From Desulfobotulus mexicanus (GTDB lineage: Bacteria > Desulfobacterota > Desulfobacteria > Desulfobacterales > ASO4-4): a DNA stretch of 64,000 nt. The position numbers and the translations under genes were made by a program. Under the pieces are notes generated by a model. It saw only the letters and a list, made by a program, of their open reading frames with translations. It searched no databases and was not told the DNA's origin. Shown one piece after another: positions 1 through 64,000 of the stretch. Location of the stretch: NCBI RefSeq assembly GCF_006175995.1, contig NZ_VDMB01000007.1:62001-126000 (forward strand), given 5' to 3'. The first letter of the stretch is position 1. Each line of letters begins with the position of its first letter.

Positions 1-227
1 AAAAATTCTTCCCGGCCAGCATGCCTCAACCTGTTTATATTACCGTAAGCATAGGTATTACAGAGTATATTACAGAAGAAAACCTTGTAACCTTTATCCA
101 GCGTGCGGATATGGCCATGTACTGTTCCAAAAAGAACGGCAGAAACCAGATCACCACCCTGATGAGCAATGATTGCAGAGAAAGTATGCAATGCCTGAAA
201 TCCTGGTCCTCAAAAATCCCGGACTGA
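1..227 (+). CDS. C-terminal end of a GGDEF (diguanylate cyclase-type) protein, 5' end outside window
   Basis: Only about the last 74 codons are inside the window; the frame is open from base 3 and the gene starts upstream. The visible residues read as the end of a GGDEF domain: a VSIGITEY strand and then ADMAMYCSKKNGRNQI, the helix and loop that close the diguanylate cyclase fold. The GGDEF signature itself lies outside, so whether the protein makes cyclic di-GMP cannot be judged. About 25 residues follow the domain. The 3' end overlaps the next gene by 37 bases, which suggests co-transcription with the acetyltransferase. Confidence 0.85.
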   Translation, partial: KFFPASMPQPVYITVSIGITEYITEENLVTFIQRADMAMYCSKKNGRNQITTLMSNDCRESMQCLKSWSSKIPD

Positions 228-646
228 CGGAGTGCCGGGATATTATGGCCCTCTACCAGGCTGAAAACTGGTGGCAGGGTCCCGAAGATCTGACGCTGGT
301 TGCCCGCATAATTGCAGGCAGCCATCTTTTTTTAACCGCCCGTACAGAAAACCGTATTATTGCCATGGGCAGGGTGATCAGTGACGGTGTATGTGACGCC
401 TACATACAGGATGTCACCGTGCATAAAGACTGGCGCGGACAGGGTATCGGCGCTCGTATAATTCAGGAGCTGTGCCAACTGCTTGCCACAGAAGGCATTG
501 AGTGGATAGGACTAATCGCAGAAAGGGGCTCCCACCCCTTTTATGAAAAACTGGACTTTGGCATCATGCCCGGCTCTCTGCCCATGCTCCATGGAAAAAC
601 CCTTAAAATGATGGGCTTTGCCCCGGATGTATCAGGAAAAAAATGA
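191..646 (+). CDS. GNAT family N-acetyltransferase
   Basis: A 151-residue protein of the GNAT acetyltransferase family, which moves an acetyl group from acetyl-CoA to an amine. The acetyl-CoA binding motif A is visible as WRGQGIGARI near residue 87, preceded by the YIQDVTVHKD strand, and the C-terminal half has the expected FYEKLDFG motif. The substrate is unknown. The ATG at 191 is chosen; an in-frame TTG at 173 would add six residues, and neither has a strong ribosome binding site. It overlaps the GGDEF gene upstream by 37 bases and the DUF2156 gene downstream by four (ATGA), so the three probably form one operon with translational coupling. Confidence 0.85.
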   Translation: MPEILVLKNPGLTECRDIMALYQAENWWQGPEDLTLVARIIAGSHLFLTARTENRIIAMGRVISDGVCDAYIQDVTVHKDWRGQGIGARIIQELCQLLATEGIEWIGLIAERGSHPFYEKLDFGIMPGSLPMLHGKTLKMMGFAPDVSGKK

Positions 647-1554
647 AGTTTAGAAAGATTTCCATTCAGGATTACAATGAACTCGTCCCCTATTTCAAAA
701 ACCAGAAATACCCCCTTTGCAGCTACTCTCTGCCTTCTCTTCTCTCATGGCAGACAAAGGCCTACCATCCCGTAGCTGCCCTTGAGGCAGACAGCCTTAT
801 CATTGCAGCAGATTACATTCACCAGACGGAACTGCGCCACCTCATCCTTCCCCTGTCCCCGGAAAGGGACTGGACGCCGGAAGAGCTGCATAAGCTCTGC
901 CTTGACTCCGGTTTTCCAGCCATCTGGTTTGTACCTGAAACCTGGCTTGAAAAGGTGGATCAGGAAGCTCTGCAAAACTTTTTCACGGTGGAAGAGCAGA
1001 GTGCCTATACGGATTATATCTATGCCAAAGAAGATCTGGCGGAACTCAAGGGAAGAAAGTACGCAAAAAAACGCAACCTCATCTCCCAGTTCGAAAGAAA
1101 TTTCAGTGAAGACCGGATAGATATCCGCTCCATCACCAAAGAAGATACTCCCGAATGTCTGGATTTTCTCGAGGAATGGTGCAGGGAGCGCAAATGTGAC
1201 AGGGACCCTGAAGCGGATATGGCCTGTGAAAAAATTGCTGCGGCCAATGCCATAGAACTCATTGACAATACAGAATTCAGGGGATTAAGACTTTCACTGG
1301 ATGGCAGGCTTGTGGCCTTTGGCATTGGCAACCGGCTGACTGCGGATATGGGTGTGCTGCACTTTGAAAAGGCAATGGGTTCTGTCAAAGGATTGTATCA
1401 GTATTTTGACAGGGAATGCTGCCGCAGGCTTTTTTCTGAGGATATTCTCTTCATCAACAAGGAATCGGACATGGATGAGCCTGGACTGGCCCATGCCAAG
1501 AGCTCCTATTATCCCATACGCAAAGAAAAGTCCTTTGTTCTGACCCTCCTTTGA
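643..1554 (+). CDS. DUF2156 protein, related to the catalytic domain of phosphatidylglycerol lysyltransferase
   Basis: A 303-residue soluble protein of the DUF2156 (LPG_synthase_C) family, two fused GNAT-like domains related to the cytoplasmic domain of MprF and to FemX-type aminoacyl transferases. Typical features are the basic stretch LKGRKYAKKRN near residue 130, the GLRLSLDGRLVAFGIG strand pair in the second domain, and the C-terminal INKESDMDEPGL segment. Family members without the membrane domain are widespread but their substrate is not established; aminoacyl-tRNA dependent transfer is an inference from homology. The start overlaps the stop of the upstream acetyltransferase (ATGA). Confidence 0.8.
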   Translation: MKFRKISIQDYNELVPYFKNQKYPLCSYSLPSLLSWQTKAYHPVAALEADSLIIAADYIHQTELRHLILPLSPERDWTPEELHKLCLDSGFPAIWFVPETWLEKVDQEALQNFFTVEEQSAYTDYIYAKEDLAELKGRKYAKKRNLISQFERNFSEDRIDIRSITKEDTPECLDFLEEWCRERKCDRDPEADMACEKIAAANAIELIDNTEFRGLRLSLDGRLVAFGIGNRLTADMGVLHFEKAMGSVKGLYQYFDRECCRRLFSEDILFINKESDMDEPGLAHAKSSYYPIRKEKSFVLTLL

Positions 1555-1601
1555 TAAAGCGGAACAGATACCAGAGCGGAATCGGCCAAAGTGCCTGTTG
1601 C

Positions 1602-1673
1602 GGGCACCCGTAAAGGGTGCCCCTACACATACCCTGGCCTTGAGGGCAGGCACAGGGGCCTGCCCCTACAAAA
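1602..1673. repeat. Pair of short GGGC...GCCCCTACA palindromes
   Basis: Two related palindromes lie close together after the DUF2156 gene. The first has GGGCACCC arms around a 5-base loop (1602-1622); the second has GGGCAGGC and GCCTGCCC arms (1644-1669). Each is followed directly by CCTACA. The second is repeated identically at 29477-29506. Similar GGGGCAGGC palindromes are, from memory, common in intergenic DNA of many unrelated bacteria. They could act as hairpins in RNA behind the + strand operon, but no T-run follows. Confidence 0.8.
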
Positions 1674-1746
1674 CAGGGGCTGCACAATCCATTCGCAGGC
1701 GCAGATCCTGTATCTGCCCTACCTGCTCCGGCTGGTCTTGGGTATT

Positions 1747-1791
1747 GTCGTTAAGGACTTTAAAGTCGTTAAAGACTTTAAGGTCATTAAG
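1747..1791. repeat. Tandem 18-base repeat (GTCGTTAAGGACTTTAAA type)
   Basis: Two full 18-base units and a partial third, starting at 1747, 1765 and 1783, differ at only a few positions. Each unit holds a TTAA and a self-complementary CTTTAAAG-like stretch, so the array can fold on itself. It lies in the 278-base gap between the convergent DUF2156 gene and the GGDEF/EAL gene. No function is known. Confidence 0.75.
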
Positions 1792-1832
1792 GAAGGTGAG
1801 GGAAAAAGAGGGCCTGCGCCCCCTTTTCTTTG

Positions 1833-4715
1833 CTAAGGCAGAACAGGAATACCACTGAAGGCAAGGGAAGCCGGTGCCGGTTTTCCTATGAAAAAACCCT
1901 GACCGAAATCCACACCAAACCCGGAAAGAATTTCCAGCGTTTCGGGTACTTCCACAAACTCAGCCACAGTCATGATACCCAGCTCCCTTGCCATCTGGGC
2001 AATGGCCCGGACCACACTACGGTCTTCCTGTCTTTCGTGGAGCTTGCGGATAAAGGAACCGTCTATCTTGATATAATCCACACCCAACTCCCGCAGGTAG
2101 ACAAAACTGGTGAAACCAACCCCAAAATCATCCAGAGAAAAACGGCATCCCAGAGCCTTCATCTGCCGGATAAAATCCAGTGCCCTGTCCATATCCTGAA
2201 TGGCTGCGGTTTCCGTGATTTCAAAAATAAGCTTCTCCGGGTCTGCACCGCTTTCTTTAATGCTTTTCTGAAGGAAGGCAGCCATACCCGCATCGGCCAG
2301 ATCCCTTGCGGAAAGATTCATGGAAAAAGATAGTTTTTTCCCCTGTTTTTCCAGCATGGCCTGCAGGGCAAAGGTTTTTTGTGCCACAACCCGGTCTATG
2401 GAACCCACAAGCCCATGGCGTTCCGCCGCCTGTATGAAGGCTCCGGGAAGAACCACATTACCTTCTAAATCCCGCATCCGTACCAGAGCCTCATAATGGA
2501 ATATTTTTCTTGAAACCAGATGCAGCAGGGGCTGATACCAGACCTCAAAGCGGTCCCCTGCCAAAGCATCAAGAATCCGCTGTTTCTTATGGAAGGTAGC
2601 CCGTTTCAGCTCCCCTTCCCGGTCTTCGGGAACAAAAATACGACACCTGTTCTTGCCCAGCTCCTTGGCCTTCCCCAGTGCCGCATCCAGCACAGCCAGC
2701 AAGGTGACTGCATCGCCCGCATGTTCAGGAATCAATGCCAGACCCGCAGATACGGTTAACCTCAGACCGCTGTCATCAAAACGCTTTGCTTCCACCTGTC
2801 TGCGGATTTCTTCTCCCAGGGCAAGGGCCTCGGCAGAACCCATATTCCTTATAAAAAGGGCCATCTGATCTCCACCAAAACGCCCCATAAACCAGCGATC
2901 CGCTGCCAGTCTGGCATCCATGACCTGATCCACACTCCGGATCAGCGCCCTCAAAACCTGATCCCCACGGGCATACCCGATCTGATCATTGACCAGCTTG
3001 AAACCATCAATGTCGATGAGAAGCCCCGCACCCGTTCCGGAAAACTCCCCGTCCAGCCTGCGGATGAAACTGTCCCGGTTCAAAAGACCTGTCTGCACAT
3101 CATAGGTTTCAAGATATAAAGCCCGTTCTTCGGCCTGTTTTTTCTCCGTAATATCTTCCTGTATGGCCAGAAAATGAACAATCTCACCGCCAAGGCCCCG
3201 CACGGGAGTAATCAGCCCCTTGCCCCAGTAGAAAGAGCCACCCTTGGTTTTGTTCTTGAAATCTCCCCGCCATGTCTGGCCTGAAAGAATGGTCTCCCAG
3301 AGGGTTGCATAGGTTTCAGGTCGGGTTTCTCCGGAAGCCAGAATACGGGGATTCTGGCCAATGGCCTCTTCCCTGACATAGCCCGTCACCCTTTCAAAAA
3401 CCCCGTTTACATATTCTATGGTGCCATGGCGGTCCGTAATGAAGACCACATTGGTACTCTGTTCAATGGCCATGGTGAGTTTATGAAGCTCGGCCTCGGC
3501 CTTCTTTTTTTCCGTAATATCCTGGGAAGTTCCCACCAGATGCTGAACCCTGCCTTCAGCATCCTTGATGGCCCGGCCAAGAACAGAAATAATACGCAGC
3601 TCCCGGTTCACAAAAACCCCATGCTCCAGCTGAAAAGCCTCGCCCCCCTTCCAGGCAGCATCCAGAGCCTTTTCAATATTAGCATGATCCCTTTCCGGCA
3701 CCTTTTTTAAAAATGATGCAAAATCCGGCAGCGGGCCGTCTGAAGGCATCCCCATAATCCTGAACATCTGACGGCTCCAGCGCAGCGTATCGGTATTCCT
3801 GTTCAACTTCCAGCTTCCTATACCCGCCACCTGCTGAGCTTCGGAAAGATTTTCCTCGCTTTCCTTTAAGGCTCTCAGGGTTTCCATGGATTCAGAAATA
3901 TCCCGGACCAGCATGGCAATGACACAGGTTTCTTCGGTGCGGATGCGCTGGAGACGTACTTCCGCCTCATAGCAGGTCTTGTCCCTGCGACAGACATAGA
4001 CCTGAAATCGCCTTTTACCTTCGGAGCAGATTCCCATTTCTGCGACCAGATCCTTAAAGGCTGCAGCATCGGCCCCGATGAAAAGCTCCCAGAAAACCAT
4101 GGACCGAAGGGTATTCAGATCAAATCCGCTATTGTTTATGGCGCTGGCATTGGCTTCTTCAAAGCAGAAGGTTTCAGGATTGATGAGAAAGATTTCTTCC
4201 TTGAGGTTTTCAAAGATAAAACCAAGACGCTGGTGCAGCTCCCTGTCTTTTCTGGTCCGGGTGATATCCATAACACTGGTGATTTTATATTTTGCGCCCT
4301 TATCATCCTTAAAAAGACCGGCTGTGGCCAGAATGGGAAAAAGGGTGCCGTCCTTTCTCCTTACCTCCCATTCCATCACAGGCTCATCACCACTTTCAAA
4401 AAAATCCTTTAAGGCTTTTCTTCCCATGGCTTCCCGGTCTTCGGGCAGCACCATGGTAAAGGGCCTGCCCCTTAATTCTTCGCGGGTATAGCCGTATATC
4501 CGTGTATAGGCTGGATTAACATCCACAAAAAGGCCATTTTCATCCACAATGCAAAGCCCCATGTCTGTCACATCCCAGGCGGCAAGGCGCAAAAGATCCT
4601 CCTTATCAAGAACCTTTTTACCCTTTTCCATGGCATGGGAAATATCGGCAATGCGGCTTTCAAGGCCCTTCAAAAGAAACTCCAGATCCTGCGGCAGATG
4701 GGATGGGTGGGACAT
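1833..4715 (-). CDS. Cyclic di-GMP signalling protein: four PAS domains, degenerate GGDEF, intact EAL
   Basis: A 960-residue sensory protein without membrane segments. A short N-terminal helix is followed by about four PAS domains (first ~45-165, last ~415-530; the fourth has the typical IEYVNGVFERVTGY), then GGDEF (~540-700) and EAL (~715-955). The GGDEF site reads GGDQM, so cyclase activity is doubtful. The EAL domain keeps its catalytic set: YEALVRMR, MNLSARDL, FEITETAA, DDFGVGF, YIKIDGSF and AEFVE, so it is probably a phosphodiesterase that degrades cyclic di-GMP, with GGDEF possibly as a GTP-sensing part. The start at 4715 has an AAGGAAGG ribosome site; a longer frame begins at 4772 without one. 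It is transcribed alone. Confidence 0.92.
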   Translation of the reverse strand: MSHPSHLPQDLEFLLKGLESRIADISHAMEKGKKVLDKEDLLRLAAWDVTDMGLCIVDENGLFVDVNPAYTRIYGYTREELRGRPFTMVLPEDREAMGRKALKDFFESGDEPVMEWEVRRKDGTLFPILATAGLFKDDKGAKYKITSVMDITRTRKDRELHQRLGFIFENLKEEIFLINPETFCFEEANASAINNSGFDLNTLRSMVFWELFIGADAAAFKDLVAEMGICSEGKRRFQVYVCRRDKTCYEAEVRLQRIRTEETCVIAMLVRDISESMETLRALKESEENLSEAQQVAGIGSWKLNRNTDTLRWSRQMFRIMGMPSDGPLPDFASFLKKVPERDHANIEKALDAAWKGGEAFQLEHGVFVNRELRIISVLGRAIKDAEGRVQHLVGTSQDITEKKKAEAELHKLTMAIEQSTNVVFITDRHGTIEYVNGVFERVTGYVREEAIGQNPRILASGETRPETYATLWETILSGQTWRGDFKNKTKGGSFYWGKGLITPVRGLGGEIVHFLAIQEDITEKKQAEERALYLETYDVQTGLLNRDSFIRRLDGEFSGTGAGLLIDIDGFKLVNDQIGYARGDQVLRALIRSVDQVMDARLAADRWFMGRFGGDQMALFIRNMGSAEALALGEEIRRQVEAKRFDDSGLRLTVSAGLALIPEHAGDAVTLLAVLDAALGKAKELGKNRCRIFVPEDREGELKRATFHKKQRILDALAGDRFEVWYQPLLHLVSRKIFHYEALVRMRDLEGNVVLPGAFIQAAERHGLVGSIDRVVAQKTFALQAMLEKQGKKLSFSMNLSARDLADAGMAAFLQKSIKESGADPEKLIFEITETAAIQDMDRALDFIRQMKALGCRFSLDDFGVGFTSFVYLRELGVDYIKIDGSFIRKLHERQEDRSVVRAIAQMARELGIMTVAEFVEVPETLEILSGFGVDFGQGFFIGKPAPASLAFSGIPVLP

Positions 4716-4752
4716 ATAAGCCTTCCTTGGGAACAAGGTGGATTCTAAAAAA

Positions 4753-4825
4753 AATGTAACTGCCAGCACCATCTTCGCTGGCTAAAGACCATAGCTGTCA
4801 GGCAGATTGCACAGGCACCAGTAAA
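4753..4825. repeat. Partial copy of the long palindromic intergenic repeat
   Basis: This stretch shares the segment GACCATAGCTGTCAGGCA and the following CACAGGCACC with the copy at 9374-9475, and begins with a GTAACTGCCAGCAC end like the outer ends of the full elements at 21794-22160 and 61146-61496. Only one arm is present. It fills the space between the PAS/GGDEF/EAL gene and the lipocalin-like gene. Confidence 0.7.
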
Positions 4826-5944
4826 CTACAGCCTCCCGGCCATGGAACCCGCATACCCCGTCAGTTCGGCATAGCCTTTTCCCGTCAGGGCTTTTCCCTT
4901 TCGGGTTCCTGAAACAAGGATGCTGCCCTCCCAGTAAATGACACTGCCGGGGCTGTCCTGCGGACGCATTTCCTGATCCTTAAGGGGCGTCTCAAAGTAA
5001 AGATCCAGATCCACAGAGGGCAGTTGTAATCGCCAGGCCACCGGATAAACAGCCCCGGATTCCGGGCTGCGCCAGGTGCTTTGAACAGATAATGCCACAT
5101 CTTCCATGGGGATTGAAACACTTTTTCCTTCAGGGTCCACAAGGGTTCCGGAGTAAATCAGGGCAGAGCCGTCCTTTGCACGCACCTGAAAAAACATGAG
5201 ATCATAAGCGTCGGAAAGATGAATGGAAAACCAGTCCCAGCCCACGGCATCGGGATCCAGAGGTTCCGATGAAAACTCATGATCCATCCAGGACAAACCT
5301 TCAAGCCCATACTTTTCTTCCCCCAGTATTATACTGCCACGGGTTTTCAGACGGGTGAAGGAATAATAACAACTGGCCCTCTCCGGAGCATTTCCCTTAA
5401 GGGAATAACCCCCATCGCCATGCAGTATAAGGGGTTTTTCAGGCTCAAGCTCAAAGGAAAAGGCAAAATCATGCTCCACAAGTGCAAGGTGCTGCTTTTT
5501 TTCCCCAAGGTTCATTTTCCACTCGCCCATATGGATAAAAAAGGCGGAATCCTCCATGCCCCATGAAACCATCCCCGGCTCAGGCCGCATCAGACGGCTG
5601 GCATGGAAATGTCTTCTGCCCTCCATATCGGAAACAGCCCCGTGGGCCATCCATATTTCTTCTGTCCGCCATGGGGAAGACTTTTCCGGCTGTGTAAAGC
5701 GACCCGGTGGCCCAAGGCGGGAACGGAAAAAGGTGAGCTGATAGCCAAAGTGCCGCCCCGTATCCGTCATGAGGTTGCCGGTGTAATACCACCATTCCGT
5801 CCGGAAATCCGGATGGGGACCATGATCTTTGGGAAAAACCAGCCCGCAGGGTCCGTCCACCCGGGGAAAATCCCCGGCGGAGACAAAGAAGGGAAAAATA
5901 CAGAGCGAAAAAAAAACAAGAAGAAAAACCTTAAACTTTTTCAT
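4826..5944 (-). CDS. Secreted lipocalin-like (CrtC/AttH-type) protein
   Basis: A 372-residue exported protein: a positively charged start and hydrophobic stretch (FKVFLLVFFSLCIFPFF, residues ~4-20) followed by SAG form a signal peptide. The mature part is the two-barrel lipocalin-like fold of the CrtC/AttH family, with the hallmark RTEWWYYTGNL near residue 50 and LSWMDHEFSS in the second half. CrtC members hydrate carotenoids, but the large non-photosynthetic branch (AttH) has no proven activity. The gene overlaps an FtsX-type permease by four bases and follows its ATPase, the AttEFGH arrangement, so it probably works with that ABC system at the periplasmic face, perhaps binding a lipid. Confidence 0.85.
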   Translation of the reverse strand: MKKFKVFLLVFFSLCIFPFFVSAGDFPRVDGPCGLVFPKDHGPHPDFRTEWWYYTGNLMTDTGRHFGYQLTFFRSRLGPPGRFTQPEKSSPWRTEEIWMAHGAVSDMEGRRHFHASRLMRPEPGMVSWGMEDSAFFIHMGEWKMNLGEKKQHLALVEHDFAFSFELEPEKPLILHGDGGYSLKGNAPERASCYYSFTRLKTRGSIILGEEKYGLEGLSWMDHEFSSEPLDPDAVGWDWFSIHLSDAYDLMFFQVRAKDGSALIYSGTLVDPEGKSVSIPMEDVALSVQSTWRSPESGAVYPVAWRLQLPSVDLDLYFETPLKDQEMRPQDSPGSVIYWEGSILVSGTRKGKALTGKGYAELTGYAGSMAGRL

Positions 5945-8535
5945 GAAGCTCCCTCCCGGAGGGCTTCCGCCGGAGACCCCCGCAGGGCAAGGGCCATGGC
6001 AGGGCCTGCCGCCAGCATTCCCGCAAGAAAAATCATCAGAATCCCTGCCAAAAGATTCATACCATCCAGAGCAAATAAAAAGGTCCAGCCAAAGGACTGT
6101 TTATTGATGCCATGGATAAGGAGATAAGAAAGCACAAAGCCGCAGGCAAGACCTGCCACAAGGGAGAAGGCCAGAAGCAGCCCTGCCTCCCAGCGTACCA
6201 TGGACCGCACCTGAAAAGCAGAAGCCCCAAGGCTTCTCAGGGTCAGAAGCTCCACCCTTTCCACCATCACCCGCAGGGTCATGGTGGTGGCTATGCCAAG
6301 CCCTGCTATGCCAAGGGCCATGGCCAGAAGAACAAAGGTCACGGCAAAGGTTTCATCGAAAATATCCAGAACGGCATTTCTCAAAGAAAGACCTGCCACC
6401 ACATCCACGCTGTCTCCGTAATCTTTTAGAAGCTGGTTTCTTAAAAGTTCAAGGGCAAGGTCCTTTTCCTGCCCTCCGTCACCGGAACTCTTATTATAGA
6501 AAAGGCGCATCCCTGAAATTTCCTGATTTCCCGTTTGATGCCTAAGAGCCTCCATGTCACAGAAAAGGGCAAGTGTCCGGGTACGAAAATCCCGGACAAT
6601 GGCTTTTACCTCAAACTGCAGGAAAACTCCGTCCACATAAAAATCGAGTATCTGCCCCTTATCCAGTCCGTGGAGATGCAAAGCCGGTTCCGATACCAGA
6701 AGGGGAATGGGTCCATGGCCGGAATAAAAATATGCATCGGAAGAATTGCCGGTGACATCGAGAAAACCACCGTAGCGGGAAAGAATATCCATATCCATGG
6801 CTTCCAGATCAAAAACAAGGCCATTTTTTTCAAGTTTCACCCTGCGGTAACCCAAGGCATCCCATGACGGCAGTTTCTCTATTTGAGCCACAAGCTCTGC
6901 GGAAAGGGGATAGCGGTAATCATTTAACTCTGCCATTTTACTTCGGATGAAAAGATCCCCGCTGATACTCTGGTCTACCCAGAGACGCACGGTTTCACGG
7001 AAACTTGTAATCATCAGGGAAAGGGCCACAAAAAGGGCAACGGCCGTTGTCAGGGCACCTGCTGCCAGAGCAATACGGCCACCACTTTCCCGAAACTGCC
7101 TTGCCGCCAGAAAGGCAGAAACACCGAAACTGCGTCCCAGAAAAAGGGCCATGCCCGGCCCCAGACGGGCCAATACCCAGGGCAGAATCAAAGCCGTTCC
7201 GCCGAAAAGGGAAAAGGCTGCCAGATATCCGCCCATGGGCAGGCCATCCAGTGCAGGCAGTCCTGCAAAAAGGGGAACTGCGGCCAGAAGCCCAAAACCC
7301 GCCAGAACAGCAGGCTTTCCTGCACCGGGTTTTCTGACGGAAAAATCCCTTGCCGCCATGGCCCTTTTCGCTGATACGGACGTGGCCTGAAGTGCTGGAT
7401 ACAGGGCCGCGATGGCGGCCACAAAAAGAGTCAGCGCAAGGGTCAGCCAGAGATCCTTAAATCTAAAGGCATGGGCTGCCACACCCTTTCCAAAGAAAAG
7501 GGTCTCAAGGGTTTTTCCAACTCCATCCTGCAAAAAGGGATAAGCCAAGAGGGTAAGGGGCAGAGAAAAAAGCCAGCCCATGATCCCCAGCAGCAGACCT
7601 TCTGTAATAAAAAGCAAAAATATGGATGCCTTTGCAGCGCCCATGGCCCGGAGCATGGCCACCTCCCGGCTTCGGGATGCGGCATTGAGGGCCACCACGC
7701 TGTAAACAAGAAACATGCCCACAAAAAGAGAGACAAAACCCATCACCAGAAGATTCATGCGATAGGCCTTTACCATGGAAAGGCCAGTATCCCTGAAAAC
7801 TGTGGCAGGCTGCATCTGTACCCCTGAAGGCAGCATGGCTTCCAGAGCCATTATATCCGCCCCTGCATGCAGCCTCAGATCCATGCGATCCACAAGGCCA
7901 TAGCGGCCCGTACTTTCCTGAAAGGTGGCCATGTCGCAAAGAGCCAGCCCTCCGCCCTCGGCCAGAGCCAGCCCCTTTTCCTCCAGAATCCCTGCCACAA
8001 ACATATCAGCGGGTTTTCCTCCGTGGAGAATCCGCAGACTGTCTCCATGGCCAAGATCCAGCCTTCGGGCAAGACTACGGGTCACAAGCATGGCACCGGG
8101 CCTTGTCACCAGTTCGGAAATTCCGCCAGAATCTTCTTCGGAAGACACAGGCTCCCACTGCCGAAAGGAGGTATCCAGAAAAGGATCCAGCCCCATGAGC
8201 AGAAAAGGGCGTTCTCCTTGCTTGTCTTGTCTGTCCGGCAGCACATAAACAGAAGAAAAGGGAGCCGCCGCAAGCACATCCGGATGATGCAGGAAATCCG
8301 CCATCAGCTCTTCCGGTATGCCTTCCGGTCCGGCGGTCAGGTGATAATCCGCCCGGCCCGTTACCTGTGTGACGGATGAGGAGAAACTCTCCCCTGCTCC
8401 GTCAATGGCCATGCGCACACTGGAAAATACGGAGGCTCCCAGAGCAATGGCCAGAAGGGCCGCAAAAGTTCTCAGTTTCTGCCGCAGCAGATGACGCAGA
8501 GAAATACGGAAAAGAAGAAAGAAAAAAAACTTCAT
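5941..8535 (-). CDS. FtsX-type ABC transporter permease (AttFG-like)
   Basis: An 864-residue inner-membrane protein with the MacB/LolCE architecture twice over: an N-terminal membrane segment (LRTFAALLAIALGASVF), a periplasmic domain (~50-260), three membrane segments (~265-380), a central four-segment linker region (~400-500), a second periplasmic domain and a final FtsX domain with three segments. Such permeases do not pump through a channel but couple cytoplasmic ATP hydrolysis to periplasmic movements that release or hand over lipids, lipoproteins or peptides. It overlaps the ATPase gene upstream and the lipocalin-like gene downstream by ATGA each, so all three are translationally coupled. 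The cargo is not known. Confidence 0.88.
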   Translation of the reverse strand: MKFFFFLLFRISLRHLLRQKLRTFAALLAIALGASVFSSVRMAIDGAGESFSSSVTQVTGRADYHLTAGPEGIPEELMADFLHHPDVLAAAPFSSVYVLPDRQDKQGERPFLLMGLDPFLDTSFRQWEPVSSEEDSGGISELVTRPGAMLVTRSLARRLDLGHGDSLRILHGGKPADMFVAGILEEKGLALAEGGGLALCDMATFQESTGRYGLVDRMDLRLHAGADIMALEAMLPSGVQMQPATVFRDTGLSMVKAYRMNLLVMGFVSLFVGMFLVYSVVALNAASRSREVAMLRAMGAAKASIFLLFITEGLLLGIMGWLFSLPLTLLAYPFLQDGVGKTLETLFFGKGVAAHAFRFKDLWLTLALTLFVAAIAALYPALQATSVSAKRAMAARDFSVRKPGAGKPAVLAGFGLLAAVPLFAGLPALDGLPMGGYLAAFSLFGGTALILPWVLARLGPGMALFLGRSFGVSAFLAARQFRESGGRIALAAGALTTAVALFVALSLMITSFRETVRLWVDQSISGDLFIRSKMAELNDYRYPLSAELVAQIEKLPSWDALGYRRVKLEKNGLVFDLEAMDMDILSRYGGFLDVTGNSSDAYFYSGHGPIPLLVSEPALHLHGLDKGQILDFYVDGVFLQFEVKAIVRDFRTRTLALFCDMEALRHQTGNQEISGMRLFYNKSSGDGGQEKDLALELLRNQLLKDYGDSVDVVAGLSLRNAVLDIFDETFAVTFVLLAMALGIAGLGIATTMTLRVMVERVELLTLRSLGASAFQVRSMVRWEAGLLLAFSLVAGLACGFVLSYLLIHGINKQSFGWTFLFALDGMNLLAGILMIFLAGMLAAGPAMALALRGSPAEALREGAS

Positions 8536-9347
8536 GGCTTCATGCCCTGAATGGAGGTGGTGCGGGTATCCGTATAATGGGCGGCTCCTTTTACAAAAGA
8601 GGCCGCCGACGCCAAAGGATCAGGCCTTGCGTCAGAAACCCGTCCGTCCATCAGGTGAATTATATGGCTGGCAAAGGGATCTGCCATGTCACTGTGGGTA
8701 GCCATGACAAGGGTGGCCCCTTTTTTCACCAGATCCGACAGAAGAGCGATAACAGCCATGGCATTGCTTTCATCCAGATTGCCAGTAGGTTCGTCGGCCA
8801 GCAGCAGATCCGGTTCGTTCACAAGTGCCCTTGCTATGGCCACCCGCTGCATCTCACCGCCTGAAAGTTCCGCAGGCAGATGATGCATGCGCTGCCCCAT
8901 GCCGAGGGATTTGAGAAGATCCCCTGCCCTTTTCTGTGCAGCCCCTTGTTTGCTTCCTGCCAGAAGCGAAGGAAGCATGACATTTTCCACGGCCCGCAAG
9001 GTGGGCAGAAGATTAAAGGACTGAAAAATAACCCCCACACCGTGACGGCGAAAGGTATCCAGATCCGGATTTTTTCCCGGAGACAGGTCATAATCCCCTA
9101 CCCTCAGGCTGCCAGCATCCGGCCTGTCCAGACCGGCAAGCAGAGACAAAAGTGTGGTTTTTCCTGATCCGCTGCGTCCCTTCAGCAGTACAAAATTTCC
9201 CCGGTTCACGGTAAGATCCACATAATCCAGCGCTTTCAGCTCCACACCCTTTCTGCCATAAAAACGGCAGAGACCTGAAGCCAAAACCAGCGGCACCGGG
9301 TTTTCATACATGTCTTCCATGCTTCTGCTTTCAATGGCAGCATCCAT
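8532..9347 (-). CDS. ABC transporter ATP-binding protein (LolD/AttE-like)
   Basis: A 271-residue ATPase of the MacB/LolD group. Visible motifs are Walker A GRSGSGKTT (residue ~58), the Q-loop VIFQSFNLLP, the signature LSGGEMQRVAIARAL and Walker B LLLADEPTGNLD, followed by the switch histidine MATHSD. The 17-residue extension before PLVLASGLC and the ~40-residue tail after the fold are longer than usual. The start has an AGGAGAT ribosome site. It is the first gene of the AttEFGH-like operon and powers the permease encoded next. Confidence 0.92.
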   Translation of the reverse strand: MDAAIESRSMEDMYENPVPLVLASGLCRFYGRKGVELKALDYVDLTVNRGNFVLLKGRSGSGKTTLLSLLAGLDRPDAGSLRVGDYDLSPGKNPDLDTFRRHGVGVIFQSFNLLPTLRAVENVMLPSLLAGSKQGAAQKRAGDLLKSLGMGQRMHHLPAELSGGEMQRVAIARALVNEPDLLLADEPTGNLDESNAMAVIALLSDLVKKGATLVMATHSDMADPFASHIIHLMDGRVSDARPDPLASAASFVKGAAHYTDTRTTSIQGMKP

Positions 9348-9373
9348 ATTATCTCCTTGTCCGGCAGCAAAGG

Positions 9374-9475
9374 ATTGTTCAGCAATATCTTTGCTGGCTA
9401 AGGACCATAGCTGTCAGGCAAGTTCACAGGCACCCAGACAATTTGCCCGTGACGCAAAGCTGCTGAAATTACAAT
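9374..9475. repeat. Partial copy of the long palindromic intergenic repeat
   Basis: This copy carries a TTGTTCAGCA end, the GACCATAGCTGTCAGGCA segment shared with 4753-4825, CACAGGCACC, and the TTTGCCCGTGACGCAA arm that also occurs in the full elements at 21794-22160 and 61146-61496. The central hairpin is missing. It lies upstream of the ABC ATPase gene and may lie in that operon's leader or promoter region. Confidence 0.75.
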
Positions 9476-9549
9476 ATCTGAATTGTAGAATAAAATATGC
9501 TGCATACTTAGGCAAATATTTATCTTTTAAAACCCCAACAGAGCAGCCC

Positions 9550-11091
9550 TCACTCATCCAAAGTACACACAAGGGCTTTCCAGTCATAGGAAAAGGCCTG
9601 AACACTGCCAGCGGGTTTTCCGGCAGCTTCTGCCATACGACCCAGCATGCCTTTAAAAATCAGATGATGAAAAGGAAGCAGGGCATACCAGTAAACAATG
9701 CCCAGCAGCCCTTTGGGAAGAAAGCGGGACATCTGCTGCAGTTCACAATGACCATCCCCAAGATCTTTCATACGAAATTCCAGCAGGGCTTCGCCGGGAA
9801 GACGCATCTCCGCCAGAAGCAGCAGGCGATCATGGGATTTCACATCAAGAACCCGCCAGAAATCCAGGGCATCCCCCACCAGAAGCTCCTCGGGGTGTCT
9901 GCGTCCCCGCCGCAGGCCCACGCCCCCTGTGATCTGATCCCAGCGTCCCCGGATACGCCAGAGAATATCCCCGTAATACCATCCATTTTTACCACCGATG
10001 GATGTCACCTTCTGCCAGATCTTTTCTGGATTTCCCCGGATTTTCACCTTGTAGCAGCAGTCCAGAATGGTGCCGCCGCTGTAGGAAGGGTCCGTACACT
10101 GCACCCATTCCGGTGGAAGGAGTTTTCCCGCATCGGACCAGCGGGTTTCCACCTCTTCCTGGGCCACCTTGCGGATGGCTTCACGGATGGCTTCCCTGCA
10201 GGACAGAAGCTTCTGGGGAATCAGCCCGGCAATGCGCATATCCCCGCAGACCACAGGATTTCGAAGACCTTCTGCAAGGGGCTTTGCTATACCTGCGGGA
10301 AGGGGACAGACCAGATGCACCCAGAAGGCTGAAAGGCCCGGAGTCTGAAAAGGTACGGGGATAATGATCCGCCTTTTCAATCCGGCCTCGTCCGCATAGA
10401 GCTGCATCAGATCCTGATAACTTAAGATGTCCGGACCGCCGATATCAAAGCTTTGCCCGCCCATATCCGGATGTACCATGGCCCCCACCAGATACTCCAG
10501 GGTATTGCGTATGCCGATGGGCTGGCAGGAGGTCCGTATCCACTTTGGGGTCAGCATAAAGGGCAGGCGATCCACCAGATAGCGCAGAATTTCAAAGGAT
10601 GCACTTCCCGAACCCAGCACCATGGCGGCCCTAAGAACGGTGACCGGTGTTTTTCCGGAAGCAAGAATCCTTGCAACGGCATGCCTGCTTTTCAGGTGTG
10701 AACTGAGATGGGGATCCTTTTCATCCCCAAGGCCACTCAAATAGACGATCCGTTCCAAACCGGCCTTTTCCGCAGCCTGCACCATATTCTTTGCCGTTTT
10801 TTCTTCCCTTGCGGCAAAACCGGCCGAATCTCCCTCCATGGAATGTACCAGATACCAGGCACCGGAGCAGCCTTCGGCTGCCTTTTCCAGAGCCGGGCCA
10901 TCCATAAGATCGCAGGCCACCAGCTCAACATTTGGATGATTGCTCCAGGGCCGGGCATGCATTTTTCTCAAAGATCTGGAAAGGGCCCGGACTTTGAATC
11001 CTCTGGACAGCAAAAGGGGCACCAGCCGCCCCCCTATATAACCCGTTGCCCCCGTAACCAGCAGAGGCCTTTCCGGAATTTCAAAATCCAT
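9550..11091 (-). CDS. NAD(P)-binding epimerase-like protein with C-terminal DUF2867 domain
   Basis: A 513-residue two-domain protein. Residues ~8-300 form an atypical short-chain dehydrogenase of the NmrA/complex I subunit type, with the dinucleotide motif GATGYIGGRLVPLLL, CDLMDG, and a YLVHSM segment. Residues ~325-510 are DUF2867, a START-like (lipid or polyketide-binding) domain, with the DALDFWRVLDV stretch. This SDR-DUF2867 fusion is widespread, but no substrate is established; a redox or isomerase step on a hydrophobic molecule is plausible. ATG 11091 is preferred because AAAGGAG precedes it; an in-frame upstream start at 11106 has none. It appears to be the only gene of its unit. Confidence 0.85.
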   Translation of the reverse strand: MDFEIPERPLLVTGATGYIGGRLVPLLLSRGFKVRALSRSLRKMHARPWSNHPNVELVACDLMDGPALEKAAEGCSGAWYLVHSMEGDSAGFAAREEKTAKNMVQAAEKAGLERIVYLSGLGDEKDPHLSSHLKSRHAVARILASGKTPVTVLRAAMVLGSGSASFEILRYLVDRLPFMLTPKWIRTSCQPIGIRNTLEYLVGAMVHPDMGGQSFDIGGPDILSYQDLMQLYADEAGLKRRIIIPVPFQTPGLSAFWVHLVCPLPAGIAKPLAEGLRNPVVCGDMRIAGLIPQKLLSCREAIREAIRKVAQEEVETRWSDAGKLLPPEWVQCTDPSYSGGTILDCCYKVKIRGNPEKIWQKVTSIGGKNGWYYGDILWRIRGRWDQITGGVGLRRGRRHPEELLVGDALDFWRVLDVKSHDRLLLLAEMRLPGEALLEFRMKDLGDGHCELQQMSRFLPKGLLGIVYWYALLPFHHLIFKGMLGRMAEAAGKPAGSVQAFSYDWKALVCTLDE

Positions 11092-11130
11092 GGATGCTCC
11101 TTTCATGAGAATAATAAGCCATGCTGCATC

Positions 11131-11164
11131 AAAAAAGGCGGGAGGTCCTGATAACCTTCCCGCC
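11131..11164 (-). terminator. Rho-independent terminator behind the small coiled-coil gene
   Basis: On the minus strand GGCGGGAAGG pairs with CCTCCCGCC across a 9-base loop and is followed by six T. It lies 29 bases after the stop of the 103-residue protein, so it ends that transcript before the SDR gene. Confidence 0.88.
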
Positions 11165-11192
11165 CACAGCTTTTATATAAATGCAAAAAAAA

Positions 11193-11504
11193 TTATCCTG
11201 CAATGGAAACAGGGGCGTACCGCCCTATTTCTTCCATGGTCTTTTCATAACGCCCGCGCATATCCACATGGCCTTTTTCAATGCTATCCTTCACCGGTGC
11301 CCACTCCGCAGGGCACTCGAAACGCAGCTGATTGATACGGTCTTCCAGCTCCGCTACAATGATATGCAAATCTTCCACATTGGCAGTCACCTTTTCTTTA
11401 TCCGCCGCAGACAGCCTGTCAAGCTTCCGGGTCAGATCGTACAATTTGGCTTTCCATGCGGTAAGTTCCATTTCTGTGCCTTTGCAATAGTCTTTTACAT
11501 CCAT
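11193..11504 (-). CDS. Small helical protein of unknown function
   Basis: A 103-residue, mostly helical, charged protein without signal peptide or membrane segment. Residues ~12-75 (LTAWKAKLYDLTRKLD through VAELEDRINQL) show the heptad pattern of a coiled coil or helical hairpin. No catalytic motif is seen and I do not recognise the family with certainty. An AAAGGAG ribosome site precedes the ATG, and a clear terminator follows the gene, so it is expressed as its own unit. Its clean signals make it a real gene. Confidence 0.75.
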   Translation of the reverse strand: MDVKDYCKGTEMELTAWKAKLYDLTRKLDRLSAADKEKVTANVEDLHIIVAELEDRINQLRFECPAEWAPVKDSIEKGHVDMRGRYEKTMEEIGRYAPVSIAG

Positions 11505-11683
11505 GGCTGGCTCCTTTAAAGATAAGGATTGAAGGAAAGATCATCTGACGGGAAAATTATGGTTGCTCAACGGAACGGAACAACCTGAAGATAAATAGAC
11601 TCTAAGGCATAAAATGCCGCAGGTAAAGATCAGGCAGAAAAAAATACAGCCCTTGATGCCTGATGACAGTCAAAAAGTCTTTT

Positions 11684-12367
11684 TCATCCGGACCCAAAAA
11701 GATCCAACCCCGCTTTTTCCAGTTTCCTCTCCACAAAGGGAAGAAGCTGATCCGTAATCCTTTCATAGCCCTTTGCATTGGGATGAATCCCGTCGGACTG
11801 GTTCATGGAGGGTTCACCAGCCACCCCTTCCAGAAAAAAAGGAATCAGCTCCACATCCCATTTTTTGGCAAGTCCCGGATACACCGCCTCAAACTCCTTC
11901 ACATAGGCCGGACCCAGATTGAAAAACATCTGCATCCCCCCCAAAATAACTGGAATACCCGCAGCATCCATACGGCGCAGCACTTCATCCAGGTTTTTCT
12001 CCATGTCATCCACAGCAATACGACGCAGACCGTCATTGGCACCGCTGACAAGGATGACCAGATCCGGCCTCAGACGGCTGATAATCCAGTCCACCCGTGA
12101 AAGGGCACCCGCAGAGGTCTCACCGCTGACCCCTGCATTGATAACTTCAACGGGCCATCCCCTCTCCTGCAGAATCTGCTCCAGACGGGCAGGATAAGCC
12201 TCATTCGGCAGCACGCCAAGGCCTTCCGTCAGACTGTCTCCCATGGCAACGATGGTATACTCCGTTTTCATGGCCACTTTTCCAGCAACTTCCGCCTCTG
12301 GTTTACGGTCACAGCCCAGATTGAGCAGGAGCACACTGCAGACCAGACAGAAAAATACTTTTTTCAT
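11684..12367 (-). CDS. tesA: SGNH/GDSL-type arylesterase / lysophospholipase, lipoprotein (TesA-like)
   Basis: A 227-residue lipid-anchored hydrolase. The N-terminus MKKVFFCLVCSVLLLNLGC is a lipoprotein signal with lipobox LNLGC. The SGNH blocks are all present: block I GDSLTEGLG with the nucleophile serine, block II NAGVSGETSAG, block III SGANDG, and block V DGIHPNAKGY with the Asp/His pair. Enzymes of this family cleave short acyl esters, thioesters and lysophospholipids in the periplasm. It follows the YbbA-YbbP ABC genes on the same strand; in Escherichia coli the same three genes are neighbours, with tesA facing away. The start at 12367 has a GGAGAG site; the longer frame has no signal peptide. 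Confidence 0.92.
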   Translation of the reverse strand: MKKVFFCLVCSVLLLNLGCDRKPEAEVAGKVAMKTEYTIVAMGDSLTEGLGVLPNEAYPARLEQILQERGWPVEVINAGVSGETSAGALSRVDWIISRLRPDLVILVSGANDGLRRIAVDDMEKNLDEVLRRMDAAGIPVILGGMQMFFNLGPAYVKEFEAVYPGLAKKWDVELIPFFLEGVAGEPSMNQSDGIHPNAKGYERITDQLLPFVERKLEKAGLDLFGSG

Positions 12368-12398
12368 CAATTCTCTCCGCCTTTCATCCAATAATTTT

Positions 12399-14903
12399 CT
12401 ACCTGCTCCGACCCCGTACGGCATCCGCAGGCCGTGTTCCCATTGAGGGCCATGCAGCCCCTGTCCCGAGAAGAACAATCACCAGCAGGGCCAGCACGGA
12501 ACATCCGGAAAGAAGAAGAAACTCCGGGTTGAAATCCAGACCAAAGCCCTTCACCACCACAAAGCCCGCAAGGCCTTCTGCAATGAGAAAACCCAGACCC
12601 ACGGCAAAAAGCCCCTGAATACCCGTTTCCAGCACCCCGGTCTCCAGAAGAAAGCGGTGGTCCGCTCCCACCACCCGAAGCAGGACAGCATCCCTTGCGC
12701 GATCCGCAGCCGTTGCCGCAAGGCCACCCAGCCACACAAGAATTCCCGCACCAAAGGCTACCATGGAAAAGGCCCGCAAAAGCCCTGCCATCTGCCGTGC
12801 AAGATCAGCATGTCGGTCTATCATCTCCCGAACATCAATAATACGGATATTACTGAACTGTTCCGCAAGGTTCCGCTCCAGTATTTCCTGATTTTTCCCG
12901 TCCGCAGACAGGGCCGCAAAAAGGGTATGGGGCGCATCCCCAAGATCCTTTTCCCTGAGGTTAAAAACAAAAAAGGGCCGCAGACTTCCATCCTGCCTTT
13001 TCCGCACACTGGTGATCACAGCTGTCATGGAGACCCCCTGTATGCGGAAAGTGATACGGTCTCCCACACGTAGGGGATAAGTCTCCCGTATATAATCCAG
13101 AATGGAAACCTGAGCTTCATCCAGATCATCTTGAAACAGGGTGTCTCCTTCCAGAAGGTCTTCATCCTCCATGGCACCGTGCCAGGTAAGGCTGAACTCC
13201 CTGCCAAGGTTATCTCCCCGTTTCTTTCTTTCCGCAGCAGCATCAATGGGCCTGTCATTCACAGCCATCACCCTCGCCCGCACCATGGGAAAGAACAGAG
13301 CTTTTGGCCCCAGAATTTCCTCCACAGCCTCCCTCTGGGATGGCTGAATGTCTATCACATAAAGATTGGGAGTATTTTCAGGAAAGGCATCGATAAACAA
13401 CCTTGAGAGATTCCGCTCCATCAGCACCAGAGCCAGAACAAGTCCTGTGGCAATGGCCATGGAAACAACGGTGGCAACTGGCGTGGCCCCCGGCCGTTTC
13501 AACGCCTGCATAACCACCCTGTGCCTTGCGCCTCTGGCGGGAAACCGGGTGGCCAGCTGCACCAGAAACCAGGCTGCGGCGGCGGTGGCTCCCATGGAAC
13601 CCATAAAAATCAGTACGGGTACACGGCTCCCCCCCGCCTCCTGTAACATACGGGCTGCCAGAACAAGAAGCCCTGCCACACCTGCCCAGAAAAGAATACG
13701 GGCAAGCCTTCCAGCTCTGCCGCTGTTTTCTCCCCGCTGCAGAATTCTCACGGGAGGTGTTGCCACCATACGGCTGAAGGGAAGAATGGAAAACAAAAGG
13801 GTGAATCCACCGCCCACCAGAAGGGTCAGCAGCAGGGTTTCAAAGGAAAAGCCGAAAACAAGACCCCTCGGCAGCATCTCCGCCATAAAAGAACCCATGG
13901 CAAGGGCCAGTGCCCAGCCTGCCAGCCAGCCCGCAAGAAGGGCAGGAATCACTATGGATGCAAGAAAAAGGGCCATGTGGCAGCCCACCTGAAAGGGCGT
14001 TGCCCCTAAGGTTTTCATCAGGGCCACACCCTTTTCCCTCTGCATCCACAAAGCCACAAGGCTGCCCCGTATGCCAAAGCCGGACAAAACAAGAATGCCA
14101 ATACCGCAGAAGCGCAGATAATAAAACAGGGAGTCCATCCAGCGTAAAGCCCGGTTCCCCGTGTCCTCATAGGTACGCAGTTCCTCTGTTCCGTCAAGAA
14201 GAGCTGCAGACAGCCGGGCTTTCACAGCCCCTCTGTCACCCTCTTCTCCTAAAGCCACCAGAAGACGATACCGGACACGGCTCCCTGTAACGGCAAGGCC
14301 CGTAGCATCAAGATCTTTATGATGGATGAAAACCCGGGGTGCCAGCCCTGCCGCATCAATGGGACGATCCGGCTCCGACAAAACAATATCCTTTACGGTG
14401 AAAAAGGCATCTCCCAACTGCAGGCTGTCCCCTTCCTCAACCCCGAGACGGCGCAGTCCCGTGGCCTCTGCAATGAGAATTCCCGGTTGCAGTACCTCCC
14501 CGAGGCTTTGTTCCGATGCCAGCGACACCCTGCCATAAAAAGGGTAACCCTCTGAAACGGCCTTGACGGAAACAAGACCGGTACGGCCTTTATCGGGCAG
14601 GGCCATGGCAAGAAATTCAGTCACAAAGGCAGTGCGTATCCGCCCGCTTTCCTCCAGCTCCTTCACCGCAGCCATGGCACCATGGGAAAAGGAAAAGGCA
14701 GAGCGAATCTCCATATCCGATGCGATAAAGCTTCTGGCCTCCTGTTTCAGCATACGGTCTGCGGCCATGCGCAGATTCTCCACACCGGAAAAAGCGGCAA
14801 CGGAAAGAAAAACACAGGCAAAAAACAAAAGAGCCGTTCCCGGAGCATGACGCCACTCCGAAGGAATACGGCCCAGCATCCTAAGCGCCGCTGTCATGGG
14901 CAA
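12399..14903 (-). CDS. ybbP: FtsX-type ABC transporter permease (YbbP-like)
   Basis: An 834-residue inner-membrane protein of the YbbP family: an N-terminal membrane segment (TALLFFACVFLSVAAF, ~22-38), a MacB-like periplasmic domain, a first FtsX set of three membrane segments (~260-385), a linker with further segments (~400-500), a second periplasmic domain, and the terminal FtsX set (~695-830). Family members work with YbbA and are thought to extract or move lipid-type molecules, but no substrate is proven. It overlaps the ATPase gene by 23 bases and is followed by the tesA lipoprotein gene 31 bases downstream. It is a second FtsX system within 6 kb of the AttEFGH-like one and only distantly similar to it. 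Confidence 0.9.
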   Translation of the reverse strand: MPMTAALRMLGRIPSEWRHAPGTALLFFACVFLSVAAFSGVENLRMAADRMLKQEARSFIASDMEIRSAFSFSHGAMAAVKELEESGRIRTAFVTEFLAMALPDKGRTGLVSVKAVSEGYPFYGRVSLASEQSLGEVLQPGILIAEATGLRRLGVEEGDSLQLGDAFFTVKDIVLSEPDRPIDAAGLAPRVFIHHKDLDATGLAVTGSRVRYRLLVALGEEGDRGAVKARLSAALLDGTEELRTYEDTGNRALRWMDSLFYYLRFCGIGILVLSGFGIRGSLVALWMQREKGVALMKTLGATPFQVGCHMALFLASIVIPALLAGWLAGWALALAMGSFMAEMLPRGLVFGFSFETLLLTLLVGGGFTLLFSILPFSRMVATPPVRILQRGENSGRAGRLARILFWAGVAGLLVLAARMLQEAGGSRVPVLIFMGSMGATAAAAWFLVQLATRFPARGARHRVVMQALKRPGATPVATVVSMAIATGLVLALVLMERNLSRLFIDAFPENTPNLYVIDIQPSQREAVEEILGPKALFFPMVRARVMAVNDRPIDAAAERKKRGDNLGREFSLTWHGAMEDEDLLEGDTLFQDDLDEAQVSILDYIRETYPLRVGDRITFRIQGVSMTAVITSVRKRQDGSLRPFFVFNLREKDLGDAPHTLFAALSADGKNQEILERNLAEQFSNIRIIDVREMIDRHADLARQMAGLLRAFSMVAFGAGILVWLGGLAATAADRARDAVLLRVVGADHRFLLETGVLETGIQGLFAVGLGFLIAEGLAGFVVVKGFGLDFNPEFLLLSGCSVLALLVIVLLGTGAAWPSMGTRPADAVRGRSR

Positions 14904-15552
14904 CCTCCCCGTCGGCCAGGGTGATCACACGATCGGCCTGCTCCGCCACCTCGGCGCTGTGGGTAACCACCACAAGGGTGGCCCCTTCCTGCTCCTTCAG
15001 GTCCACCAGAAGCTGCATTACCCCATCCGCCGCCGCCGAATCCAGGTTCCCAGTGGGCTCATCGGCAAAGATGATTTTCGGCCGGTTCACCACGGCACGG
15101 CAGATGGCAACCCGCTGCTGCTCTCCACCGGAAAGCTGACGGGGCAGGTGTTTCCTCCTTTCCCAGAGTCCCACCTGCCGCAGAAGACTTTCTGCCCGTT
15201 CACGGGCATGGGAGCTTCCGGACAGCTCTGCGGGAAAGAGAACATTTTCCAAAGCCGTCATGCCGGGAATCAGGTGGAAATCCTGAAACACAAAACCGAT
15301 TTTGCTATTTCTGAAGGCGGCCATGCGGGATTCAGGCCAGTCCGTGATATCGTCTTCATCCAGAATAAGACGCCCCCCCGTTGGCCTGTCCAGACCGGAA
15401 AGCAGGGTCAGAAGGGTAGTTTTGCCGGAACCGCTGCGCCCCTGAATGGCCGAAAAAGAAGCCGCTTTAATATGAAGATCCATGGGATGGATCACAGCAA
15501 GGGTACGTCCGTTCACCTGATAGGATTTTTCAAGGGCTTGGGCCCGGATCAT
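14881..15552 (-). CDS. ybbA: ABC transporter ATP-binding protein (YbbA-like)
   Basis: A 223-residue ATPase of the LolD/MacB group and partner of the YbbP-like permease. Motifs: Walker A GRSGSGKTT, Q-loop FVFQDFHLIPG, signature LSGGEQQRVAICRAV, Walker B IIFADEPTGNLD and switch VVTHSAEV. The ATG at 15552 follows a GGAGG ribosome site; an upstream frame from 15609 would add a Cys-rich unrelated stretch and was rejected. The stop lies inside the permease gene, a 23-base overlap that implies coupled translation. Confidence 0.92.
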   Translation of the reverse strand: MIRAQALEKSYQVNGRTLAVIHPMDLHIKAASFSAIQGRSGSGKTTLLTLLSGLDRPTGGRLILDEDDITDWPESRMAAFRNSKIGFVFQDFHLIPGMTALENVLFPAELSGSSHARERAESLLRQVGLWERRKHLPRQLSGGEQQRVAICRAVVNRPKIIFADEPTGNLDSAAADGVMQLLVDLKEQEGATLVVVTHSAEVAEQADRVITLADGEVAHDSGA

Positions 15553-15667
15553 ACAGCCTCCATGGTATTTTAAAAAAAAGTAAATCCTTGCAGAGCAAGG
15601 ACAGTTCATGGAAAAGTATGCACATTTTCAAAGAGAAACAACAGCAATTCAGCAAAAAAGGTGTCCG

Positions 15668-16099
15668 ATGACAGAAAAAACCGCTTACCCGATCCCTGCC
15701 GTGGGAGCTGTGGTCTTCCATGAAAACAAAGTGCTTCTGGTCAAACGGGGCAAGGCTCCGGCTGCGGGATACTGGGCCATCCCCGGTGGGAAAATGCGCC
15801 TTGGAGAAGGCTATGGCGAGGCTGCGGAAAGGGAAATTTTTGAGGAAACGGGTATCCGAATCCGGGCGGGAGAGGTGGTCTGGGTTATGGATCTTGTGGA
15901 AAAGGACGATCAGGGCCGGATTATCTGGCACTATCTCATTGTGGATGTACTGGGTCACTACCTTGAAGGCGAACCCAGGGCCGGTGACGACGCAAGGGAG
16001 GCCGCATGGATTTCCGAAGAAGAACTTGAAAACCTCTGCGTATCACCGGATACCTTAAAAATGCTGGCAGAGGTTTTCGGGTTCGGAATCTCCGTCTGA
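15668..16099 (+). CDS. Nudix hydrolase (MutT/ADP-ribose pyrophosphatase type)
   Basis: A 143-residue Nudix hydrolase, which cleaves nucleoside diphosphates linked to another group. The Nudix box is complete: GGKMRLGEGYGEAA followed by EREIFEETGI, carrying the metal-binding glutamates. The N-terminus IPAVGAVVFHENKVLLVKRG is typical of the family. Substrate cannot be assigned; ADP-ribose, NADH or oxidised nucleotides are all possible. The start at 15668 (MTEKTAYP) has an AAGGTG stretch upstream; an in-frame ATG at 15608 would add 20 residues that do not resemble the family. It is divergent from ybbA and convergent with the rhomboid gene. Confidence 0.88.
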   Translation: MTEKTAYPIPAVGAVVFHENKVLLVKRGKAPAAGYWAIPGGKMRLGEGYGEAAEREIFEETGIRIRAGEVVWVMDLVEKDDQGRIIWHYLIVDVLGHYLEGEPRAGDDAREAAWISEEELENLCVSPDTLKMLAEVFGFGISV

Positions 16100-16118
16100 G
16101 GCACCAGCCCCCTTTCAC

Positions 16119-16970
16119 TCAGATCAGACGACCGAGGCTGCCCCTGTAAACCAGAGCCGTAAAGGCCACCCATGCCAAAAGGGCCAGTACAAGCATGGCA
16201 ATGACAAAAACTATCATACGGAGATTCTGGGTTTCCGGCCTTTTTTCAGAATATCCCAAAGCAAAAGCCGCAAGAATCCCAGCCACAAGACCGCCGCCAT
16301 GACCCCAGTTATTGATGCCTGGCATCAGAAAGCCGATGATCAGAAGACCGATAATCCAGCCTTGAGTATGCTGATACACCGCCTTTCCATGGAAGCCTCC
16401 CCTGCGTTTTCCATAGTAGAGAAGCGCTCCGATGAGACCGCATACCGCAGCCGAAGCCCCTATGGTCAGGCGCACGCCACCCACAAGGGAAAGGGCAAAA
16501 CCAGCAACACTGGTAAGAAGATAAATGAGAAGCATCCTGAAAGGACCAAAAGCCCTTTCAGCAAGCTGTCCCACATGATAAAGGGCCGCCATGTTAAAAA
16601 GGATGTGGAGCAGGCTGCCATGGAGAAAGCCAGCCGTGATCAGGGTCCACCAGTTCCCCATCTGATAAACGGGAAAGGTTCCCGTAGCTCCCAGCATGAG
16701 AAGGCTTCGGGTATCCGGAGAAAGGGCGGCAAAGGGATTCATGGTCCACTTGGTTTCCGCAGGGTTAATGAGCAAAGATGCAAGGTATAAAATGGCATTC
16801 ACCCAGATCAGTATGCGGATGATCTCCCCCGGCCTTCCCATGCGTGCAACAAGATTGGCAGGAAGCAGCGGATTACCGGGACGCTTCTGACCACACCAGG
16901 GACACTGATCCTGATCATGGCTCACCATTTTACCGCACTTCGGACACATCCGGGCCTTTGTATTTTTCAT
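16119..16970 (-). CDS. Rhomboid intramembrane serine protease with N-terminal zinc ribbon
   Basis: A 283-residue membrane protein. Residues 9-27 form a zinc ribbon (CPKCG and CPWCG). Six or more membrane segments follow (~50-70, 110-135, 140-160, 165-190, 205-225, 255-280). Rhomboid landmarks are the HGSLLHILFNM loop, the nucleophile serine in GASAAVCGLIG and the catalytic histidine in WGHGGGLVAG. The protease would cut membrane helices of unknown partners. A zinc ribbon in front of a rhomboid domain recurs in Deltaproteobacteria and may bind a protein partner. An AGGAGG site precedes the ATG. It is 29 bases downstream of hepT and could share that transcript. Confidence 0.9.
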   Translation of the reverse strand: MKNTKARMCPKCGKMVSHDQDQCPWCGQKRPGNPLLPANLVARMGRPGEIIRILIWVNAILYLASLLINPAETKWTMNPFAALSPDTRSLLMLGATGTFPVYQMGNWWTLITAGFLHGSLLHILFNMAALYHVGQLAERAFGPFRMLLIYLLTSVAGFALSLVGGVRLTIGASAAVCGLIGALLYYGKRRGGFHGKAVYQHTQGWIIGLLIIGFLMPGINNWGHGGGLVAGILAAFALGYSEKRPETQNLRMIVFVIAMLVLALLAWVAFTALVYRGSLGRLI

Positions 16971-16999
16971 GGAGCCTCCTGAATATAATATTCCGGGCT

Positions 17000-17356
17000 T
17001 TAATCTGAATTTATATGCCGCAGCTTCTGCAGATCAGCCAGAAGAACCGGGACATCATCACGGATCACACTCCACAGGGTATCGTTATCTATGCCGAGAT
17101 AGGCATGGATCAGCCTGTTGCGCAGTGCAATAACAAGACGCCATGGGATCTGCTGGTTTGCTTCTCTGACTTCCGCAGGAATATGTTTGGCCGCTTCACC
17201 TATCAACTCAAGGTTTCGTACTGTGGCATCATAATTTAAGCCGCTTGCTATAAAATCTGACTGCCCCATATTTTCTGTATAAAGCAGCACTTTCTCTGCA
17301 AACTCTATCATATCATCGATGTAAAATTTCCATTCCCTACGGACAGAATCAGACAT
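17000..17356 (-). CDS. hepT: HepT-type ribonuclease toxin (DUF86)
   Basis: A 118-residue helical HEPN protein, the toxin of HepT/MntA type VII toxin-antitoxin systems. The RNase motif R-x4-H-x-Y is present as RNRLIHAY near residue 95. HepT cuts RNA or tRNA ends when not neutralised. ATG 17356 overlaps the end of mntA by eight bases, so the pair is translationally coupled. The longer frame starting at 17494 reads through mntA and is not used. A GREEN-light feature of the family, the conserved IGEAAKHIP segment, is present at ~60. The pair sits behind rlmN with overlaps, which is unusual. Confidence 0.9.
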   Translation of the reverse strand: MSDSVRREWKFYIDDMIEFAEKVLLYTENMGQSDFIASGLNYDATVRNLELIGEAAKHIPAEVREANQQIPWRLVIALRNRLIHAYLGIDNDTLWSVIRDDVPVLLADLQKLRHINSD

Positions 17357-17648
17357 TAACACGCTCCCGTTCAATGAATGGACGAAGTTCAGGGCGCAGG
17401 GCTTTTTCGGTGACAAGATCAACGGAGACCCCCAGTAAATCCTCAAGAAAAAACTGAACCCCGAAATAACGCTCCGAAGTTGCAGGGCCGTCAAAGGACA
17501 CCATCACATCCACATCGCTTGTTGCGGATGATTCGTTCCTTGCCACAGAACCAAACAATGCCAGCCGGGTCACTCCAAAACGCTTTTCAAGGACGGGCTT
17601 GCTACGGACAAGAAGTGCAAGAATATAATCCTTTTCCATTCTTTTCAT
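17349..17648 (-). CDS. mntA: MntA-type minimal nucleotidyltransferase antitoxin
   Basis: A 99-residue minimal nucleotidyltransferase. The active-site pattern G-S-x10-D-x-D is seen as GSVARNESSATSDVDV, with the third acidic residue in GVSVDLV. In characterised pairs MntA transfers AMP to a tyrosine of HepT and so blocks the RNase. ATG 17648 has an AGGAGG ribosome site and overlaps the rlmN stop by four bases (ATGA); the mntA stop in turn overlaps the hepT start. The upstream extension of the frame is rlmN sequence read in another phase. Confidence 0.9.
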   Translation of the reverse strand: MKRMEKDYILALLVRSKPVLEKRFGVTRLALFGSVARNESSATSDVDVMVSFDGPATSERYFGVQFFLEDLLGVSVDLVTEKALRPELRPFIERERVNV

Positions 17649-18706
17649 GTGGCCTCCTGTTTTTCTTTGCTGTCTTTTTCCGGCCTGCCCCCCAGCTGCC
17701 CGCATCCGGCCATCACTTCCCTGCCCCGGCTCCAGCGCTTTCTCACAAAAAGCCCCTTTTCATAAAGAAGGGCACCAAAGCGATGAATGTCTTTATCCTC
17801 TGTAGCGGGCCACCTGCCGCAGGTTCCGGGATTATAAGGAATGAGATTGATGCGCACCGGCAGGCCTTCTGCAAAATCCGCCAGCGCCATGGCATCTTCT
17901 CTGCTGTCATTCACACCGGGAATCAGCACATAGGCAAGGAGAATGGCCCCACCCGATGGCAGGGGATATTCAGCCAGCGTTTTTTTAAGCAGAGCCAGAG
18001 GAAAGGCCCGGTTCACGGGCATCAGCTCGCTGCGCAGATCATCGCTGGCTGCATTAAGGCTCAGGGAAAGGTGCAAGGGTCTCATGGATTCCATGGAAGC
18101 CAGCCTTTTGAAACCCGGCACAAGGCCCACTGTGGAAAGGGTCTGCCGCCGCAAAGGAATGTTAAGCCCACGCTGATCCGAGAGAATCTCCACTGCTTTG
18201 AGTACCGCATCCAGATTATCCATGGGCTCTCCCATTCCCATGTATACCACATTGCGGACGGGTCTTTGCAACTGGTATCGGGCAGCCATAACCTGCAAAA
18301 CCATCTCTTCGGGCTGTAAGTTGCGGATAAGCCCCATGGTTCCCGTTTCGCAGAAAGCACAGCCCATGCGGCAGCCCACCTGGGTGGAAAGGCAGAGGGT
18401 CTCATGGCTTTCCATGGTAAGAATCACGGACTCAATGCGCAATCCGTCATCCAGAGCTGTGACAAACTTGAAGGAATCATCCGTTCCTGCCGTCTCCACA
18501 ATACGGGCCTCGGGAACATCAAGGGACCCCTCTACCGCCAGCGCCAGTTTTTGAGATTTTTCAAAGGCCGGATGCAGGGCGAAATCACGGTTTCCCCTTC
18601 CCATCACCTCATGGTAGAGAGCCTTTGCATGGAAGGCACCTTTACCATGGCTGAGGCGCAGCCAGTTTTCCAGATCGGCGCAGGTCATGGAAAAAAGATT
18701 ATGCAT
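17645..18706 (-). CDS. rlmN: 23S rRNA/tRNA adenine-C2 methyltransferase RlmN
   Basis: A 353-residue radical SAM enzyme that methylates C2 of A2503 in 23S rRNA and A37 in some tRNAs. The cluster motif C-x3-C-x2-C is GCRMGCAFCETG near residue 108, followed by the GMGEPMDN SAM motif, and the C-terminal catalytic cysteine is in MAGCGQLGG. The N-terminal accessory domain is shorter than usual (the protein starts close to TCADLENWL). There is no strong ribosome site: the start lies six bases after the stop of the small gene upstream, suggesting reinitiation. Its end overlaps mntA, so rRNA modification and a toxin-antitoxin pair share one operon. Confidence 0.93.
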   Translation of the reverse strand: MHNLFSMTCADLENWLRLSHGKGAFHAKALYHEVMGRGNRDFALHPAFEKSQKLALAVEGSLDVPEARIVETAGTDDSFKFVTALDDGLRIESVILTMESHETLCLSTQVGCRMGCAFCETGTMGLIRNLQPEEMVLQVMAARYQLQRPVRNVVYMGMGEPMDNLDAVLKAVEILSDQRGLNIPLRRQTLSTVGLVPGFKRLASMESMRPLHLSLSLNAASDDLRSELMPVNRAFPLALLKKTLAEYPLPSGGAILLAYVLIPGVNDSREDAMALADFAEGLPVRINLIPYNPGTCGRWPATEDKDIHRFGALLYEKGLFVRKRWSRGREVMAGCGQLGGRPEKDSKEKQEAT

Positions 18707-18712
18707 GGGCTG

Positions 18713-19039
18713 TCAGGCTTTCTGACCTTCAAGAAAATCCACGATCACACGGGTCAGAAACTCGGTGGCATCCATCTCCGTTTTCTCCGCCAGTTCCCTT
18801 GCCCCGTGCCAGAGACGCTTTTCAAGGGGAAAATGCACATAACGGAGTGCTTCTTCCTCGCTCATACCTGCGGCAGCCCTGGCCCTGGAGGGGATGGCTG
18901 CGGTTTTTTTGGGATCGGTTTTTTTTGCATAGGCATTGAGCACAAAATCCACCATATCATCAAGGTCCAGCCCGAAATTGGCCGAACGCTTCTGATACCA
19001 CTTCACAAGATCTTCATTCAGATTCAGGGTTACTTCCAT
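18713..19039 (-). CDS. Small protein with two ribbon-helix-helix-like units, first gene of the rlmN operon
   Basis: A 108-residue protein I do not recognise. The first 40 residues (EVTLNLNEDLVKW, then GLDLDDMVDFVLNAY) match the strand-helix-helix pattern of CopG/Arc DNA-binding proteins. The last 40 (RYVHFPLEKRLWHGA, then MDATEFLTRVIVDFLEG) repeat the same pattern, joined by a basic, alanine-rich linker. A DNA-binding regulator of its own operon is plausible, but this is pattern reading only. ATG 19039 is 11 bases behind a GGAG; a TTG at 19048 is too close to that site. It lies six bases upstream of rlmN. Confidence 0.65.
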   Translation of the reverse strand: MEVTLNLNEDLVKWYQKRSANFGLDLDDMVDFVLNAYAKKTDPKKTAAIPSRARAAAGMSEEEALRYVHFPLEKRLWHGARELAEKTEMDATEFLTRVIVDFLEGQKA

Positions 19040-19117
19040 AGGTGACAATTCTCCATTTTTTTCTGAGTATTCAGGGTAGCAGGGCCTGATACAGATCTCA
19101 ATATCACAATATTCTAT

Positions 19118-19324
19118 GTAATTGTTCAGTACAATTTTCCATGAGCACAGGCACCAAGGCTATTTGCCCGTGACGCAATCTTATTCGGGAACTTCTTGTC
19201 CTGTGCGGAAGCTCTGATCCGAAACGATTGCAAAGTCACTTGCAAACAGCCAAGGTGCCTTGCAATAACAGCGAAGCTGCTGCAAATACAGCATTGGAGT
19301 TACAAAATAAACTGTGCTGAACAG
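19118..19324. repeat. Internally deleted copy of the long palindromic repeat
   Basis: This 411-base gap between the rlmN operon and the UbiD gene is largely repeat. It begins with GTAATTGTTCAGTACA, continues with CTATTTGCCCGTGACGCAAT (the right arm of the full element read in reverse), then jumps after CTGTGCGG to AAGCTCTGATCCGAAACGAT, the reverse of the left arm, and ends with TGTGCTGAACA. Compared with 61146-61496 the central hairpin of about 130 bases is missing. The rest of the gap shows no gene. Confidence 0.82.
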
Positions 19325-19450
19325 CAACCCATGCCCTGTTAGGGTGTCTTATCGTAGAGTAACTTGTGCCGGATTCAAACTCATTTCGATCAGTGATGGA
19401 TCACCACCCACCCACTAAGCAACAGAATTAAAACAAATAAACCACACCAT

Positions 19451-21274
19451 TCAAATCAATCCATACAGAGGCCCACCCTTTGCGGCCAGCGCATCCACCC
19501 TTTTTTCAATGGCAGGCTCCGTCTCCAGGCCCGGTGCGTGGTGCCCCTTGATGCGGGCATCAATGAGAAGGGAACCGGTGCAGCCCCAGTGCTTGTTATG
19601 GATAAAGCTGCCTCCGCCATGCACATCCTTTGCCGGATCACTCCGGGTGAAGGTGACCCACAGCCAGTTTGCCTCCCGTTTCGCCACAAAATCCGCATCA
19701 TCCACCAGAAGGATCAGGGGAAAGGCTTCCTTGAATTCAGTATCATTACCCAAAAGAGCCGCCAGTTCCTCAGCATCCCATGGTAAAGAACCGCCGGAAG
19801 CCCCACCGGACACGGCCAAAATGCCCGGCATGACAAGGGCCGCCCGGTCAAGGCCCAAGGGCAGAGACAGACCATCGGGCAGCCTTGTTCCCAGCCGCCG
19901 ACGGACAGGACCACAGGCCGCCACCACCAGCTTGGAACCCTGATTGACCCCGTCTCCGGAATAATCAAGGGTATCCATGGTGGTCCGGGTATGAAAATGC
20001 AGATCCCTTGACCAGTCCACCCTTTCCAGAACATGGGTAAAAAAAGATGGAATATCATGGACATCCAGTTTGGGCGCATCTTCCTTTGCCACAATGAAGA
20101 GATACTTGGCAAGGGAGCAGTGGCCGAAACCGAGAATAGCCGAAGCCTGGGTGAGCAGCTCCATGGGCCTTGATGTATCAGGCTCAAAACGCTCATGGCC
20201 TATGGCCAGCAACAGAGGATGAACACCTGCCGCATCAACGGCATGGACAGCTGCTACACCGGGCAGAGAAACAGGCACCATGGGAGCTGTTATCTCATGG
20301 ATAAGCTGACCGAAAACCGTATCTTCCGCAGGGGGCCTGCTGACCACCGTAAAGGGCCAGATGGCATTTTTCCGGTGAAAAACCCGCACATTCTCCAGAT
20401 AGGGGAAATCATGGACAAGACTGTAATAGCCCAGATGGTCCCCAAAGGGGCCTTCGGGCTTTTTTCCTTCGGCCACATAGCCTGTGATACAGAAATCAGC
20501 ATCCAGACTGATAATATGATCGCCCCTGCGGGCGTAGCGGAAGTTGCGTCCTCCAAGGGCACCGGCAAAAACCAGCTCCGAAAGGCCTTCGGGAAGGGGC
20601 ATGACCGCAGCCAGAGTATGGGCCGGAGGACCACCTGCAAAAACGCTTACGGGAAGCCTTTTACCCATGGCAGCAGCCTTGGTATGGTGGATGCCTATGT
20701 CCCGGCGGATCTGATAATGCAGCCCCACCTCCTCATCCTGAATATAGTCATTTCCGGAAAGCTGCACCCTGTACATGCCAAGGTTGGTGGAAAAAATACC
20801 CGGCTTTTCAGGATCTTCACTCAAAACCTGGGGTAAAAGCACAAAGGGACCACCATCTTTGGGCCAGCATCGCACTGCGGGAAGGCTTGATATACGTGTT
20901 TGACAGGCTAAAACAGGCCCTGTTTTTTTCCGTATGGGAAGGGATGCCCCAAGGCTTCCCGGCAGGGAAAGGAGACGGGATGGCCGTTTCAGAAAAATGG
21001 CAGGATCTGCCTTGGCTTCCACCAGCGTACGTACCGCAGCAAGGGTATCCCTGAAAAGAAAGCGGGCCCTTTCAAGGGTGCCGAAAAGGTTGGAAACCGC
21101 AGGAAAAGGCGAGCCCTTCACCCTTTCATAAAAAATGGCTGGTCCTCCGGCTTCCTGTACCCTGCGGTGGATGGCCGCCATTTCAAGATCAGGGTCCACC
21201 TCTTCACGAATACGAACCAGATCCTTTTGTTTTTCCAGATCCCTCACAGCCTCTTCAAGGCTTGCATATCTCAT
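19451..21274 (-). CDS. UbiD family prenylated-FMN-dependent decarboxylase
   Basis: A 607-residue enzyme of the UbiD family, which removes or adds a carboxyl group on aromatic or unsaturated acids using prenylated FMN. Expected features are present: the GMYRVQLSGND strand, the basic RRDIGIHHTKAAA segment that contacts prFMN phosphate and metal, and the catalytic acidic motif EGPFGDHLGYYS near residue 275. The length fits the larger subgroup with a C-terminal dimerisation part. A role in menaquinone synthesis by the futalosine route or in aromatic acid breakdown are both possible; no UbiX is nearby. The ATG overlaps the stop of the flavoprotein gene upstream (ATGA). Confidence 0.9.
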   Translation of the reverse strand: MRYASLEEAVRDLEKQKDLVRIREEVDPDLEMAAIHRRVQEAGGPAIFYERVKGSPFPAVSNLFGTLERARFLFRDTLAAVRTLVEAKADPAIFLKRPSRLLSLPGSLGASLPIRKKTGPVLACQTRISSLPAVRCWPKDGGPFVLLPQVLSEDPEKPGIFSTNLGMYRVQLSGNDYIQDEEVGLHYQIRRDIGIHHTKAAAMGKRLPVSVFAGGPPAHTLAAVMPLPEGLSELVFAGALGGRNFRYARRGDHIISLDADFCITGYVAEGKKPEGPFGDHLGYYSLVHDFPYLENVRVFHRKNAIWPFTVVSRPPAEDTVFGQLIHEITAPMVPVSLPGVAAVHAVDAAGVHPLLLAIGHERFEPDTSRPMELLTQASAILGFGHCSLAKYLFIVAKEDAPKLDVHDIPSFFTHVLERVDWSRDLHFHTRTTMDTLDYSGDGVNQGSKLVVAACGPVRRRLGTRLPDGLSLPLGLDRAALVMPGILAVSGGASGGSLPWDAEELAALLGNDTEFKEAFPLILLVDDADFVAKREANWLWVTFTRSDPAKDVHGGGSFIHNKHWGCTGSLLIDARIKGHHAPGLETEPAIEKRVDALAAKGGPLYGLI

Positions 21275-21774
21275 GGGTTTTTTCCTTCTTTCATTTCAAC
21301 CCTCTCCCTGAAACCAAAGCCCAGCCGATTGTCTCCATAGAGGACGTACTCCGGCATGAAACAAAAAAAGCGGTTGCCGAAGCGTTCACCGAACTGCACA
21401 GGATCATACATACCCGCACCGGCCATTTCCCGTATGAAGGAAAATTTTCTTAAATATCTGGCAAAGGCCGTTGCCGATCCGCTGCCACCGGGACGGATAC
21501 TCCCTGTCATCTGCAAGCCCCTGATTTTTTTCCAGTGACCGCCATCATAATATACACTTGCCGAGGCCCGTCTCCCATCAAGGATATGCCGGGATGCGGG
21601 CGATGAAAAAAACCAAAAGGCTCCCCTGTAAAAAACATAATAAACAGGCGCTGCCCACGGGCCTTCGGGGCCTGAAGTCGCAAGGGTCATGACCTGGGAT
21701 TCTCTGGCAAGCTCCCTGGCAAATCCGGTGAGATCCTCCCGTGACACCTCTTTATTTTTCTTTGGAAGCACCAT
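21271..21774 (-). CDS. Pyridoxamine 5'-phosphate oxidase-like split-barrel flavoprotein
   Basis: A 167-residue protein of the PNPOx-like split beta-barrel superfamily, which binds FMN, heme or F420. Residues ~20-110 show the pattern VMTLATSGPEGPWAAPVYYVF, then FWFFSSPASRH and RASASVYYD, followed by GLQMTGSIRP. The C-terminal FMPEYVLYGDNRLGFGFRE closes the barrel. Substrate is unknown. ATG 21774 has an AGGAG site; a longer frame to 21816 would run into the repeat. The four-base overlap with the UbiD gene suggests a joint role, for example flavin supply or reduction, but this is inference. Confidence 0.85.
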   Translation of the reverse strand: MVLPKKNKEVSREDLTGFARELARESQVMTLATSGPEGPWAAPVYYVFYRGAFWFFSSPASRHILDGRRASASVYYDGGHWKKIRGLQMTGSIRPGGSGSATAFARYLRKFSFIREMAGAGMYDPVQFGERFGNRFFCFMPEYVLYGDNRLGFGFRERVEMKEGKNP

Positions 21775-21793
21775 GGGACTCCTGACCCTGACC

Positions 21794-22160
21794 TTGTTCC
21801 AATGTAACTTCAGCACATTTTTTCATGCAAGATTCTGTATTAATTTGAAAGTATTGGTTTCAACAAAAGGCAATCGGGCTGTTTGTGAGTGACATTGCAA
21901 TCGTTTCGGATCAGAGCTTCGCAGGCCTGTGCGAAAGAAGCGGCAAACTGTCTGAGCCGCCACAAAGGCAGCGTGCTTAAGCCTGTCATAGTAATCAAAA
22001 AGCTTATCCTGCCTGTGGCGGGGAGTTTTTGCCGCTTCCGCACAGGGCTAGAAGATCCCGAATAAGATTGCGTCACGAACAAATGGTCCGGTTGTCTATG
22101 CACCTGATTACAGGCATTCGATTTACCAAATGAAAATTGTGCTGAATAATTATGTTCCAA
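21794..22160. repeat. Long palindromic intergenic repeat, full copy
   Basis: A long imperfect palindrome between the PNPOx-like gene and the pyruvate carboxylase gene. Outer ends GTAACTTCAGCACA and TGTGCTGAATAATTA are inverted copies; inside them GAGTGACATTGCAATC faces AAGATTGCGTCACGAA; the innermost arms CCTGTGCGAAAGAAGCGGC and GCCGCTTCCGCACAGG enclose a core around 21950-22020. The region 21890-22035 is nearly identical to 61240-61380. It carries no convincing gene. Its left end lies only 20 bases from the start of the PNPOx-like gene, so it may include that gene's promoter. Confidence 0.88.
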
Positions 22161-22196
22161 TTAAAAAGGGACGGCCCATAAGACCGCCCCTTTTCA
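22161..22196 (-). terminator. Rho-independent terminator behind pyruvate carboxylase
   Basis: On the minus strand GGGGCGGTC and GGCCGTCCC form a stem with a 5-base loop followed by TTTTTAATT, 27 bases after the pyruvate carboxylase stop. It directly abuts the long palindromic repeat. Confidence 0.85.
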
Positions 22197-22223
22197 TGGC
22201 ATACGTGGGATAGATGTCAAGAT

Positions 22224-25200
22224 CTAACCCTGTTTTTTACCGCAGGACGGACAGAAAACAAAATCTTCCTGAACGGGCGCACCGCAGTCTTTACAACGGT
22301 TAGCGGAAACCGGTTCCAGCTCCACCAGAAGCTCGCCGTCTTTAACGGGGACCATTTTCCTGTCCACCTGATAACGGGCAGATTTAAGCACACGCTTCAC
22401 CCGGCCATCTACGGTGGAAAGCACGGCTTTCTCCTGCTTCATGATGGAAATATTGAATATTTCCTCACCCGCCTTCACCATATCCCCCACATTCACATGG
22501 GTCACCCAGAGATCTCCGTTGGAAGGCGAAGAAATATGATAGGGATTATCGGAATCAGCCATTTCCATGCCAGCGGTGCCACCCCTCAGGGGTTCTGCCA
22601 CCTTGACCACATGGGTCATTATTTCCGAATCAAGGTGATAACGGACCACAACATTGCCATCTTCATCGGGCAGGGAAAGATCCAGAATGGTCATTTCATG
22701 GGGCATGCCCCGACCGTCTTTAAAGGAGCATGAGCTGCCCTTTTCAATACCTTCAAACCAGACATCCAAAGGCAGATTGTTGGGATCTCCGTATTTCTCC
22801 TGGAAACGGATGGTCTTCAGGGCATCTCCGGGGTGGTTCAGGTAAAGGACCAGCTCTTCCTTCGTGGGTTCACGGTTCAAAGCCTTTGTCAAAGCCTCTT
22901 TTTCCAGATCAATATCCATGGGTTCCAGATGCTGCAAGGGAGAATCTTCCGTGCGCTTTTCCATGGACTTTTTATAATCCGGACCAAAGGCGGACTCATA
23001 TACCCATTCTGCAGGGAAACCCAAGGGAAGCTTGCCGAATTTACCCAGAATCAAATCCCGGAAAGCGTCATTGGCCTCCTGATAAATCTCAAGTCTTGCC
23101 TTTTTCATTTCATCGGACAGGGCTTCTTCCGGTGTATTCACAACGGCTTCCAGCACATCGAGAAGCTTACGCACATTCTTTTCCCCGCCCCGCTTATAAG
23201 CACCGGTAACTGAAAGAAAAGCCGTGTTCCAGGTAATCTGGGAGCCGGGCGTAACGTCGTGGTAACGGACAATCTGACGGATACCCGCCAGATATTTAAG
23301 CATATAAGGCAGCAGATGGATGTAGCCCTGCTTCATGGCCCCTTCCTGGGAAGAACTGGTGGCCCCTCCGGGCATACCGTGCTGCACAACCTCATAATCC
23401 ACACCCTGGAAATAGGGGGCTGTATAACGGTCATAATAGGGCATGATCTGCTTTAAAACAAAGCCAGCATCCCTCACCCTTTCCTTGTCCAGACAGATAT
23501 CAAGGCCGTGTTCCTCTTCAATGAGGGCAGCCGTTGCAAGGGCATCACCCTGACCATACCAGCGAACGGATGCTCCGATGGCCACATCGAGAATGTGACA
23601 CCCGGCTTCTGCTGCCGCAGAAAGGGCGGGAGAGAAAAGTCCGTCCGTACAGTGGCGGTGATAATGCAGCACCAGATCCGGATATTTTACCCTGAGCCTT
23701 TTTACCAGATCCCGGATCATGGATGGGGGGCAGACCCCTGCCATATCCTTTAGGCCAAGAATGATGATACGGCTGGCCTCTTCAAGGGAAACACCGGCAA
23801 CATCGGCCACCATGACAAGAATTTCTTCCGTAACGCCAAGGTAGTGGTCCGCATCAAAACCCTTGGCATAGCTCATGGAAATGGCGGGCTGGAAAATCTT
23901 GTATTTTTTGGGCAGAACCACTTCCGCAAAGGGCCGCATGTTTTCTATGTGGTTCAGAAAGTCAAAGCAGCGGATGACATCATAATTTTCACAGATCATC
24001 TCGCCTGTGGTGTGCATGAGATTTTTGGGCTGGGGCTTGTAGCCCAGCACATTGGTGGAACGGATCAGGATCTGCTTTAAGGTATCCGGCGCAAAATCAT
24101 TCCACTCATCGGCTTCCTTAAAGGGATAGGTCATGTTCCCCAGCATGGCCACATGGAAATGGGCACCACCGCCGTTTTCAAGGGAAAAGAAACCACATTT
24201 ATCCAGAATGGGTCCGATGAGGCGGTCTTCTGCCAGACGGAAACGGTTGCCGGAGTTGGACTGGGTCTGATCCCTGCATGTGGTATCAGAAAAAAACACT
24301 TTCCCGGCAGTTCTCACATAATCAAGTATACTCTCCCTGCTCTGCCCCCTTCTCAGGGGAACATGGGCAACAGCATCCCTTTCCGGTGTAAAGGGAATAA
24401 CCGGTGTGCAGGGACCAAGGCGCTTATCATGAAGCCCCCGGTATTTATCAAGGGAAAGGTACTCATTGTAACCCTTGGCGGAAATCTCTGCAATGAGTCG
24501 GGAAAGCCTGAGGGATTCAGGCTGCTGATCCACATAATCAAAGAGATCGGGATTTTTCTGCACAAACTTGGTGTCATAGTTGCCGGAAATGAATTCTTCA
24601 CGCTCCAGCACAACCTTATAAAAGGGAATGGTGGTTTTAACACCGGAAATCATGCATTCTTTCAAGGCCCTGCGCATCTGTTCCACATTCTTGGACCAGG
24701 AAGATGCATAGGCAATGAGCAGAGAGGCTGCGGAATCATACTGGGAAGGAAATTCATAGCCCGCTGTAATACAGGAATCTATACGTATACCCTGACCACC
24801 CGGAGAGGTGTAACGGGTAATACGGCCCGCATTGGGAGAAAAGCCCTTTTTGGGATCTTCGCAGTTAATGCGCACCTGCATGGCATACTGGTGAGGCTTT
24901 GTGTTCTCTTCATTGAAACGCAAAGCACAGCCATAGGCAATGGCAATCTGTTCTTCCACCAGATCCACCCCATAGCGGCATTCGGTGATTCCATGCTCCA
25001 CCTGAAGACGGGTGTTGGCTTCAATCAGGTAGGGGTTACCCTCCATGTCCACAAGAAATTCCACCGTGGCCAGAGAATAATAATCCACTGCCTTCACCAG
25101 TTTGATGGCATACTCCTTAAGGCGTGCCCTCAACTCTTCTGTCATTTTGGGCCAGGGAGACGGCGTGATTTCAATGAGCTTCTGGTGGTTACGCTGCACC

Positions 25201-25940
25201 GTGCAGTCCCGCTCATCAAAGGCAAAGACATTGCCGTATTTATCGGCAATGACCTGAATTTCTATGTGACGGACTTCAGAAAGCAGTCTTTCCACAAAAA
25301 GCCTTGGGTTACCAAAACTGGCTTCGGCCAGGGCTGAAGCCTTCACAAAACTGGACTCAAGATCCGCTTCGGAATAGACTTCATAAATACCTCTGCCACC
25401 GCCACCACCTTCGGCCTTGAGCATAATGGGGAAACCCAGCTTAACGGCAATTTCCCTTGCCTGAGGAATGCTTACTGCTCCCTCGGAACCGGGCACCACA
25501 GGAACCCCCACCTTCTGGGCCAGCGCCCGGACAGCCACCTTGTTACCCAGATCAAACATGGCCTTATGGGGAGGTCCGATGAAAATGAGACCCGCCTCCT
25601 CACATTTGGCAGGAAAGGAATCATCTTCAGCACCAAAGCCCCATCCCGGATGGATGGCTTCAATGCCTTCTTCTTTGGCTTTTTTTACAATACGGTCCAG
25701 ATCCAGATAGGCTGTGGGATTTTCCCCCAGAAGCATCAGTTTTCTTGCACCGATGGCTGCGGGAGAGGTTTTATCAATGTCCGTTGCCGTTATGCAGGCC
25801 GTTGCCCCCAGCTCTGTGACAGCCCTGGCAATTCTGCGGGCAGGAATACCCCGGTTGGCAATGAGAATGCGGACATCATTGCCCGATTCCCGCCTTCGCC
25901 GGATTTCTGAACGGAACTCTTCAAAGGTTTGTGCACCCAT
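22224..25940 (-). CDS. pyc: Pyruvate carboxylase with extra C-terminal zinc ribbon
   Basis: A 1238-residue single-chain biotin enzyme that makes oxaloacetate from pyruvate, bicarbonate and ATP. Biotin carboxylase occupies ~20-480 (ATP-grasp GGGGGRGI, ERDCTVQRNHQKLIE, EANTRLQVEHGITE). The carboxyltransferase begins at SDTTCRDQTQSNSGN (~545) and keeps the carbamylated lysine in GLKDMAGV and the metal histidines in LHYHRHCTDG. The carboxyltransferase tail follows, then the biotinyl domain with lysine in IMKQEKAV (~1180) in place of the usual AMKM. After it comes an appended zinc ribbon, CKDCG and CPSCG (~1215-1235), which standard enzymes lack. Its biotin ligase gene lies just upstream. An AAGGAAA site precedes the ATG. 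Confidence 0.93.
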   Translation of the reverse strand: MGAQTFEEFRSEIRRRRESGNDVRILIANRGIPARRIARAVTELGATACITATDIDKTSPAAIGARKLMLLGENPTAYLDLDRIVKKAKEEGIEAIHPGWGFGAEDDSFPAKCEEAGLIFIGPPHKAMFDLGNKVAVRALAQKVGVPVVPGSEGAVSIPQAREIAVKLGFPIMLKAEGGGGGRGIYEVYSEADLESSFVKASALAEASFGNPRLFVERLLSEVRHIEIQVIADKYGNVFAFDERDCTVQRNHQKLIEITPSPWPKMTEELRARLKEYAIKLVKAVDYYSLATVEFLVDMEGNPYLIEANTRLQVEHGITECRYGVDLVEEQIAIAYGCALRFNEENTKPHQYAMQVRINCEDPKKGFSPNAGRITRYTSPGGQGIRIDSCITAGYEFPSQYDSAASLLIAYASSWSKNVEQMRRALKECMISGVKTTIPFYKVVLEREEFISGNYDTKFVQKNPDLFDYVDQQPESLRLSRLIAEISAKGYNEYLSLDKYRGLHDKRLGPCTPVIPFTPERDAVAHVPLRRGQSRESILDYVRTAGKVFFSDTTCRDQTQSNSGNRFRLAEDRLIGPILDKCGFFSLENGGGAHFHVAMLGNMTYPFKEADEWNDFAPDTLKQILIRSTNVLGYKPQPKNLMHTTGEMICENYDVIRCFDFLNHIENMRPFAEVVLPKKYKIFQPAISMSYAKGFDADHYLGVTEEILVMVADVAGVSLEEASRIIILGLKDMAGVCPPSMIRDLVKRLRVKYPDLVLHYHRHCTDGLFSPALSAAAEAGCHILDVAIGASVRWYGQGDALATAALIEEEHGLDICLDKERVRDAGFVLKQIMPYYDRYTAPYFQGVDYEVVQHGMPGGATSSSQEGAMKQGYIHLLPYMLKYLAGIRQIVRYHDVTPGSQITWNTAFLSVTGAYKRGGEKNVRKLLDVLEAVVNTPEEALSDEMKKARLEIYQEANDAFRDLILGKFGKLPLGFPAEWVYESAFGPDYKKSMEKRTEDSPLQHLEPMDIDLEKEALTKALNREPTKEELVLYLNHPGDALKTIRFQEKYGDPNNLPLDVWFEGIEKGSSCSFKDGRGMPHEMTILDLSLPDEDGNVVVRYHLDSEIMTHVVKVAEPLRGGTAGMEMADSDNPYHISSPSNGDLWVTHVNVGDMVKAGEEIFNISIMKQEKAVLSTVDGRVKRVLKSARYQVDRKMVPVKDGELLVELEPVSANRCKDCGAPVQEDFVFCPSCGKKQG

Positions 25941-26068
25941 GTCTGTTTCCTTTTCTGGCCTTATTTTAAATTTATGGATAATGGTCAGATTTAAAACGCC
26001 CCTGAACCGGTTCCCAAGAACCTGCCAAAGCTAAAAAAATCCTTCAGGTTTTTTAAATCCGACATAAA

Positions 26069-26950
26069 CTATGCGGGACCGATGCTGCCTGAGTAAAAAA
26101 TGATTTCCCCTTTTTCAGATAACAGGCGTAAACCGCCGTCTCCAGCAGGACCGATCAGAACAGCAGGAAAGCTCAGGCCTTCTGCCAGACCTTCCGACGG
26201 ATAAACCATCACCGTCTGTCCTTTCCGCCACAACCAATGAGTCGAACCAGTCATTAAACCATAATCCGATATTTTTTCAATGCTTTTTGATAAAATTTCC
26301 CTGACAGCCCCCATGATATCCACCCATAAGTCCAGGGGATGGAAAAAAAATCCTTTTTCGTTCAGAGAGGTTGCGGCCATGGTGCTGTTTTTCCTTATTT
26401 CCCGGTCCGATGGAGCCGAAACAAGGTTTATGCCCATACCCGCAAGTACACAGTCCGGCCGGGAACGTATCAGCATCCCCCCCACCTTGCGCTCTTCAAG
26501 GATCAGATCATTGGGCCATTTGAGCAGAAGGGGCACCCCCTTCTGCCTAAAAACTTCAGTGAGAGCTGCCCCCAGCATCAGCGGCAGGCCTTCCACTGCG
26601 GAAAAAAAACCGGGCAGTTTCCAGACAAGGTGAAGATTGCCAACCGGTGAAATCCAGTGCCTTCCATATTGACCCACACCGGCACTCTGGCTCTCCGCCA
26701 GCACCGAATCCCAGTCCGAAAAAAGGCCCCTTTCCTCCAGCCAGAAGGCCACATCAAAGGCTGTGGAGCAATCTCCGCATACCCTTATAAGGGTTTCATC
26801 CGTACCGGATTTACCTGCCCGAACCCATCCTCCGGCATCTTCGGAGCCGGAGGGAGAAAACCCTGAGCTTTCATAAAAACTCCGGCCCAAAGGGCCAGCA
26901 AGGCCTTGCATCCCCTTCTGCCAGAAAAGAATATGGGGAGACTCTTTCAT
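26069..26950 (-). CDS. birA: Biotin-protein ligase (BirA type, no DNA-binding domain)
   Basis: A 293-residue biotin-[carboxylase] ligase. It activates biotin with ATP and attaches it to the biotinyl lysine of carboxylases, here surely including the pyruvate carboxylase encoded next. There is no winged-helix repressor domain; instead ~60 residues of unclear fold precede the core. Core motifs are KWPNDLILE, KVGGMLI and LAGMGINLV, and a C-terminal SH3-like part. The glycine-rich biotin loop reads AGVGQYGRHW, while the usual form is GRGRxGRxW, so two arginines of the loop are replaced. The start shares one base with the glnS stop (TGATG), so it is translated by coupling to glnS. Confidence 0.88.
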   Translation of the reverse strand: MKESPHILFWQKGMQGLAGPLGRSFYESSGFSPSGSEDAGGWVRAGKSGTDETLIRVCGDCSTAFDVAFWLEERGLFSDWDSVLAESQSAGVGQYGRHWISPVGNLHLVWKLPGFFSAVEGLPLMLGAALTEVFRQKGVPLLLKWPNDLILEERKVGGMLIRSRPDCVLAGMGINLVSAPSDREIRKNSTMAATSLNEKGFFFHPLDLWVDIMGAVREILSKSIEKISDYGLMTGSTHWLWRKGQTVMVYPSEGLAEGLSFPAVLIGPAGDGGLRLLSEKGEIIFYSGSIGPA

Positions 26951-28638
26951 CAGGATTTACCGGCTGCCTTTGCCCAGGAATCCCTGAGGGTAACGGTACG
27001 ATTGAGAACCGGACGCTCCCTTTGGCTCTCCGGATCCACGGCAAAATATCCCACCCTCTCCAACTGAAAGACCTCACCCGGAAGGGACTCGGCCATGGCT
27101 GGTTCCAGAAAGGCTTTTTTCTGCACAAAGGAATCCGGGTTCAGGGCATCGAGAAAGCTTTTTCCTTCGGGCATGTCATCGGGATCTTCCTTAGTGAAAA
27201 GCCGGTCATAGAGCCTTGCTTCGGCTTCCATAGCATGATTTTTGGATACCCAGTGGATGGTGGCCTTCACCTTCCGGCCATCCGGAGCATTACCCCCAAG
27301 GGTTTCCGGATCGTAAACCGCCCGGATTTCCAGCACCTCACCTGTCTCAGGATCTTTAACAATATCCTCACAGGTCACAAAATAGGCAAAACGCAGCCGG
27401 ACTTCCCTGCCCGGAGAAAGGCGGAAGAATTTTTTGGGGGGATCTTCCATGAAATCCTCCCGCTCTATCCAGAGCTCACGGGAAAAGGGAACCTTCCTGC
27501 TGCCAAAGGCCGGATCTCCCGGATGATTAACCGCATCCAGCAACTCCACCTGCCCTTCCGGATAATTGGTGATAACAAGCTTCACCGGGTCCAGAACCCC
27601 CATGCGCCGGGGGGCCGAAGCATTGAGATGATCCCGGACACAGTATTCAAAAAGGGCCAGATCCACGGTGCTGTCCTTTTTTGCCACACCGATGCGCTCA
27701 CAGAAATCCCGCAGGGCCGCAGCAGGCACGCCCCTTCTCCGAAGGCCTGACAGGGTGGGCATACGGGGATCATCCCAGCCATGCACATGCCCCTCTTTCA
27801 CCAGCTGAATCAGCTTTCGCTTGCTTAAAACCGTATAGGAAAGATTCAGCCTTGCAAACTCATACTGCTTAGGCCTTGCCGGGGCATCAATGTTGTCCAG
27901 CACCCAGTCATAGATTTCCCGGTTATTCTCAAACTCTAAAGTGCAGATGGAATGGGTGATGCCTTCCAGAGCATCGGAAATGCAGTGGGTGAAATCATAC
28001 ATGGGATAGATGCACCATGCGTCCCCTGTACGGTGGTGATGCACTTTCCGGATACGGTAAATGGTTGGGTCCCGCATGAGAAAATTGGGGGATGCCATAT
28101 CTATTTTAAGCCTGAGTACATGGCTGCCCTCATCAAATTCACCGGCCCGCATACGGGCAAAAAGATCGAGGTTTTCTTCCACACTTCTGTCCCGGTAGGG
28201 GCTGTTTTTCCCCGCTTCCGTAAGTGTCCCCCTGTAGCTTCGGGTTTCTTCTGCGGAAAGGGAGCAGACATAAGCCTTGCCACCACGGATGAGTTCCACT
28301 GCAAAACTATAAAGTTTTTCAAAATAATCGGAAGCATAAAACTCCCGGTCCTCCCAGTCAAAACCCAGCCAGCGCACATCTTCTTTGATGGCGTTGACAT
28401 ATTCCAGTGATTCCTTTTCAGGGTTGGTATCATCAAAGCGCAGATTGCATTTCCCTGAAAATTCTCCCGCCATACCAAAATTCAGACAGATGGATTTCGC
28501 ATGGCCCATGTGCAGGTATCCGTTAGGCTCCGGAGGAAAACGGGTATGCACCCGGCCCTTATGGGTATCTGCTTCAAGGTCTGCCTTGATGATATTGCGG
28601 ATAAAGTGGGAAGGTGCTGCATTTTCTACTGTACTCAT
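26950..28638 (-). CDS. glnS: Glutaminyl-tRNA synthetase
   Basis: A 562-residue class I synthetase that charges tRNA-Gln. The ATP-site motifs are [16 protein letters not shown] (HIGH type, ~36-50) and VLSKRKL (KMSKS type, ~268). The GlnRS features [24 protein letters not shown] and the two C-terminal anticodon barrels are complete, and the length is the usual one. Presence of GlnRS means the cell does not depend only on the amidotransferase route for Gln-tRNA. It is the first gene of the glnS-birA unit, which runs towards pyruvate carboxylase. Confidence 0.95.
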
Positions 28639-28730
28639 GGTATCCTTTCAGGGCATCTAAGCCCGATGCTGGCAGTCCGTCACGGAGGCACAAAAATCCC
28701 GTGTGCTTCTTAAAAACAACCTCTAATCTT

Positions 28731-28895
28731 CAGTACCATTTTCGTTTGGCAGCGGCTACAGCTGTCAGTCAGGTGTACAGGCACCCAGCCATTTACCCGT
28801 GACGCAATCCTAAACCATTGCAATGCCACTCACAAACAGCCCGATTGTCTTTTACTAAAACCAAGGCTTTAAAATTAACACACAATTTTTCAAGG
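28731..28895. repeat. Partial copy of the long palindromic intergenic repeat
   Basis: Contains CAGCTGTCAG, ACAGGCACCCAG, TTTACCCGTGACGCAATC and then ATTGCAATGCCACTCACAAA, the two arms of the palindrome with the core removed. It fills most of the 264-base gap between the divergently transcribed glnS and YjjX-like genes, so promoters of either gene may lie in or beside it. Confidence 0.75.
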
Positions 28896-28902
28896 AAAAA
28901 AC

Positions 28903-29424
28903 ATGCATTTTTGTTTAGGCTCCCTCAACCCCGTGAAAAAAGAAGCCCTGATTCAGGCCCTGAAAGAATCAGGCCGCTTTTCCTCCGTCCATGTGAGCTG
29001 TGAAAATGCTCCCTCCGGTGTACCGGATCAGCCAAAGGGCTTTGAAAGCACCCTCACAGGTGCCAGAAACCGGGCAAAGGCCGTATGGCATGAAGGCATT
29101 TTTATGGGTGTGGGCATTGAATCGGGCATTGTGCCCGTTCCCCTGACCCGCACGGGCTTCATGAACCTTACGGCCTGCGTATTCTACAATGGCCGGGAGT
29201 ATTTCACGGGCCTTGGTCCAGCCTTTGAACTGCCCACCAAAATCAGCCGCCTTGTCACCGAAGAAGGAATGGAACTGGATGCGGCGGTGCAGGCAGCAGG
29301 CTTCAGCAAAAACCCCCGCATCGGTTACAGCGAAGGGCTGATCGGTATTCTTACCGGCAATGCCGTCACCCGCATGGATTATACCAAACCCTCCATACAT
29401 ATGGCACTGGCGGCGCTTTGCTGA
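28903..29424 (+). CDS. yjjX: Inosine/xanthosine triphosphatase (YjjX/DUF84 family)
   Basis: A 173-residue enzyme of the DUF84/YjjX family, which hydrolyses ITP and XTP and so keeps deaminated purines out of nucleic acids. Family landmarks: the start FCLGSLNPVKKEAL, the GFESTLTGARNRA helix, GVGIESGIV and LGPAFELP. The length matches the 170-residue Escherichia coli protein. An AAGGA stretch precedes the ATG. It is the only gene of its unit and is followed by a short palindromic repeat. Confidence 0.88.
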   Translation: MHFCLGSLNPVKKEALIQALKESGRFSSVHVSCENAPSGVPDQPKGFESTLTGARNRAKAVWHEGIFMGVGIESGIVPVPLTRTGFMNLTACVFYNGREYFTGLGPAFELPTKISRLVTEEGMELDAAVQAAGFSKNPRIGYSEGLIGILTGNAVTRMDYTKPSIHMALAALC

Positions 29425-29476
29425 GATCCATTCCGCAATTACCAGTGCCAGAGACTGACTCCCTATGCCCAAAACT

Positions 29477-29506
29477 GGGCAGGCACAGGGGCCTGCCCCT
29501 ACAAAA
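29477..29506. repeat. GGGCAGGC/GCCTGCCC palindrome, second location
   Basis: Identical over about 30 bases to the element at 1644-1673: arms GGGCAGGC and GCCTGCCC with a short loop, followed by CCTACAAAA. It lies between the convergent YjjX-like gene and the dikinase regulator gene. Confidence 0.8.
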
Positions 29507-29559
29507 CCCTATCCACTTTCAACTATACTTATGGGTAAGAAAGGGGCCGGGAAAATAGC

Positions 29560-30438
29560 CTAAGGCTCCACCTTACGTTTTCCCTGCTTGTGGGCACCTT
29601 CGGGGAAACGTTTTTCTATGATGGCTATCACCTCTTCGGCACTGGATTCAATGGGCTTGTTGCTCACATTGATGGTGGAAAAACCATGGCGACGATAAAG
29701 CTCCCGTACGGCATCCACTTCCCGGTACACCTCCTTCACCCCGGAGTAAGCCATGTCATCGGTGAGCCCCAGCCGCTTTCTGCGAATCTGCCTGTGGGCG
29801 GCCAACTGTTCCGGGTCAATATAAAGGGCCACAATGCGTTTGCGGTTGATGGCCATCAGCTCGGAAGGCAGAGGGATGCCTATCACAATGGGTATATTGG
29901 CCACCTTCCAGCCATGGACGGAAAGGTACATGCTCAAAGGCGTTTTGCCGGAACGGGAAAGACCTACCAGCACAATTTCCGCCTTCCCCAGATCCTGTGG
30001 ATTCAGCCCGTCATCATGGGCAACGGCAAACTCAATGGCCGTGACCCTGTTCATGTTCACCTGATTGAACTTGCGGTAGCGTCCCGGCTCGCACAGGGGG
30101 GCATCCCCGAAGTTCTGCTGCATCATATCCAGCACAGGTCCCATGAAATCCACACAGGGAATATCCATCTGCTCACATTCACAGACAAGAAGTTCCCTCA
30201 GCCCCGGATCCACAATGGTATGGGCCACAACGCCCTTTTCCTCGGCCACCCTCTCAAGGGTTTCATGGATCTGATGGGCATCATGTACATGGGGAACACG
30301 CACAACCTTGCTCCGCACCCCGGGAAACTGCACCAGTGCGGAACGTACCATCTGCTCTCCATTGATTCCCTGCCCACAGGACAGCACATAAACAGGGGCC
30401 CCCTGCCGGGTCATGGTCGTAAGTTCTCCACCTGACAT
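29560..30438 (-). CDS. Pyruvate,phosphate dikinase / PEP synthase regulatory protein (DUF299)
   Basis: A 292-residue bifunctional kinase/pyrophosphorylase of the DUF299 family. It inactivates pyruvate dikinase or PEP synthase by ADP-dependent phosphorylation of a threonine and reactivates it with phosphate. Visible are the N-terminal half with LVQFPGV and HTIVDPGLRE, the VNMNRVTAIEFAVAHDDG segment and the P-loop GLSRSGKTPLSMYL (~150). The C-terminal NVSNKPIESSAEEV is typical. Its target gene is not in the window. The ATG at 30438 follows AAAGGA; a longer frame begins at 30453. Together with pyruvate carboxylase it bears on the pyruvate/PEP/oxaloacetate node. Confidence 0.92.
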   Translation of the reverse strand: MSGGELTTMTRQGAPVYVLSCGQGINGEQMVRSALVQFPGVRSKVVRVPHVHDAHQIHETLERVAEEKGVVAHTIVDPGLRELLVCECEQMDIPCVDFMGPVLDMMQQNFGDAPLCEPGRYRKFNQVNMNRVTAIEFAVAHDDGLNPQDLGKAEIVLVGLSRSGKTPLSMYLSVHGWKVANIPIVIGIPLPSELMAINRKRIVALYIDPEQLAAHRQIRRKRLGLTDDMAYSGVKEVYREVDAVRELYRRHGFSTINVSNKPIESSAEEVIAIIEKRFPEGAHKQGKRKVEP

Positions 30439-30639
30439 GGAATATCCTTTCAAGTATATTTTAAATTTTTAAAACTTAAATTTCTGCTGGCCACTAAACT
30501 TTTTTAATACTCACAGGCCTTTTGTGAATGATATTATTCTAACCCTCTTTTTGGTATTTCTCCTCAGATCTTTTGACAAGGCAGAGGAACTCGACTATGG
30601 GTACAGTGTTTTTTTTAACACTCGGACACGGAGGCCAGT

Positions 30640-31239
30640 ATGGGCATGATCTTAGAAAAACTGAAACATTTTAAAAAAAATCAGGATGTGGTGGAAATCG
30701 GAAGGCGGCACTTTTCCGAAAGCCCCATCGTCGGCCAGATCCGTGCCCTTTCCGACACCCTTGTTCAGGTGACGGAATACGACAGCACGGGACGTTACAA
30801 TGGCATCAGCGTCTTTTACACCGATGACATTACAGACCTCCTCTGGGAAACCAGAGATACCCGGACCGTACTGAAACTGGCCCGCCTGAGAACACCCTTT
30901 GAGGTGCCGGAACTGCGGCTCGGTTCCCTCAGGCTTCTCATAGAAGATGTCCAGCAGCGCTTTGGCACTGCGGCTTTTCTCAATGAGATGGCCGGACTCA
31001 CGGCCATGTGCGGCGAGGTCATAGGCGTGGACAACGAATGGGTCCACATCCTTGAATACGCCCCCCGCAGTGAAGATGGCCGATTCCAGAGCATGACAAG
31101 GCTGGATCTCATAACGAGACTCTGTGCGGATACACCTGCCATCCATGATGTAATCCGAATTCACCGGATTCAGACAGGCAGCACAGATGGTCCCCAGACT
31201 CCCCCGACACCACCGGCTCCCCCGGCAGAATCCCCCTGA
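30640..31239 (+). CDS. Protein of unknown function with two similar beta-rich units and a proline-rich tail
   Basis: A 199-residue cytoplasmic protein that I cannot assign. Two segments look alike: residues ~30-72 (VGQIRALSDTLVQVTEYD ... YTDDITDLLWE) and ~125-165 (CGEVIGVDNEWVHILEYA ... MTRLDLITRLC). Both follow G-x-I/V, a turn, two strands ending in EY, and a closing I-T-x-L helix, which resembles an Sm- or SH3-like barrel. A helix (LEDVQQRFGTAAFLNEM region) joins them. The tail from residue ~180 is Pro/Thr-rich (PQTPPTPPAPP). A GGAGG site precedes ATG 30640. It is convergent with mnmH. Confidence 0.7.
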   Translation: MGMILEKLKHFKKNQDVVEIGRRHFSESPIVGQIRALSDTLVQVTEYDSTGRYNGISVFYTDDITDLLWETRDTRTVLKLARLRTPFEVPELRLGSLRLLIEDVQQRFGTAAFLNEMAGLTAMCGEVIGVDNEWVHILEYAPRSEDGRFQSMTRLDLITRLCADTPAIHDVIRIHRIQTGSTDGPQTPPTPPAPPAESP

Positions 31240-31242
31240 TTT

Positions 31243-32430
31243 CTAAGTCTTTTTCCATAATCCGGCCACCACATCTGTGGTGGCCAGAATATCATCGCTG
31301 CACAGAACCTTTGCAGGCAGAAATCTTTCTTCCCTGTAGCCCTTATCATAATATTCTTCCAGAATCTCCCTCAGAAAAGAATCCACATCTCCCTGATCCA
31401 GCAAAGCCTGCCACTGCCTCACCCTGTGTCCCCCAACCCGCCTTGTGAGAAAATCCAAAGCATGGCGTACAGCAGCCACATCCCTTCCAGCCCCACCAAA
31501 GTATTCGCGTTTTAGCCTTGCTACCCGTGCCTCCATGGAAGCTTCAAGGCGGATGTGGGGGCCTTTTTCCATGGCCCTGAAAAGGGCAGGAGGCACCTGC
31601 ACAGGACCAATTTTCCGGCTTTCCATTTCCGTAACAAAGGCAGGAAAACTGCCATCTTCCCTCTGGTGTGCCAGCAAAAAGAGATAAAGCCGCATCTCAA
31701 AGGCCTGCTGGTCCACAACAGTACTTTTTCCCTTTTCCGCAAAGCGGATGTGCCCGAAAACCGAAGCAGCATGCCCTGCGGCAGCCTCCAGATGCAAAAC
31801 CGGAATATGGGGAAAATTTGCAGCCAGCAGCTCCAGCACCTGGGATTTGCCACAGCCCGTAGGACCGGAAAGGGGCCAGAGGGTAAAATCCCCGTGATAA
31901 AGAAGCTGATACACCTCCCTCCGGAAACCCTTATGCCCTCCTTCAAGGCGCAGGACAGAAAATCCATGCCTTTCCAGAAGACCTGCCACGTAACGGCTCC
32001 TGCCGCCTCCCCGCCAGCAGTAAATCACAAGGGGCCTGCCCTGACCGAGCGCCCTTACCTTTTCCACATAAAGGGCTTCCTTTTCCTTTGCCAGATAAAA
32101 GGCATAACGCAGTGCCGTCCTGTGATTATGCCTTTTGTACAAAAGCCCCACCTCATGACGCTCCCTGTCATTGAGAATGGGCATGGAAACAGCCACTGGA
32201 ATGGCATCTTTTTCATATTCGGACTCGGATCGGACATCCAGAACCAGATAATCACCGGCACCGTGGCAGAGATAACGGCGCAGCATTTCTCCAAAGGACT
32301 TTCGGGAAATGTCCCTGACCTCCGGTGCAATGAGGTCCTGCCTCAGCTCCGGCAGATCCAGTTTTTGAATACGCCTGCACAGAAGGGCCAGTTCTTCCTG
32401 CTGCTCACAGTTTTTTGCCTCGGGCTTCAT
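31243..32430 (-). CDS. mnmH: tRNA 2-selenouridine synthase
   Basis: A 395-residue enzyme that replaces sulfur by selenium, via a geranylated intermediate, in 2-thiouridine at the wobble position of tRNA-Lys, -Glu and -Gln. The N-terminal rhodanese domain has its loop cysteine in YCWRGGGRS (~130), followed by LEGGHKGFR. The C-terminal P-loop domain has SGPTGCGKSQ (~185) and the LHLEAAAGHAASVFG segment. Its presence implies selenophosphate supply. ATG 32430 is chosen because a GGAG site lies six bases ahead and the upstream gene stops at 32432; a longer frame to 32550 would overlap that gene widely. Confidence 0.92.
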   Translation of the reverse strand: MKPEAKNCEQQEELALLCRRIQKLDLPELRQDLIAPEVRDISRKSFGEMLRRYLCHGAGDYLVLDVRSESEYEKDAIPVAVSMPILNDRERHEVGLLYKRHNHRTALRYAFYLAKEKEALYVEKVRALGQGRPLVIYCWRGGGRSRYVAGLLERHGFSVLRLEGGHKGFRREVYQLLYHGDFTLWPLSGPTGCGKSQVLELLAANFPHIPVLHLEAAAGHAASVFGHIRFAEKGKSTVVDQQAFEMRLYLFLLAHQREDGSFPAFVTEMESRKIGPVQVPPALFRAMEKGPHIRLEASMEARVARLKREYFGGAGRDVAAVRHALDFLTRRVGGHRVRQWQALLDQGDVDSFLREILEEYYDKGYREERFLPAKVLCSDDILATTDVVAGLWKKT

Positions 32431-32431
32431 T

Positions 32432-32962
32432 TCAGACTCCATGCCGGACCCTGTAATGAAGAAGCATAGAACTTGCCCCCAGAGGCTTTGCATCCACAAA
32501 CAAAAGATCCATGGGAATATTTTCAGAAAAAAGCCCGGGACCTCCCCCAAAGATAAGGGGAGAGACGGTCACAAAGATTTCATGGATACGCCCTGCCTTC
32601 GCAAAAGCCGCATTCAAACGGCTGCCACCAATCAGGGCCGCCTCCCGGTATCCTTCTGCGGCAAGGCCATCCAGAACCGCATCTACGGAATCCGATGTGA
32701 ATTCAAGACCTTCAGACATATCATGACGGGACTCCGGAAATCGGGTGAAAACCACATTCTTCCTCCCCGGAAGGGGACCACCCATGGCATCAAAGGTTTT
32801 TGAACCCATGATAACAAGGCCCATGCGTCGGGTAAGGGCTGAAAAATGTGCCTTGTCAGCAGCCTCCGTCCAGTCCATGGGGTCCAAAGAACTACGGGCT
32901 GTCCTGCCATCAAGGGTCTGTGCCATGACAAGGCTTACCCGTATACCTTTTTCAGCTTTCAT
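32432..32962 (-). CDS. Dihydrofolate reductase-like (RibD C-terminal family) protein
   Basis: A 176-residue protein of the DHFR/RibD-C fold, NADPH-dependent reductases of pterin- or deazaflavin-like substrates. Typical parts: VSLVMAQTLDGRTA at the start, MGLVIMGSKTFDAMGGPLPGRKNVVFTR in the middle (cofactor phosphate contacts), ALIGGSRLNAAFAKAGRIHE and the VSPLIFGGGPGLF loop. Which substrate it uses is unknown; it is not obviously the housekeeping DHFR. The ATG overlaps the end of the gene upstream by four bases and its stop lies one base before the mnmH start. Confidence 0.85.
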   Translation of the reverse strand: MKAEKGIRVSLVMAQTLDGRTARSSLDPMDWTEAADKAHFSALTRRMGLVIMGSKTFDAMGGPLPGRKNVVFTRFPESRHDMSEGLEFTSDSVDAVLDGLAAEGYREAALIGGSRLNAAFAKAGRIHEIFVTVSPLIFGGGPGLFSENIPMDLLFVDAKPLGASSMLLHYRVRHGV

Positions 32963-33384
32963 GCATTGACCGGTACAGGCAGGGGTTTTCCCTGATAATG
33001 CTCTTCATAGGCCGCATGGACAGTGTCAAGGGAATGACGGTCAAAAATATAGGCCGCCAGCTCTTCGGCAAGCTCCGGGTTTTCCTGATCATTTTTGATG
33101 CGCGTCATGAGCACCATGCGCACCAGCTGCACCCTTGCATCTTTATAGCGGATGGCCTTATCCAGAGAGCGGATATCCTCTTCCTCCATATCCAGCCCCA
33201 TCCGTTCCGGAAGAACCCCGGCTTCCTCCAGCACGGAAAGCCTTTCCGGTGCAGGAATTTTCCTCAGCCTCCGGCAAAGCCCTTCGGGCAGACAATCAAG
33301 GGCCTGATTTACCAATTCTTCTGTAAATACCTTATCCACCACCACAGACCTCCTCTTTGAAATGGACTCTTCTTCCTTAAACAT
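32959..33384 (-). CDS. Hypothetical helical protein upstream of the DHFR-like gene
   Basis: A 141-residue charged, helical protein without membrane segments or signal peptide. The middle part VLEEAGVLPERMGLDMEEEDIRSLDKA and the end ELAEELAAYIFDRHSLDTV are acidic. I do not recognise a family. It overlaps the DHFR-like gene by ATGA and so begins a three-gene operon ending in mnmH. A ribosome site AGGAAATAAGG lies upstream of the ATG. Its steady coupling to the operon marks it as real. Confidence 0.7.
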   Translation of the reverse strand: MFKEEESISKRRSVVVDKVFTEELVNQALDCLPEGLCRRLRKIPAPERLSVLEEAGVLPERMGLDMEEEDIRSLDKAIRYKDARVQLVRMVLMTRIKNDQENPELAEELAAYIFDRHSLDTVHAAYEEHYQGKPLPVPVNA

Positions 33385-33541
33385 ACCTTATTTCCTGTAA
33401 CACAGATCCGCCCGAATGTAAGTCAGGCAGGTTTTAAGGTCAAGCAGCATAGATAAAGGGCATATTTCTTGCTTTAATTAAGACTGGATGAAACCAGAAA
33501 GAAAAGCAGAACTTCACCGTATTTTTCCCGGAGAATCCATC

Positions 33542-34660
33542 ATGCATACTTTAAAAATATCTGCTCTGTGCTTCTGTCTTTTTTTAATATGGGGCTGTAC
33601 CGAAGAAAAAACAGAATCAGCCAATCCTCAGCCACCCGTCACAACCCGGCCCGAGGCATCAATGACCATGGATTTCAGAGGAGGAAGCCTCAAAGTTACG
33701 GACAGGGCCAGCAGCATTTTCGATGCTGGCATCACACTTCCTGTGAATGCCCTTTATTCAGCAGAAACCATAGAAATCCGGCCCACTCCCCTCCCGGCTC
33801 CCCTGCCAGCAGGAAAAAAAGCCGCTGGTCCTGCTGTGGCCTTTTCACCTGGCGGCCTTAATTTCAAGGCCCCTGCCGTTCTTACCCTGCCCTACGGGGA
33901 AAAAACTGCCGATGGCAGCAGGATACATGATTATCAGGTCCATGCCAGATACTTTAACCCTGATAAGCGCAAATGGGAATCCATGCCCCTGAAGAGCAGA
34001 GACATAGAAAATAAAACCATTTCCTTTGAAAGCAGCCATTTCAGTGTTTATATTGCATCTGTTGAAACGCCGGATACGGATTTTCCTGCTTACCCTCAAA
34101 AACTGACACAGGGAGAGTATTTTGTACATCCTCCTGAGTTCAGACTTGAAAATGGTGAACACGTCCTGATAGAAAAAGGCCGGATTAACCGCCCCGGCAT
34201 TCAGGCAGGCACACCCTTTCACCTTTATGTCCGTTTTTATGAAAAAGCACTGCTGGCACTGGTGGACCAGCAGGCATCCGTGAACACAAAGGCAGGCCAC
34301 AGGGCCGTGTTCACTGAAGACGGGACAGGAGTAATCCTTGATACCTTTCCTGTTTTTGAAAAAATCAGAGCTTCAGGGGATGCAAGACTCTGGCGATGGG
34401 AAGCGGTTTTTGTGGCCGAGCTGACCCGGCTTGTCAATTACAAAACCGTAGATGAACAAAACCCCTATGTTCAGCCCTTTCCTGAAAATCAAAGGCTTTA
34501 CGCACAGATAGAGGCTATAAACGAAAGGGAAATCCTCATATCATGGAATTTTGACCTTCCCATGGAGATGGAATCGGAAATTTATAAACAAAACCCCAGA
34601 GACCAGACCCTGTGCATTGCCTTTGAAGCCACCTTTCTGGGATTCCCCGAGGGAGAATAA
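33542..34660 (+). CDS. Lipoprotein with ZU5-like domain, unknown function
   Basis: A 372-residue predicted lipoprotein: signal HTLKISALCFCLFLIWGC with lipobox LIWGC. After a short spacer, residues ~45-185 resemble a ZU5-type domain, with the strand pair GGSLKVTDRASSIFDAGI, the PVNALYSAETIEI segment and the closing ISFESSHFSVYIA. The second half (~190-370) has no recognised domain. The protein would sit in the periplasm, anchored to a membrane. GGAG lies before ATG 33542; the frame from 33488 lacks a site. The next gene starts two bases after the stop, so they form an operon with a FliL-like protein. Confidence 0.75.
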   Translation: MHTLKISALCFCLFLIWGCTEEKTESANPQPPVTTRPEASMTMDFRGGSLKVTDRASSIFDAGITLPVNALYSAETIEIRPTPLPAPLPAGKKAAGPAVAFSPGGLNFKAPAVLTLPYGEKTADGSRIHDYQVHARYFNPDKRKWESMPLKSRDIENKTISFESSHFSVYIASVETPDTDFPAYPQKLTQGEYFVHPPEFRLENGEHVLIEKGRINRPGIQAGTPFHLYVRFYEKALLALVDQQASVNTKAGHRAVFTEDGTGVILDTFPVFEKIRASGDARLWRWEAVFVAELTRLVNYKTVDEQNPYVQPFPENQRLYAQIEAINEREILISWNFDLPMEMESEIYKQNPRDQTLCIAFEATFLGFPEGE

Positions 34661-34662
34661 CC

Positions 34663-35172
34663 ATGAAAAAGCAGATACAAATCGGCATTGGCGTTGCAGT
34701 TCTTCTTTTGATCATCATAGGCCTTGCTCTTTATAAACCCTATTATGATAAGAAATATCAGTTCTCCGGTTTAGGAGAAATATATGAGGCAAGGCGGGGC
34801 AACTGGGAAGCCCAGCAGCAGAGGCGGATGTTCTTTGAACCGGGAAAACAGCCCCCCTTAGAAGAAACAGCCCATCTTCCCAGCTATGAGTTCCGCTTTG
34901 CAACCAACCTTGCGGACAGAAGCTTTATGGCCATGGAGCTGACATTCCGCTTCAAAAACAGCAGCGGCATTACTGAAATACGCAGAAAGTCCGACCGCAT
35001 CCGCCATGCCCTTACCATTGCCCTTTCTCCATATACCCGTGCAGACCTTGAAAATAATGAAGGACGGGTGCTGGCCGTGACGGACACCATCCTGAACCGC
35101 TACATTGAATCGGAGATCCAGCACCTTTATCTGACTGACTACAGACTGAGCGGTGGCGGGGGAATGGACTGA
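34663..35172 (+). CDS. FliL-like membrane-anchored protein
   Basis: A 169-residue protein with one N-terminal membrane anchor (IGIGVAVLLLIIIGLALY, ~7-24) and a periplasmic domain. Residues ~70-165 resemble the FliL/stomatin-like fold: FRFATNLADRSFMAMELTFRF, then a helix with IRHALTIALSPYTRADLEN, GRVLAVTDTILNRYI and the final strand IQHLYLTDYRL. FliL supports the flagellar stator, but no flagellar gene is near. It probably acts with the lipoprotein encoded two bases upstream, and may be a FliL-family member with another job. Assignment rests on pattern reading. Confidence 0.7.
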   Translation: MKKQIQIGIGVAVLLLIIIGLALYKPYYDKKYQFSGLGEIYEARRGNWEAQQQRRMFFEPGKQPPLEETAHLPSYEFRFATNLADRSFMAMELTFRFKNSSGITEIRRKSDRIRHALTIALSPYTRADLENNEGRVLAVTDTILNRYIESEIQHLYLTDYRLSGGGGMD

Positions 35173-35187
35173 TTCCCGAAGGAAACA

Positions 35188-35210
35188 GGCTTTTTTTCAT
35201 GCAAAAAGCC
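35188..35210 (+). terminator. Hairpin behind the FliL-like gene (no T-run)
   Basis: GGCTTTTT and AAAAAGCC form an eight-base stem with a 7-base loop 16 bases after the FliL-like stop. There is no T-run after it, so termination there is uncertain; the A/T half of the stem could serve in the opposite direction. Confidence 0.45.
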
Positions 35211-35319
35211 TTGACGAAACAAGCCCCATCGACATATGTGACTCCTTTACCAAGGGATTTTTCCGGGCAGAGGCGCTGGGTTCAGCACCTTACTTTTTGC
35301 CGGAAATTTCCTCGTTTAT

Positions 35320-35340
35320 AAGTAACTTAACAAGTTACTT
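35320..35340. promoter_or_regulatory. Perfect 9-base inverted repeat upstream of the glycosyltransferase gene
   Basis: AAGTAACTT and AAGTTACTT are exact inverted copies separated by three bases, 62 bases ahead of the glycosyltransferase start. Size and symmetry fit a dimeric repressor operator. No second copy was seen in the window, and the regulator is unknown. Confidence 0.5.
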
Positions 35341-35402
35341 CAAGACAAGACGCCGCTATGTGCCGTGCGTTGCTATTCAGTCATATAAGATCGGGAGTCG
35401 GC

Positions 35403-36650
35403 ATGTCAGAAAAAACAAACCAGCCTTTACGCATATGTATGATCAGTTACCGGAGTAATCCCCACTCCGGCGGACAGGGAGTGTATATAAGAAACCTTGC
35501 CAAAGCCCTCTGTGAACTGGGTCATGAAGTGGACGTACTGGCAGGCCCCCCGGACCCCCTGCTCGAAGGGGCAGCACGGCTCATTCCGGTAGAGACTCTG
35601 GATCTTTACAATCCCGAAGCCCTTTTCAGAACCCCCCGTCTGGATGAACTGAAAGACCCTGTCAACCTCATGGAATGGCTCGGAACCTCCACCATGGGCT
35701 ATCCCGAACCCTTCACCTTCGGATTCCGGGCCGTGCGCCATCTGAAAGACCAGCTTCATAAATATGATATCATCCACGACAATCAGAGTCTTTCCTATGG
35801 TATAGAAAAGCTCAGCCGGAAAATACCCACCGTGGCCACCATCCACCATCCTATGACGGTGGACCGCAAGCTGGCCATACGCAGTGTGCGTGCTCCATGG
35901 AAAAAGTTCAAACACCTGCGCTGGTATTCCTTCATCGGCATGCAAAAAAGGGTGAGCCGCAAGCTAGCAAAAATCATTACGGTGAGTGAATTTTCCAAAA
36001 ATGACATTGCACGGGAATACGCCATAGATCCTTCCCGCTTTTCCGTTGTACCCAATGGCATTTCAACGGAACTATTCCACCCCATGCCCGCCATCCCCAG
36101 AGAACCGGGACGGCTCATTGTCACCAACAGTGCAGACATGCCCCTAAAGGGTCTTTACCACCTGCTTGAAGCCCTGCATCAGGTTTCCCGAACCCATTCC
36201 GTAAGACTTACTGTCATCGGCAAGGCTAAAGAAAAGGGCGGTATTGAAAAACTGATCAAAAAACTCGATATCTCACACCTCATCGATTTTACGGGGAGGA
36301 TTGATCACCATCAGTTTGTAAGGGAATATGCCAAAGCTTCCATAGCCGTTGTACCTTCCCTTTACGAGGGCTTCGGCCTTCCCGTAGGCGAAGCCATGGC
36401 CACGGCCACACCGGTGATCTCCACCACGGGCGGTGCCCTTCCGGAAGTGGCAGGCGATGCGGCCCTTCTCGTACCACCGGGAAATTCCAATGCCCTGGCA
36501 AAGGCCATATGCGACCTTCTTGGTGATCCTGAAAAAAGAAAACAGCTCGGAGCTGCAGGATATGCCCGGGTTCACGAACAGTTCACATGGAAAAATGCTG
36601 CGGAAAAAACCGTAGAAACTTACAGGGAGGTTATCCGTGATCACCGTTGA
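35403..36650 (+). CDS. Family 4 glycosyltransferase
   Basis: A 415-residue GT-B glycosyltransferase, which builds a glycosidic bond from a nucleotide sugar with retention. The N-terminal acceptor domain begins with ICMISYRSNPHSGGQGVYIRNLA; the C-terminal donor domain has the E-x7-E motif in YEGFGLPVGEAM (~325), preceded by VVPNGIST and followed by TTGGALPEVAGDAALL. Acceptor and sugar are unknown; envelope polysaccharide or glycolipid is likely. ATG 35403 has a GGGAG site. It overlaps the methyltransferase gene by 14 bases. Confidence 0.9.
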   Translation: MSEKTNQPLRICMISYRSNPHSGGQGVYIRNLAKALCELGHEVDVLAGPPDPLLEGAARLIPVETLDLYNPEALFRTPRLDELKDPVNLMEWLGTSTMGYPEPFTFGFRAVRHLKDQLHKYDIIHDNQSLSYGIEKLSRKIPTVATIHHPMTVDRKLAIRSVRAPWKKFKHLRWYSFIGMQKRVSRKLAKIITVSEFSKNDIAREYAIDPSRFSVVPNGISTELFHPMPAIPREPGRLIVTNSADMPLKGLYHLLEALHQVSRTHSVRLTVIGKAKEKGGIEKLIKKLDISHLIDFTGRIDHHQFVREYAKASIAVVPSLYEGFGLPVGEAMATATPVISTTGGALPEVAGDAALLVPPGNSNALAKAICDLLGDPEKRKQLGAAGYARVHEQFTWKNAAEKTVETYREVIRDHR

Positions 36651-37347
36651 TTTCCGTCGCATGACCATCAGACCCGGCTGGAAAATTCTCGATATAGGCA
36701 GCGGCCCCGGCCGCCACACGGCAGCGGCCTACGGCCTTGAAAAGGTTACGGCCATAGGTGCCGACCTCTGCCACAGGGATCTTCTTTCAGCCAGAGAACG
36801 CCTTGAGAACCATGACATGATGGGCTGGCACGGTGGCGGCTCATGGGGGCTTAGCACGGCAGATATCACAAGACTTCCGTTCAGAAATCAGGCCTTTGAT
36901 GCGGTCATCTGTTCTGAGGTCATGGAACATATCCCCAACGACAAAGCCGCAGCAGCGGAGCTGGTCCGGGTGGCAAGGCCGGGGGCCGATGTGGTGGTGA
37001 GTGTGCCCCGTTTCTGGCCTGAAAAAATCTGCTGGTGGCTGGCAAAGGATTACAGCCATGCCAATCAGGGCCATGTTAGGATTTATAAAAAAAATGAACT
37101 GATCCGTATGCTGGAAGCAGAAGGACTAGAATACAGGGGATGCGGTTACGCCCATGGTCTGCACAGCCCCTTCTGGTGGCTGAAATGCCTGGTGGGCCCC
37201 ACCAATAATCAACACCCGGCAGTGCGCCTTTATCACCGCTTTCTTGTTTGGGATATCATGGAAAAACCTGCACTTACAAGAATCATGGACCGTATCCTCA
37301 ACCCTTTCATGGGAAAAAGCCTTGTGCTTTATTTTCGTAAACCATGA
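36637..37347 (+). CDS. Class I SAM-dependent methyltransferase
   Basis: A 236-residue methyltransferase of the Methyltransf_11/UbiE type. Motif I is ILDIGSGPGRHT (~18-29), the acidic ADLCHRD follows, and motif IV is FDAVICSEVMEHIPND (~85). The last third is aromatic and probably binds the acceptor. Substrate unknown. It starts with GTG at 36637 behind a GGGAGG site inside the glycosyltransferase gene, so the two are co-translated; the methyl acceptor may be the sugar product of that enzyme. Confidence 0.88.
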   Translation: MITVDFRRMTIRPGWKILDIGSGPGRHTAAAYGLEKVTAIGADLCHRDLLSARERLENHDMMGWHGGGSWGLSTADITRLPFRNQAFDAVICSEVMEHIPNDKAAAAELVRVARPGADVVVSVPRFWPEKICWWLAKDYSHANQGHVRIYKKNELIRMLEAEGLEYRGCGYAHGLHSPFWWLKCLVGPTNNQHPAVRLYHRFLVWDIMEKPALTRIMDRILNPFMGKSLVLYFRKP

Positions 37348-37398
37348 GATAAAAAACAACAAGCTGCCTGTAAAACAGATAAAATTAAAAATATGCTC

Positions 37399-37416
37399 CG
37401 GGATGCTTGCATCCCG
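37399..37416. repeat. Short perfect inverted repeat after the methyltransferase gene
   Basis: CGGGATGC and GCATCCCG face each other across two bases, 51 bases behind the methyltransferase stop. No T-run follows. The remainder of the 186-base gap before the outer membrane protein gene shows nothing clear. Confidence 0.55.
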
Positions 37417-37533
37417 CAATCCAAATTGTTAGGATAGCATTTGATAATTGCAGGACATTCATTTATGAAAATAATGTCCTGACTTCCGCTCCGGGCGGTA
37501 TGACAGCATTTAATTTATAAGAAGTATAGTGAC

Positions 37534-38403
37534 ATGAAAAGACATCGCATACACCACATTTTCCTATACCTGACCCTTATGATATTCACTATATCAGCAG
37601 CGGTACAGGCCATGGCCGGAGACCCCGTTCTTCCCGGAACGGAACCCCCTTCCCTTGCCATGCAGGTGCATATGCGTGAAAAAAATCAGGCCCTGCTGAC
37701 CCCCCACTGGAGCCATACGGATCAGGCCATGCACCTTACAAATCCCGCTCAGTCCAAAGGAATGGATCTGCGCATGACCATGGACAGGCTGCATTTCAAG
37801 TCCTCCATACAGCAGGAGAATACCCGCAGCACCCTTCCCTATGATTCAGAATTCAACGGAAAAGACCCCCACAGTACGGATCTGGACCGCATGGACTGGG
37901 CCGCAGGCATCGGTTATCAGTGGGATCTGCTCAACCAGCGCCTTTCCCTGATTCCCATGATGGGCCTTTCCTATCACGGAACCAGCCAAAGTCCCGGGAG
38001 TACGGCACCTCCTGTTCCGGACAGTGAAGCCGAAAAAAATGCCCTCTCCGAATGGAACAGCTGGTGGTTCGGTCTGGATCTCCGGGCCCAGCCAAGGCCT
38101 GATCTTTCCGTGGAATCTTCTCTGCTTTTCCACAATGCAAGATTTTCAGATAAAAACTCCGAGTGGGGAGAAATAAACGACGCAGACATCAAAAATGAAG
38201 GCGAAGGCCGCATATTCCGCCTTGGTGTCCGCCAGCAACTCAGCCCCTCTTGGAGTGCTGGCATCCTCTACAGCTGGCAGCAGTGGATGGCGGAAAAGGG
38301 CGAACTGCCAGCAGGCCTTACACCCGATGAAAAAGGACGCTCCGGCATCCCCTTCAACGGCAATCTTCAGGAGCTGAACATCTCTTTAAGCTATGGTTTT
38401 TAG
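37534..38403 (+). CDS. Outer membrane beta-barrel protein, unknown function
   Basis: A 289-residue exported protein. The signal peptide is residues ~1-29 (FLYLTLMIFTISAAVQAMA). The mature part alternates polar and hydrophobic residues in strands such as WAAGIGYQWDLL, LSLIPMMGLSYHG, WWFGLDLRAQP and FRLGVRQQLSPSWSAGILYSW, and ends in SLSYGF, the aromatic C-terminus that the Bam machinery recognises. A barrel of about eight to twelve strands is likely. The middle loop PGSTAPPVPDSEAEKN is disordered. Function is unknown. It stands alone at the left edge of the repeat-rich accessory region. Confidence 0.8.
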   Translation: MKRHRIHHIFLYLTLMIFTISAAVQAMAGDPVLPGTEPPSLAMQVHMREKNQALLTPHWSHTDQAMHLTNPAQSKGMDLRMTMDRLHFKSSIQQENTRSTLPYDSEFNGKDPHSTDLDRMDWAAGIGYQWDLLNQRLSLIPMMGLSYHGTSQSPGSTAPPVPDSEAEKNALSEWNSWWFGLDLRAQPRPDLSVESSLLFHNARFSDKNSEWGEINDADIKNEGEGRIFRLGVRQQLSPSWSAGILYSWQQWMAEKGELPAGLTPDEKGRSGIPFNGNLQELNISLSYGF

Positions 38404-38460
38404 TAGAAACAGAAAATGAAGGAAAAGGGGTAAGACCGCTTTTTTGGGTTTTTAAAAAAG

Positions 38461-38544
38461 CGCTCTGACCCCTTTTTTCTTCGCTCTGACCCCTTTTTTC
38501 TTCGCTCTGACCCCTTTTTTCTTCGCTCTGACCCCTTTTTTTGG
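38461..38544. repeat. Four tandem 21-base units with CTCTGACCCC and a T-run
   Basis: Units start at 38461, 38482, 38503 and 38524; each is CGCTCTGACCCC followed by six or so T and CTT. A related single unit lies at 38575-38592. Read on the minus strand the core is GGGGTCAGAG, half of the palindrome found at the other module boundaries up to 50.6 kb. There are no spacers, so it is not a CRISPR array. It lies between the convergent outer membrane protein and PilT-like genes. Confidence 0.9.
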
Positions 38545-38632
38545 CTTCGAGAGCCTCAGCCACCGCCACAGATGGCTCTGACCCCTTTTTTCTTTGGCTT
38601 CAAGAGCCACCGCTTCATATGCCCCCCCTTTT

Positions 38633-39871
38633 CTACAGATTCTTAATAATATCCGACATGGACATCCCGTCTTCCTGAATTTCATAGGCATCCTCACCGG
38701 CATGATGCAGGCTGGCGGGGATGCTTTTTTTGGCACCTGTATCCCCCGACAGCTCACCCATGGCTGACAAAGCCACCGCTGCCTGACCGGGTAGCTGTTC
38801 ATGCCCTACAAGGCGGGATGTATAGGCAGGATCCGTCACATCCTCCCGGGATGGCCGAAAAACCCGGAATGGTGGCGTGAGATTGCTCTGTTTTCTCAGA
38901 AAATCCCTCTTGTACTGCTCCTGAGTCATCATTCCGCCATCTTTACCCATCTGTATGGCACTTTCTATCTGGGAAAAACGATTCTCCCGAATCAGACCCT
39001 TCACTCCGGAACTTCCCTGCAAAAGAGACAGCACAGGCACCCTGAAACCCGCTTCAGGCAGATGTTCCAAATGCTGCACCACCAGCAGGGCAAGAGTGGA
39101 AGCCAGCTGGTTACGCACCAGATCCTGAATCTCCGGCTGAAAAGAATTGCAGATGCGGTAAAAGGCATCTTCAGAATGGGTGGCATGGAGGCTCGCTATG
39201 ACCAGATGACCGGACTCCACGGCATTGAGGGTCAGGCGAATGGTTTCCGGCTCCCTCAGCTCCCCCACCACAATGACATCCGGATCCTGACGCAGCACAT
39301 CCCTCAGGCCCTGATCAAAGGAGGGCATGTGGGTGCCCAGCTCCCTTTGCTCCACATAGGATTTTGCAGAGGCAAAGCGGTATTCAACGGGATCTTCCAG
39401 TGTAATGATATGCTCACTGCGGGTCTGATTGATCTCGTCCACCATGGCGGCAATGGTGGTGGATTTGCCGGAGCCTGTGGAACCGCAGATGAGAATCAGT
39501 CCCTTGGGCAGGCGGCAGGCCTGACGGATCAGGGGATGGAGGTTCAGATGATCCAGAGTAGGCGGGCGGCCGGGAAGCATGCGGATGGAAAGGCTTAAGC
39601 CCCTGGATGTGGCAAAAACATGAATCCTTACCCGCACGCCTTGCATGGAGCGCGCCAGATCCACGGAAAAACGGGACTGCAGCATGGCCCTTTCACGGTT
39701 TGTAAGAAGATCTCCGGCAAGCCCATCCATATCCTTTGGGGAAAGGCGGGTATCCGTCAGAAAACCGATTTTTCCGTCTTTACGGAACACCACGGGATGC
39801 CCGCCGGTGAGATGCAGATCGGAGTACCCGGACTGCATGGCGTTTTTAATGAGTGTTTCAAGGTTATTCAT
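38633..39871 (-). CDS. PilT/PilU-type twitching ATPase
   Basis: A 412-residue secretion/retraction ATPase. The N-terminal PAS-like domain (YSDLHLTGGHPVVFR) is followed by the RecA-like core: Walker A CGSTGSGKSTT (~127), the Asp box with TLEDPVEY, Walker B DVIVVGELREPE and the His box ASLHATHSEDA. PilT retracts type IV pili. The last ~60 residues (RLVGHEQLPGQAAVALS onward) extend beyond usual PilT and have no recognised fold. ATG 39871 is used; a TTG lies one codon upstream. It follows the fused pilin gene on the same strand, with a GGGGTC/GACCCC palindrome between them, so pilus functions are grouped here. Confidence 0.9.
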   Translation of the reverse strand: MNNLETLIKNAMQSGYSDLHLTGGHPVVFRKDGKIGFLTDTRLSPKDMDGLAGDLLTNRERAMLQSRFSVDLARSMQGVRVRIHVFATSRGLSLSIRMLPGRPPTLDHLNLHPLIRQACRLPKGLILICGSTGSGKSTTIAAMVDEINQTRSEHIITLEDPVEYRFASAKSYVEQRELGTHMPSFDQGLRDVLRQDPDVIVVGELREPETIRLTLNAVESGHLVIASLHATHSEDAFYRICNSFQPEIQDLVRNQLASTLALLVVQHLEHLPEAGFRVPVLSLLQGSSGVKGLIRENRFSQIESAIQMGKDGGMMTQEQYKRDFLRKQSNLTPPFRVFRPSREDVTDPAYTSRLVGHEQLPGQAAVALSAMGELSGDTGAKKSIPASLHHAGEDAYEIQEDGMSMSDIIKNL

Positions 39872-39883
39872 CAAACTTTCCCT

Positions 39884-39904
39884 AAAAGGGGTCAGACCCC
39901 TTTT
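39884..39904. repeat. GGGGTC/GACCCC palindrome between pilin and pilT-like genes
   Basis: A perfect palindrome: GGGGTC and GACCCC around a single base, flanked by four A and a T-run, with a half copy (GACCCCTTTTT) directly after it. On the minus strand it is preceded by the pilin stop. Stem and T-run could also terminate transcription. Relatives occur at 43368-43390, 43931-43958, 46148-46168 and 50518-50559. Confidence 0.85.
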
Positions 39905-39917
39905 TTAAGACCCCTTT

Positions 39918-42900
39918 TTATTGCTGGATGGGGGGGAGGAAGCCCGTACCCGCCTTCTGGTCTAGCTGAATGGCAAAGTCATCATAATAAGTGGATGTTC
40001 CGGCACTGCTGGAGGTCAGAATGGTAATTGCTTCCTTAAAATCCTTAGGATCAAAATTATCCACAAAGTCGGGGGAAAGTATGGTACTTGTACGGATTAT
40101 GGTTCCCGCCAGTTCAGCCTCAGCAGGAACCGGAGTAACACCTGACAGGGTATCCCATTTAATCAAAGTAAAAAAATCATTTTCAGGAGATCGATCAGCC
40201 CAGTCATCCGGCGGCCAGTTGGCCTTTGACCGGGGATTCCCCAAACGATACGTGTCTGTCTGCTGCGCATTTGCCGTACCGCTTGACTGAGGAGCCGCCG
40301 CATACACCATAATCCAGTTTACCTTGGATGCGCCAAGGGTTTCCACGGTAAGATACTTACTGTTAGGATCTCCTTTTCTGATGCTGAGCTTATCCCCAGC
40401 GCTGAACGAATCTCCCTCCATACCAGAAACAAGCAGCACACCCTCCGCATCGCCAGCTCCCCAACTCCCGCTTTTCAAGACAGGCATACCGGTGATTCTT
40501 GCATTGTTCCCATTCTCTCCCTGCAAAATATCCCCCCGCTTGGGAAAACGATCATCGTGGTTTGTTCCTTCCTCAAATGTAAGCTCCCAACCCTCCATAA
40601 TACGTACCATGAGGGTGGACCAGTCTTTAAGGCGCAAATCTTTTCCGGATAAGCCGTTGGTCAGTCCCAAAATATTATTATCTGCACCATCAGCCAGTTT
40701 TTTTACGGCCAGTACATTGAATTTTTTTCCCTTGCGTTGCCATAGAATCATAGCAGGGTCGGAGTATATATATGTCTCTTGATATTGGTCAAACCAACCA
40801 TACCTGCTCCCCAAATCCAATCTTGAATCATTTGCACCCACTCCATCTAAACCATTAAAACTTAAAACATTCTTTAATTCTTCTCTAAATTCCGCAGCGA
40901 TCCCATCATGATAAGTCCAATCACCAGTATCTCTCCACCATGGTGCACCAATCATGATCCCGTCATACCTGTCACGCCGTTGCCTCTGCCTGATAAAAGA
41001 CACCCCATAGGTTTCAAGATCACTATAAACCCCGTTCTCGTCCGCTTCAACCCCCTTCATCCGAAATCCCATACCCGCCATGAAATAAGGCTGGTCATTT
41101 TTTACCTTGATCTGAAGGTCATAACTCAAAGCCCCTTTGTGATCCTGCCAGGATTTAAAAAGATTGGTCCGCAGCTTTACCCAGTTCAGGGCCAGCATGT
41201 TCCACAGCCCATCTCCCGTCCATGTCACCTTAAAATCAAACGGCCCGACCTTAAGCGTACCGCTAAAACCCTCTACACCCGTAATTTTCAAAGCTTTGGC
41301 ACCATCGATATTTACAGTTTTATGCCCGCCATGGGCTGAACCCGCAAACCAGTTTGCCGTATCTCCAAAGGTTTCATGGAAGATTTCTCTTTTGAACTCA
41401 TCCATGCTTCCACCTGCAATCCAGCCCACAGGGGCATTATACACAACCTCCCTTTGGGAATTGCCGACTATCCCTGCTGAAAATACCCGGACATAAGGTT
41501 CAAGAACCAGATAGGTATTATTATTCAGGTCAACGGACCAGTTTTTTTTCTCTTCTCTGGGGTCCACCTGCCGAATCCGCTCCAGAGTGTTAGTTGCACG
41601 ATTCAATCTTTCATAATTAAAAACAGCAAAGCTGTCTGAAGAATTCCTCAAAACAAAATTACCATTAAAATCGGGGAGAGCCCAGGCATGATCTGAATCC
41701 AGCAACAGACTTTCACCTTTCGATAATTTTCCCGCAGATTTGATATCACTTGCAAGGCGGATATCATCTCCTTTTTTTACTGTGACAGGATTTTCAATTG
41801 TGAAAACCAAATTTTTCCCTGATGCGGCCTTAACAGTAAAAGGATGACCCTGATTACCCAGTTCAACCCACCCTTTTTCATCATCCTGAAAAACCGAAGG
41901 AATTCGGCCATGCACATCAAGGGAAATATCAGTATCATTAGTAAAATCATCTTTTGCTTTAAACCAGTAGGTTTCAAAGGCCAGTTGAAAACTGCCTTCT
42001 TTCATGGTGTAGGTCTTACCATGCATATTACTTATGGCCTCAAGCCTCTTGTCTTCATCACCGGCTTTCAAAAAAGAACTGGCTGCAAAGCGGAAGCCCG
42101 ATTCCGCCAGAAAAAAAGCCTTTCGGCCCTGATCCTGAACCACCTGACCCATGGTAGAACTTGTAAACATTGGGACAATGGCTGCCGTCAAGGCGGCTAT
42201 TACAACAATGGTAACAACCAGCCCTAAAAGAAGACTCCCTTTTTCATTCATGCGGGTACCCCCTTTATTACTTTTGAACCACACCCACCACCCCGTTATT
42301 GCCATAAAGATAATGCAAAGCCAGAGCCATTCTTTTAACTGCATGTCTCCATTATCTACTATCAGGCTATCAATCATGCAAAATTTATAATTAAAATCAG
42401 GAATCTGTGGATTAGCCCCAGGAGTGCCTTCCGGATTCTCAGTTTCAAATTCAATTATTTTATTATTTCTTGGAGCAGCCTGAGAAACAAAAGGCATGGT
42501 AGTTCCATCGGATCGCTGTATTATCATGCTGATTTCCACAAGAGTCAGCTTTGAGACATCATTCTTATCCCAAGCTGACGATCCTGAGTAATATTGAAAA
42601 TTCAAGGCACTTATATTTTCGGCAAGTACATCACCATCAGTAAAATCATTACTATTTGAAAAAAGAATTCGATTATCATCAAAACCAAAACTTCTCAGAC
42701 CATCACGGCTTCGCAAAGCAATACTGTCATCTTCTGCCTTTTCAATATCCAGCAGCTCAATTATTTCCCTGTTCATACGGTTCAAAGCCAGTTGTGCCTT
42801 CTGCGTTATCTCCGTGTTTTCACGCGTAAACATATAACCTTCAACCACACGGACCAGTCCAAATCCTGCCACAGAAGCCAGCACACCGAGAATCACAAGG

Positions 42901-42953
42901 GTAGCAACGACCTTCATAACGACCTTCATTACGACCCAGCACCATACCTTCAT
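39918..42953 (-). CDS. Fused minor-pilin reading frame (PilW-like plus PilX-like with long extracellular part), 5' end replaced
   Basis: A 1011-residue open frame that joins two minor pilins. Residues ~15-190 look like a PilW/type II pseudopilin: the hydrophobic helix VATLVILGVLASVAGFGLV, then a charged helix and FDDNRILFSNS-type strands. Its normal start (leader, glycine, phenylalanine, glutamate-5) is absent; instead the first residues come from the end of an Rpn nuclease gene. A membrane segment WLWLCIIFMAITGWWVWF (~209-226) links to a PilX-like unit beginning MNEKGSLLLGLVVTIVV (~235), followed by a ~750-residue beta-rich part. ATG 42251 of the second unit has its own GGGGGT ribosome site, so it may be translated separately (39918-42251). 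Confidence 0.7.
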   Translation of the reverse strand: MKVWCWVVMKVVMKVVATLVILGVLASVAGFGLVRVVEGYMFTRENTEITQKAQLALNRMNREIIELLDIEKAEDDSIALRSRDGLRSFGFDDNRILFSNSNDFTDGDVLAENISALNFQYYSGSSAWDKNDVSKLTLVEISMIIQRSDGTTMPFVSQAAPRNNKIIEFETENPEGTPGANPQIPDFNYKFCMIDSLIVDNGDMQLKEWLWLCIIFMAITGWWVWFKSNKGGTRMNEKGSLLLGLVVTIVVIAALTAAIVPMFTSSTMGQVVQDQGRKAFFLAESGFRFAASSFLKAGDEDKRLEAISNMHGKTYTMKEGSFQLAFETYWFKAKDDFTNDTDISLDVHGRIPSVFQDDEKGWVELGNQGHPFTVKAASGKNLVFTIENPVTVKKGDDIRLASDIKSAGKLSKGESLLLDSDHAWALPDFNGNFVLRNSSDSFAVFNYERLNRATNTLERIRQVDPREEKKNWSVDLNNNTYLVLEPYVRVFSAGIVGNSQREVVYNAPVGWIAGGSMDEFKREIFHETFGDTANWFAGSAHGGHKTVNIDGAKALKITGVEGFSGTLKVGPFDFKVTWTGDGLWNMLALNWVKLRTNLFKSWQDHKGALSYDLQIKVKNDQPYFMAGMGFRMKGVEADENGVYSDLETYGVSFIRQRQRRDRYDGIMIGAPWWRDTGDWTYHDGIAAEFREELKNVLSFNGLDGVGANDSRLDLGSRYGWFDQYQETYIYSDPAMILWQRKGKKFNVLAVKKLADGADNNILGLTNGLSGKDLRLKDWSTLMVRIMEGWELTFEEGTNHDDRFPKRGDILQGENGNNARITGMPVLKSGSWGAGDAEGVLLVSGMEGDSFSAGDKLSIRKGDPNSKYLTVETLGASKVNWIMVYAAAPQSSGTANAQQTDTYRLGNPRSKANWPPDDWADRSPENDFFTLIKWDTLSGVTPVPAEAELAGTIIRTSTILSPDFVDNFDPKDFKEAITILTSSSAGTSTYYDDFAIQLDQKAGTGFLPPIQQ

Positions 42954-43380
42954 TCATCAATCTTTCCGCTGTAGTCATGGCAAGCTCCTTTCCTTTCAGG
43001 CTTACACGACCTATCGTCTCAGCCACATATTCAGGCTGAAGATCTGTGGCTTTGAAAATGTACTCTGAATCCGGGATGAAGGGCTTGATCATGGAGGGCA
43101 GGTCTTTAAAACAGTCACTGAGAAGACCGGGCTGCCATTTTCTTTCTCCATGATAGATCACGATGGAAATAATGGGGTTTTTTTCTATCTCCTGCTTGCG
43201 GCATCGTTCCCACTGACTTGCCATATACAGAAGGATTTTAAAGAGCATATCATGATCCACATAGCTTTTATGCTCAAAAAGCAGGGCTATACGGATCAGC
43301 TTACCTTTGAACTGGCAGATATAAAGCAGGTCAGAAAAAGGGGAAGACCTTCCTGAAAGTGGTTCTCTAAAAGGGGGCAC
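42907..43380 (-). pseudogene. Rpn/YhgA-type nuclease fragment, truncated at both ends
   Basis: About 158 codons read as the middle and end of an Rpn family (recombination-promoting nuclease, PD-(D/E)XK) protein: FSDLLYICQFKGKLIRIALLFEHKSY is split here as the DLLY...KGK strand and the LLFEHKS catalytic strand, then ILLYMASQWER and SIVIYHGERKW. The ~60 residues normally ahead of FSDLLY are missing, and the frame begins at a short palindrome (43368-43390). The usual repetitive tail starts (EGMVLGRNEGRYEGR) but then runs into the pilin sequence in another phase. It is therefore a remnant, unless the shortened protein still folds. Confidence 0.8.
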
Positions 43381-43390
43381 CCGTTTTACA
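43368..43390. repeat. Degenerate GGGG...CCC palindrome at the 5' edge of the Rpn fragment
   Basis: TAAAAGGGGGCACCCGTTTTA is an imperfect palindrome of the same class as 39884-39904, with GGGGGC and CCCG arms between A and T runs. It marks exactly where the Rpn fragment loses its N-terminal part and where the ParE-type toxin gene ends. Confidence 0.7.
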
Positions 43391-43392
43391 CC

Positions 43393-43686
43393 TTATGATA
43401 ATTTTTTTCTAATCCATGCAGGGTGACGACGGCAATCCAACACCGCATGGACAGATACCTTTTCATTTTCAAGCAGGTAATAAATGGCAAATGGGAATCT
43501 CTTTGAAAGTAATCTGCGATAATCCTTAAAAAAAGGCGCATATATCCCGGCAAAAAACTGAAGGGAATCTATATCAGAAAAAATTACATCCAAAAAATAA
43601 GTGCCGAGCCCATCTGCCTGCCTCTCATAGAAATGATAAGCCTCCATCATGTCTTTGCGAGCAGAATGAAGAATCCGGACTTTCAT
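43393..43686 (-). CDS. ParE/RelE-type toxin
   Basis: A 97-residue toxin of the RelE/ParE superfamily. The start MKVRILHSARKDMMEAYHFYE and the C-terminal FAIYYLLENEKVSVHAVLDCRRHP match the family; ParE members poison gyrase, RelE members cut mRNA, and sequence alone does not decide which. ATG 43686 overlaps the stop of the antitoxin gene by ATGA, the normal coupling for such pairs. The frame from 43725 would extend into the antitoxin gene and is not used. Confidence 0.88.
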   Translation of the reverse strand: MKVRILHSARKDMMEAYHFYERQADGLGTYFLDVIFSDIDSLQFFAGIYAPFFKDYRRLLSKRFPFAIYYLLENEKVSVHAVLDCRRHPAWIRKKLS

Positions 43687-43901
43687 GACAATTCTTCTCT
43701 TATGGATTTTTTTGCCTCTTCCCAATCCATGTACGCATCTTCTCCCCTTTCAAGTAGCCCCTCCCTTTCTTCAAGGACACCTCTGTGCCATTGGGGGGAT
43801 GGCAGTATATCTCCATCCCGGCAAAGATCATCCCACAGCAGCTCCATGGCCAGAATTTTCTCTTCAACGCTCATGTTTTTTAAAGACTGAACCAGCCCCA
43901 T
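43683..43901 (-). CDS. Antitoxin of the addiction module component family (TIGR02574 type)
   Basis: A 72-residue acidic antitoxin. The sequence VEEKILAMELLWDDLC, then SPQWHRGVLEERE and DWEEAKKSI is the pattern of the TIGR02574 addiction module family that pairs with ParE/RelE toxins. It precedes and overlaps the toxin gene. Its ribosome site, GGGGG six bases ahead of the ATG, belongs to a short G-run element of the palindrome class, so the repeat sequence contributes the translation signal. Confidence 0.88.
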   Translation of the reverse strand: MGLVQSLKNMSVEEKILAMELLWDDLCRDGDILPSPQWHRGVLEEREGLLERGEDAYMDWEEAKKSIREELS

Positions 43902-43930
43902 TGGTGCCCCCTTTTCTAATCTACTAATCT

Positions 43931-43958
43931 AGTTAAAAGGGTCTGACCCCTTTTAACT
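43931..43958. repeat. GGGTC/GACCCC palindrome between two toxin-antitoxin modules
   Basis: Long arms AGTTAAAAGGG and CCCCTTTTAACT around TCTGA form a 28-base palindrome with one extra base. It lies two bases behind the YoeB-type toxin stop (minus strand) and upstream of the TIGR02574 antitoxin gene. It may also terminate transcription of the YefM-YoeB module. Confidence 0.85.
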
Positions 43959-43959
43959 A

Positions 43960-44223
43960 TCAATAATGATAACGACATGAGATTATTGTTATTACATCAT
44001 CTTCAACGGCATAAACCAGTCTGTTTGTATCATCAATACGACGGGACCAGAAGCCAGCCAGATTTTCCTTTAATGGCTCGGGTTTACCTATGCCTTCAAA
44101 GGGAGAACGCTTGACATCATTGATAAGTTTATTAATACGCTGAAGCATTTTCTTGTCCTGTGTCTGCCAATACAGATAAGAAACCCATGATTCATCTGTC
44201 CATGCCAGCAAACGATTACCCAT
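43960..44223 (-). CDS. yoeB: YoeB-type ribosome-dependent mRNA interferase toxin
   Basis: An 87-residue Txe/YoeB toxin, which cuts mRNA in the ribosomal A site. Conserved parts: AWTDESWVSYLYWQTQD at the start, LINDVKRSPFEGIGKPEPLKENLAGFWSRRID in the middle with the catalytic Glu and Arg, and the final ISCRYHY with the catalytic His. ATG 44223 overlaps the antitoxin stop by eight bases. The length is standard, so the gene looks intact. Confidence 0.95.
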   Translation of the reverse strand: MGNRLLAWTDESWVSYLYWQTQDKKMLQRINKLINDVKRSPFEGIGKPEPLKENLAGFWSRRIDDTNRLVYAVEDDVITIISCRYHY

Positions 44224-44470
44224 CAATCAAATCTCTTTGGATTACTTTACCCGCTTTATACTGTGCTATGGAACGATTCAAATGCTCTGCATTAGCCGGA
44301 GATCGGAGCAAATGCACTGTTTCCATTAAACTATTGTAATAATTCAATGACATAACTACTGCATCTTCAGCATCCCGACGAGTGATAATTGTTGTATCAG
44401 CATCATTAACAACTGCGTCCAGTACCGCTTTCAAGCTGTTCCTGGCTTCTGTAAAAGATACAATCCTCAT
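44216..44470 (-). CDS. yefM: YefM-type antitoxin
   Basis: An 84-residue Phd/YefM antitoxin that binds and neutralises YoeB and represses the shared promoter. The DNA-binding half is IVSFTEARNSLKAVLDAVVND; the middle TTIITRRDAEDAVVMSLNYYNSL is the family's core, and the C-terminal tail wraps the toxin. GGGAG precedes the ATG. The promoter should lie in 44471-44569, which is A/T-rich. Confidence 0.95.
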   Translation of the reverse strand: MRIVSFTEARNSLKAVLDAVVNDADTTIITRRDAEDAVVMSLNYYNSLMETVHLLRSPANAEHLNRSIAQYKAGKVIQRDLIDG

Positions 44471-44569
44471 GAAATCTCCCTATGGATTAAAAAGGATCCC
44501 TTCTTTCTGATCCTGTACATTATGCTGTACATAAAATCTTAAAATGTCAAGCAAACTAAAAGGGGTAAC

Positions 44570-46117
44570 TTAAGCCACTGTCTCTACTTCAAAATTTTCA
44601 ATGTTTCTGTCTTTTTTAGAAAACTCTACAGCCACAAGATAAATTTCCTTACCGGAACCCTGATATTTTTCATGGTATTTTCTATCTTTAAGCTGGGCCA
44701 TGGCACTGCCCTCCCCTGCATTTTCAAGCACCTTGAACTCAAAAATACAGCAGATATCATCATAAAAGAGGCTTAAATCCATACGACCATGGTTGGTAGC
44801 ATCTTCCGCGCGGATCTCAAATCCGCAGGCGGCAAAGTAGCAGTAAAAGATGCTGGCATAATAGCCCTCGTATCCCGAAAGCTGATTTTTTCTGTACCAG
44901 TCGTGGGGGATGGAAGCAAAAAAGCGGTGGAAAATATCCCTTAAATCATTGAAGGATTTTTCCTGTATAGCCCTTATCAGGGAGGTTTCATTGGCGCTTT
45001 TGGCCACCACATCATCCACCAGCTCGTTTAAGATCCAGCGGTTCAGGCTGCTCTTCACTTCCATATTCGGGTAGGCAAGCTGGTAGCTTCTGCGGCCCAC
45101 CATCTTTTCGTCCATCCGTTCTATGGTGAGATAGCCGGTTTGAAAAAGCAGGGTTTCCACACGGATGCGATCCACATCAAAACTGTCGATCAGCTCTTCA
45201 CCAAGGTAAAGCTGCTCAATGGAAGGAATACTGTAATGCCCTTCCATGAGAAGTGTGATAAGAAAACGGGGTGTTCCCGTTTCAAACCAGAAGGATCGGA
45301 ACTGTCTTTCACTGAAATAAAGAAGGATATCAAAGGGGTTATAGACCCTTTCCCCAAGCCATGAATACCCGTTGTACCACTGCCGTATTCTGTCCTTGTC
45401 AAGGCCTTCCAGCTGATCCGCAAACACCATGTCAAGCTCGCTCTGGGTATAACCGCAGAGGGTGGCATAAGCCGGATTCATGGTAATATCCTGAAGATTG
45501 TTCAGACCACTGAAAAGCGAAACCTTGGAGAACTTACTCACCCCTGTAATAAAAACAAATTTCAGATGAACATCCGCATCTTTTAATACGGAATAAAGAT
45601 TTTTCAGCTTTTCTCTGATTTCTATGGCAAGGCTTTTATTGGCAATATTATCCAGAATGGGCTTGTCGTATTCATCGATGAGGACTACAACCTTGCTCTC
45701 AAACTTTTCATGGAGCCTTTCGATCAGTTCAAAAAACTTTCCCTTGATGGTAGGAGAATCTAACTGTTCAATCCCATAAAATCTGCAATTGCGGTCAAGT
45801 ATTTCCATTTGGGTCAATCCAAGTTCTTCCAGAGACTCCATGACACCGCTGCCAAAGCTGATATGAATCACAGGGTATGAAGTGTTCCAGTCCCAGTTAT
45901 CTTCAAGATATAAACCCTGAAAATACTGCTTTTTACCTGAAAAAGCCTGGCGCATGGTATCCACAAAAAGGCTTTTACCAAAGCGTCTGGGTCTTGAAAG
46001 AAAATAGTATTTTCCCGAATCCATAAGTATTTTAACAAAGCTGGTCTTATCGACGTAATAGTGGGGCTCCGAGCGCATGGCCTCAAAACTCTGAATACCA
46101 ATGGGTAGTTTTTTCAT
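44570..46117 (-). CDS. AAA-ATPase-like / PD-(D/E)XK nuclease-like protein (DUF1703 type)
   Basis: A 515-residue protein of the AAA-ATPase-like plus PDDEXK_9 (DUF1703) family. The N-terminal part starts with KKLPIGIQSFEAMR and YVDKTSFVK, has a P-loop variant SRPRRFGKSLF (~41) and a Walker B-like VVVLIDEYDKPI (~145), then ITGVSKFSKVSLFSGLNNL. The C-terminal nuclease-like part has AEDATNHGRMDLSLF (Asp) and CCIFEFKV (E-x-K). Such genes are numerous in some anaerobes and are often accessory; their role is unproven, with defence or DNA transactions suggested. A GGAGGGG site precedes the ATG. Confidence 0.88.
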   Translation of the reverse strand: MKKLPIGIQSFEAMRSEPHYYVDKTSFVKILMDSGKYYFLSRPRRFGKSLFVDTMRQAFSGKKQYFQGLYLEDNWDWNTSYPVIHISFGSGVMESLEELGLTQMEILDRNCRFYGIEQLDSPTIKGKFFELIERLHEKFESKVVVLIDEYDKPILDNIANKSLAIEIREKLKNLYSVLKDADVHLKFVFITGVSKFSKVSLFSGLNNLQDITMNPAYATLCGYTQSELDMVFADQLEGLDKDRIRQWYNGYSWLGERVYNPFDILLYFSERQFRSFWFETGTPRFLITLLMEGHYSIPSIEQLYLGEELIDSFDVDRIRVETLLFQTGYLTIERMDEKMVGRRSYQLAYPNMEVKSSLNRWILNELVDDVVAKSANETSLIRAIQEKSFNDLRDIFHRFFASIPHDWYRKNQLSGYEGYYASIFYCYFAACGFEIRAEDATNHGRMDLSLFYDDICCIFEFKVLENAGEGSAMAQLKDRKYHEKYQGSGKEIYLVAVEFSKKDRNIENFEVETVA

Positions 46118-46147
46118 GGGAATCCCCTCCTTTTTTGTTCTCTCATC

Positions 46148-46168
46148 TAAAAGGGATCACCCCTTTTA
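46148..46168. repeat. GGGATCACCCC palindrome between nuclease gene and third toxin-antitoxin module
   Basis: TAAAAGGG and CCCCTTTTA surround ATCA. It is the fifth member of the palindrome class and sits between the divergently transcribed DUF1703 gene and the HigB-like toxin gene. Confidence 0.8.
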
Positions 46169-46231
46169 TCGCCTTTTCCACGCTGGCAGATGTTAATTGA
46201 CTGGTATGGCACTCGGTGCTATCTTTCTGTA

Positions 46232-46600
46232 ATGAAAAATTTAATGATAAAACATTTTTCAAAATGGGCTTCCAAGCAAAATCTCCCAAAAATTGAACTG
46301 TTCAAAGCCTTAGTTGAAATTACCGAAGGAAATTTTGATGCAACCCTTGGTTCGAACCTTTATAAAAAACGAATTCGTTTTTCAGGGCAAGGCAAGACTG
46401 GCAGTGGACGGACAATAATCTGCTACAAAAAAGAGGACAGAGCAATTTTTATTTATGGTTTTTCAAAGAATGAAAAATCAAATCTGTCCAAAAAAGAATT
46501 TTATGCTTTCAAGGAATTATCAAAAATTTTATTAAATTTGTCTTTGAAGGAATTAAAAACCGCCATTGACAATGGTGACCTTATAGAGGTGAAATTATGA
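46232..46600 (+). CDS. RelE/HigB-like toxin (DUF1044 type)
   Basis: A 122-residue toxin of the RelE superfamily, DUF1044/HigB2 branch. The core KRIRFSGQGKTGSGRTIICYKKED and AIFIYGFSKNEKSNLSKKE is characteristic, followed by a helical tail. It probably cuts translated mRNA. The DNA is clearly richer in A/T than its surroundings, which suggests recent transfer. The start is uncertain: ATGs at 46232 and 46244 both lack a ribosome site. It overlaps the antitoxin gene by ATGA, in toxin-first order. Confidence 0.87.
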   Translation: MKNLMIKHFSKWASKQNLPKIELFKALVEITEGNFDATLGSNLYKKRIRFSGQGKTGSGRTIICYKKEDRAIFIYGFSKNEKSNLSKKEFYAFKELSKILLNLSLKELKTAIDNGDLIEVKL

Positions 46601-46902
46601 GAAAAACCATCGCAGATTCAATAACAGATACAATTAAGGATTTAAACAAAAGTGGATTGGTTGATGATATTACCATGAAAAATATCGAAAATCTCTGCCT
46701 TCCTGCCGTTCAGGAATATACCCCTGAAAAAATTATTTCCATACGGAAAAAAAACAGAATAAGCCAGGCAGCTCTTGCGAGTATTTTCAATATAAGTCCT
46801 TCCACTGTCCAAAAATGGGAACGGGGCAATAAAAAACCAACCGGAGCTTCAAAGAAATTATTAGACATAATTGAGCGAAAAGGCATTGAAGCACTGATCT
46901 AA
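46597..46902 (+). CDS. HTH antitoxin of the HigA2/NadS type
   Basis: A 101-residue antitoxin and repressor. An N-terminal helical part (AVQEYTPEKIISIRKK) leads into a Cro/CI-type helix-turn-helix, KNRISQAALASIFNISPSTVQKWERGNKKP (split here at its two helices), and a short tail. Such antitoxins bind the DUF1044 toxin and the operon promoter. The ATG lies in the toxin stop. Like the toxin gene it is A/T-rich. Confidence 0.9.
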   Translation: MRKTIADSITDTIKDLNKSGLVDDITMKNIENLCLPAVQEYTPEKIISIRKKNRISQAALASIFNISPSTVQKWERGNKKPTGASKKLLDIIERKGIEALI

Positions 46903-46954
46903 CGAAACTAAAAAAGGACAAAAGAATCTGAATCCTTTTTCTCAGGAGCGCTCC

Positions 46955-47386
46955 ATGACCCAAAAAAAGTGGCAGGCCCCCTTGGACAAAATTGATGCAG
47001 ACATCAATATCCTTGTGGTCGATGACGAACAGATTATGCGTCAGATCATTGGCAACATTCTAAAATTCCTTGGCCTGACAAAGGTAAGCTATGCCAGCGA
47101 TGGCGGCGCAGCCTGGCTGAGACTTCAGATGAAACCCGCCATTGACCTGATTCTGCTGGACTGGAATATGCCCAAAATGAACGGCCCCGAACTGCTTGGT
47201 ATGATTCGTAAAAGCGAAGACTTCAAAAACATCCCCGTACTGATGATAACGGCAGAAGGCACCCGTGAGCATATCCTTAAAGCCATGGAGATTGGGGCAA
47301 CAAACTATGTGGTCAAGCCCTTTACACCTATTGTCATTGAGAAGAAAATCAGGCGGATTTTAAAGGAGAAAGAAGAATCCCTCTAA
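46955..47386 (+). CDS. CheY-like single-domain response regulator
   Basis: A 143-residue receiver domain with a ~18-residue lead. Key residues are present: the acidic pair in ILVVDDEQ, the phosphorylated aspartate in LILLDWNMPKMNG, the switch threonine in MITAEG and the lysine in VVKPFT. No output domain is attached, so it acts by protein contacts, for example in chemotaxis or pilus control. AGGAG precedes the ATG. The cognate kinase is not in the window; the diguanylate cyclase gene on the other strand is adjacent. Confidence 0.92.
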   Translation: MTQKKWQAPLDKIDADINILVVDDEQIMRQIIGNILKFLGLTKVSYASDGGAAWLRLQMKPAIDLILLDWNMPKMNGPELLGMIRKSEDFKNIPVLMITAEGTREHILKAMEIGATNYVVKPFTPIVIEKKIRRILKEKEESL

Positions 47387-47404
47387 AAATCCTCCCCCTT
47401 TTTC

Positions 47405-48625
47405 CTACATGACACAGTTTTTACCTGAACTCTTGGCCCGGTACAGGGCCGCATCCGCACTTTCCAGCAGATCCTGTTCATCACCAGTTTCATCGGGTAT
47501 GGCCGTGGCAACACCAATGCTCATGCTCAGATACCCTGCCACACCGGAAAAGGCATGGGGGATGGCCAGCCCTTCTAATGAACTGCGGATTTTTTCGGCA
47601 ATGATACGGGCTTCATCATCACCGGTATGGGGCAGCAGCATCACAAATTCCTCACCGCCAAAACGGGCGGAAAGATCAAAGGGTCTCCGGCTGTAAGCTT
47701 TGAGGATACGGGCAATGGACTTCAGACACTCATCCCCTGCCGGGTGTCCGTAATTATCATTATACGCTTTGAAATTATCCACATCCATAAAGAGAATTGC
47801 CAGGGGATCACCGGATCGCTCTGCCCTGCGCCAGTAAAGCTTCAGGCTTTCATCAAAATGGCGACGGTTGGCAAGCCCCGTAAGGGGATCGGAAAGGGAA
47901 AGTTCAGTAAGATGCCGGTTAAGATGCTGCAGGCGCAGAGCATCGTTTTTTTTCATCTGGTTTCCCAGAAAATCCCGCCTCTGCCGGTATTCTATCTGAT
48001 AACACCCCACAAGACAGAGCAGAATGATGGTACCCATAACCAGAAAGCTGTTTAATTTGGCAGGCAGGGGCATGGCAGGCATAAAAGGAAGGGCTGTGGT
48101 ATAAAGAATGAGAATTAAAAGACAGACCCCCAGTGCCAGGCGGAAACGTATGGAAATGGCAATAAAAATTACAAAAATAAAAAGCCCTGTGTGGTAATGG
48201 GCCGCCATGGGAGATCTGCTGATGAGCAAAAGAATAAGTATGCTGCATACTCCCGACATCAGAGCCACAAGCATCAGGACATCCACATGCTTCTGCACAC
48301 TGGAACTGGCAATGGCAATTAGTATGGGGATGGAAATAAGGGCCACTAAAAAACGAAGAATCCATGCGGTCTGATACACATCCGGAACCATGAAATAATC
48401 CGCAACGGCATAGATGATAAAAAACAGCAATGCCACTGACCCCATGGGAGGAAAAAGCAGTTTCTGCCTTTTAAGCTCCTTCTGCCGGTATTTTTTTTCA
48501 AGAATGCCGGGAAAACAAAGCCAGGTAAACCCCTTTTCCATGGTGGATACCAGAGCCTGTTCCATCTCCTCAAGTAAAGGATCTGAGGCCCCTGCCAGTT
48601 TATCTCCCTGATCTTCCGTTATCAT
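47405..48625 (-). CDS. Membrane-bound diguanylate cyclase
   Basis: A 406-residue protein with about five to six membrane segments between residues 60 and 215 (such as VALLFFIIYAVADYF, FLVALISIPILIAIA, FVIFIAISIRF, SFLVMGTIILLCLVG) and a C-terminal GGDEF domain (~245-405). The active-site motif is GGEEF within RFGGEEFVMLLP, and DPLTGLANRR, FMDVDNFKAYND and SADAALYRAKSSGKN are complete, so it should make cyclic di-GMP from two GTP. No RxxD inhibitory site was noted just before the motif. The membrane part is of no recognised sensor type. Confidence 0.92.
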   Translation of the reverse strand: MITEDQGDKLAGASDPLLEEMEQALVSTMEKGFTWLCFPGILEKKYRQKELKRQKLLFPPMGSVALLFFIIYAVADYFMVPDVYQTAWILRFLVALISIPILIAIASSSVQKHVDVLMLVALMSGVCSILILLLISRSPMAAHYHTGLFIFVIFIAISIRFRLALGVCLLILILYTTALPFMPAMPLPAKLNSFLVMGTIILLCLVGCYQIEYRQRRDFLGNQMKKNDALRLQHLNRHLTELSLSDPLTGLANRRHFDESLKLYWRRAERSGDPLAILFMDVDNFKAYNDNYGHPAGDECLKSIARILKAYSRRPFDLSARFGGEEFVMLLPHTGDDEARIIAEKIRSSLEGLAIPHAFSGVAGYLSMSIGVATAIPDETGDEQDLLESADAALYRAKSSGKNCVM

Positions 48626-48760
48626 AATACCTGCCTGTGCATAAAAGGCCCGCCCCTTTTAAATTTTTCTGTAAAAAGAGATCATCCTTTTTCCTTTATA
48701 ATTATGAAAGCATAGCAGAAAAACAGGCAATCGGGAAAGGGTGAAGAAATACAGGGAATA

Positions 48761-48792
48761 AAAAACCCCCACCTGTAAAAAGTGGAGGTTTG
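48761..48792 (-). terminator. Rho-independent terminator behind the acyl-CoA ligase gene
   Basis: On the minus strand AACCTCCAC pairs with GTGGGGGTT over a loop containing a T/A-rich stretch, and six T follow. It ends the acyl-CoA ligase transcript 20 bases after its stop. Confidence 0.85.
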
Positions 48793-48811
48793 AAATCAAA
48801 GGGGCTTAAAC

Positions 48812-50404
48812 TCAGTCTCTACGGAAACTGGAATAAATTCCTGCATAACGCTTGCGAAGAACGGGTTTTTCGATTTTACCCGTGGGATTTCTAGGCACCT
48901 CTGCAAAATGAACAATGCGGGGCCTGCGGTAACGGGGCATACCAAGGCAGTAGGAGTTCACCTCATCTTCCGTCATCTCCATACCGGGTTTAATCTGTAT
49001 GACGGCAGTGACCAGTTCACCAAGACGATCATCGGGCGTGCCGATAATGGCCACATCCTGAATTTTCTCATGGCGGATTAAGTAATTTTCCACCTCCACA
49101 GGATAGACATTCTCTCCTCCGGTAATGACCAGATCCTTCTTACGATCCAGAAGCCAGTAAAAACCGTCCTTATCCTGCCTTGCAATGTCTCCGGTGCAGA
49201 GCCATCCGTTTTTGAGACTTTTTCCCGTTTCCTTGGGATTGCCGTAATATTCACGCATCACGCCAGCCCCCCGGACAATCAGCTCACCCGGCTCACCAAA
49301 GGGAACTTCCTGCATTTTCCTGTCCACGATGCGGCACTCCCAGCCCCATCCCGGCTGTCCTATGGCCCCAACCTTATGGATATTTTCCATGCCAAGGTGC
49401 ACACATCCCGGCCCTGTGGCTTCGGTGAGTCCGTAATTGGTGTCATACTGATGATGGGGGAAAATTTTCTTCCACCGATTCACCAGACTGGGCGGAACGG
49501 GCTGGGCACCTATGTGCATGAGCCGCCAGTTTGAAAGATCATAATCTTCCAGATTAACCTCGCCGGATTCGATGGCATGGAGAATATCATGGGCCCATGG
49601 AACCAGCAACCAGACAATACTGGCCTTTTCTTCGGAAACAGCCTGCAGAATCCACTGTGGAGACACTCCCTTGAGAAGAACAGTGGCTGCCCCCACCTTG
49701 AAATTGCCAAACCAGTGCATCTTGGCCCCCGTATGGTAAAGGGGAGGAATGCAAAGAAAGATATCTTCCGGCTGCTGCAGATGGTGGCGATGCTCCACCT
49801 CACAGGCAAAGGCCAGATTACCGTGGGTGATCAGAACACCCTTGGGATCACCAGTGGTGCCGGAAGTAAAGTAGAGAGCTGCCTCATCATCTGGCTCTAA
49901 GGGTACAGGGGGGAGCGCTCTGGCCTTTTCACGGTCGCCTTCGGCCAGAAGGTCCGCCATGGGCATGGCAAAACGGGGACGCTGATCTTCAGGGCCAGCA
50001 AAGACATAAAGTTCCACCACCGCATCGAGACCGGGCTTTACCGCCCGTACCCTGTCCACAAAGTCCGGCCCGAAGATGAGAACTTTGGCTTCCGCAAGTA
50101 CGCTGCAACGGAGAATTTTATCCGCCAGAAAACGGAAATTCAAAGGCACCGCCCAACAGCCTGAGTCCAGAATGCCCATATAATAGGGCAGCCATTCCAG
50201 GCAGTTGGTCATAAGATGTACCACTTTCTCCCCCCTGGAATAGCCCCGCATACGCAAAGCCCGGGAAAGCCTGAGGCTCTCTTCATAAAATTCAGACCAG
50301 GTGATGCTGCTGCGGGTTCCGGTTTCCGGTGCCCGTTCCACAAGGGAAACGGCATCCGGAAAATTCCGGGCGTTCTGTGCTAGAATTTCCGTAATTAACT
50401 GCAT
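48812..50404 (-). CDS. AMP-dependent acyl-CoA synthetase (fatty acid-CoA ligase type)
   Basis: A 530-residue member of the adenylate-forming (ANL) superfamily, which activates a carboxylic acid with ATP and joins it to CoA. Motifs: YFTSGTTGDPKGVLITHGN (A3, ~182), YDTNYGLTEATGPG (A5), GWLCTGDIARQDKDGF (A7), DRKKDLVITGGENVYPVEVE (A8) and PRNPTGKIEKPVLRK with the catalytic lysine (A10); each is complete. Medium- or long-chain fatty acids are likely substrates but not provable. ATG 50404 (MQLITEILAQNA) is used; the longer frame to 50503 adds unrelated residues. It is transcribed alone. Confidence 0.92.
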   Translation of the reverse strand: MQLITEILAQNARNFPDAVSLVERAPETGTRSSITWSEFYEESLRLSRALRMRGYSRGEKVVHLMTNCLEWLPYYMGILDSGCWAVPLNFRFLADKILRCSVLAEAKVLIFGPDFVDRVRAVKPGLDAVVELYVFAGPEDQRPRFAMPMADLLAEGDREKARALPPVPLEPDDEAALYFTSGTTGDPKGVLITHGNLAFACEVEHRHHLQQPEDIFLCIPPLYHTGAKMHWFGNFKVGAATVLLKGVSPQWILQAVSEEKASIVWLLVPWAHDILHAIESGEVNLEDYDLSNWRLMHIGAQPVPPSLVNRWKKIFPHHQYDTNYGLTEATGPGCVHLGMENIHKVGAIGQPGWGWECRIVDRKMQEVPFGEPGELIVRGAGVMREYYGNPKETGKSLKNGWLCTGDIARQDKDGFYWLLDRKKDLVITGGENVYPVEVENYLIRHEKIQDVAIIGTPDDRLGELVTAVIQIKPGMEMTEDEVNSYCLGMPRYRRPRIVHFAEVPRNPTGKIEKPVLRKRYAGIYSSFRRD

Positions 50405-50517
50405 GATTCTGTCTCTTTTCCTTCCTTTAAAAAAACACGTTGCCCTTTCGGGTAAGGAGGGCAGAATAATCCGCTGTCTTTTTAAGATCAACCATAAAAG
50501 CATTTTCTCCCATGAAA

Positions 50518-50559
50518 ATAAAAAGGGACCGACCCCTTTTACGGGTCAGCCCCTTTTTT
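50518..50559. terminator. Bidirectional terminator made of two GGGTC-type palindromes
   Basis: Two G/C-rich units, GGGACCGACCCC and GGGTCAGCCCC, pair with each other across CTTTTAC. On the minus strand the stem is followed by TTTTTATTTT, 29 bases after the dnaK stop; on the plus strand by TTTTTT. It belongs to the same sequence class as the palindromes of the accessory region. Confidence 0.75.
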
Positions 50560-50587
50560 CAGACAGCTTTATATCCTATATTTTTTT

Positions 50588-52510
50588 TCAGTCTTTTTTA
50601 TCGCTTTTCACTTCTTCAAAGTCAGCATCCACAACATCATCATCCTGGGGACGGGAAGACTCCTGCGACCCTTCAGCACCTGCAGCATCTGCTGCGGCAC
50701 CGGCTGCCTGCTGCTGGTACATGGCCTCGGCCAGCTTATGGGAAGCCTCGGTCAGGGCATCTGTTTTTGCCTTAATGGCATCCAGATCCTCCCCTTCCAT
50801 GGCTTTTTTCAGATCTTCCACAGCAGACTCAATGCTTGTGCGGGTCTCTGCATCCACCTTATCGCCCATATCCTTCAGGGACTTTTCCGTCTGATAGACC
50901 ATGCTGTCTGCGGTGTTTCTGGCTTCCACCAGCTCCCGCTTACGCTTGTCATCATCGGCGTGCATTTCCGCTTCCTTGACCAGACGTTCAATATCATCGG
51001 AAGAAAGACCGCTGGAAGAAGTGATCTGGATGGACTGTTCCTTGCCCGTGCCCAGATCCTTGGCAGAAACATGCACAATGCCGTTGGCATCAATGTCAAA
51101 ACCCACCTCAATCTGGGGAACACCCCGGGGTGCAGGCGGAAGATCCCTCAGCTCAAAATTACCAAGGGTTTTGTTATCCCTTGCCATCTCACGCTCGCCC
51201 TGCAGCACATGGATGGAAACAGCAGGCTGATTGTCGGCAGCCGTGGAGAAAACCTGGCTCTTTTTAGTGGGAATGGTGGTGTTGCGCTCAATAAGTTTGG
51301 TCATAACGCCACCCAGGGTTTCGATACCCAGAGAAAGGGGCGTTACATCCAGAAGCAACACATCTTTTACATCCCCCTGAAGAACACCGGCCTGAATGGC
51401 TGCACCAATGGCCACAACCTCATCGGGGTTAACGCCTTTATGGGGATCTTTTCCGAAAATCTTCTTCACCCGCTCCTGTACAGCAGGCATACGGGTCATG
51501 CCGCCCACAAGAACCACCTCATTGATATTGGCAGCAGCAATACCAGCGTCTTTCATTGCCCGAACACATGGACCTTCAAGATTATCCAGCAGATCACCCA
51601 CCAGAGACTCCAGTTTTGATCTGGACAGCTTAATCTGAAGATGCTTGGGACCGGAGGCATCGGCTGTGATAAAGGGCAGGTTCACTTCCGTTTCCATGGA
51701 AGAGGACAGCTCAATCTTGGCCTTTTCCGCAGCTTCTTTAAGACGCTGCAGAGCCATTTTGTCCTTTCTCAGATCAATGCCCTGCTCTTTACGGAAGGTA
51801 TCCGCCAGAAAATCGATGATACGGTTGTCAAAGTCTTCACCGCCAAGGTGGGTGTCACCGTTGGTAGCTTTTACTTCAAACACACCATCACCGATCTCAA
51901 GGATGGATACGTCAAAGGTTCCGCCGCCAAGGTCAAAAACAGCAATCTTCTCATCGGATTTTTTATCGAGACCATAGGCCAGGGACGCTGCAGTGGGCTC
52001 GTTGATGATGCGCTTTACATTAAGCCCTGCAATGGTACCCGCATCTTTGGTGGCCTGACGCTGGCTGTCATCAAAATAGGCCGGAACCGTAATAACCGCA
52101 TCCGTTACCGGCTCTCCAAGATAGTCTTCGGCAACCTTTTTGATATAGCTCAGGATATAGGAAGAAACCTCTGCGGGACTTACCTTTTTATCCTGAATTT
52201 TTACCCGGACATCTCCGTTATCCGCATTTTCAATATGAAAAGGCAGAACATTTCTGTCCTTCTGCACTGCAGGGGAATTGAATTTGCGACCAATGAGACG
52301 CTTGACACCAAAGATGGTGTTCTCGGGGTTGGTAATGGCCTGACGCTTGGCTGACTGGCCCACAAGACGTTCTCCGGCACCCGTTACTGCCACAATGGAC
52401 GGTGTGGTACGACCGCCTTCCGTATTTGCTATAACCTTGGGTTCACCTGCTTCCATGATGGCAACGCAGGAGTTGGTGGTTCCAAGATCTATACCGATTA
52501 TCTTACCCAT
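50588..52510 (-). CDS. dnaK: Chaperone DnaK (Hsp70)
   Basis: A 640-residue Hsp70 chaperone that binds unfolded segments under ATP control. The N-terminal [50 protein letters not shown]-type phosphate loop (here [13 protein letters not shown]) and [12 protein letters not shown] are diagnostic; the substrate domain starts at [14 protein letters not shown]. The Gln/Ala-rich tail ends in an acidic [12 protein letters not shown] motif. It follows grpE by 13 bases with an AAGGAG site. DnaJ and HrcA genes are not in the window. Confidence 0.97.
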
Positions 52511-52523
52511 ATTCTGTTTCTCC

Positions 52524-53270
52524 TTATGTTCTTATGTCAATGCCGACGGAAGGGCCACTGTCCTGTGCCATGTTTTTTTCACCGTCTCCTGCTTTTTCAG
52601 CGGAAACCGGCATGGCTTTGGCTACGGATACCATAGCCGGACGTATAAGCCTGTCGTGCATGATATATCCCTTTTGAAAAATCCGGATAACCGTATCCGG
52701 ATCCGCTGCATCTGTTTCTTCATGGGCTACGGCCATGTGATAGACAGGGTCAAACTTTTTACCCTCCGCCTCCACAGGCTTAACATTGAACTCTCCGAAA
52801 ACCTTGAGAATATCCGCTATGGTCAGACGCAAACCCTCCACAATGGCAGAAGCTCCTGCTTCCGGAGATGCGGCGGAATCCATGGCCCTTTCCATATTAT
52901 CCAGAGCCGGAAGGAGCTTTTGAACCAGAGAAACATTGGCATATTTACGGAACTCATCCGTTTCTCTGGCCGTCCTTTTCTTGAAGTTTTCCAGCTCCGC
53001 CACAGTACGCAGATAGCGGTCATTTGCTGCCTTCAGGGCAGTTTCACTGGCTTCAAGTTTTGCGGTAAGGCTTTCATCTTCGGACCCGGCCTTCTCTGTA
53101 TCCGGTCTGTCCACATCAGCAGCCTCATCTTCCTGCAGCCCCTTACCATCAAGTATTTCAGCAGCATCCGCTACCTTGCCCACCTCTTCAGCAGAAGGTG
53201 TTTCACGGGCTGTGACGGTTTCTTCTGCGGGCTTTATCTCAGCCTCTTTTTCCATATCTGCTTCTTTCAA
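52524..53270 (-). CDS. grpE: Nucleotide exchange factor GrpE
   Basis: A 248-residue GrpE, longer than the usual ~200 because of an acidic N-terminal extension of about 90 residues rich in Glu and Ala. The long dimer helix ([25 protein letters not shown]) and the C-terminal beta domain ([24 protein letters not shown]) are intact. GrpE releases ADP from DnaK, encoded just downstream. The TTG at 53270 has an AGGAG seven bases ahead and is the likely start; an ATG five codons later (53255) has only a weak site. A hairpin with T-run lies in the leader. Confidence 0.95.
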
Positions 53271-53281
53271 TCTTTATCTCC

Positions 53282-53359
53282 TGACGCCCATCCCATTAAC
53301 CTTATGGGCAGAAGGATTCCCCACAAAAAAGGGCATGGGGAGTCCTGTCTGCATGCCCT
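53282..53359 (-). promoter_or_regulatory. Structured leader of grpE-dnaK: terminator-like hairpin plus second hairpin next to the ribosome site
   Basis: On the minus strand AGGGCATG (53359-53352) pairs with CATGCCCT (53337-53330) and is followed by TTTTTTG, a good intrinsic terminator 55 bases ahead of the grpE start. Between it and the AGGAG site, GCCCAT (about 53311) can pair with ATGGGC (about 53287). Either the hairpin ends a transcript from upstream, or the leader controls grpE-dnaK by attenuation. No HrcA-binding CIRCE element was seen. Confidence 0.5.
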
Positions 53360-53521
53360 CTGACTCATATTTAAGCAATAGATACATTTAATAAAATTAT
53401 CTAAACAGCCTTACTTTCATCGGTTCCCGATCAAGTTGGCAAGAAGATAAGGCGCAAAAATGCCTTGTCAAGAAATGGGAAATAAGCAAACGGCAGGAAT
53501 TTCTGAAAGCACAGACAACAT

Positions 53522-53557
53522 AAAGGGCAGCCCGCAAAGCAACCGGAACTGCCCTTT
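53522..53557. terminator. Hairpin with AAAGGGCAG/CTGCCCTTT arms
   Basis: Nine-base perfect arms enclose an 18-base loop. On the plus strand TTTTTG follows; on the minus strand only TTT and then ATG. It lies about 105 bases after the stop of the HEAT-like gene and probably ends that transcript. The rest of the 391-base region from 53271 to 53661 holds the grpE leader and no gene. Confidence 0.6.
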
Positions 53558-53644
53558 TTGAACAAAAAAATATGCAGATTTTCTAATCTCTGTTTAATAT
53601 ATGGACATAACTTTGGGGCAAACAGCAAAAACACCAAAGCTGTT

Positions 53645-53670
53645 TTTCCCATGACACAATCTTATCCGGA
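53645..53670. repeat. Short remnant of the long palindromic repeat at the end of the HEAT-like gene
   Basis: CCCATGACACAATCTTATCC differs at few positions from CCCGTGACGCAATCTTATTC, the conserved arm of the long palindromic repeat (compare 19160-19185). It overlaps the 3' end of the HEAT-like gene, so the last residues and stop codon of that gene appear to be provided by repeat sequence. Confidence 0.5.
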
Positions 53671-54336
53671 GTCCCTGCAGCACTGACCTGCAAGCTCGCC
53701 AATTTTTACAGGAATAAAATCTCCGTTCCAGTAAAAAAGAAGCCCCCTTGAATCTTCAAGGTGCTTTTCAACGTACCTTGTATGGGAAGGATCTTTCAAC
53801 ATCCGGGCCAGCATCAGGGCTGAAGCCAGAATTTCAGGATCATCCGAATCCAGAGGAAAGGAAAGAACCGGAATCATTTCCTGTACAAGAACAGGAAAGC
53901 TCTGGGCAAGACGGGCAAGGCCCCAGAGAATACCCCTCTGCAAAAGAGGATTCTCCTGAAAATTACCCTCCGGGTCCATGTAGGAACAAAGAATCCTGTG
54001 GTATTCATGGGCAACAATGGGAATACGCGCCATAATCTCACCCATGGCCTCACCGCAGCCCCAGCCGATCCCTCCGGATTCATCGTTGAGCATCCATATC
54101 AGCCTGCGCATCACCCGGCGCACACCTTCGGGATCTTTAGGAAAAAGGGCCTCACAAACCGACCCCATCCCGGTCACGGCAGACCAGCGTATCTCTTCTT
54201 TTTCATGGCAGAAGGCCCCCATGAGCGGTCCCACTACCCTGCGGCCGGACAGAGCCTGCAGGGCACTCTCCATGGCGTCATTATCTTTGAGATTCAGACA
54301 GCCCAGAACGTGGGCTTTCAGTTCCCTGCGGTCCAT
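53662..54336 (-). CDS. HEAT-repeat-like protein (possibly DVU0298 family)
   Basis: A 224-residue helical protein. Repeating helix pairs (RVVGPLMGAFCHEKEEIRWSAV, GIGWGCGEAMGEIMARIP, LLQRGILWGLARLAQSFP, EILASALMLARMLKD) resemble HEAT repeats, a scaffold for protein contacts. From memory a family named DVU0298 in sulfate reducers has this look, but I could not check. Function is unknown. AAGGAGG precedes the ATG. It lies 13 bases after the DsrE-like gene, so the two form an operon. Confidence 0.7.
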   Translation of the reverse strand: MDRRELKAHVLGCLNLKDNDAMESALQALSGRRVVGPLMGAFCHEKEEIRWSAVTGMGSVCEALFPKDPEGVRRVMRRLIWMLNDESGGIGWGCGEAMGEIMARIPIVAHEYHRILCSYMDPEGNFQENPLLQRGILWGLARLAQSFPVLVQEMIPVLSFPLDSDDPEILASALMLARMLKDPSHTRYVEKHLEDSRGLLFYWNGDFIPVKIGELAGQCCRDSG

Positions 54337-54349
54337 GGGAGCCTCCTTA

Positions 54350-54697
54350 TCAAAAGGTCAGCAGCTCATAGCCTCCGTCCCGGAAAGCTGCCATGGACGG
54401 ATGGCCATGCATGTCATCAAGCAGGGAAAGGCCTGCTTTTTTTGCGGCATCAAGGGTTTTCATCTTTGCAGCACAGGCCTTGCACACACCGGCCACAATA
54501 TCTGCTTCCAAGGCTTTTTTCCACAAAGCATGCAGGGGATGGCCTTCCTTTTCCAGCTCAGGAATCAGGGCCACTGAAGCCCCTTCCAGCACCAGAGCCA
54601 CCTCATCACCCCTTTCATGCATATCCAGTCCATTGAGCAGAACATGGATGAAACACATGGGATCTCCGTTAAAAACAAAAAGGGCAGTTTTGCGCAT
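54350..54697 (-). CDS. DsrE/DsrF-like small protein
   Basis: A 115-residue protein with the DsrE fold: a first strand KTALFVFNGDPMCFIHVLLNGLD, EVALVLEGASVALIPEL, and a Cys pair in GVCKACAAKMK (~76), then GLSLLDDMHGHPSM. DsrE-type proteins carry persulfide sulfur or bind in sulfur relay complexes; a Cys at this place fits, but the conserved sulfur-transfer Cys of true DsrE is not proven here. GGAGG lies before ATG 54697. It is upstream of the HEAT-like gene in the same operon. Confidence 0.8.
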   Translation of the reverse strand: MRKTALFVFNGDPMCFIHVLLNGLDMHERGDEVALVLEGASVALIPELEKEGHPLHALWKKALEADIVAGVCKACAAKMKTLDAAKKAGLSLLDDMHGHPSMAAFRDGGYELLTF

Positions 54698-54857
54698 AAT
54701 TACCTCCATCAGCCTGCTTCCAAGATTAATTTACCCGTAATTTGAACCCTCATCCCGGCCCCTCGCTTTAGAGAGCCTCAGCCAGCACCCGGAGGGCGGG
54801 GCCAAAGGTATCTTCATTTCAGGAATTGGCCTTATTTTTTTATCCCATCAAGGCAAG

Positions 54858-55046
54858 TCAGCGTTCCCGGATGCAGTCCGCAGGGCAGTTCCTTATGGCC
54901 TCTTCCAGACAGTCAGGCCTGCCTTCGCTTTCCCGTACCACCACAAAACCCGTGGCACTCCAGCCAAAAACCTCCGGACAAAGCTCAATGCAGATACCGC
55001 AACGAATGCAGGTCACAAGATCCACCTCCGCCGCATAGTCTTCCAT
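54858..55046 (-). CDS. Small ferredoxin
   Basis: A 62-residue ferredoxin. The cluster motif CIRCGICIELCP (Cys-x2-Cys-x2-Cys-x3-Cys-Pro, ~13-24) and a distant cysteine in NCPADCI (~52-56) fit one [4Fe-4S] cluster, as in monocluster ferredoxins of sulfate reducers. ATG 55046 shares one base with the flavodiiron stop (TGATG), and GGGAGG lies just ahead, inside that gene. Coupled translation makes it a good candidate for the electron donor of the flavodiiron protein. Confidence 0.9.
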   Translation of the reverse strand: MEDYAAEVDLVTCIRCGICIELCPEVFGWSATGFVVVRESEGRPDCLEEAIRNCPADCIRER

Positions 55047-56248
55047 CAAACCTCCCTGCCCTGTGCCCTGAGACCCATGCGCATACCCAGACCATGGCAG
55101 AGGGTCAGTTGATCCCGCTCCGGCACATACTGGATACGGAGACCCTCCTCAGGAAGCTCAAACCCCATACCGGCCAGCTCCGCGTTGAGAAGTTTAACAG
55201 CTTCACCACTCCAGCCGTAGGAACCAAAGGCTGCTGCTATTTTTCCCTGGGGCTTAAGACCTTTCATATAGGTCAGCACATCCATGAGTGCCGGGAAAAT
55301 CTGGTTGTTCAGGGTGGGAGAGCCCACCATGACAACCTTGGCATCCATGATTTCCGTCATGATGTCTGATCTGTGGGATCTGCGCACACTGATGGGCCGA
55401 ACCTGCTCCACACCAGCCTCCACCAGTCCGCTGACTATGGCATCGGCCATCATCTCCGTGGAATGCCACATGGTATCATAGATGACAACGGCCTTGTTCT
55501 GGGTTTCCTGACGGCTCCAGCGGTCGTAGGCATCAAGAATCACGCCGGGATCTTTCCTCCAGAGAATACCGTGGTCCGGGCAGACCATGTTCAGCTTCAG
55601 CCCCATCTCGCCCACTGCCTTGAGAAGCTTGGCAATGAGAGCTGAAAAGGGAAGAAGAATATTGGCGTAATATTTTTTGGCATGGAAAAGCAGCTCGGAC
55701 ATGTCCATCTGATCATCAAAGATCTCGCTGCCCGCATAGTGCTGACCAAAGGCATCGCTTGAAAAAAGAATGCCGTCTTCTTTAAGGTAGGTGAACATGG
55801 AATCCGGCCAGTGCAGCATCCGGGTTTCAATGAACATCAGGGTACGGCCACTGCCTATGGAAATTTCTTCGCTGGAGCTGACTTCCTTTAAATTCCAGTT
55901 TTCACGAAAATGCCGGGCCAGATTCTTTGCGCCCATTTTGGAGCAATAAAGGGGCTTGTCCTGCCCCACAGCCGCCATAATGCGGGGCAGGCCGCCGGAG
56001 TGGTCCATTTCCGTGTGATTGCTCACCACAATATCAATGTCCTTAGGGTCCATGATGGCCCGGATATTGGACAGCAGCTCTTCTGTGAATTCTGCCTTTA
56101 CGGTATCAATGAGAACATTGGTCTCACCACGGATGAGAAAGGCGTTATAGGTGGTACCTGCGGGGGTGGAGTAACCATGGAAATCACGGATGTTCCAGTC
56201 CCGGACACCAACTTCAAAAACATTGGGGGCTATTTCAACAGGTCGCAT
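55046..56248 (-). CDS. fprA: Flavodiiron protein (rubredoxin:oxygen oxidoreductase type)
   Basis: A 400-residue A-type flavoprotein. The N-terminal lactamase-like domain holds the diiron ligands: NHTEMDHSGG (~77), the His in MLHWPDSM, the Asp in FSSDAFGQHY and the His in CPDHGILW. The C-terminal flavodoxin domain starts at AVVIYDTMWHSTE (FMN phosphate loop) and includes GSPTLNNQIFP and GSYGWSGEA. It reduces O2 to water or NO to N2O in the cytoplasm, with electrons from rubredoxin or ferredoxin. AAGGAAAG precedes the ATG. A terminator separates it from the rubredoxin gene upstream. Confidence 0.95.
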   Translation of the reverse strand: MRPVEIAPNVFEVGVRDWNIRDFHGYSTPAGTTYNAFLIRGETNVLIDTVKAEFTEELLSNIRAIMDPKDIDIVVSNHTEMDHSGGLPRIMAAVGQDKPLYCSKMGAKNLARHFRENWNLKEVSSSEEISIGSGRTLMFIETRMLHWPDSMFTYLKEDGILFSSDAFGQHYAGSEIFDDQMDMSELLFHAKKYYANILLPFSALIAKLLKAVGEMGLKLNMVCPDHGILWRKDPGVILDAYDRWSRQETQNKAVVIYDTMWHSTEMMADAIVSGLVEAGVEQVRPISVRRSHRSDIMTEIMDAKVVMVGSPTLNNQIFPALMDVLTYMKGLKPQGKIAAAFGSYGWSGEAVKLLNAELAGMGFELPEEGLRIQYVPERDQLTLCHGLGMRMGLRAQGREV

Positions 56249-56281
56249 TTCTTTCCTTATAAAGCATCATCAAAAGGTATC

Positions 56282-56317
56282 AAAAAAACCGGGATCGCAA
56301 TGATCTGCGGCTCCCGG
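56282..56317 (-). terminator. Rho-independent terminator between rubredoxin and fprA
   Basis: On the minus strand CCGGGA and TCCCGG form a stem around a 17-base loop and are followed by seven T. It lies 22 bases after the rubredoxin stop, so fprA needs its own promoter or read-through. Confidence 0.85.
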
Positions 56318-56339
56318 CATCTTTATCTGGAATCAACAA

Positions 56340-56495
56340 TCAGGCCGGGGAAAACTGATCCTTTTCCGCACCGCATACAGGACAGGTCCAGTCATCGGGA
56401 AGATCGGCAAAGGCCGTACCCGGTGCAATTCCACCCTCACTGTCACCTTCCGCAGGATCATACTCCCAGCCACACAACTCGCATACATACTTCAT
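56340..56495 (-). CDS. Rubredoxin
   Basis: A 51-residue rubredoxin. It starts [18 protein letters not shown], continues with [18 protein letters not shown] and ends SPA; the four iron cysteines are in CELCG and CPVCG. Rubredoxin passes single electrons to superoxide reductase, rubrerythrin or flavodiiron proteins. AGGAG lies eight bases ahead of the ATG. The gene is 59 bases behind cydB and is followed by a terminator, so it closes the superoxide reductase-cydAB unit. Confidence 0.95.
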
Positions 56496-56554
56496 CGTAA
56501 AGCTCCTTTTTTTATATCAGGTTGGTTTTCTCAGAACGCCAGCCCTTTTAATCC

Positions 56555-57571
56555 TCAATAGGTAAAATCCTCTTCTTCCACCTTGAAGCGGAAGATGTAA
56601 TAGGCCCATGACTGATAGGCAATCACCAGGGGCACAATAATCACCACAACCCAGAGCATGATGGTCAGGGTCAGGGGACTGGAAGAGGAATTCATGAGAT
56701 TAAGGCTGTATTCCGGAGACAGACTGGATGGAAAGAGATTGGGAAAAAGACCGATGATGCCAAAAAATGTCGTGGCCACAATTCCCGCAGAACTCATTCC
56801 CCAGGCAGGGAAAAACTTCCCCTTGGCAAGAAAAATCCTGGCCCCTGCAAAGGCTGCCACCGCAAGCAAAGGTACGGCAAAAAGCAGAGGTGTTACCAGA
56901 TAATTGGCATAAAGATCCGTATAGAACCAGCTTGAGATCACAAAAACAGCCAGCACCACCAGCATTACAGGCCAGAGAACCTTTGCCGTGTGAATGGACC
57001 TCTCCTGCAGACCTTCCTTTGTGCGGATACAGAGCCACAAGGCCCCGTGGTGCATGAAAAGGAGCAAAAAGAGCAGCCCACCCATAATACCGTAGGGATT
57101 TAAGAGGGTAAAGAGATTGCCATGGAAAATCCCTTTACCGTCAATGGGGATACCCATGAAAATATTGGCAAAGGCCACACCAAAAAGGATTGCTGGTGTA
57201 ACACTTCCCACAAAGATACAGGTATCCCATGTTTTTTTCCAGAGCCTGTTTTCCGAAAGACCCCGGAACTCAAAGCTCACTCCGCGGATGATGAGCCCGA
57301 AGAGAATAAACATAAGCGGTGTATAAAGGCTTGAAAACATGGTGGCATAAACCAGCGGAAAGGCAGCAAAGGTAACCCCGCCTGCCGTAATAAGCCACAC
57401 CTCATTGCCATCCCATAAAGGGCCGATGGCATTGATCATTTTCCTTTTATCCGTTTCGTCCCTTCCAAGGAAAGGATACAGCGCACCCACCCCGAGGTCA
57501 AAGCCGTCCGTCATAAAATAAGCGGCCCAAAGCAAGCCCCAGAGAAAAAACCAAATGACCTGCAGTTCCAT
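56555..57571 (-). CDS. cydB: Cytochrome bd ubiquinol/menaquinol oxidase subunit II
   Basis: A 338-residue membrane protein with about eight to nine segments. The start LQVIWFFLWGLLWAAYFMTDGFDLGVGAL is the CydB signature, followed by GPLWDGNEVWLITAGG and FRGLSENRLWKKTWD. CydB carries no heme but is needed to assemble and stabilise the oxidase and binds a quinone in some species. It lies 38 bases after cydA, with an AGGAGG site. In a sulfate reducer the enzyme protects against oxygen by reducing it with menaquinol. Confidence 0.96.
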   Translation of the reverse strand: MELQVIWFFLWGLLWAAYFMTDGFDLGVGALYPFLGRDETDKRKMINAIGPLWDGNEVWLITAGGVTFAAFPLVYATMFSSLYTPLMFILFGLIIRGVSFEFRGLSENRLWKKTWDTCIFVGSVTPAILFGVAFANIFMGIPIDGKGIFHGNLFTLLNPYGIMGGLLFLLLFMHHGALWLCIRTKEGLQERSIHTAKVLWPVMLVVLAVFVISSWFYTDLYANYLVTPLLFAVPLLAVAAFAGARIFLAKGKFFPAWGMSSAGIVATTFFGIIGLFPNLFPSSLSPEYSLNLMNSSSSPLTLTIMLWVVVIIVPLVIAYQSWAYYIFRFKVEEEDFTY

Positions 57572-57609
57572 ATATCATGTCCTCCTGGTCCGCATCTGCG
57601 GGGTTGTTG

Positions 57610-58941
57610 TCAGGCCTTTGTTTCTTCAGGCAGATCCGGTCCCTTCATCGCCTTTTTAGCGATCATGGTGAATCCGGCAAGGCCCAGAAGACCATATACC
57701 ACAATAAATCCTACAAAGCTTGCTCCGACCTGTCCCGTAGAAACCGGTGACACGGCATCGGAGGTCTTCATCAGGCCATACACAATCCAGGGCTGCCTTC
57801 CAACTTCCGTCACAATCCATCCGGCCTGGGTGGCAATATAGGGCAGAGGAATGGACCAGAGCATCATTTTCAGATACCAGGGTTTCTCCTGAAGCCGTTT
57901 TCTGAAAAACCAGCCTATGCTGCAGGCAATGATAAAGTAGGCACCAAGGGCCACCATAACCCTGAAGGCCATGCCCACAATGGCAATGGGCGGACGCTCA
58001 TCCTTTGGAAAATCTTTTAAGCCTGTTACCGGTGTTGAAAAATCGTGGTGAATGAGAAAACTTAACATTCCTGGAATTTTACCAATTTCTATGCTGTTTT
58101 TTTCCGCCTCGGGATCAGGCCATGCAAAAATATAGCTGGGCGCATTGGGCTGGGTTTCCCAGTGGAATTCCATGGCCGCCATTTTTGCAGGCTGGGAGTG
58201 GGCCACATCCACGGCGTGAAAGTCACCCTGAACAGCCACAAAGATGGAAAAAATAAGACCCGGAACCAGTGCCATGCGGAAAGACCGGGTAAAGACCTCT
58301 TCATGCTGCTTTTTAAGAAGATGCCATGCACTGATACCCATGACAAAAAAACACGCCAGCACAATGCTGGCCGCAAGGGTATGCATGATGGTGAGCCAGG
58401 CGAATTTCTGGGTAATCACCGCCATGAAGTCTGTAATTTCAGCCCTCTGCCCACCAAAGGATTCTCTGAGGGTATAACCCACGGGATGCTGCATCCAGGC
58501 GTTTGCAATGAGAATCCATATGGCCGAAGCATTGCCTGCAATGGCTACCATCCACATAACCGCCGCATGGGCCTTGGCCGAAAGCCTTTTCCAGCCGAAA
58601 ATCCATATACCTATGAAGGTGGATTCCAGAAAAAAGGCCGCTGTGGCCTCAATGGCCAGAAGCGACCCGAAAATATCCCCCACATAGGCGGAATACTGGG
58701 ACCAGTTGGTTCCGAACTGAAACTCTAAAGTAATCCCCGTAACCACACCGACTGCAAAATTGATGAGAAAAATTTTTCCCCAGAACTTTGTCATCCGGAG
58801 ATACACCTCATCTCCTGTACGGGCATAACGGGTTTCCATCCACGCCACAAGAATGGAAAGCCCCAGCGTAAGGGGAACAAATAAAAAGTGAAACATAGTG
58901 GTTGCGGCAAACTGCAACCGGGAAAGCAGAACCACATCCAT
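57610..58941 (-). CDS. cydA: Cytochrome bd ubiquinol/menaquinol oxidase subunit I
   Basis: A 443-residue membrane protein with nine segments, heme-bearing subunit of the high-affinity oxygen reductase. It has the first helix LLSRLQFAATTMFHFLFVPLTLG with the b595 histidine, TIMHTLAASIVL with a b558 histidine, the quinol-loop ends around KMAAMEFHWET, and GRQPWIVYG near the C-terminus. The Q-loop is short, as in most non-enterobacterial forms. GGAGGAGAC precedes the ATG. It is the third gene of the sor-rd-cydA-cydB-rd set. Confidence 0.97.
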   Translation of the reverse strand: MDVVLLSRLQFAATTMFHFLFVPLTLGLSILVAWMETRYARTGDEVYLRMTKFWGKIFLINFAVGVVTGITLEFQFGTNWSQYSAYVGDIFGSLLAIEATAAFFLESTFIGIWIFGWKRLSAKAHAAVMWMVAIAGNASAIWILIANAWMQHPVGYTLRESFGGQRAEITDFMAVITQKFAWLTIMHTLAASIVLACFFVMGISAWHLLKKQHEEVFTRSFRMALVPGLIFSIFVAVQGDFHAVDVAHSQPAKMAAMEFHWETQPNAPSYIFAWPDPEAEKNSIEIGKIPGMLSFLIHHDFSTPVTGLKDFPKDERPPIAIVGMAFRVMVALGAYFIIACSIGWFFRKRLQEKPWYLKMMLWSIPLPYIATQAGWIVTEVGRQPWIVYGLMKTSDAVSPVSTGQVGASFVGFIVVYGLLGLAGFTMIAKKAMKGPDLPEETKA

Positions 58942-58963
58942 AGTGTCTCCTCCTTAAAGAGAC

Positions 58964-59022
58964 AGACTGCGATGATATCTCACCGCAGTCTTTTCTGCGG
59001 GTTCAGCAGCATACTGAACCCG
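58964..59022. other. Two hairpins between the rubredoxin-like gene and cydA
   Basis: AGACTGCG and CGCAGTCT (58964-58991) and CGGGTTCAG and CTGAACCCG (58998-59022) form two adjacent perfect stems. On the minus strand no T-run follows, so they are more likely mRNA stability or processing sites between the rubredoxin-like gene and cydA than terminators. On the plus strand TTTT follows the first. Confidence 0.55.
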
Positions 59023-59027
59023 GCCTG

Positions 59028-59183
59028 TTATTTTATTCTGTCATCCCTGCCCGCACCCTCGCAATCCGGTGTATAGCAGGTATTGTCAAGAAACTCGCAG
59101 GTCTTCTTGCAGGACGGACATTCTGCCGGAGGTGTTTCCGCTTCCATCTGATAGCCGCAGATGCTGCATTTCCACTGTGCCAT
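59028..59183 (-). CDS. Rubredoxin-like protein with extra CYxPxC motif
   Basis: A 51-residue rubredoxin-like protein, too short for most gene callers. It starts MAQWKCSICGYQMEAE, has CPSCKKTCEF and then the additional LDNTCYTPDCEG. The first two pairs (CSIC, CPSC) can bind one iron in rubredoxin fashion; the last pair is outside the classic fold and may bind zinc or stay free. It sits between superoxide reductase and cydA, so it probably serves superoxide reductase. An AAGGA lies about ten bases ahead of the ATG. Confidence 0.88.
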   Translation of the reverse strand: MAQWKCSICGYQMEAETPPAECPSCKKTCEFLDNTCYTPDCEGAGRDDRIK

Positions 59184-59249
59184 ATCCGTTTATCCTTTCA
59201 TTGTTGTGTTTTCTGTTACAGGTCAGAGCAGACAACAGTCTTTCAGACT

Positions 59250-59630
59250 TTAACCTTCGGCTTTCCACACTCCGTGCAGATTGCAGTATTCACGGGCAAC
59301 CACATTTTTAGCATCAATCATGAAGGTAGCTTCGGGCTTTTCGCCGGGATTAAGATCCTGACGGTATACGCGATTATCAGCAATAATCTCAATCCATTCA
59401 ATATAGTGTTTTTCAAGCATGGGATGTTCCGTGCTGCCAACCACAACCTTTACGCCTCCGGGGATGCGCTCAATCACGGGCACATGCTTTTCCTTTGCAG
59501 CATCCACGGTATTTTCCGTCAGATGCACCATGGGCTGACCGCAGCAGACCAGCTCACCCTTACCGCCGTGCATTACTTCTATTACATTGCCACAAATATC
59601 ACATCTGTAAACGTCCAGTCTTTCTGCCAT
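59250..59630 (-). CDS. dfx: Superoxide reductase (desulfoferrodoxin, two-iron type)
   Basis: A 126-residue desulfoferrodoxin that reduces superoxide to hydrogen peroxide without making oxygen. The N-terminal center I has [12 protein letters not shown] and VCCGQPM, four cysteines for a desulforedoxin-like iron. Center II ligands are the histidines in [24 protein letters not shown] and, with the cysteine, [18 protein letters not shown] precedes the ATG and a likely promoter lies 43 bases upstream. It is the first gene of the oxygen-defence unit. Confidence 0.97.
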
Positions 59631-59672
59631 GGATAAACTCCTTTTTCCCTTAGGATTTCAATGGATGTTAAA

Positions 59673-59701
59673 AAAATATGCTCAACAATACCATAAATCA
59701 A
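59673..59701 (-). promoter_or_regulatory. Likely sigma-70 type promoter of the oxygen-defence unit
   Basis: On the minus strand TTGATT (59701-59696) and TATTTT (59678-59673) are 17 bases apart, and the -10 box ends about 43 bases ahead of the superoxide reductase start, in an A/T-rich stretch. Prediction from sequence only. Confidence 0.45.
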
Positions 59702-59766
59702 AATTTTTTGTATTATTCCTTCCCACTCTCAGACAAAAACCCTTAACAATCTGGGCGAACAAAAAT

Positions 59767-60102
59767 TCAACCTGTACCGCTTTTCAATACAGACAGGCCT
59801 GCCTTTGACCTGTGGGCAGCCCTTTCCTTTTCAGCAAGCTGCTTCAGTCTGTACCCCGCATCCCTGAGGATACCATACATGACACCGCAGGAGACGTCTT
59901 CACGAGCCTCATCCCCTTCATCCGCAAGGGCCAGCATCTGATCTGCGAGAAGAATTGTTTTTTCTATGTTTTCATCACAGGCTTTCACGGCTTTTCTCCA
60001 CGCCACCCAGGGAGGCAGACTGTATGGTTCATACTTTAACACGCCCACGCCGACTTGCAACAGCAACACATGGATTTTTCCATTATTCAGGATTCGTGCC
60101 AA
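59767..60102 (-). CDS. Small conserved-looking protein of unknown function
   Basis: Up to 111 residues; I do not recognise the family. The convincing part begins near residue 22 (KYEPYSLPPWVAWRKAV) and continues with a helical hairpin, CDENIEKTILLADQMLALADEGDEA, then EDVSCGVMYGILRDAGYRLKQLAEKER. The first ~20 residues (ILNNGKIHVLLLQVG) may not be translated; the frame opens with TTG at 60102 and a GTG at 60042 (ahead of LKYEPY) is an alternative. No membrane segment or catalytic motif is clear. It is followed by the superoxide reductase gene 136 bases away, with a promoter between. Confidence 0.6.
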   Translation of the reverse strand: MARILNNGKIHVLLLQVGVGVLKYEPYSLPPWVAWRKAVKACDENIEKTILLADQMLALADEGDEAREDVSCGVMYGILRDAGYRLKQLAEKERAAHRSKAGLSVLKSGTG

Positions 60103-60449
60103 AGACTGTTTTTCCTGAAAATTCCCTGAAAATCAGCATTTCTGTCCCACACAGAAGATGTGTCCTGTTCACAGCAAAAGATCTGTTAAAGATAGATATA
60201 AAAGAAAGGCCCAATGCTTTAAGGTTGAAATAACTGATAAAGCGATGCCCGTGTCTATGTCTCACAAAGAAAATGAGACAACACTGACCCAGAACACCAT
60301 GCAAGACCCATTTTTTTAGAAAAAACCGGGACTTTATTTCTAAAAAACCGTGATTGCAAATAAAAAACCAATAAAAACAATCCATAAAAAACAATGGCAC
60401 AAAGAATGCATTAAATACATGCGACAACGAAAACAAGGAGGCCAAGCCT
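60103..60449. other. A/T-rich intergenic region with no gene
   Basis: This 347-base stretch between two divergent small genes shows no frame with a ribosome site. It is A-rich on the plus strand with several A-runs. A promoter for the + strand gene at 60450 should lie here; ATTGCA- and TTAAATACAT-like stretches at 60340-60420 are candidates but not convincing. No known repeat of the window is present. Confidence 0.5.
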
Positions 60450-60812
60450 ATGATAGCCATCGAAGAACTTAGAAATGATATGGACCTGCTCAATGAAATT
60501 GACTGGGAGCTTACACCCGAAGATGCCGTGAATCTTTACCTGGAATGGGGTGGCATATGGAAGCCCGGCGGACTGCGTTACTCCGTAAGGGGAAAGCATG
60601 ATAAATCACACTATTTCACAGTAAATACCTGGGAAGATCCTCCTGTGATCTATCTTATACGAAGAAATTCCGAAGAGGCAGTAGAACTGGCAAAAATCCC
60701 CCTGCCCCCCGGACTCAAGGAATCCTTTATGGAGTCCATAGGTTACAACAGGGGCGTTTACTCCATTGAAGGAGAAGTCAAAGAATGGCTTCTGAAAAAA
60801 CTGTATCACTAA
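60450..60812 (+). CDS. Small soluble protein of unknown function (possibly DVU0772 family)
   Basis: A 120-residue protein with the sequence start IEELRNDMDLLNEIDWELTPEDAVNLYLEWGG, a central RYSVRGKHDKSHYFTVNTWEDPPVIYLIRR strand region and a C-terminal helix. From memory a family of sulfate reducers (DVU0772) has the same TPE-AV-LYLEWG opening; this could not be checked. No function is known. AGGAGG lies eight bases ahead of the ATG and two hairpins follow the gene, so it is its own transcription unit. Confidence 0.75.
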   Translation: MIAIEELRNDMDLLNEIDWELTPEDAVNLYLEWGGIWKPGGLRYSVRGKHDKSHYFTVNTWEDPPVIYLIRRNSEEAVELAKIPLPPGLKESFMESIGYNRGVYSIEGEVKEWLLKKLYH

Positions 60813-60909
60813 ATAAGCCAGCCCCATGGGCTGCATGGGAAAAAAAATCCTCTCAGCATACCTCAAAGCCTACCGGAACCGGGAGCTCAGACTCCTCAGG
60901 CCTGATACC

Positions 60910-60943
60910 GGAGAGGGGTTTTTACAAAGCAAAACCCCTCTCC
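60910..60943. other. Perfect 13-base hairpin downstream of the small gene
   Basis: GGAGAGGGGTTTT and its exact complement AAAACCCCTCTCC enclose an 8-base loop, about 100 bases behind the stop. No T-run follows, so it may be an RNA stability element or the first of two tandem terminators with 60962-61003. Confidence 0.6.
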
Positions 60944-60961
60944 CCTGCCTATATGATGATA

Positions 60962-61003
60962 AAGCCCGGCAGACACAATTTTAAAAATGCCGGGCTTCCT
61001 TTC
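60962..61003 (+). terminator. Rho-independent terminator
   Basis: AAGCCCGGCA and TGCCGGGCTT form a ten-base perfect stem with a 16-base loop, followed by CCTTTCTCTTCT. It ends the + strand transcript of the gene at 60450-60812. Confidence 0.75.
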
Positions 61004-61145
61004 TCTTCTGTAAAAATTAAAAACTTTTGCTTTGCAAATCAAAGGCATTCAATCAGGCAGGCATACCATGCAAAGGTACAGAAGCCATCTTTCGGGATTG
61101 TAATGGATAGCGGGACAGGCTAAAAGAATCCCTGTATAAAAGAAG

Positions 61146-61496
61146 GTAACTGTTCGGCACAATTTTATTCCGAAGCTGCAATGCTTTAGTTTCATTGACT
61201 CAGCTCCATGGCAAGGCTCCCTGGCTATTTGCAAGTGACGTTGCAATCGTTTCGGATAAGAGCTTTGCAGACCTGTGCGAAAGAAGCGGCAAACTGTCTG
61301 AGCCGCCACAAAGGCAGCGTGCATAAGCCTGCTATGGTAATCAAAAAGCTCATCCTGCCTGTGGCGGTGAGTTTTTGCCGATTCCGCACAGGGCAAGAAG
61401 CTCTAAGAATAAGATTGCGTCACGGGCAAATAGCCTGGGAGCCTGTGCACCTTGCTTACAGGTATGAAACCTAAAAATGTGCTGAACAATTACAAA
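61146..61496. repeat. Long palindromic intergenic repeat, full copy
   Basis: Second full copy of the element at 21794-22160. Outer ends GTAACTGTTCGGCACA and TGTGCTGAACAATTAC are inverted copies. Inside, CTATTTGCAAGTGACG faces GTCACGGGCAAATAG, and the inner arms CCTGTGCGAAAGAAGCGGC (from 61272) and GCCGATTCCGCACAGG (to 61392) surround a core of about 120 bases with its own stem, GCCGCCACAAAGGCAG against CTGCCTGTGGCGG, and a ~37-base loop. The whole could fold into one long hairpin. Short frames in it are not convincing genes. It lies directly upstream of recN. Confidence 0.9.
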
Positions 61497-61533
61497 ATAA
61501 GTTCCTTATTCCTCTATCCAAAGGAAAGGCCCC

Positions 61534-63237
61534 ATGCTCAGCGAACTTGCCATCCGCAATTTTGCCATCATCGATGACCTGACCATAGGCTTTGGCCAGG
61601 GCATGACCGTCATGAGCGGTGAAACCGGCGCAGGGAAATCCATCATCATTCAGGCTGTGAACCTGCTTCTGGGAAGCCGTGCAGATGCCCGCATGATACG
61701 CCAGGGACACAGCAGCGCAGAGGTGGAAGCCCTTTTCATGCCAAGAGCAGGAAGCCCTGCGGCCATTGCCATGGAGAAAAACGACATCCCTTTGGATCAG
61801 GGACTGCATATCCGCAGAGTGCTTTCCGCCACAGGTCCCCACAAAATATACATCAACTCCCGCATGGCCACGGCCCAGCTTTTGGGAGAACTTACCGAAC
61901 AGCTTGCAAGCATAGCAGGACAGCATGCCCACCAGCGCCTTCTGGATGAAAACCTTCATCTGGATATGCTCGATGATTATGCAGGGCTGGAAAAAGAACT
62001 GACACAATATACTGAAAGCCACGGAAAACTGCTCCAGACCCTGAGGGAGATGGAAAACCTGAAAAAGAAAAAGGCCAAAGAAGAGGCGGAGGCGGATTTC
62101 ACGGCCTTTCAGATCCGGGAAATTGAAGAGGCAGGTCCAAAGGAAAACGAAGATGCAGAACTTGAAATCTTAAGAAAAAAACTGCGCCATGCCCATGCTC
62201 TGGGACAAACCATCGGCCTTGTGGTGGAACAGCTCTATGAAGGAGAAGATGCCATAGCAGGAAAACTTGCCATGCTGCGCAAGGAAATGGACAAGGCAGC
62301 TTCCCTGGACCCCTCCCTGGATACGGCAGCCAGTGACACAGAAGCCCTTGCCCTGCGCTGCGAAGATCTGGCAGGACATCTGCGCCAGTACCTTGACCAT
62401 ATGGAGATGAATCCGGCCCTGCTGGATCAGGTGGAAAGCCGGCTGCATCTCCTTGCAAAACTGAAGAAAAAATACGGCCCTGAACTGAAGGATGTGCTGG
62501 CACACAAAGAAACACTGGAAAAACGGTACATGGAAGCAGACTCCATGGAAGAACGCATGGAAGAACTCAAGAAACAGCGCCTTATCCTTTACAATGAAAC
62601 CCTGAAGCTTGCCCGTCATCTTTCGGAAAAACGCAGTGCCGCAGCCCTGACCATGGCCTCTGCCGTGGAAAAGGAACTGGCTGACCTCTGTATGGCCGGA
62701 ACCCGATTCCGGGTGGCCCTGCTGCCTCTGGAAGCTGGCAGCTCTCCATGGATGAAGGATGAAAAGGGACAGGGGCTGGGGGAAAAAGGAAGTGAAAGTG
62801 CACGGTTCTGTATCGCCCCCAATGTGGGGGAAACGGAAAACCCTTTAAGTAAAATTGCCTCGGGCGGGGAACTCTCCAGAACGGTTCTGGCCCTAAAAAC
62901 CATTCTGGCCCGCAACGAGGCCGTAAGCACCATTGTATTTGATGAAGCCGATGCCGGTATCGGCGGCTCCGTGGCCGAGGCTGTGGGGAAAAAAATGCAG
63001 TCTTTATCCAGCACCCATCAGGTGATATGCATCACCCATCTGGCCCAGATCGCAAAATTCGGCCACCACCACCTTCACATTGCCAAGGCCGTGGAAGGAG
63101 GACGAACCCGAACCCGCATCCGGCTTCTTTCAAAGGATGAAAGGCCGGGCGAGCTGGCAAGGATGCTGGGCGGAGCCGCCATTTCAGAAACAACCCTTGC
63201 CCATGCAAGGGAGCTGCTATCGGAAGCCCATACTTGA
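61534..63237 (+). CDS. recN: DNA repair protein RecN
   Basis: A 567-residue SMC-like ATPase that acts early in recombinational repair of double-strand breaks, binding DNA ends and supporting RecA. It opens with LSELAIRNFAIIDDLTIGF, Walker A SGETGAGKSIII (~29), and a long coiled coil (~150-380). The C-terminal half has SGGELSRTVLALK (ABC signature) and IVFDEADAGIGG (Walker B), then VICITHLAQIAKFG. The length is normal. AAAGGAAAGG precedes the ATG. It is followed by a small zinc-ribbon gene. Its leader region holds a full palindromic repeat. Confidence 0.96.
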   Translation: MLSELAIRNFAIIDDLTIGFGQGMTVMSGETGAGKSIIIQAVNLLLGSRADARMIRQGHSSAEVEALFMPRAGSPAAIAMEKNDIPLDQGLHIRRVLSATGPHKIYINSRMATAQLLGELTEQLASIAGQHAHQRLLDENLHLDMLDDYAGLEKELTQYTESHGKLLQTLREMENLKKKKAKEEAEADFTAFQIREIEEAGPKENEDAELEILRKKLRHAHALGQTIGLVVEQLYEGEDAIAGKLAMLRKEMDKAASLDPSLDTAASDTEALALRCEDLAGHLRQYLDHMEMNPALLDQVESRLHLLAKLKKKYGPELKDVLAHKETLEKRYMEADSMEERMEELKKQRLILYNETLKLARHLSEKRSAAALTMASAVEKELADLCMAGTRFRVALLPLEAGSSPWMKDEKGQGLGEKGSESARFCIAPNVGETENPLSKIASGGELSRTVLALKTILARNEAVSTIVFDEADAGIGGSVAEAVGKKMQSLSSTHQVICITHLAQIAKFGHHHLHIAKAVEGGRTRTRIRLLSKDERPGELARMLGGAAISETTLAHARELLSEAHT

Positions 63238-63310
63238 CAAAAAACCGTAAAACCCTTAGGCCTTTTTATTTTTTGAATATGATCAGCAATGATGGAATCA
63301 GGAGTAATTT

Positions 63311-63559
63311 ATGCCCATTTATGAGTTCAAATGCCTTGACTGTGAGGATCTTTTTGAAGTGCTCACCCTAAAGGCCAGTGAAGAAGAAGAGGTAAAATGC
63401 CCCCACTGCGGTGCCCAGCACTTTGAAAGGGTTATGAGTGCCACCAGTTACGCCATGGGGCCTTCCGGCGGCAGCGGCCAGAAGACAGGGGTCAGCAAAC
63501 AGGAGCGCACCTGTTCCGCAGGTTCCTGCTCCACCTATACCATACCGGGCGTGAACTGA
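63311..63559 (+). CDS. FmdB-type zinc ribbon protein
   Basis: An 82-residue protein of the FmdB/CxxC_CxxC_SSSS regulatory family. The ribbon is YEFKCLDCEDLFEV (Cys-x2-Cys) and CPHCGAQHFERVMSATSY (Cys-x2-Cys plus the family's closing residues). The tail is Ser/Gly-rich and carries two more cysteines (TCSAGSCSTY). The family is often called regulatory, from the formamidase regulator, but its function is not established. GGAG lies about ten bases ahead of the ATG. Confidence 0.88.
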   Translation: MPIYEFKCLDCEDLFEVLTLKASEEEEVKCPHCGAQHFERVMSATSYAMGPSGGSGQKTGVSKQERTCSAGSCSTYTIPGVN

Positions 63560-63567
63560 GCCCGGCA

Positions 63568-64000
63568 TCATGCGGCGGGACCACTCCCGCCGTTATCCTG
63601 CCCCCCCTGCCCCAGACCGGAAAACAGATCCCCTGACACACGTTCAAGGAGTGTGTTGAGAAAACGAAAAACCGTTTCCATCTCCTCTACTGAAAAACCT
63701 TCATGGATCATCCCGTTCAGGGCAGCCACCATGGGCATAGCACCTGATGCAATCCTCTCACCTTCCGGGCTGATATAGATACGAAATCCCCTGCCGTCAT
63801 GGGGACAGGTTTTTCTACTGATCAACCCGTTTTTTTCCATGCGCCTTACAAGACCTGTAATGCCGGAGCTTTTCAGTTGAATTCCCTCGCCCAGATCTTT
63901 GAGCAGACAGCCGTCATGGTCCCGGATATAAAAAAGAGCCATGAGCTGGGCACTGGTTACCTGAAGCCTGTCCCATAAAAACTGATCCAGCCCATGAATA
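63568..64000 (-). CDS. MarR family transcriptional regulator, 5' end outside window
   Basis: At least 143 residues are inside the window; the frame runs open to the edge and the start is outside. The visible part opens GLDQFLWDRLQVTSAQLMALFYIRD, then LGEGIQLKSSGITGLVRRMEKNGLISRK, the recognition helix of the MarR winged helix, and DGRGFRIYISPEGER, the wing. The tail GLGQGGQDNGGSG is flexible. Such dimers repress genes until a small ligand or oxidation releases them. The internal ATG at 63942 is not the start. It converges on the FmdB gene. Confidence 0.88.
   Translation of the reverse strand, partial: IHGLDQFLWDRLQVTSAQLMALFYIRDHDGCLLKDLGEGIQLKSSGITGLVRRMEKNGLISRKTCPHDGRGFRIYISPEGERIASGAMPMVAALNGMIHEGFSVEEMETVFRFLNTLLERVSGDLFSGLGQGGQDNGGSGPAA

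Follow-up and report, generated by a model that had tools for sequence, protein, structure and literature searches.

A family of miniature inverted-repeat elements in Desulfobotulus with IS66-type ends and interchangeable inner hairpins

The window (the 64,000-nt stretch of DNA analysed here) contains two copies of a long hairpin-forming element that is very probably a non-autonomous DNA transposon of Desulfobotulus, a miniature inverted-repeat element (MITE) moved in trans by an IS66/ISBst12-type transposase, with its fold kept and its modules exchanged after insertion. This MITE family with IS66-type ends is real, and as far as the literature searched shows it is undescribed: it has no Rfam entry, and neither the family nor any IS66-type MITE was found reported in the open literature searched. 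Elements of this sort are ordinary, and what sets this one apart is its nested and modular hairpin. In the mechanism that we propose, the GTAAYTRTTCAGCA ends would be recognized in trans by an IS66-family DDE transposase from the single-ORF (ISBst12) group, and the MITE would insert mostly into intergenic A/T tracts with the duplication of 8 bp. Between the ends the nested inverted arms would fold as one long hairpin, and once inserted the copies would trade inner hairpin modules with one another and could flip at their site by way of the arms.

Copies, ends and insertion sites

Three Desulfobotulus genomes were compared, the window's own genome (G000), D. alkaliphilus ASO4-4 (G001) and a third congener (G002). 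Using a 24-base core pattern with up to three mismatches we found 84, 174 and at least 11 matches, respectively, with 0 for the reversed pattern used as control; half-sites of the terminal inverted repeat number 156, 372 and 25 in the same order. BLAST of the window's own genome gave 40 full or partial copies among 164 candidates. The search of the genome and its relatives that had been suggested in the first-pass annotation thus returned further copies, and taking ~350 bp for each of the 84 and 174 core copies these make up roughly 0.8% of the window genome and ~1.5% of that of D. alkaliphilus. The MITE is absent from 37 further genomes of the same order outside Desulfobotulus, plasmid records gave no match to it, and viral contigs gave no match to its core.

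When aligned, the copies start with GTAAYTRTTCAGCACAG and finish with its reverse complement, forming terminal inverted repeats of 17 bp to which the outer TGTGCTGAACA ends noted earlier belong. Among the 171 copies having both ends and flanks, 103 are bordered by an 8-bp target duplication with no more than one mismatch (68 perfect, 35 with one mismatch), and other duplication lengths (4-7 and 9) were seen in only 2-8 copies each. A clear 8-bp duplication is missing from ~40% of the delimited copies, as expected for old or recombined copies. The first-pass annotation had proposed looking for target-site duplications, and described neither these nor the IS66-type ends. The MITE is 180-480 bp in length with no coding capacity, and the open reading frames that overlap copies (115 and 106 aa) gave no Pfam match. 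A coding origin for the centre, where some copies have a long open frame, was considered and rejected; 1-nt insertions and deletions break the frame in others, and it has no Pfam match.

The insertion site at 21804 is empty in G001, where the flanks joined at one copy of the duplication align without a gap (596/600 nt, 91.4%), and the same site in G002 likewise lacks the MITE. Insertion in the lineage of the window is therefore the simplest history. Three more empty sites were seen in G001, where the loci were fetched by means of a core match so that filled sites are over-represented relative to empty ones. A run of five or more A/T is present at 42 of 103 insertion sites, compared with 8-12 of 98 nearby shifted control positions. 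Targeting of terminators was rejected, since the excess is weak (15/103 sites against 4-9/98 controls) and is explained by the preference for A/T tracts. About 7 of 69 insertion sites may fall well inside a long frame. Copy number, terminal inverted repeats, 8-bp duplications and the empty site all support the earlier proposal of a miniature inverted-repeat element moved in trans.

Within the window both repeated segments are present near 21794-22160 and 61146-61496, as originally described. Their ends had been placed roughly, and are off by 3-10 bases from the exact ends (61146-61493 and 21804-22153) that we define by the terminal repeats plus the flanking target duplications (Table 1). The description of two full copies holds for the window, which in addition has a deleted copy and an arm remnant. 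The two full copies are 87% identical across 238 bases, and are flanked by the duplications aaaagaag/aaaataag (61146-61493) and gttccaat/gttccaat (21804-22153). Copy 1 lies 40 bp upstream of recN, and copy 2 is flanked by a pyruvate carboxylase gene and a PNPOx-like gene. The pyruvate carboxylase-like protein (1238 aa, encoded at 22224-25940 on the minus strand) has an apparent C-terminal zinc ribbon after the biotinyl domain (residues ~1211-1236; Pfam matches below cut-off).

Table 1. Positions of the MITE copies and their parts in the window.
Feature	Position	Strand	Basis
Left target-site duplication AAAAGAAG	61138..61145	.	sequence; 8-bp length derived from 171 copies
Copy 1 of the MITE, 348 bp, type A, close upstream of recN	61146..61493	+	
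Left terminal inverted repeat GTAACTGTTCGGCACAA	61146..61162	+	
Right terminal inverted repeat, minus strand reads GTAATTGTTCAGCACAT	61477..61493	-	
Left middle arm, 27 nt, 89% complementary to 61418-61444	61214..61240	+	
Right middle arm	61418..61444	+	
Inner hairpin module A (CCTGTGCG...GCGGC / GCCG...CGCACAGG), loop variable	61273..61393	+	
Right target-site duplication AAAATAAG, 7/8 matching	61494..61501	.	
Left target-site duplication GTTCCAAT	21796..21803	.	
Copy 2 of the MITE, inner hairpin of type A and outer arms of the diverged 'subfamily 2', site empty in G001	21804..22153	+	
Right target-site duplication GTTCCAAT, perfect	22154..22161	.	
211-bp copy of the MITE with an internal deletion, lacking a clear target duplication	19118..19328	-	
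MITE remnant, right arm only	9374..9457	-	nhmmer, 42.6 bits, E 1.2e-11

Candidate transposase and related systems

The ends of the MITE start with GTAA, as in IS66 elements of the ISBst12 group, and taken with the 8-bp duplications this makes an IS66-type transposase its most likely mobilizer in trans. ISDge4, an active ISBst12-group element of Deinococcus, has GTAACTGCTCAGCA ends and an 8-bp repeat (PMC12898284), and its end agrees with that of the MITE in 13 of 14 bases. Relatives in the order contain single-ORF IS66 elements (L191, L193, L195, L196) of ~1.7 kb (1.6-1.8 kb), with GTAACTATTCAGC-type ends (for example GTAACTATTCAGCA) and perfect 8-bp duplications. While ISDge4 and these elements share with the MITE the type of end and the 8-bp direct repeats, ISBst12 elements encode TnpC within 1.6-1.8 kb, whereas the MITE, at ~180-480 bp, has no transposase, and no significant homology was detected between its interior and IS66 elements.

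No intact IS66 transposase with MITE-type ends was found in the three Desulfobotulus genomes. PF03050 (DDE_Tnp_IS66) has no match in the window's genome, and G002 likewise has no intact IS66 transposase. Given that there is no PF03050 match and that the copies are too short for TnpC, the MITE is at most a derivative with IS66-type ends and not an IS66 element. G001 has one IS66 element, and as its end is different (GTAACTTCTCAATAAG) it is ruled out as the direct parent. Downstream of this element (L051, G001:C66, from ~2770 onwards) the sequence looks, on visual inspection, like a portion of a group II intron or of a similar structured RNA. A decayed piece of an IS66 TnpC of ~70 aa lies at G000:C2:120716-120916 (L211 ~2213-2414), and shares 45% identity with the ISBst12-type TnpC from a relative; this is possibly a trace of the lost mobilizer. 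We infer the identity of the transposase from the ends and duplications, and its gene may have been lost, or be missing from the draft assemblies, which at 69-100 contigs can lose multi-copy IS elements.

Bacterial MITEs derived from insertion sequences include MITECca01 of Cardinium (from IS982), MITEAba12 and the QMITEs of Coxiella, which like the Desulfobotulus MITE are short, non-coding, mostly intergenic and of high copy number, with terminal inverted repeats (PMC9769881, PMC10969869). The Desulfobotulus MITE differs in its parent insertion sequence, in its long nested hairpin with interchangeable inner modules and in lacking an intact parent in its genome. ERIC, Correia (NEMIS) and YPAL are similarly imperfect intergenic palindromes that can fold as RNA. 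The MITE is longer than these and has no sequence match to them (none in Rfam), and it duplicates 8 bp of target, whereas ERIC and Correia duplicate TA.

Hairpin fold and apparent exchange of inner modules

The nested self-complementary hairpin recognized in the first-pass annotation is real. The fold energies of the 61146 and 21804 copies are -156.5 kcal/mol (z = -9.5) and -144.4 kcal/mol (z = -8.9), and no shuffled sequence was as low as either. RNAalifold applied to 28 diverse copies gives a single long hairpin of 78 pairs, with 98.2% of cells paired in the consensus fold. Compensatory base changes had been predicted, and we find 34 cells with two-sided (double) changes, where shuffles give 10.0 and sliding the partner gives 1-16. 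The outer arms are strongly different between two subfamilies, yet arm complementarity is kept in both. Such compensation shows that the hairpin fold was retained in those copies that spread.

In the firm stems a standard pair is kept by 16 of 22 variants common to at least four copies, compared with 21 of 66 singletons (Fisher p = 0.001). Shared one-sided changes on one strand give 11 G.U against 2 A.C (p = 0.02), while singletons give 12 of each. Because the copies are related these counts are suggestive rather than independent, and they fit a fold that is kept in copies that spread and decays in resident copies. It might be kept because a hairpin is of benefit to propagation, or through mutual correction of the arms.

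The copies fall into size classes. Those of ~346 bp have hairpin A, those of 310 bp have a 5' deletion, and the inner hairpin is lost in those of 170-195 bp. A second hairpin, B (stem TCCGGCACTCAAG), takes the place of A in copies of 260-273 bp, and copies of 412 and 440-479 bp have A plus one or two B. The B hairpins have a conserved 13-bp stem and highly variable loops of ~45 nt (e.g. L056 643-713 and 850-920), and always occupy either of two fixed positions in the MITE. B was rejected as an independent second MITE, with 60/60 B hairpins lying in MITE context (53 in delimited copies and 7 beside the same flanks).

At sites common to two species, as seen in the drafts, the outer arms are vertical while the inner module is swapped (A, B, A+B, A+B+B' or none) and some copies are inverted. 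Both species carry the MITE at 17 shared sites, and for nine of these the orthologue has the best-matching outer arms of ~124 G001 elements, while its core is usually not the best, often ranking 10-92. The recN-site copy is 348 bp in the window genome, and its D. alkaliphilus counterpart at this site is ~469 bp (A+B+B'). In the pair L231/L140 both the outer arms and the duplication context are near-identical, and the left inner module differs. The outer arms of L023/L060 are 97-100% identical, with the orientation reversed and a different inner hairpin, and L239/L103 is also reversed in orientation, with outer arms that are best-ranked; L005 and L025 have probably been inverted as well. All of this would be accounted for by gene conversion between copies together with inversion mediated by the arms, and we infer recombination as the cause.

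It is plausible, if a little short of probable, that the ancestral insertions act as slots with vertical outer arms, in which cassettes (A, B, B' and combinations) are exchanged and whole elements flip, and that one-strand selection keeps the hairpin. If true, a dispersed mobile repeat would here be evolving in a concerted and modular way in a bacterium. Selection would not be needed if the hairpin were maintained by arm-to-arm templated correction (cruciform or template-switch repair), with inner homogeneity arising by gene conversion between copies. This is possible, though on the doubtful side, and is compatible with a MITE. The arms are long and near-complementary, and conservation is higher in the core, with 0.18-0.24 shared variants per site against 1.1-1.3 in the outer arms. 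The ranking of arms and cores at the shared sites, and the swap of modules between near-identical outer arms in L231/L140, are also consistent with it. However, templated correction predicts equal numbers of G.U and A.C intermediates, contrary to the excess of G.U among the shared changes. Moreover, constraint on the core could also scramble the core ranks, and misassembly could mimic conversion.

Misassembly is the chief caution for exchange and inversion in place, the evidence for which comes from draft assemblies where short reads may not span the repeat. The MITE exceeds the length of a short read and is highly repeated, and several G001 copies contain central runs of N (L080, L083, L156). 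Yet the copies compared are free of N, and the inverted L023/L060 and L239/L103 differ already at the junction between element and flank, which can be covered by single reads. We think it unlikely that the differences in inner module and the inversions between species are artefacts of short-read drafts. If long reads confirm the exchange and inversion of cassettes, these MITEs would offer a natural system for measuring gene conversion, as well as inversion, among short dispersed repeats, and would be a trap for short-read assembly and for promoter and terminator prediction in Desulfobotulus.

Gene context and composite loci

A structured RNA was the other option raised in the first-pass annotation, and of this the conserved single-strand fold stands. 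The compensatory changes in the stems agree with it, and the shared variants that keep pairs, with the excess of G.U, hint at selection on one strand acting as a single-stranded nucleic acid. A host function is unsupported, since orientation to genes is unbiased (40 same and 56 opposite in co-directional gaps; 132 sense and 164 antisense for all neighbours) and there is no match in the whole window to Rfam 15 at the gathering threshold. The distribution of 148 copies between co-directional (96), convergent (32) and divergent (20) gaps is near the background of 218/75/78. No promoter-like site was found in 61000-61600, the presence of the inner hairpin varies freely among copies, and singleton variants show no constraint. 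It is very unlikely that the host keeps the element primarily as a functional structured RNA, or as a cis-regulatory hairpin such as a terminator, an RNase III site or an mRNA stabilizer, with mobility incidental, and a regulatory role for the MITE in the host is unsupported.

Some loci are composite. At L093 5000-5544 a MITE copy is adjoined by a second, partial right arm, and this duplicated end suggests nested insertion or arm recombination. The copies at L171 5165-5660 and L082 2765-3315 are interrupted by another repeat with GGGCAGGCGCAAGGCCTGCCCCTACGAA / TAGGGGCACCCTTTACGGGTGCCC arms, which would seem to represent another family of palindromic repeats in D. alkaliphilus.
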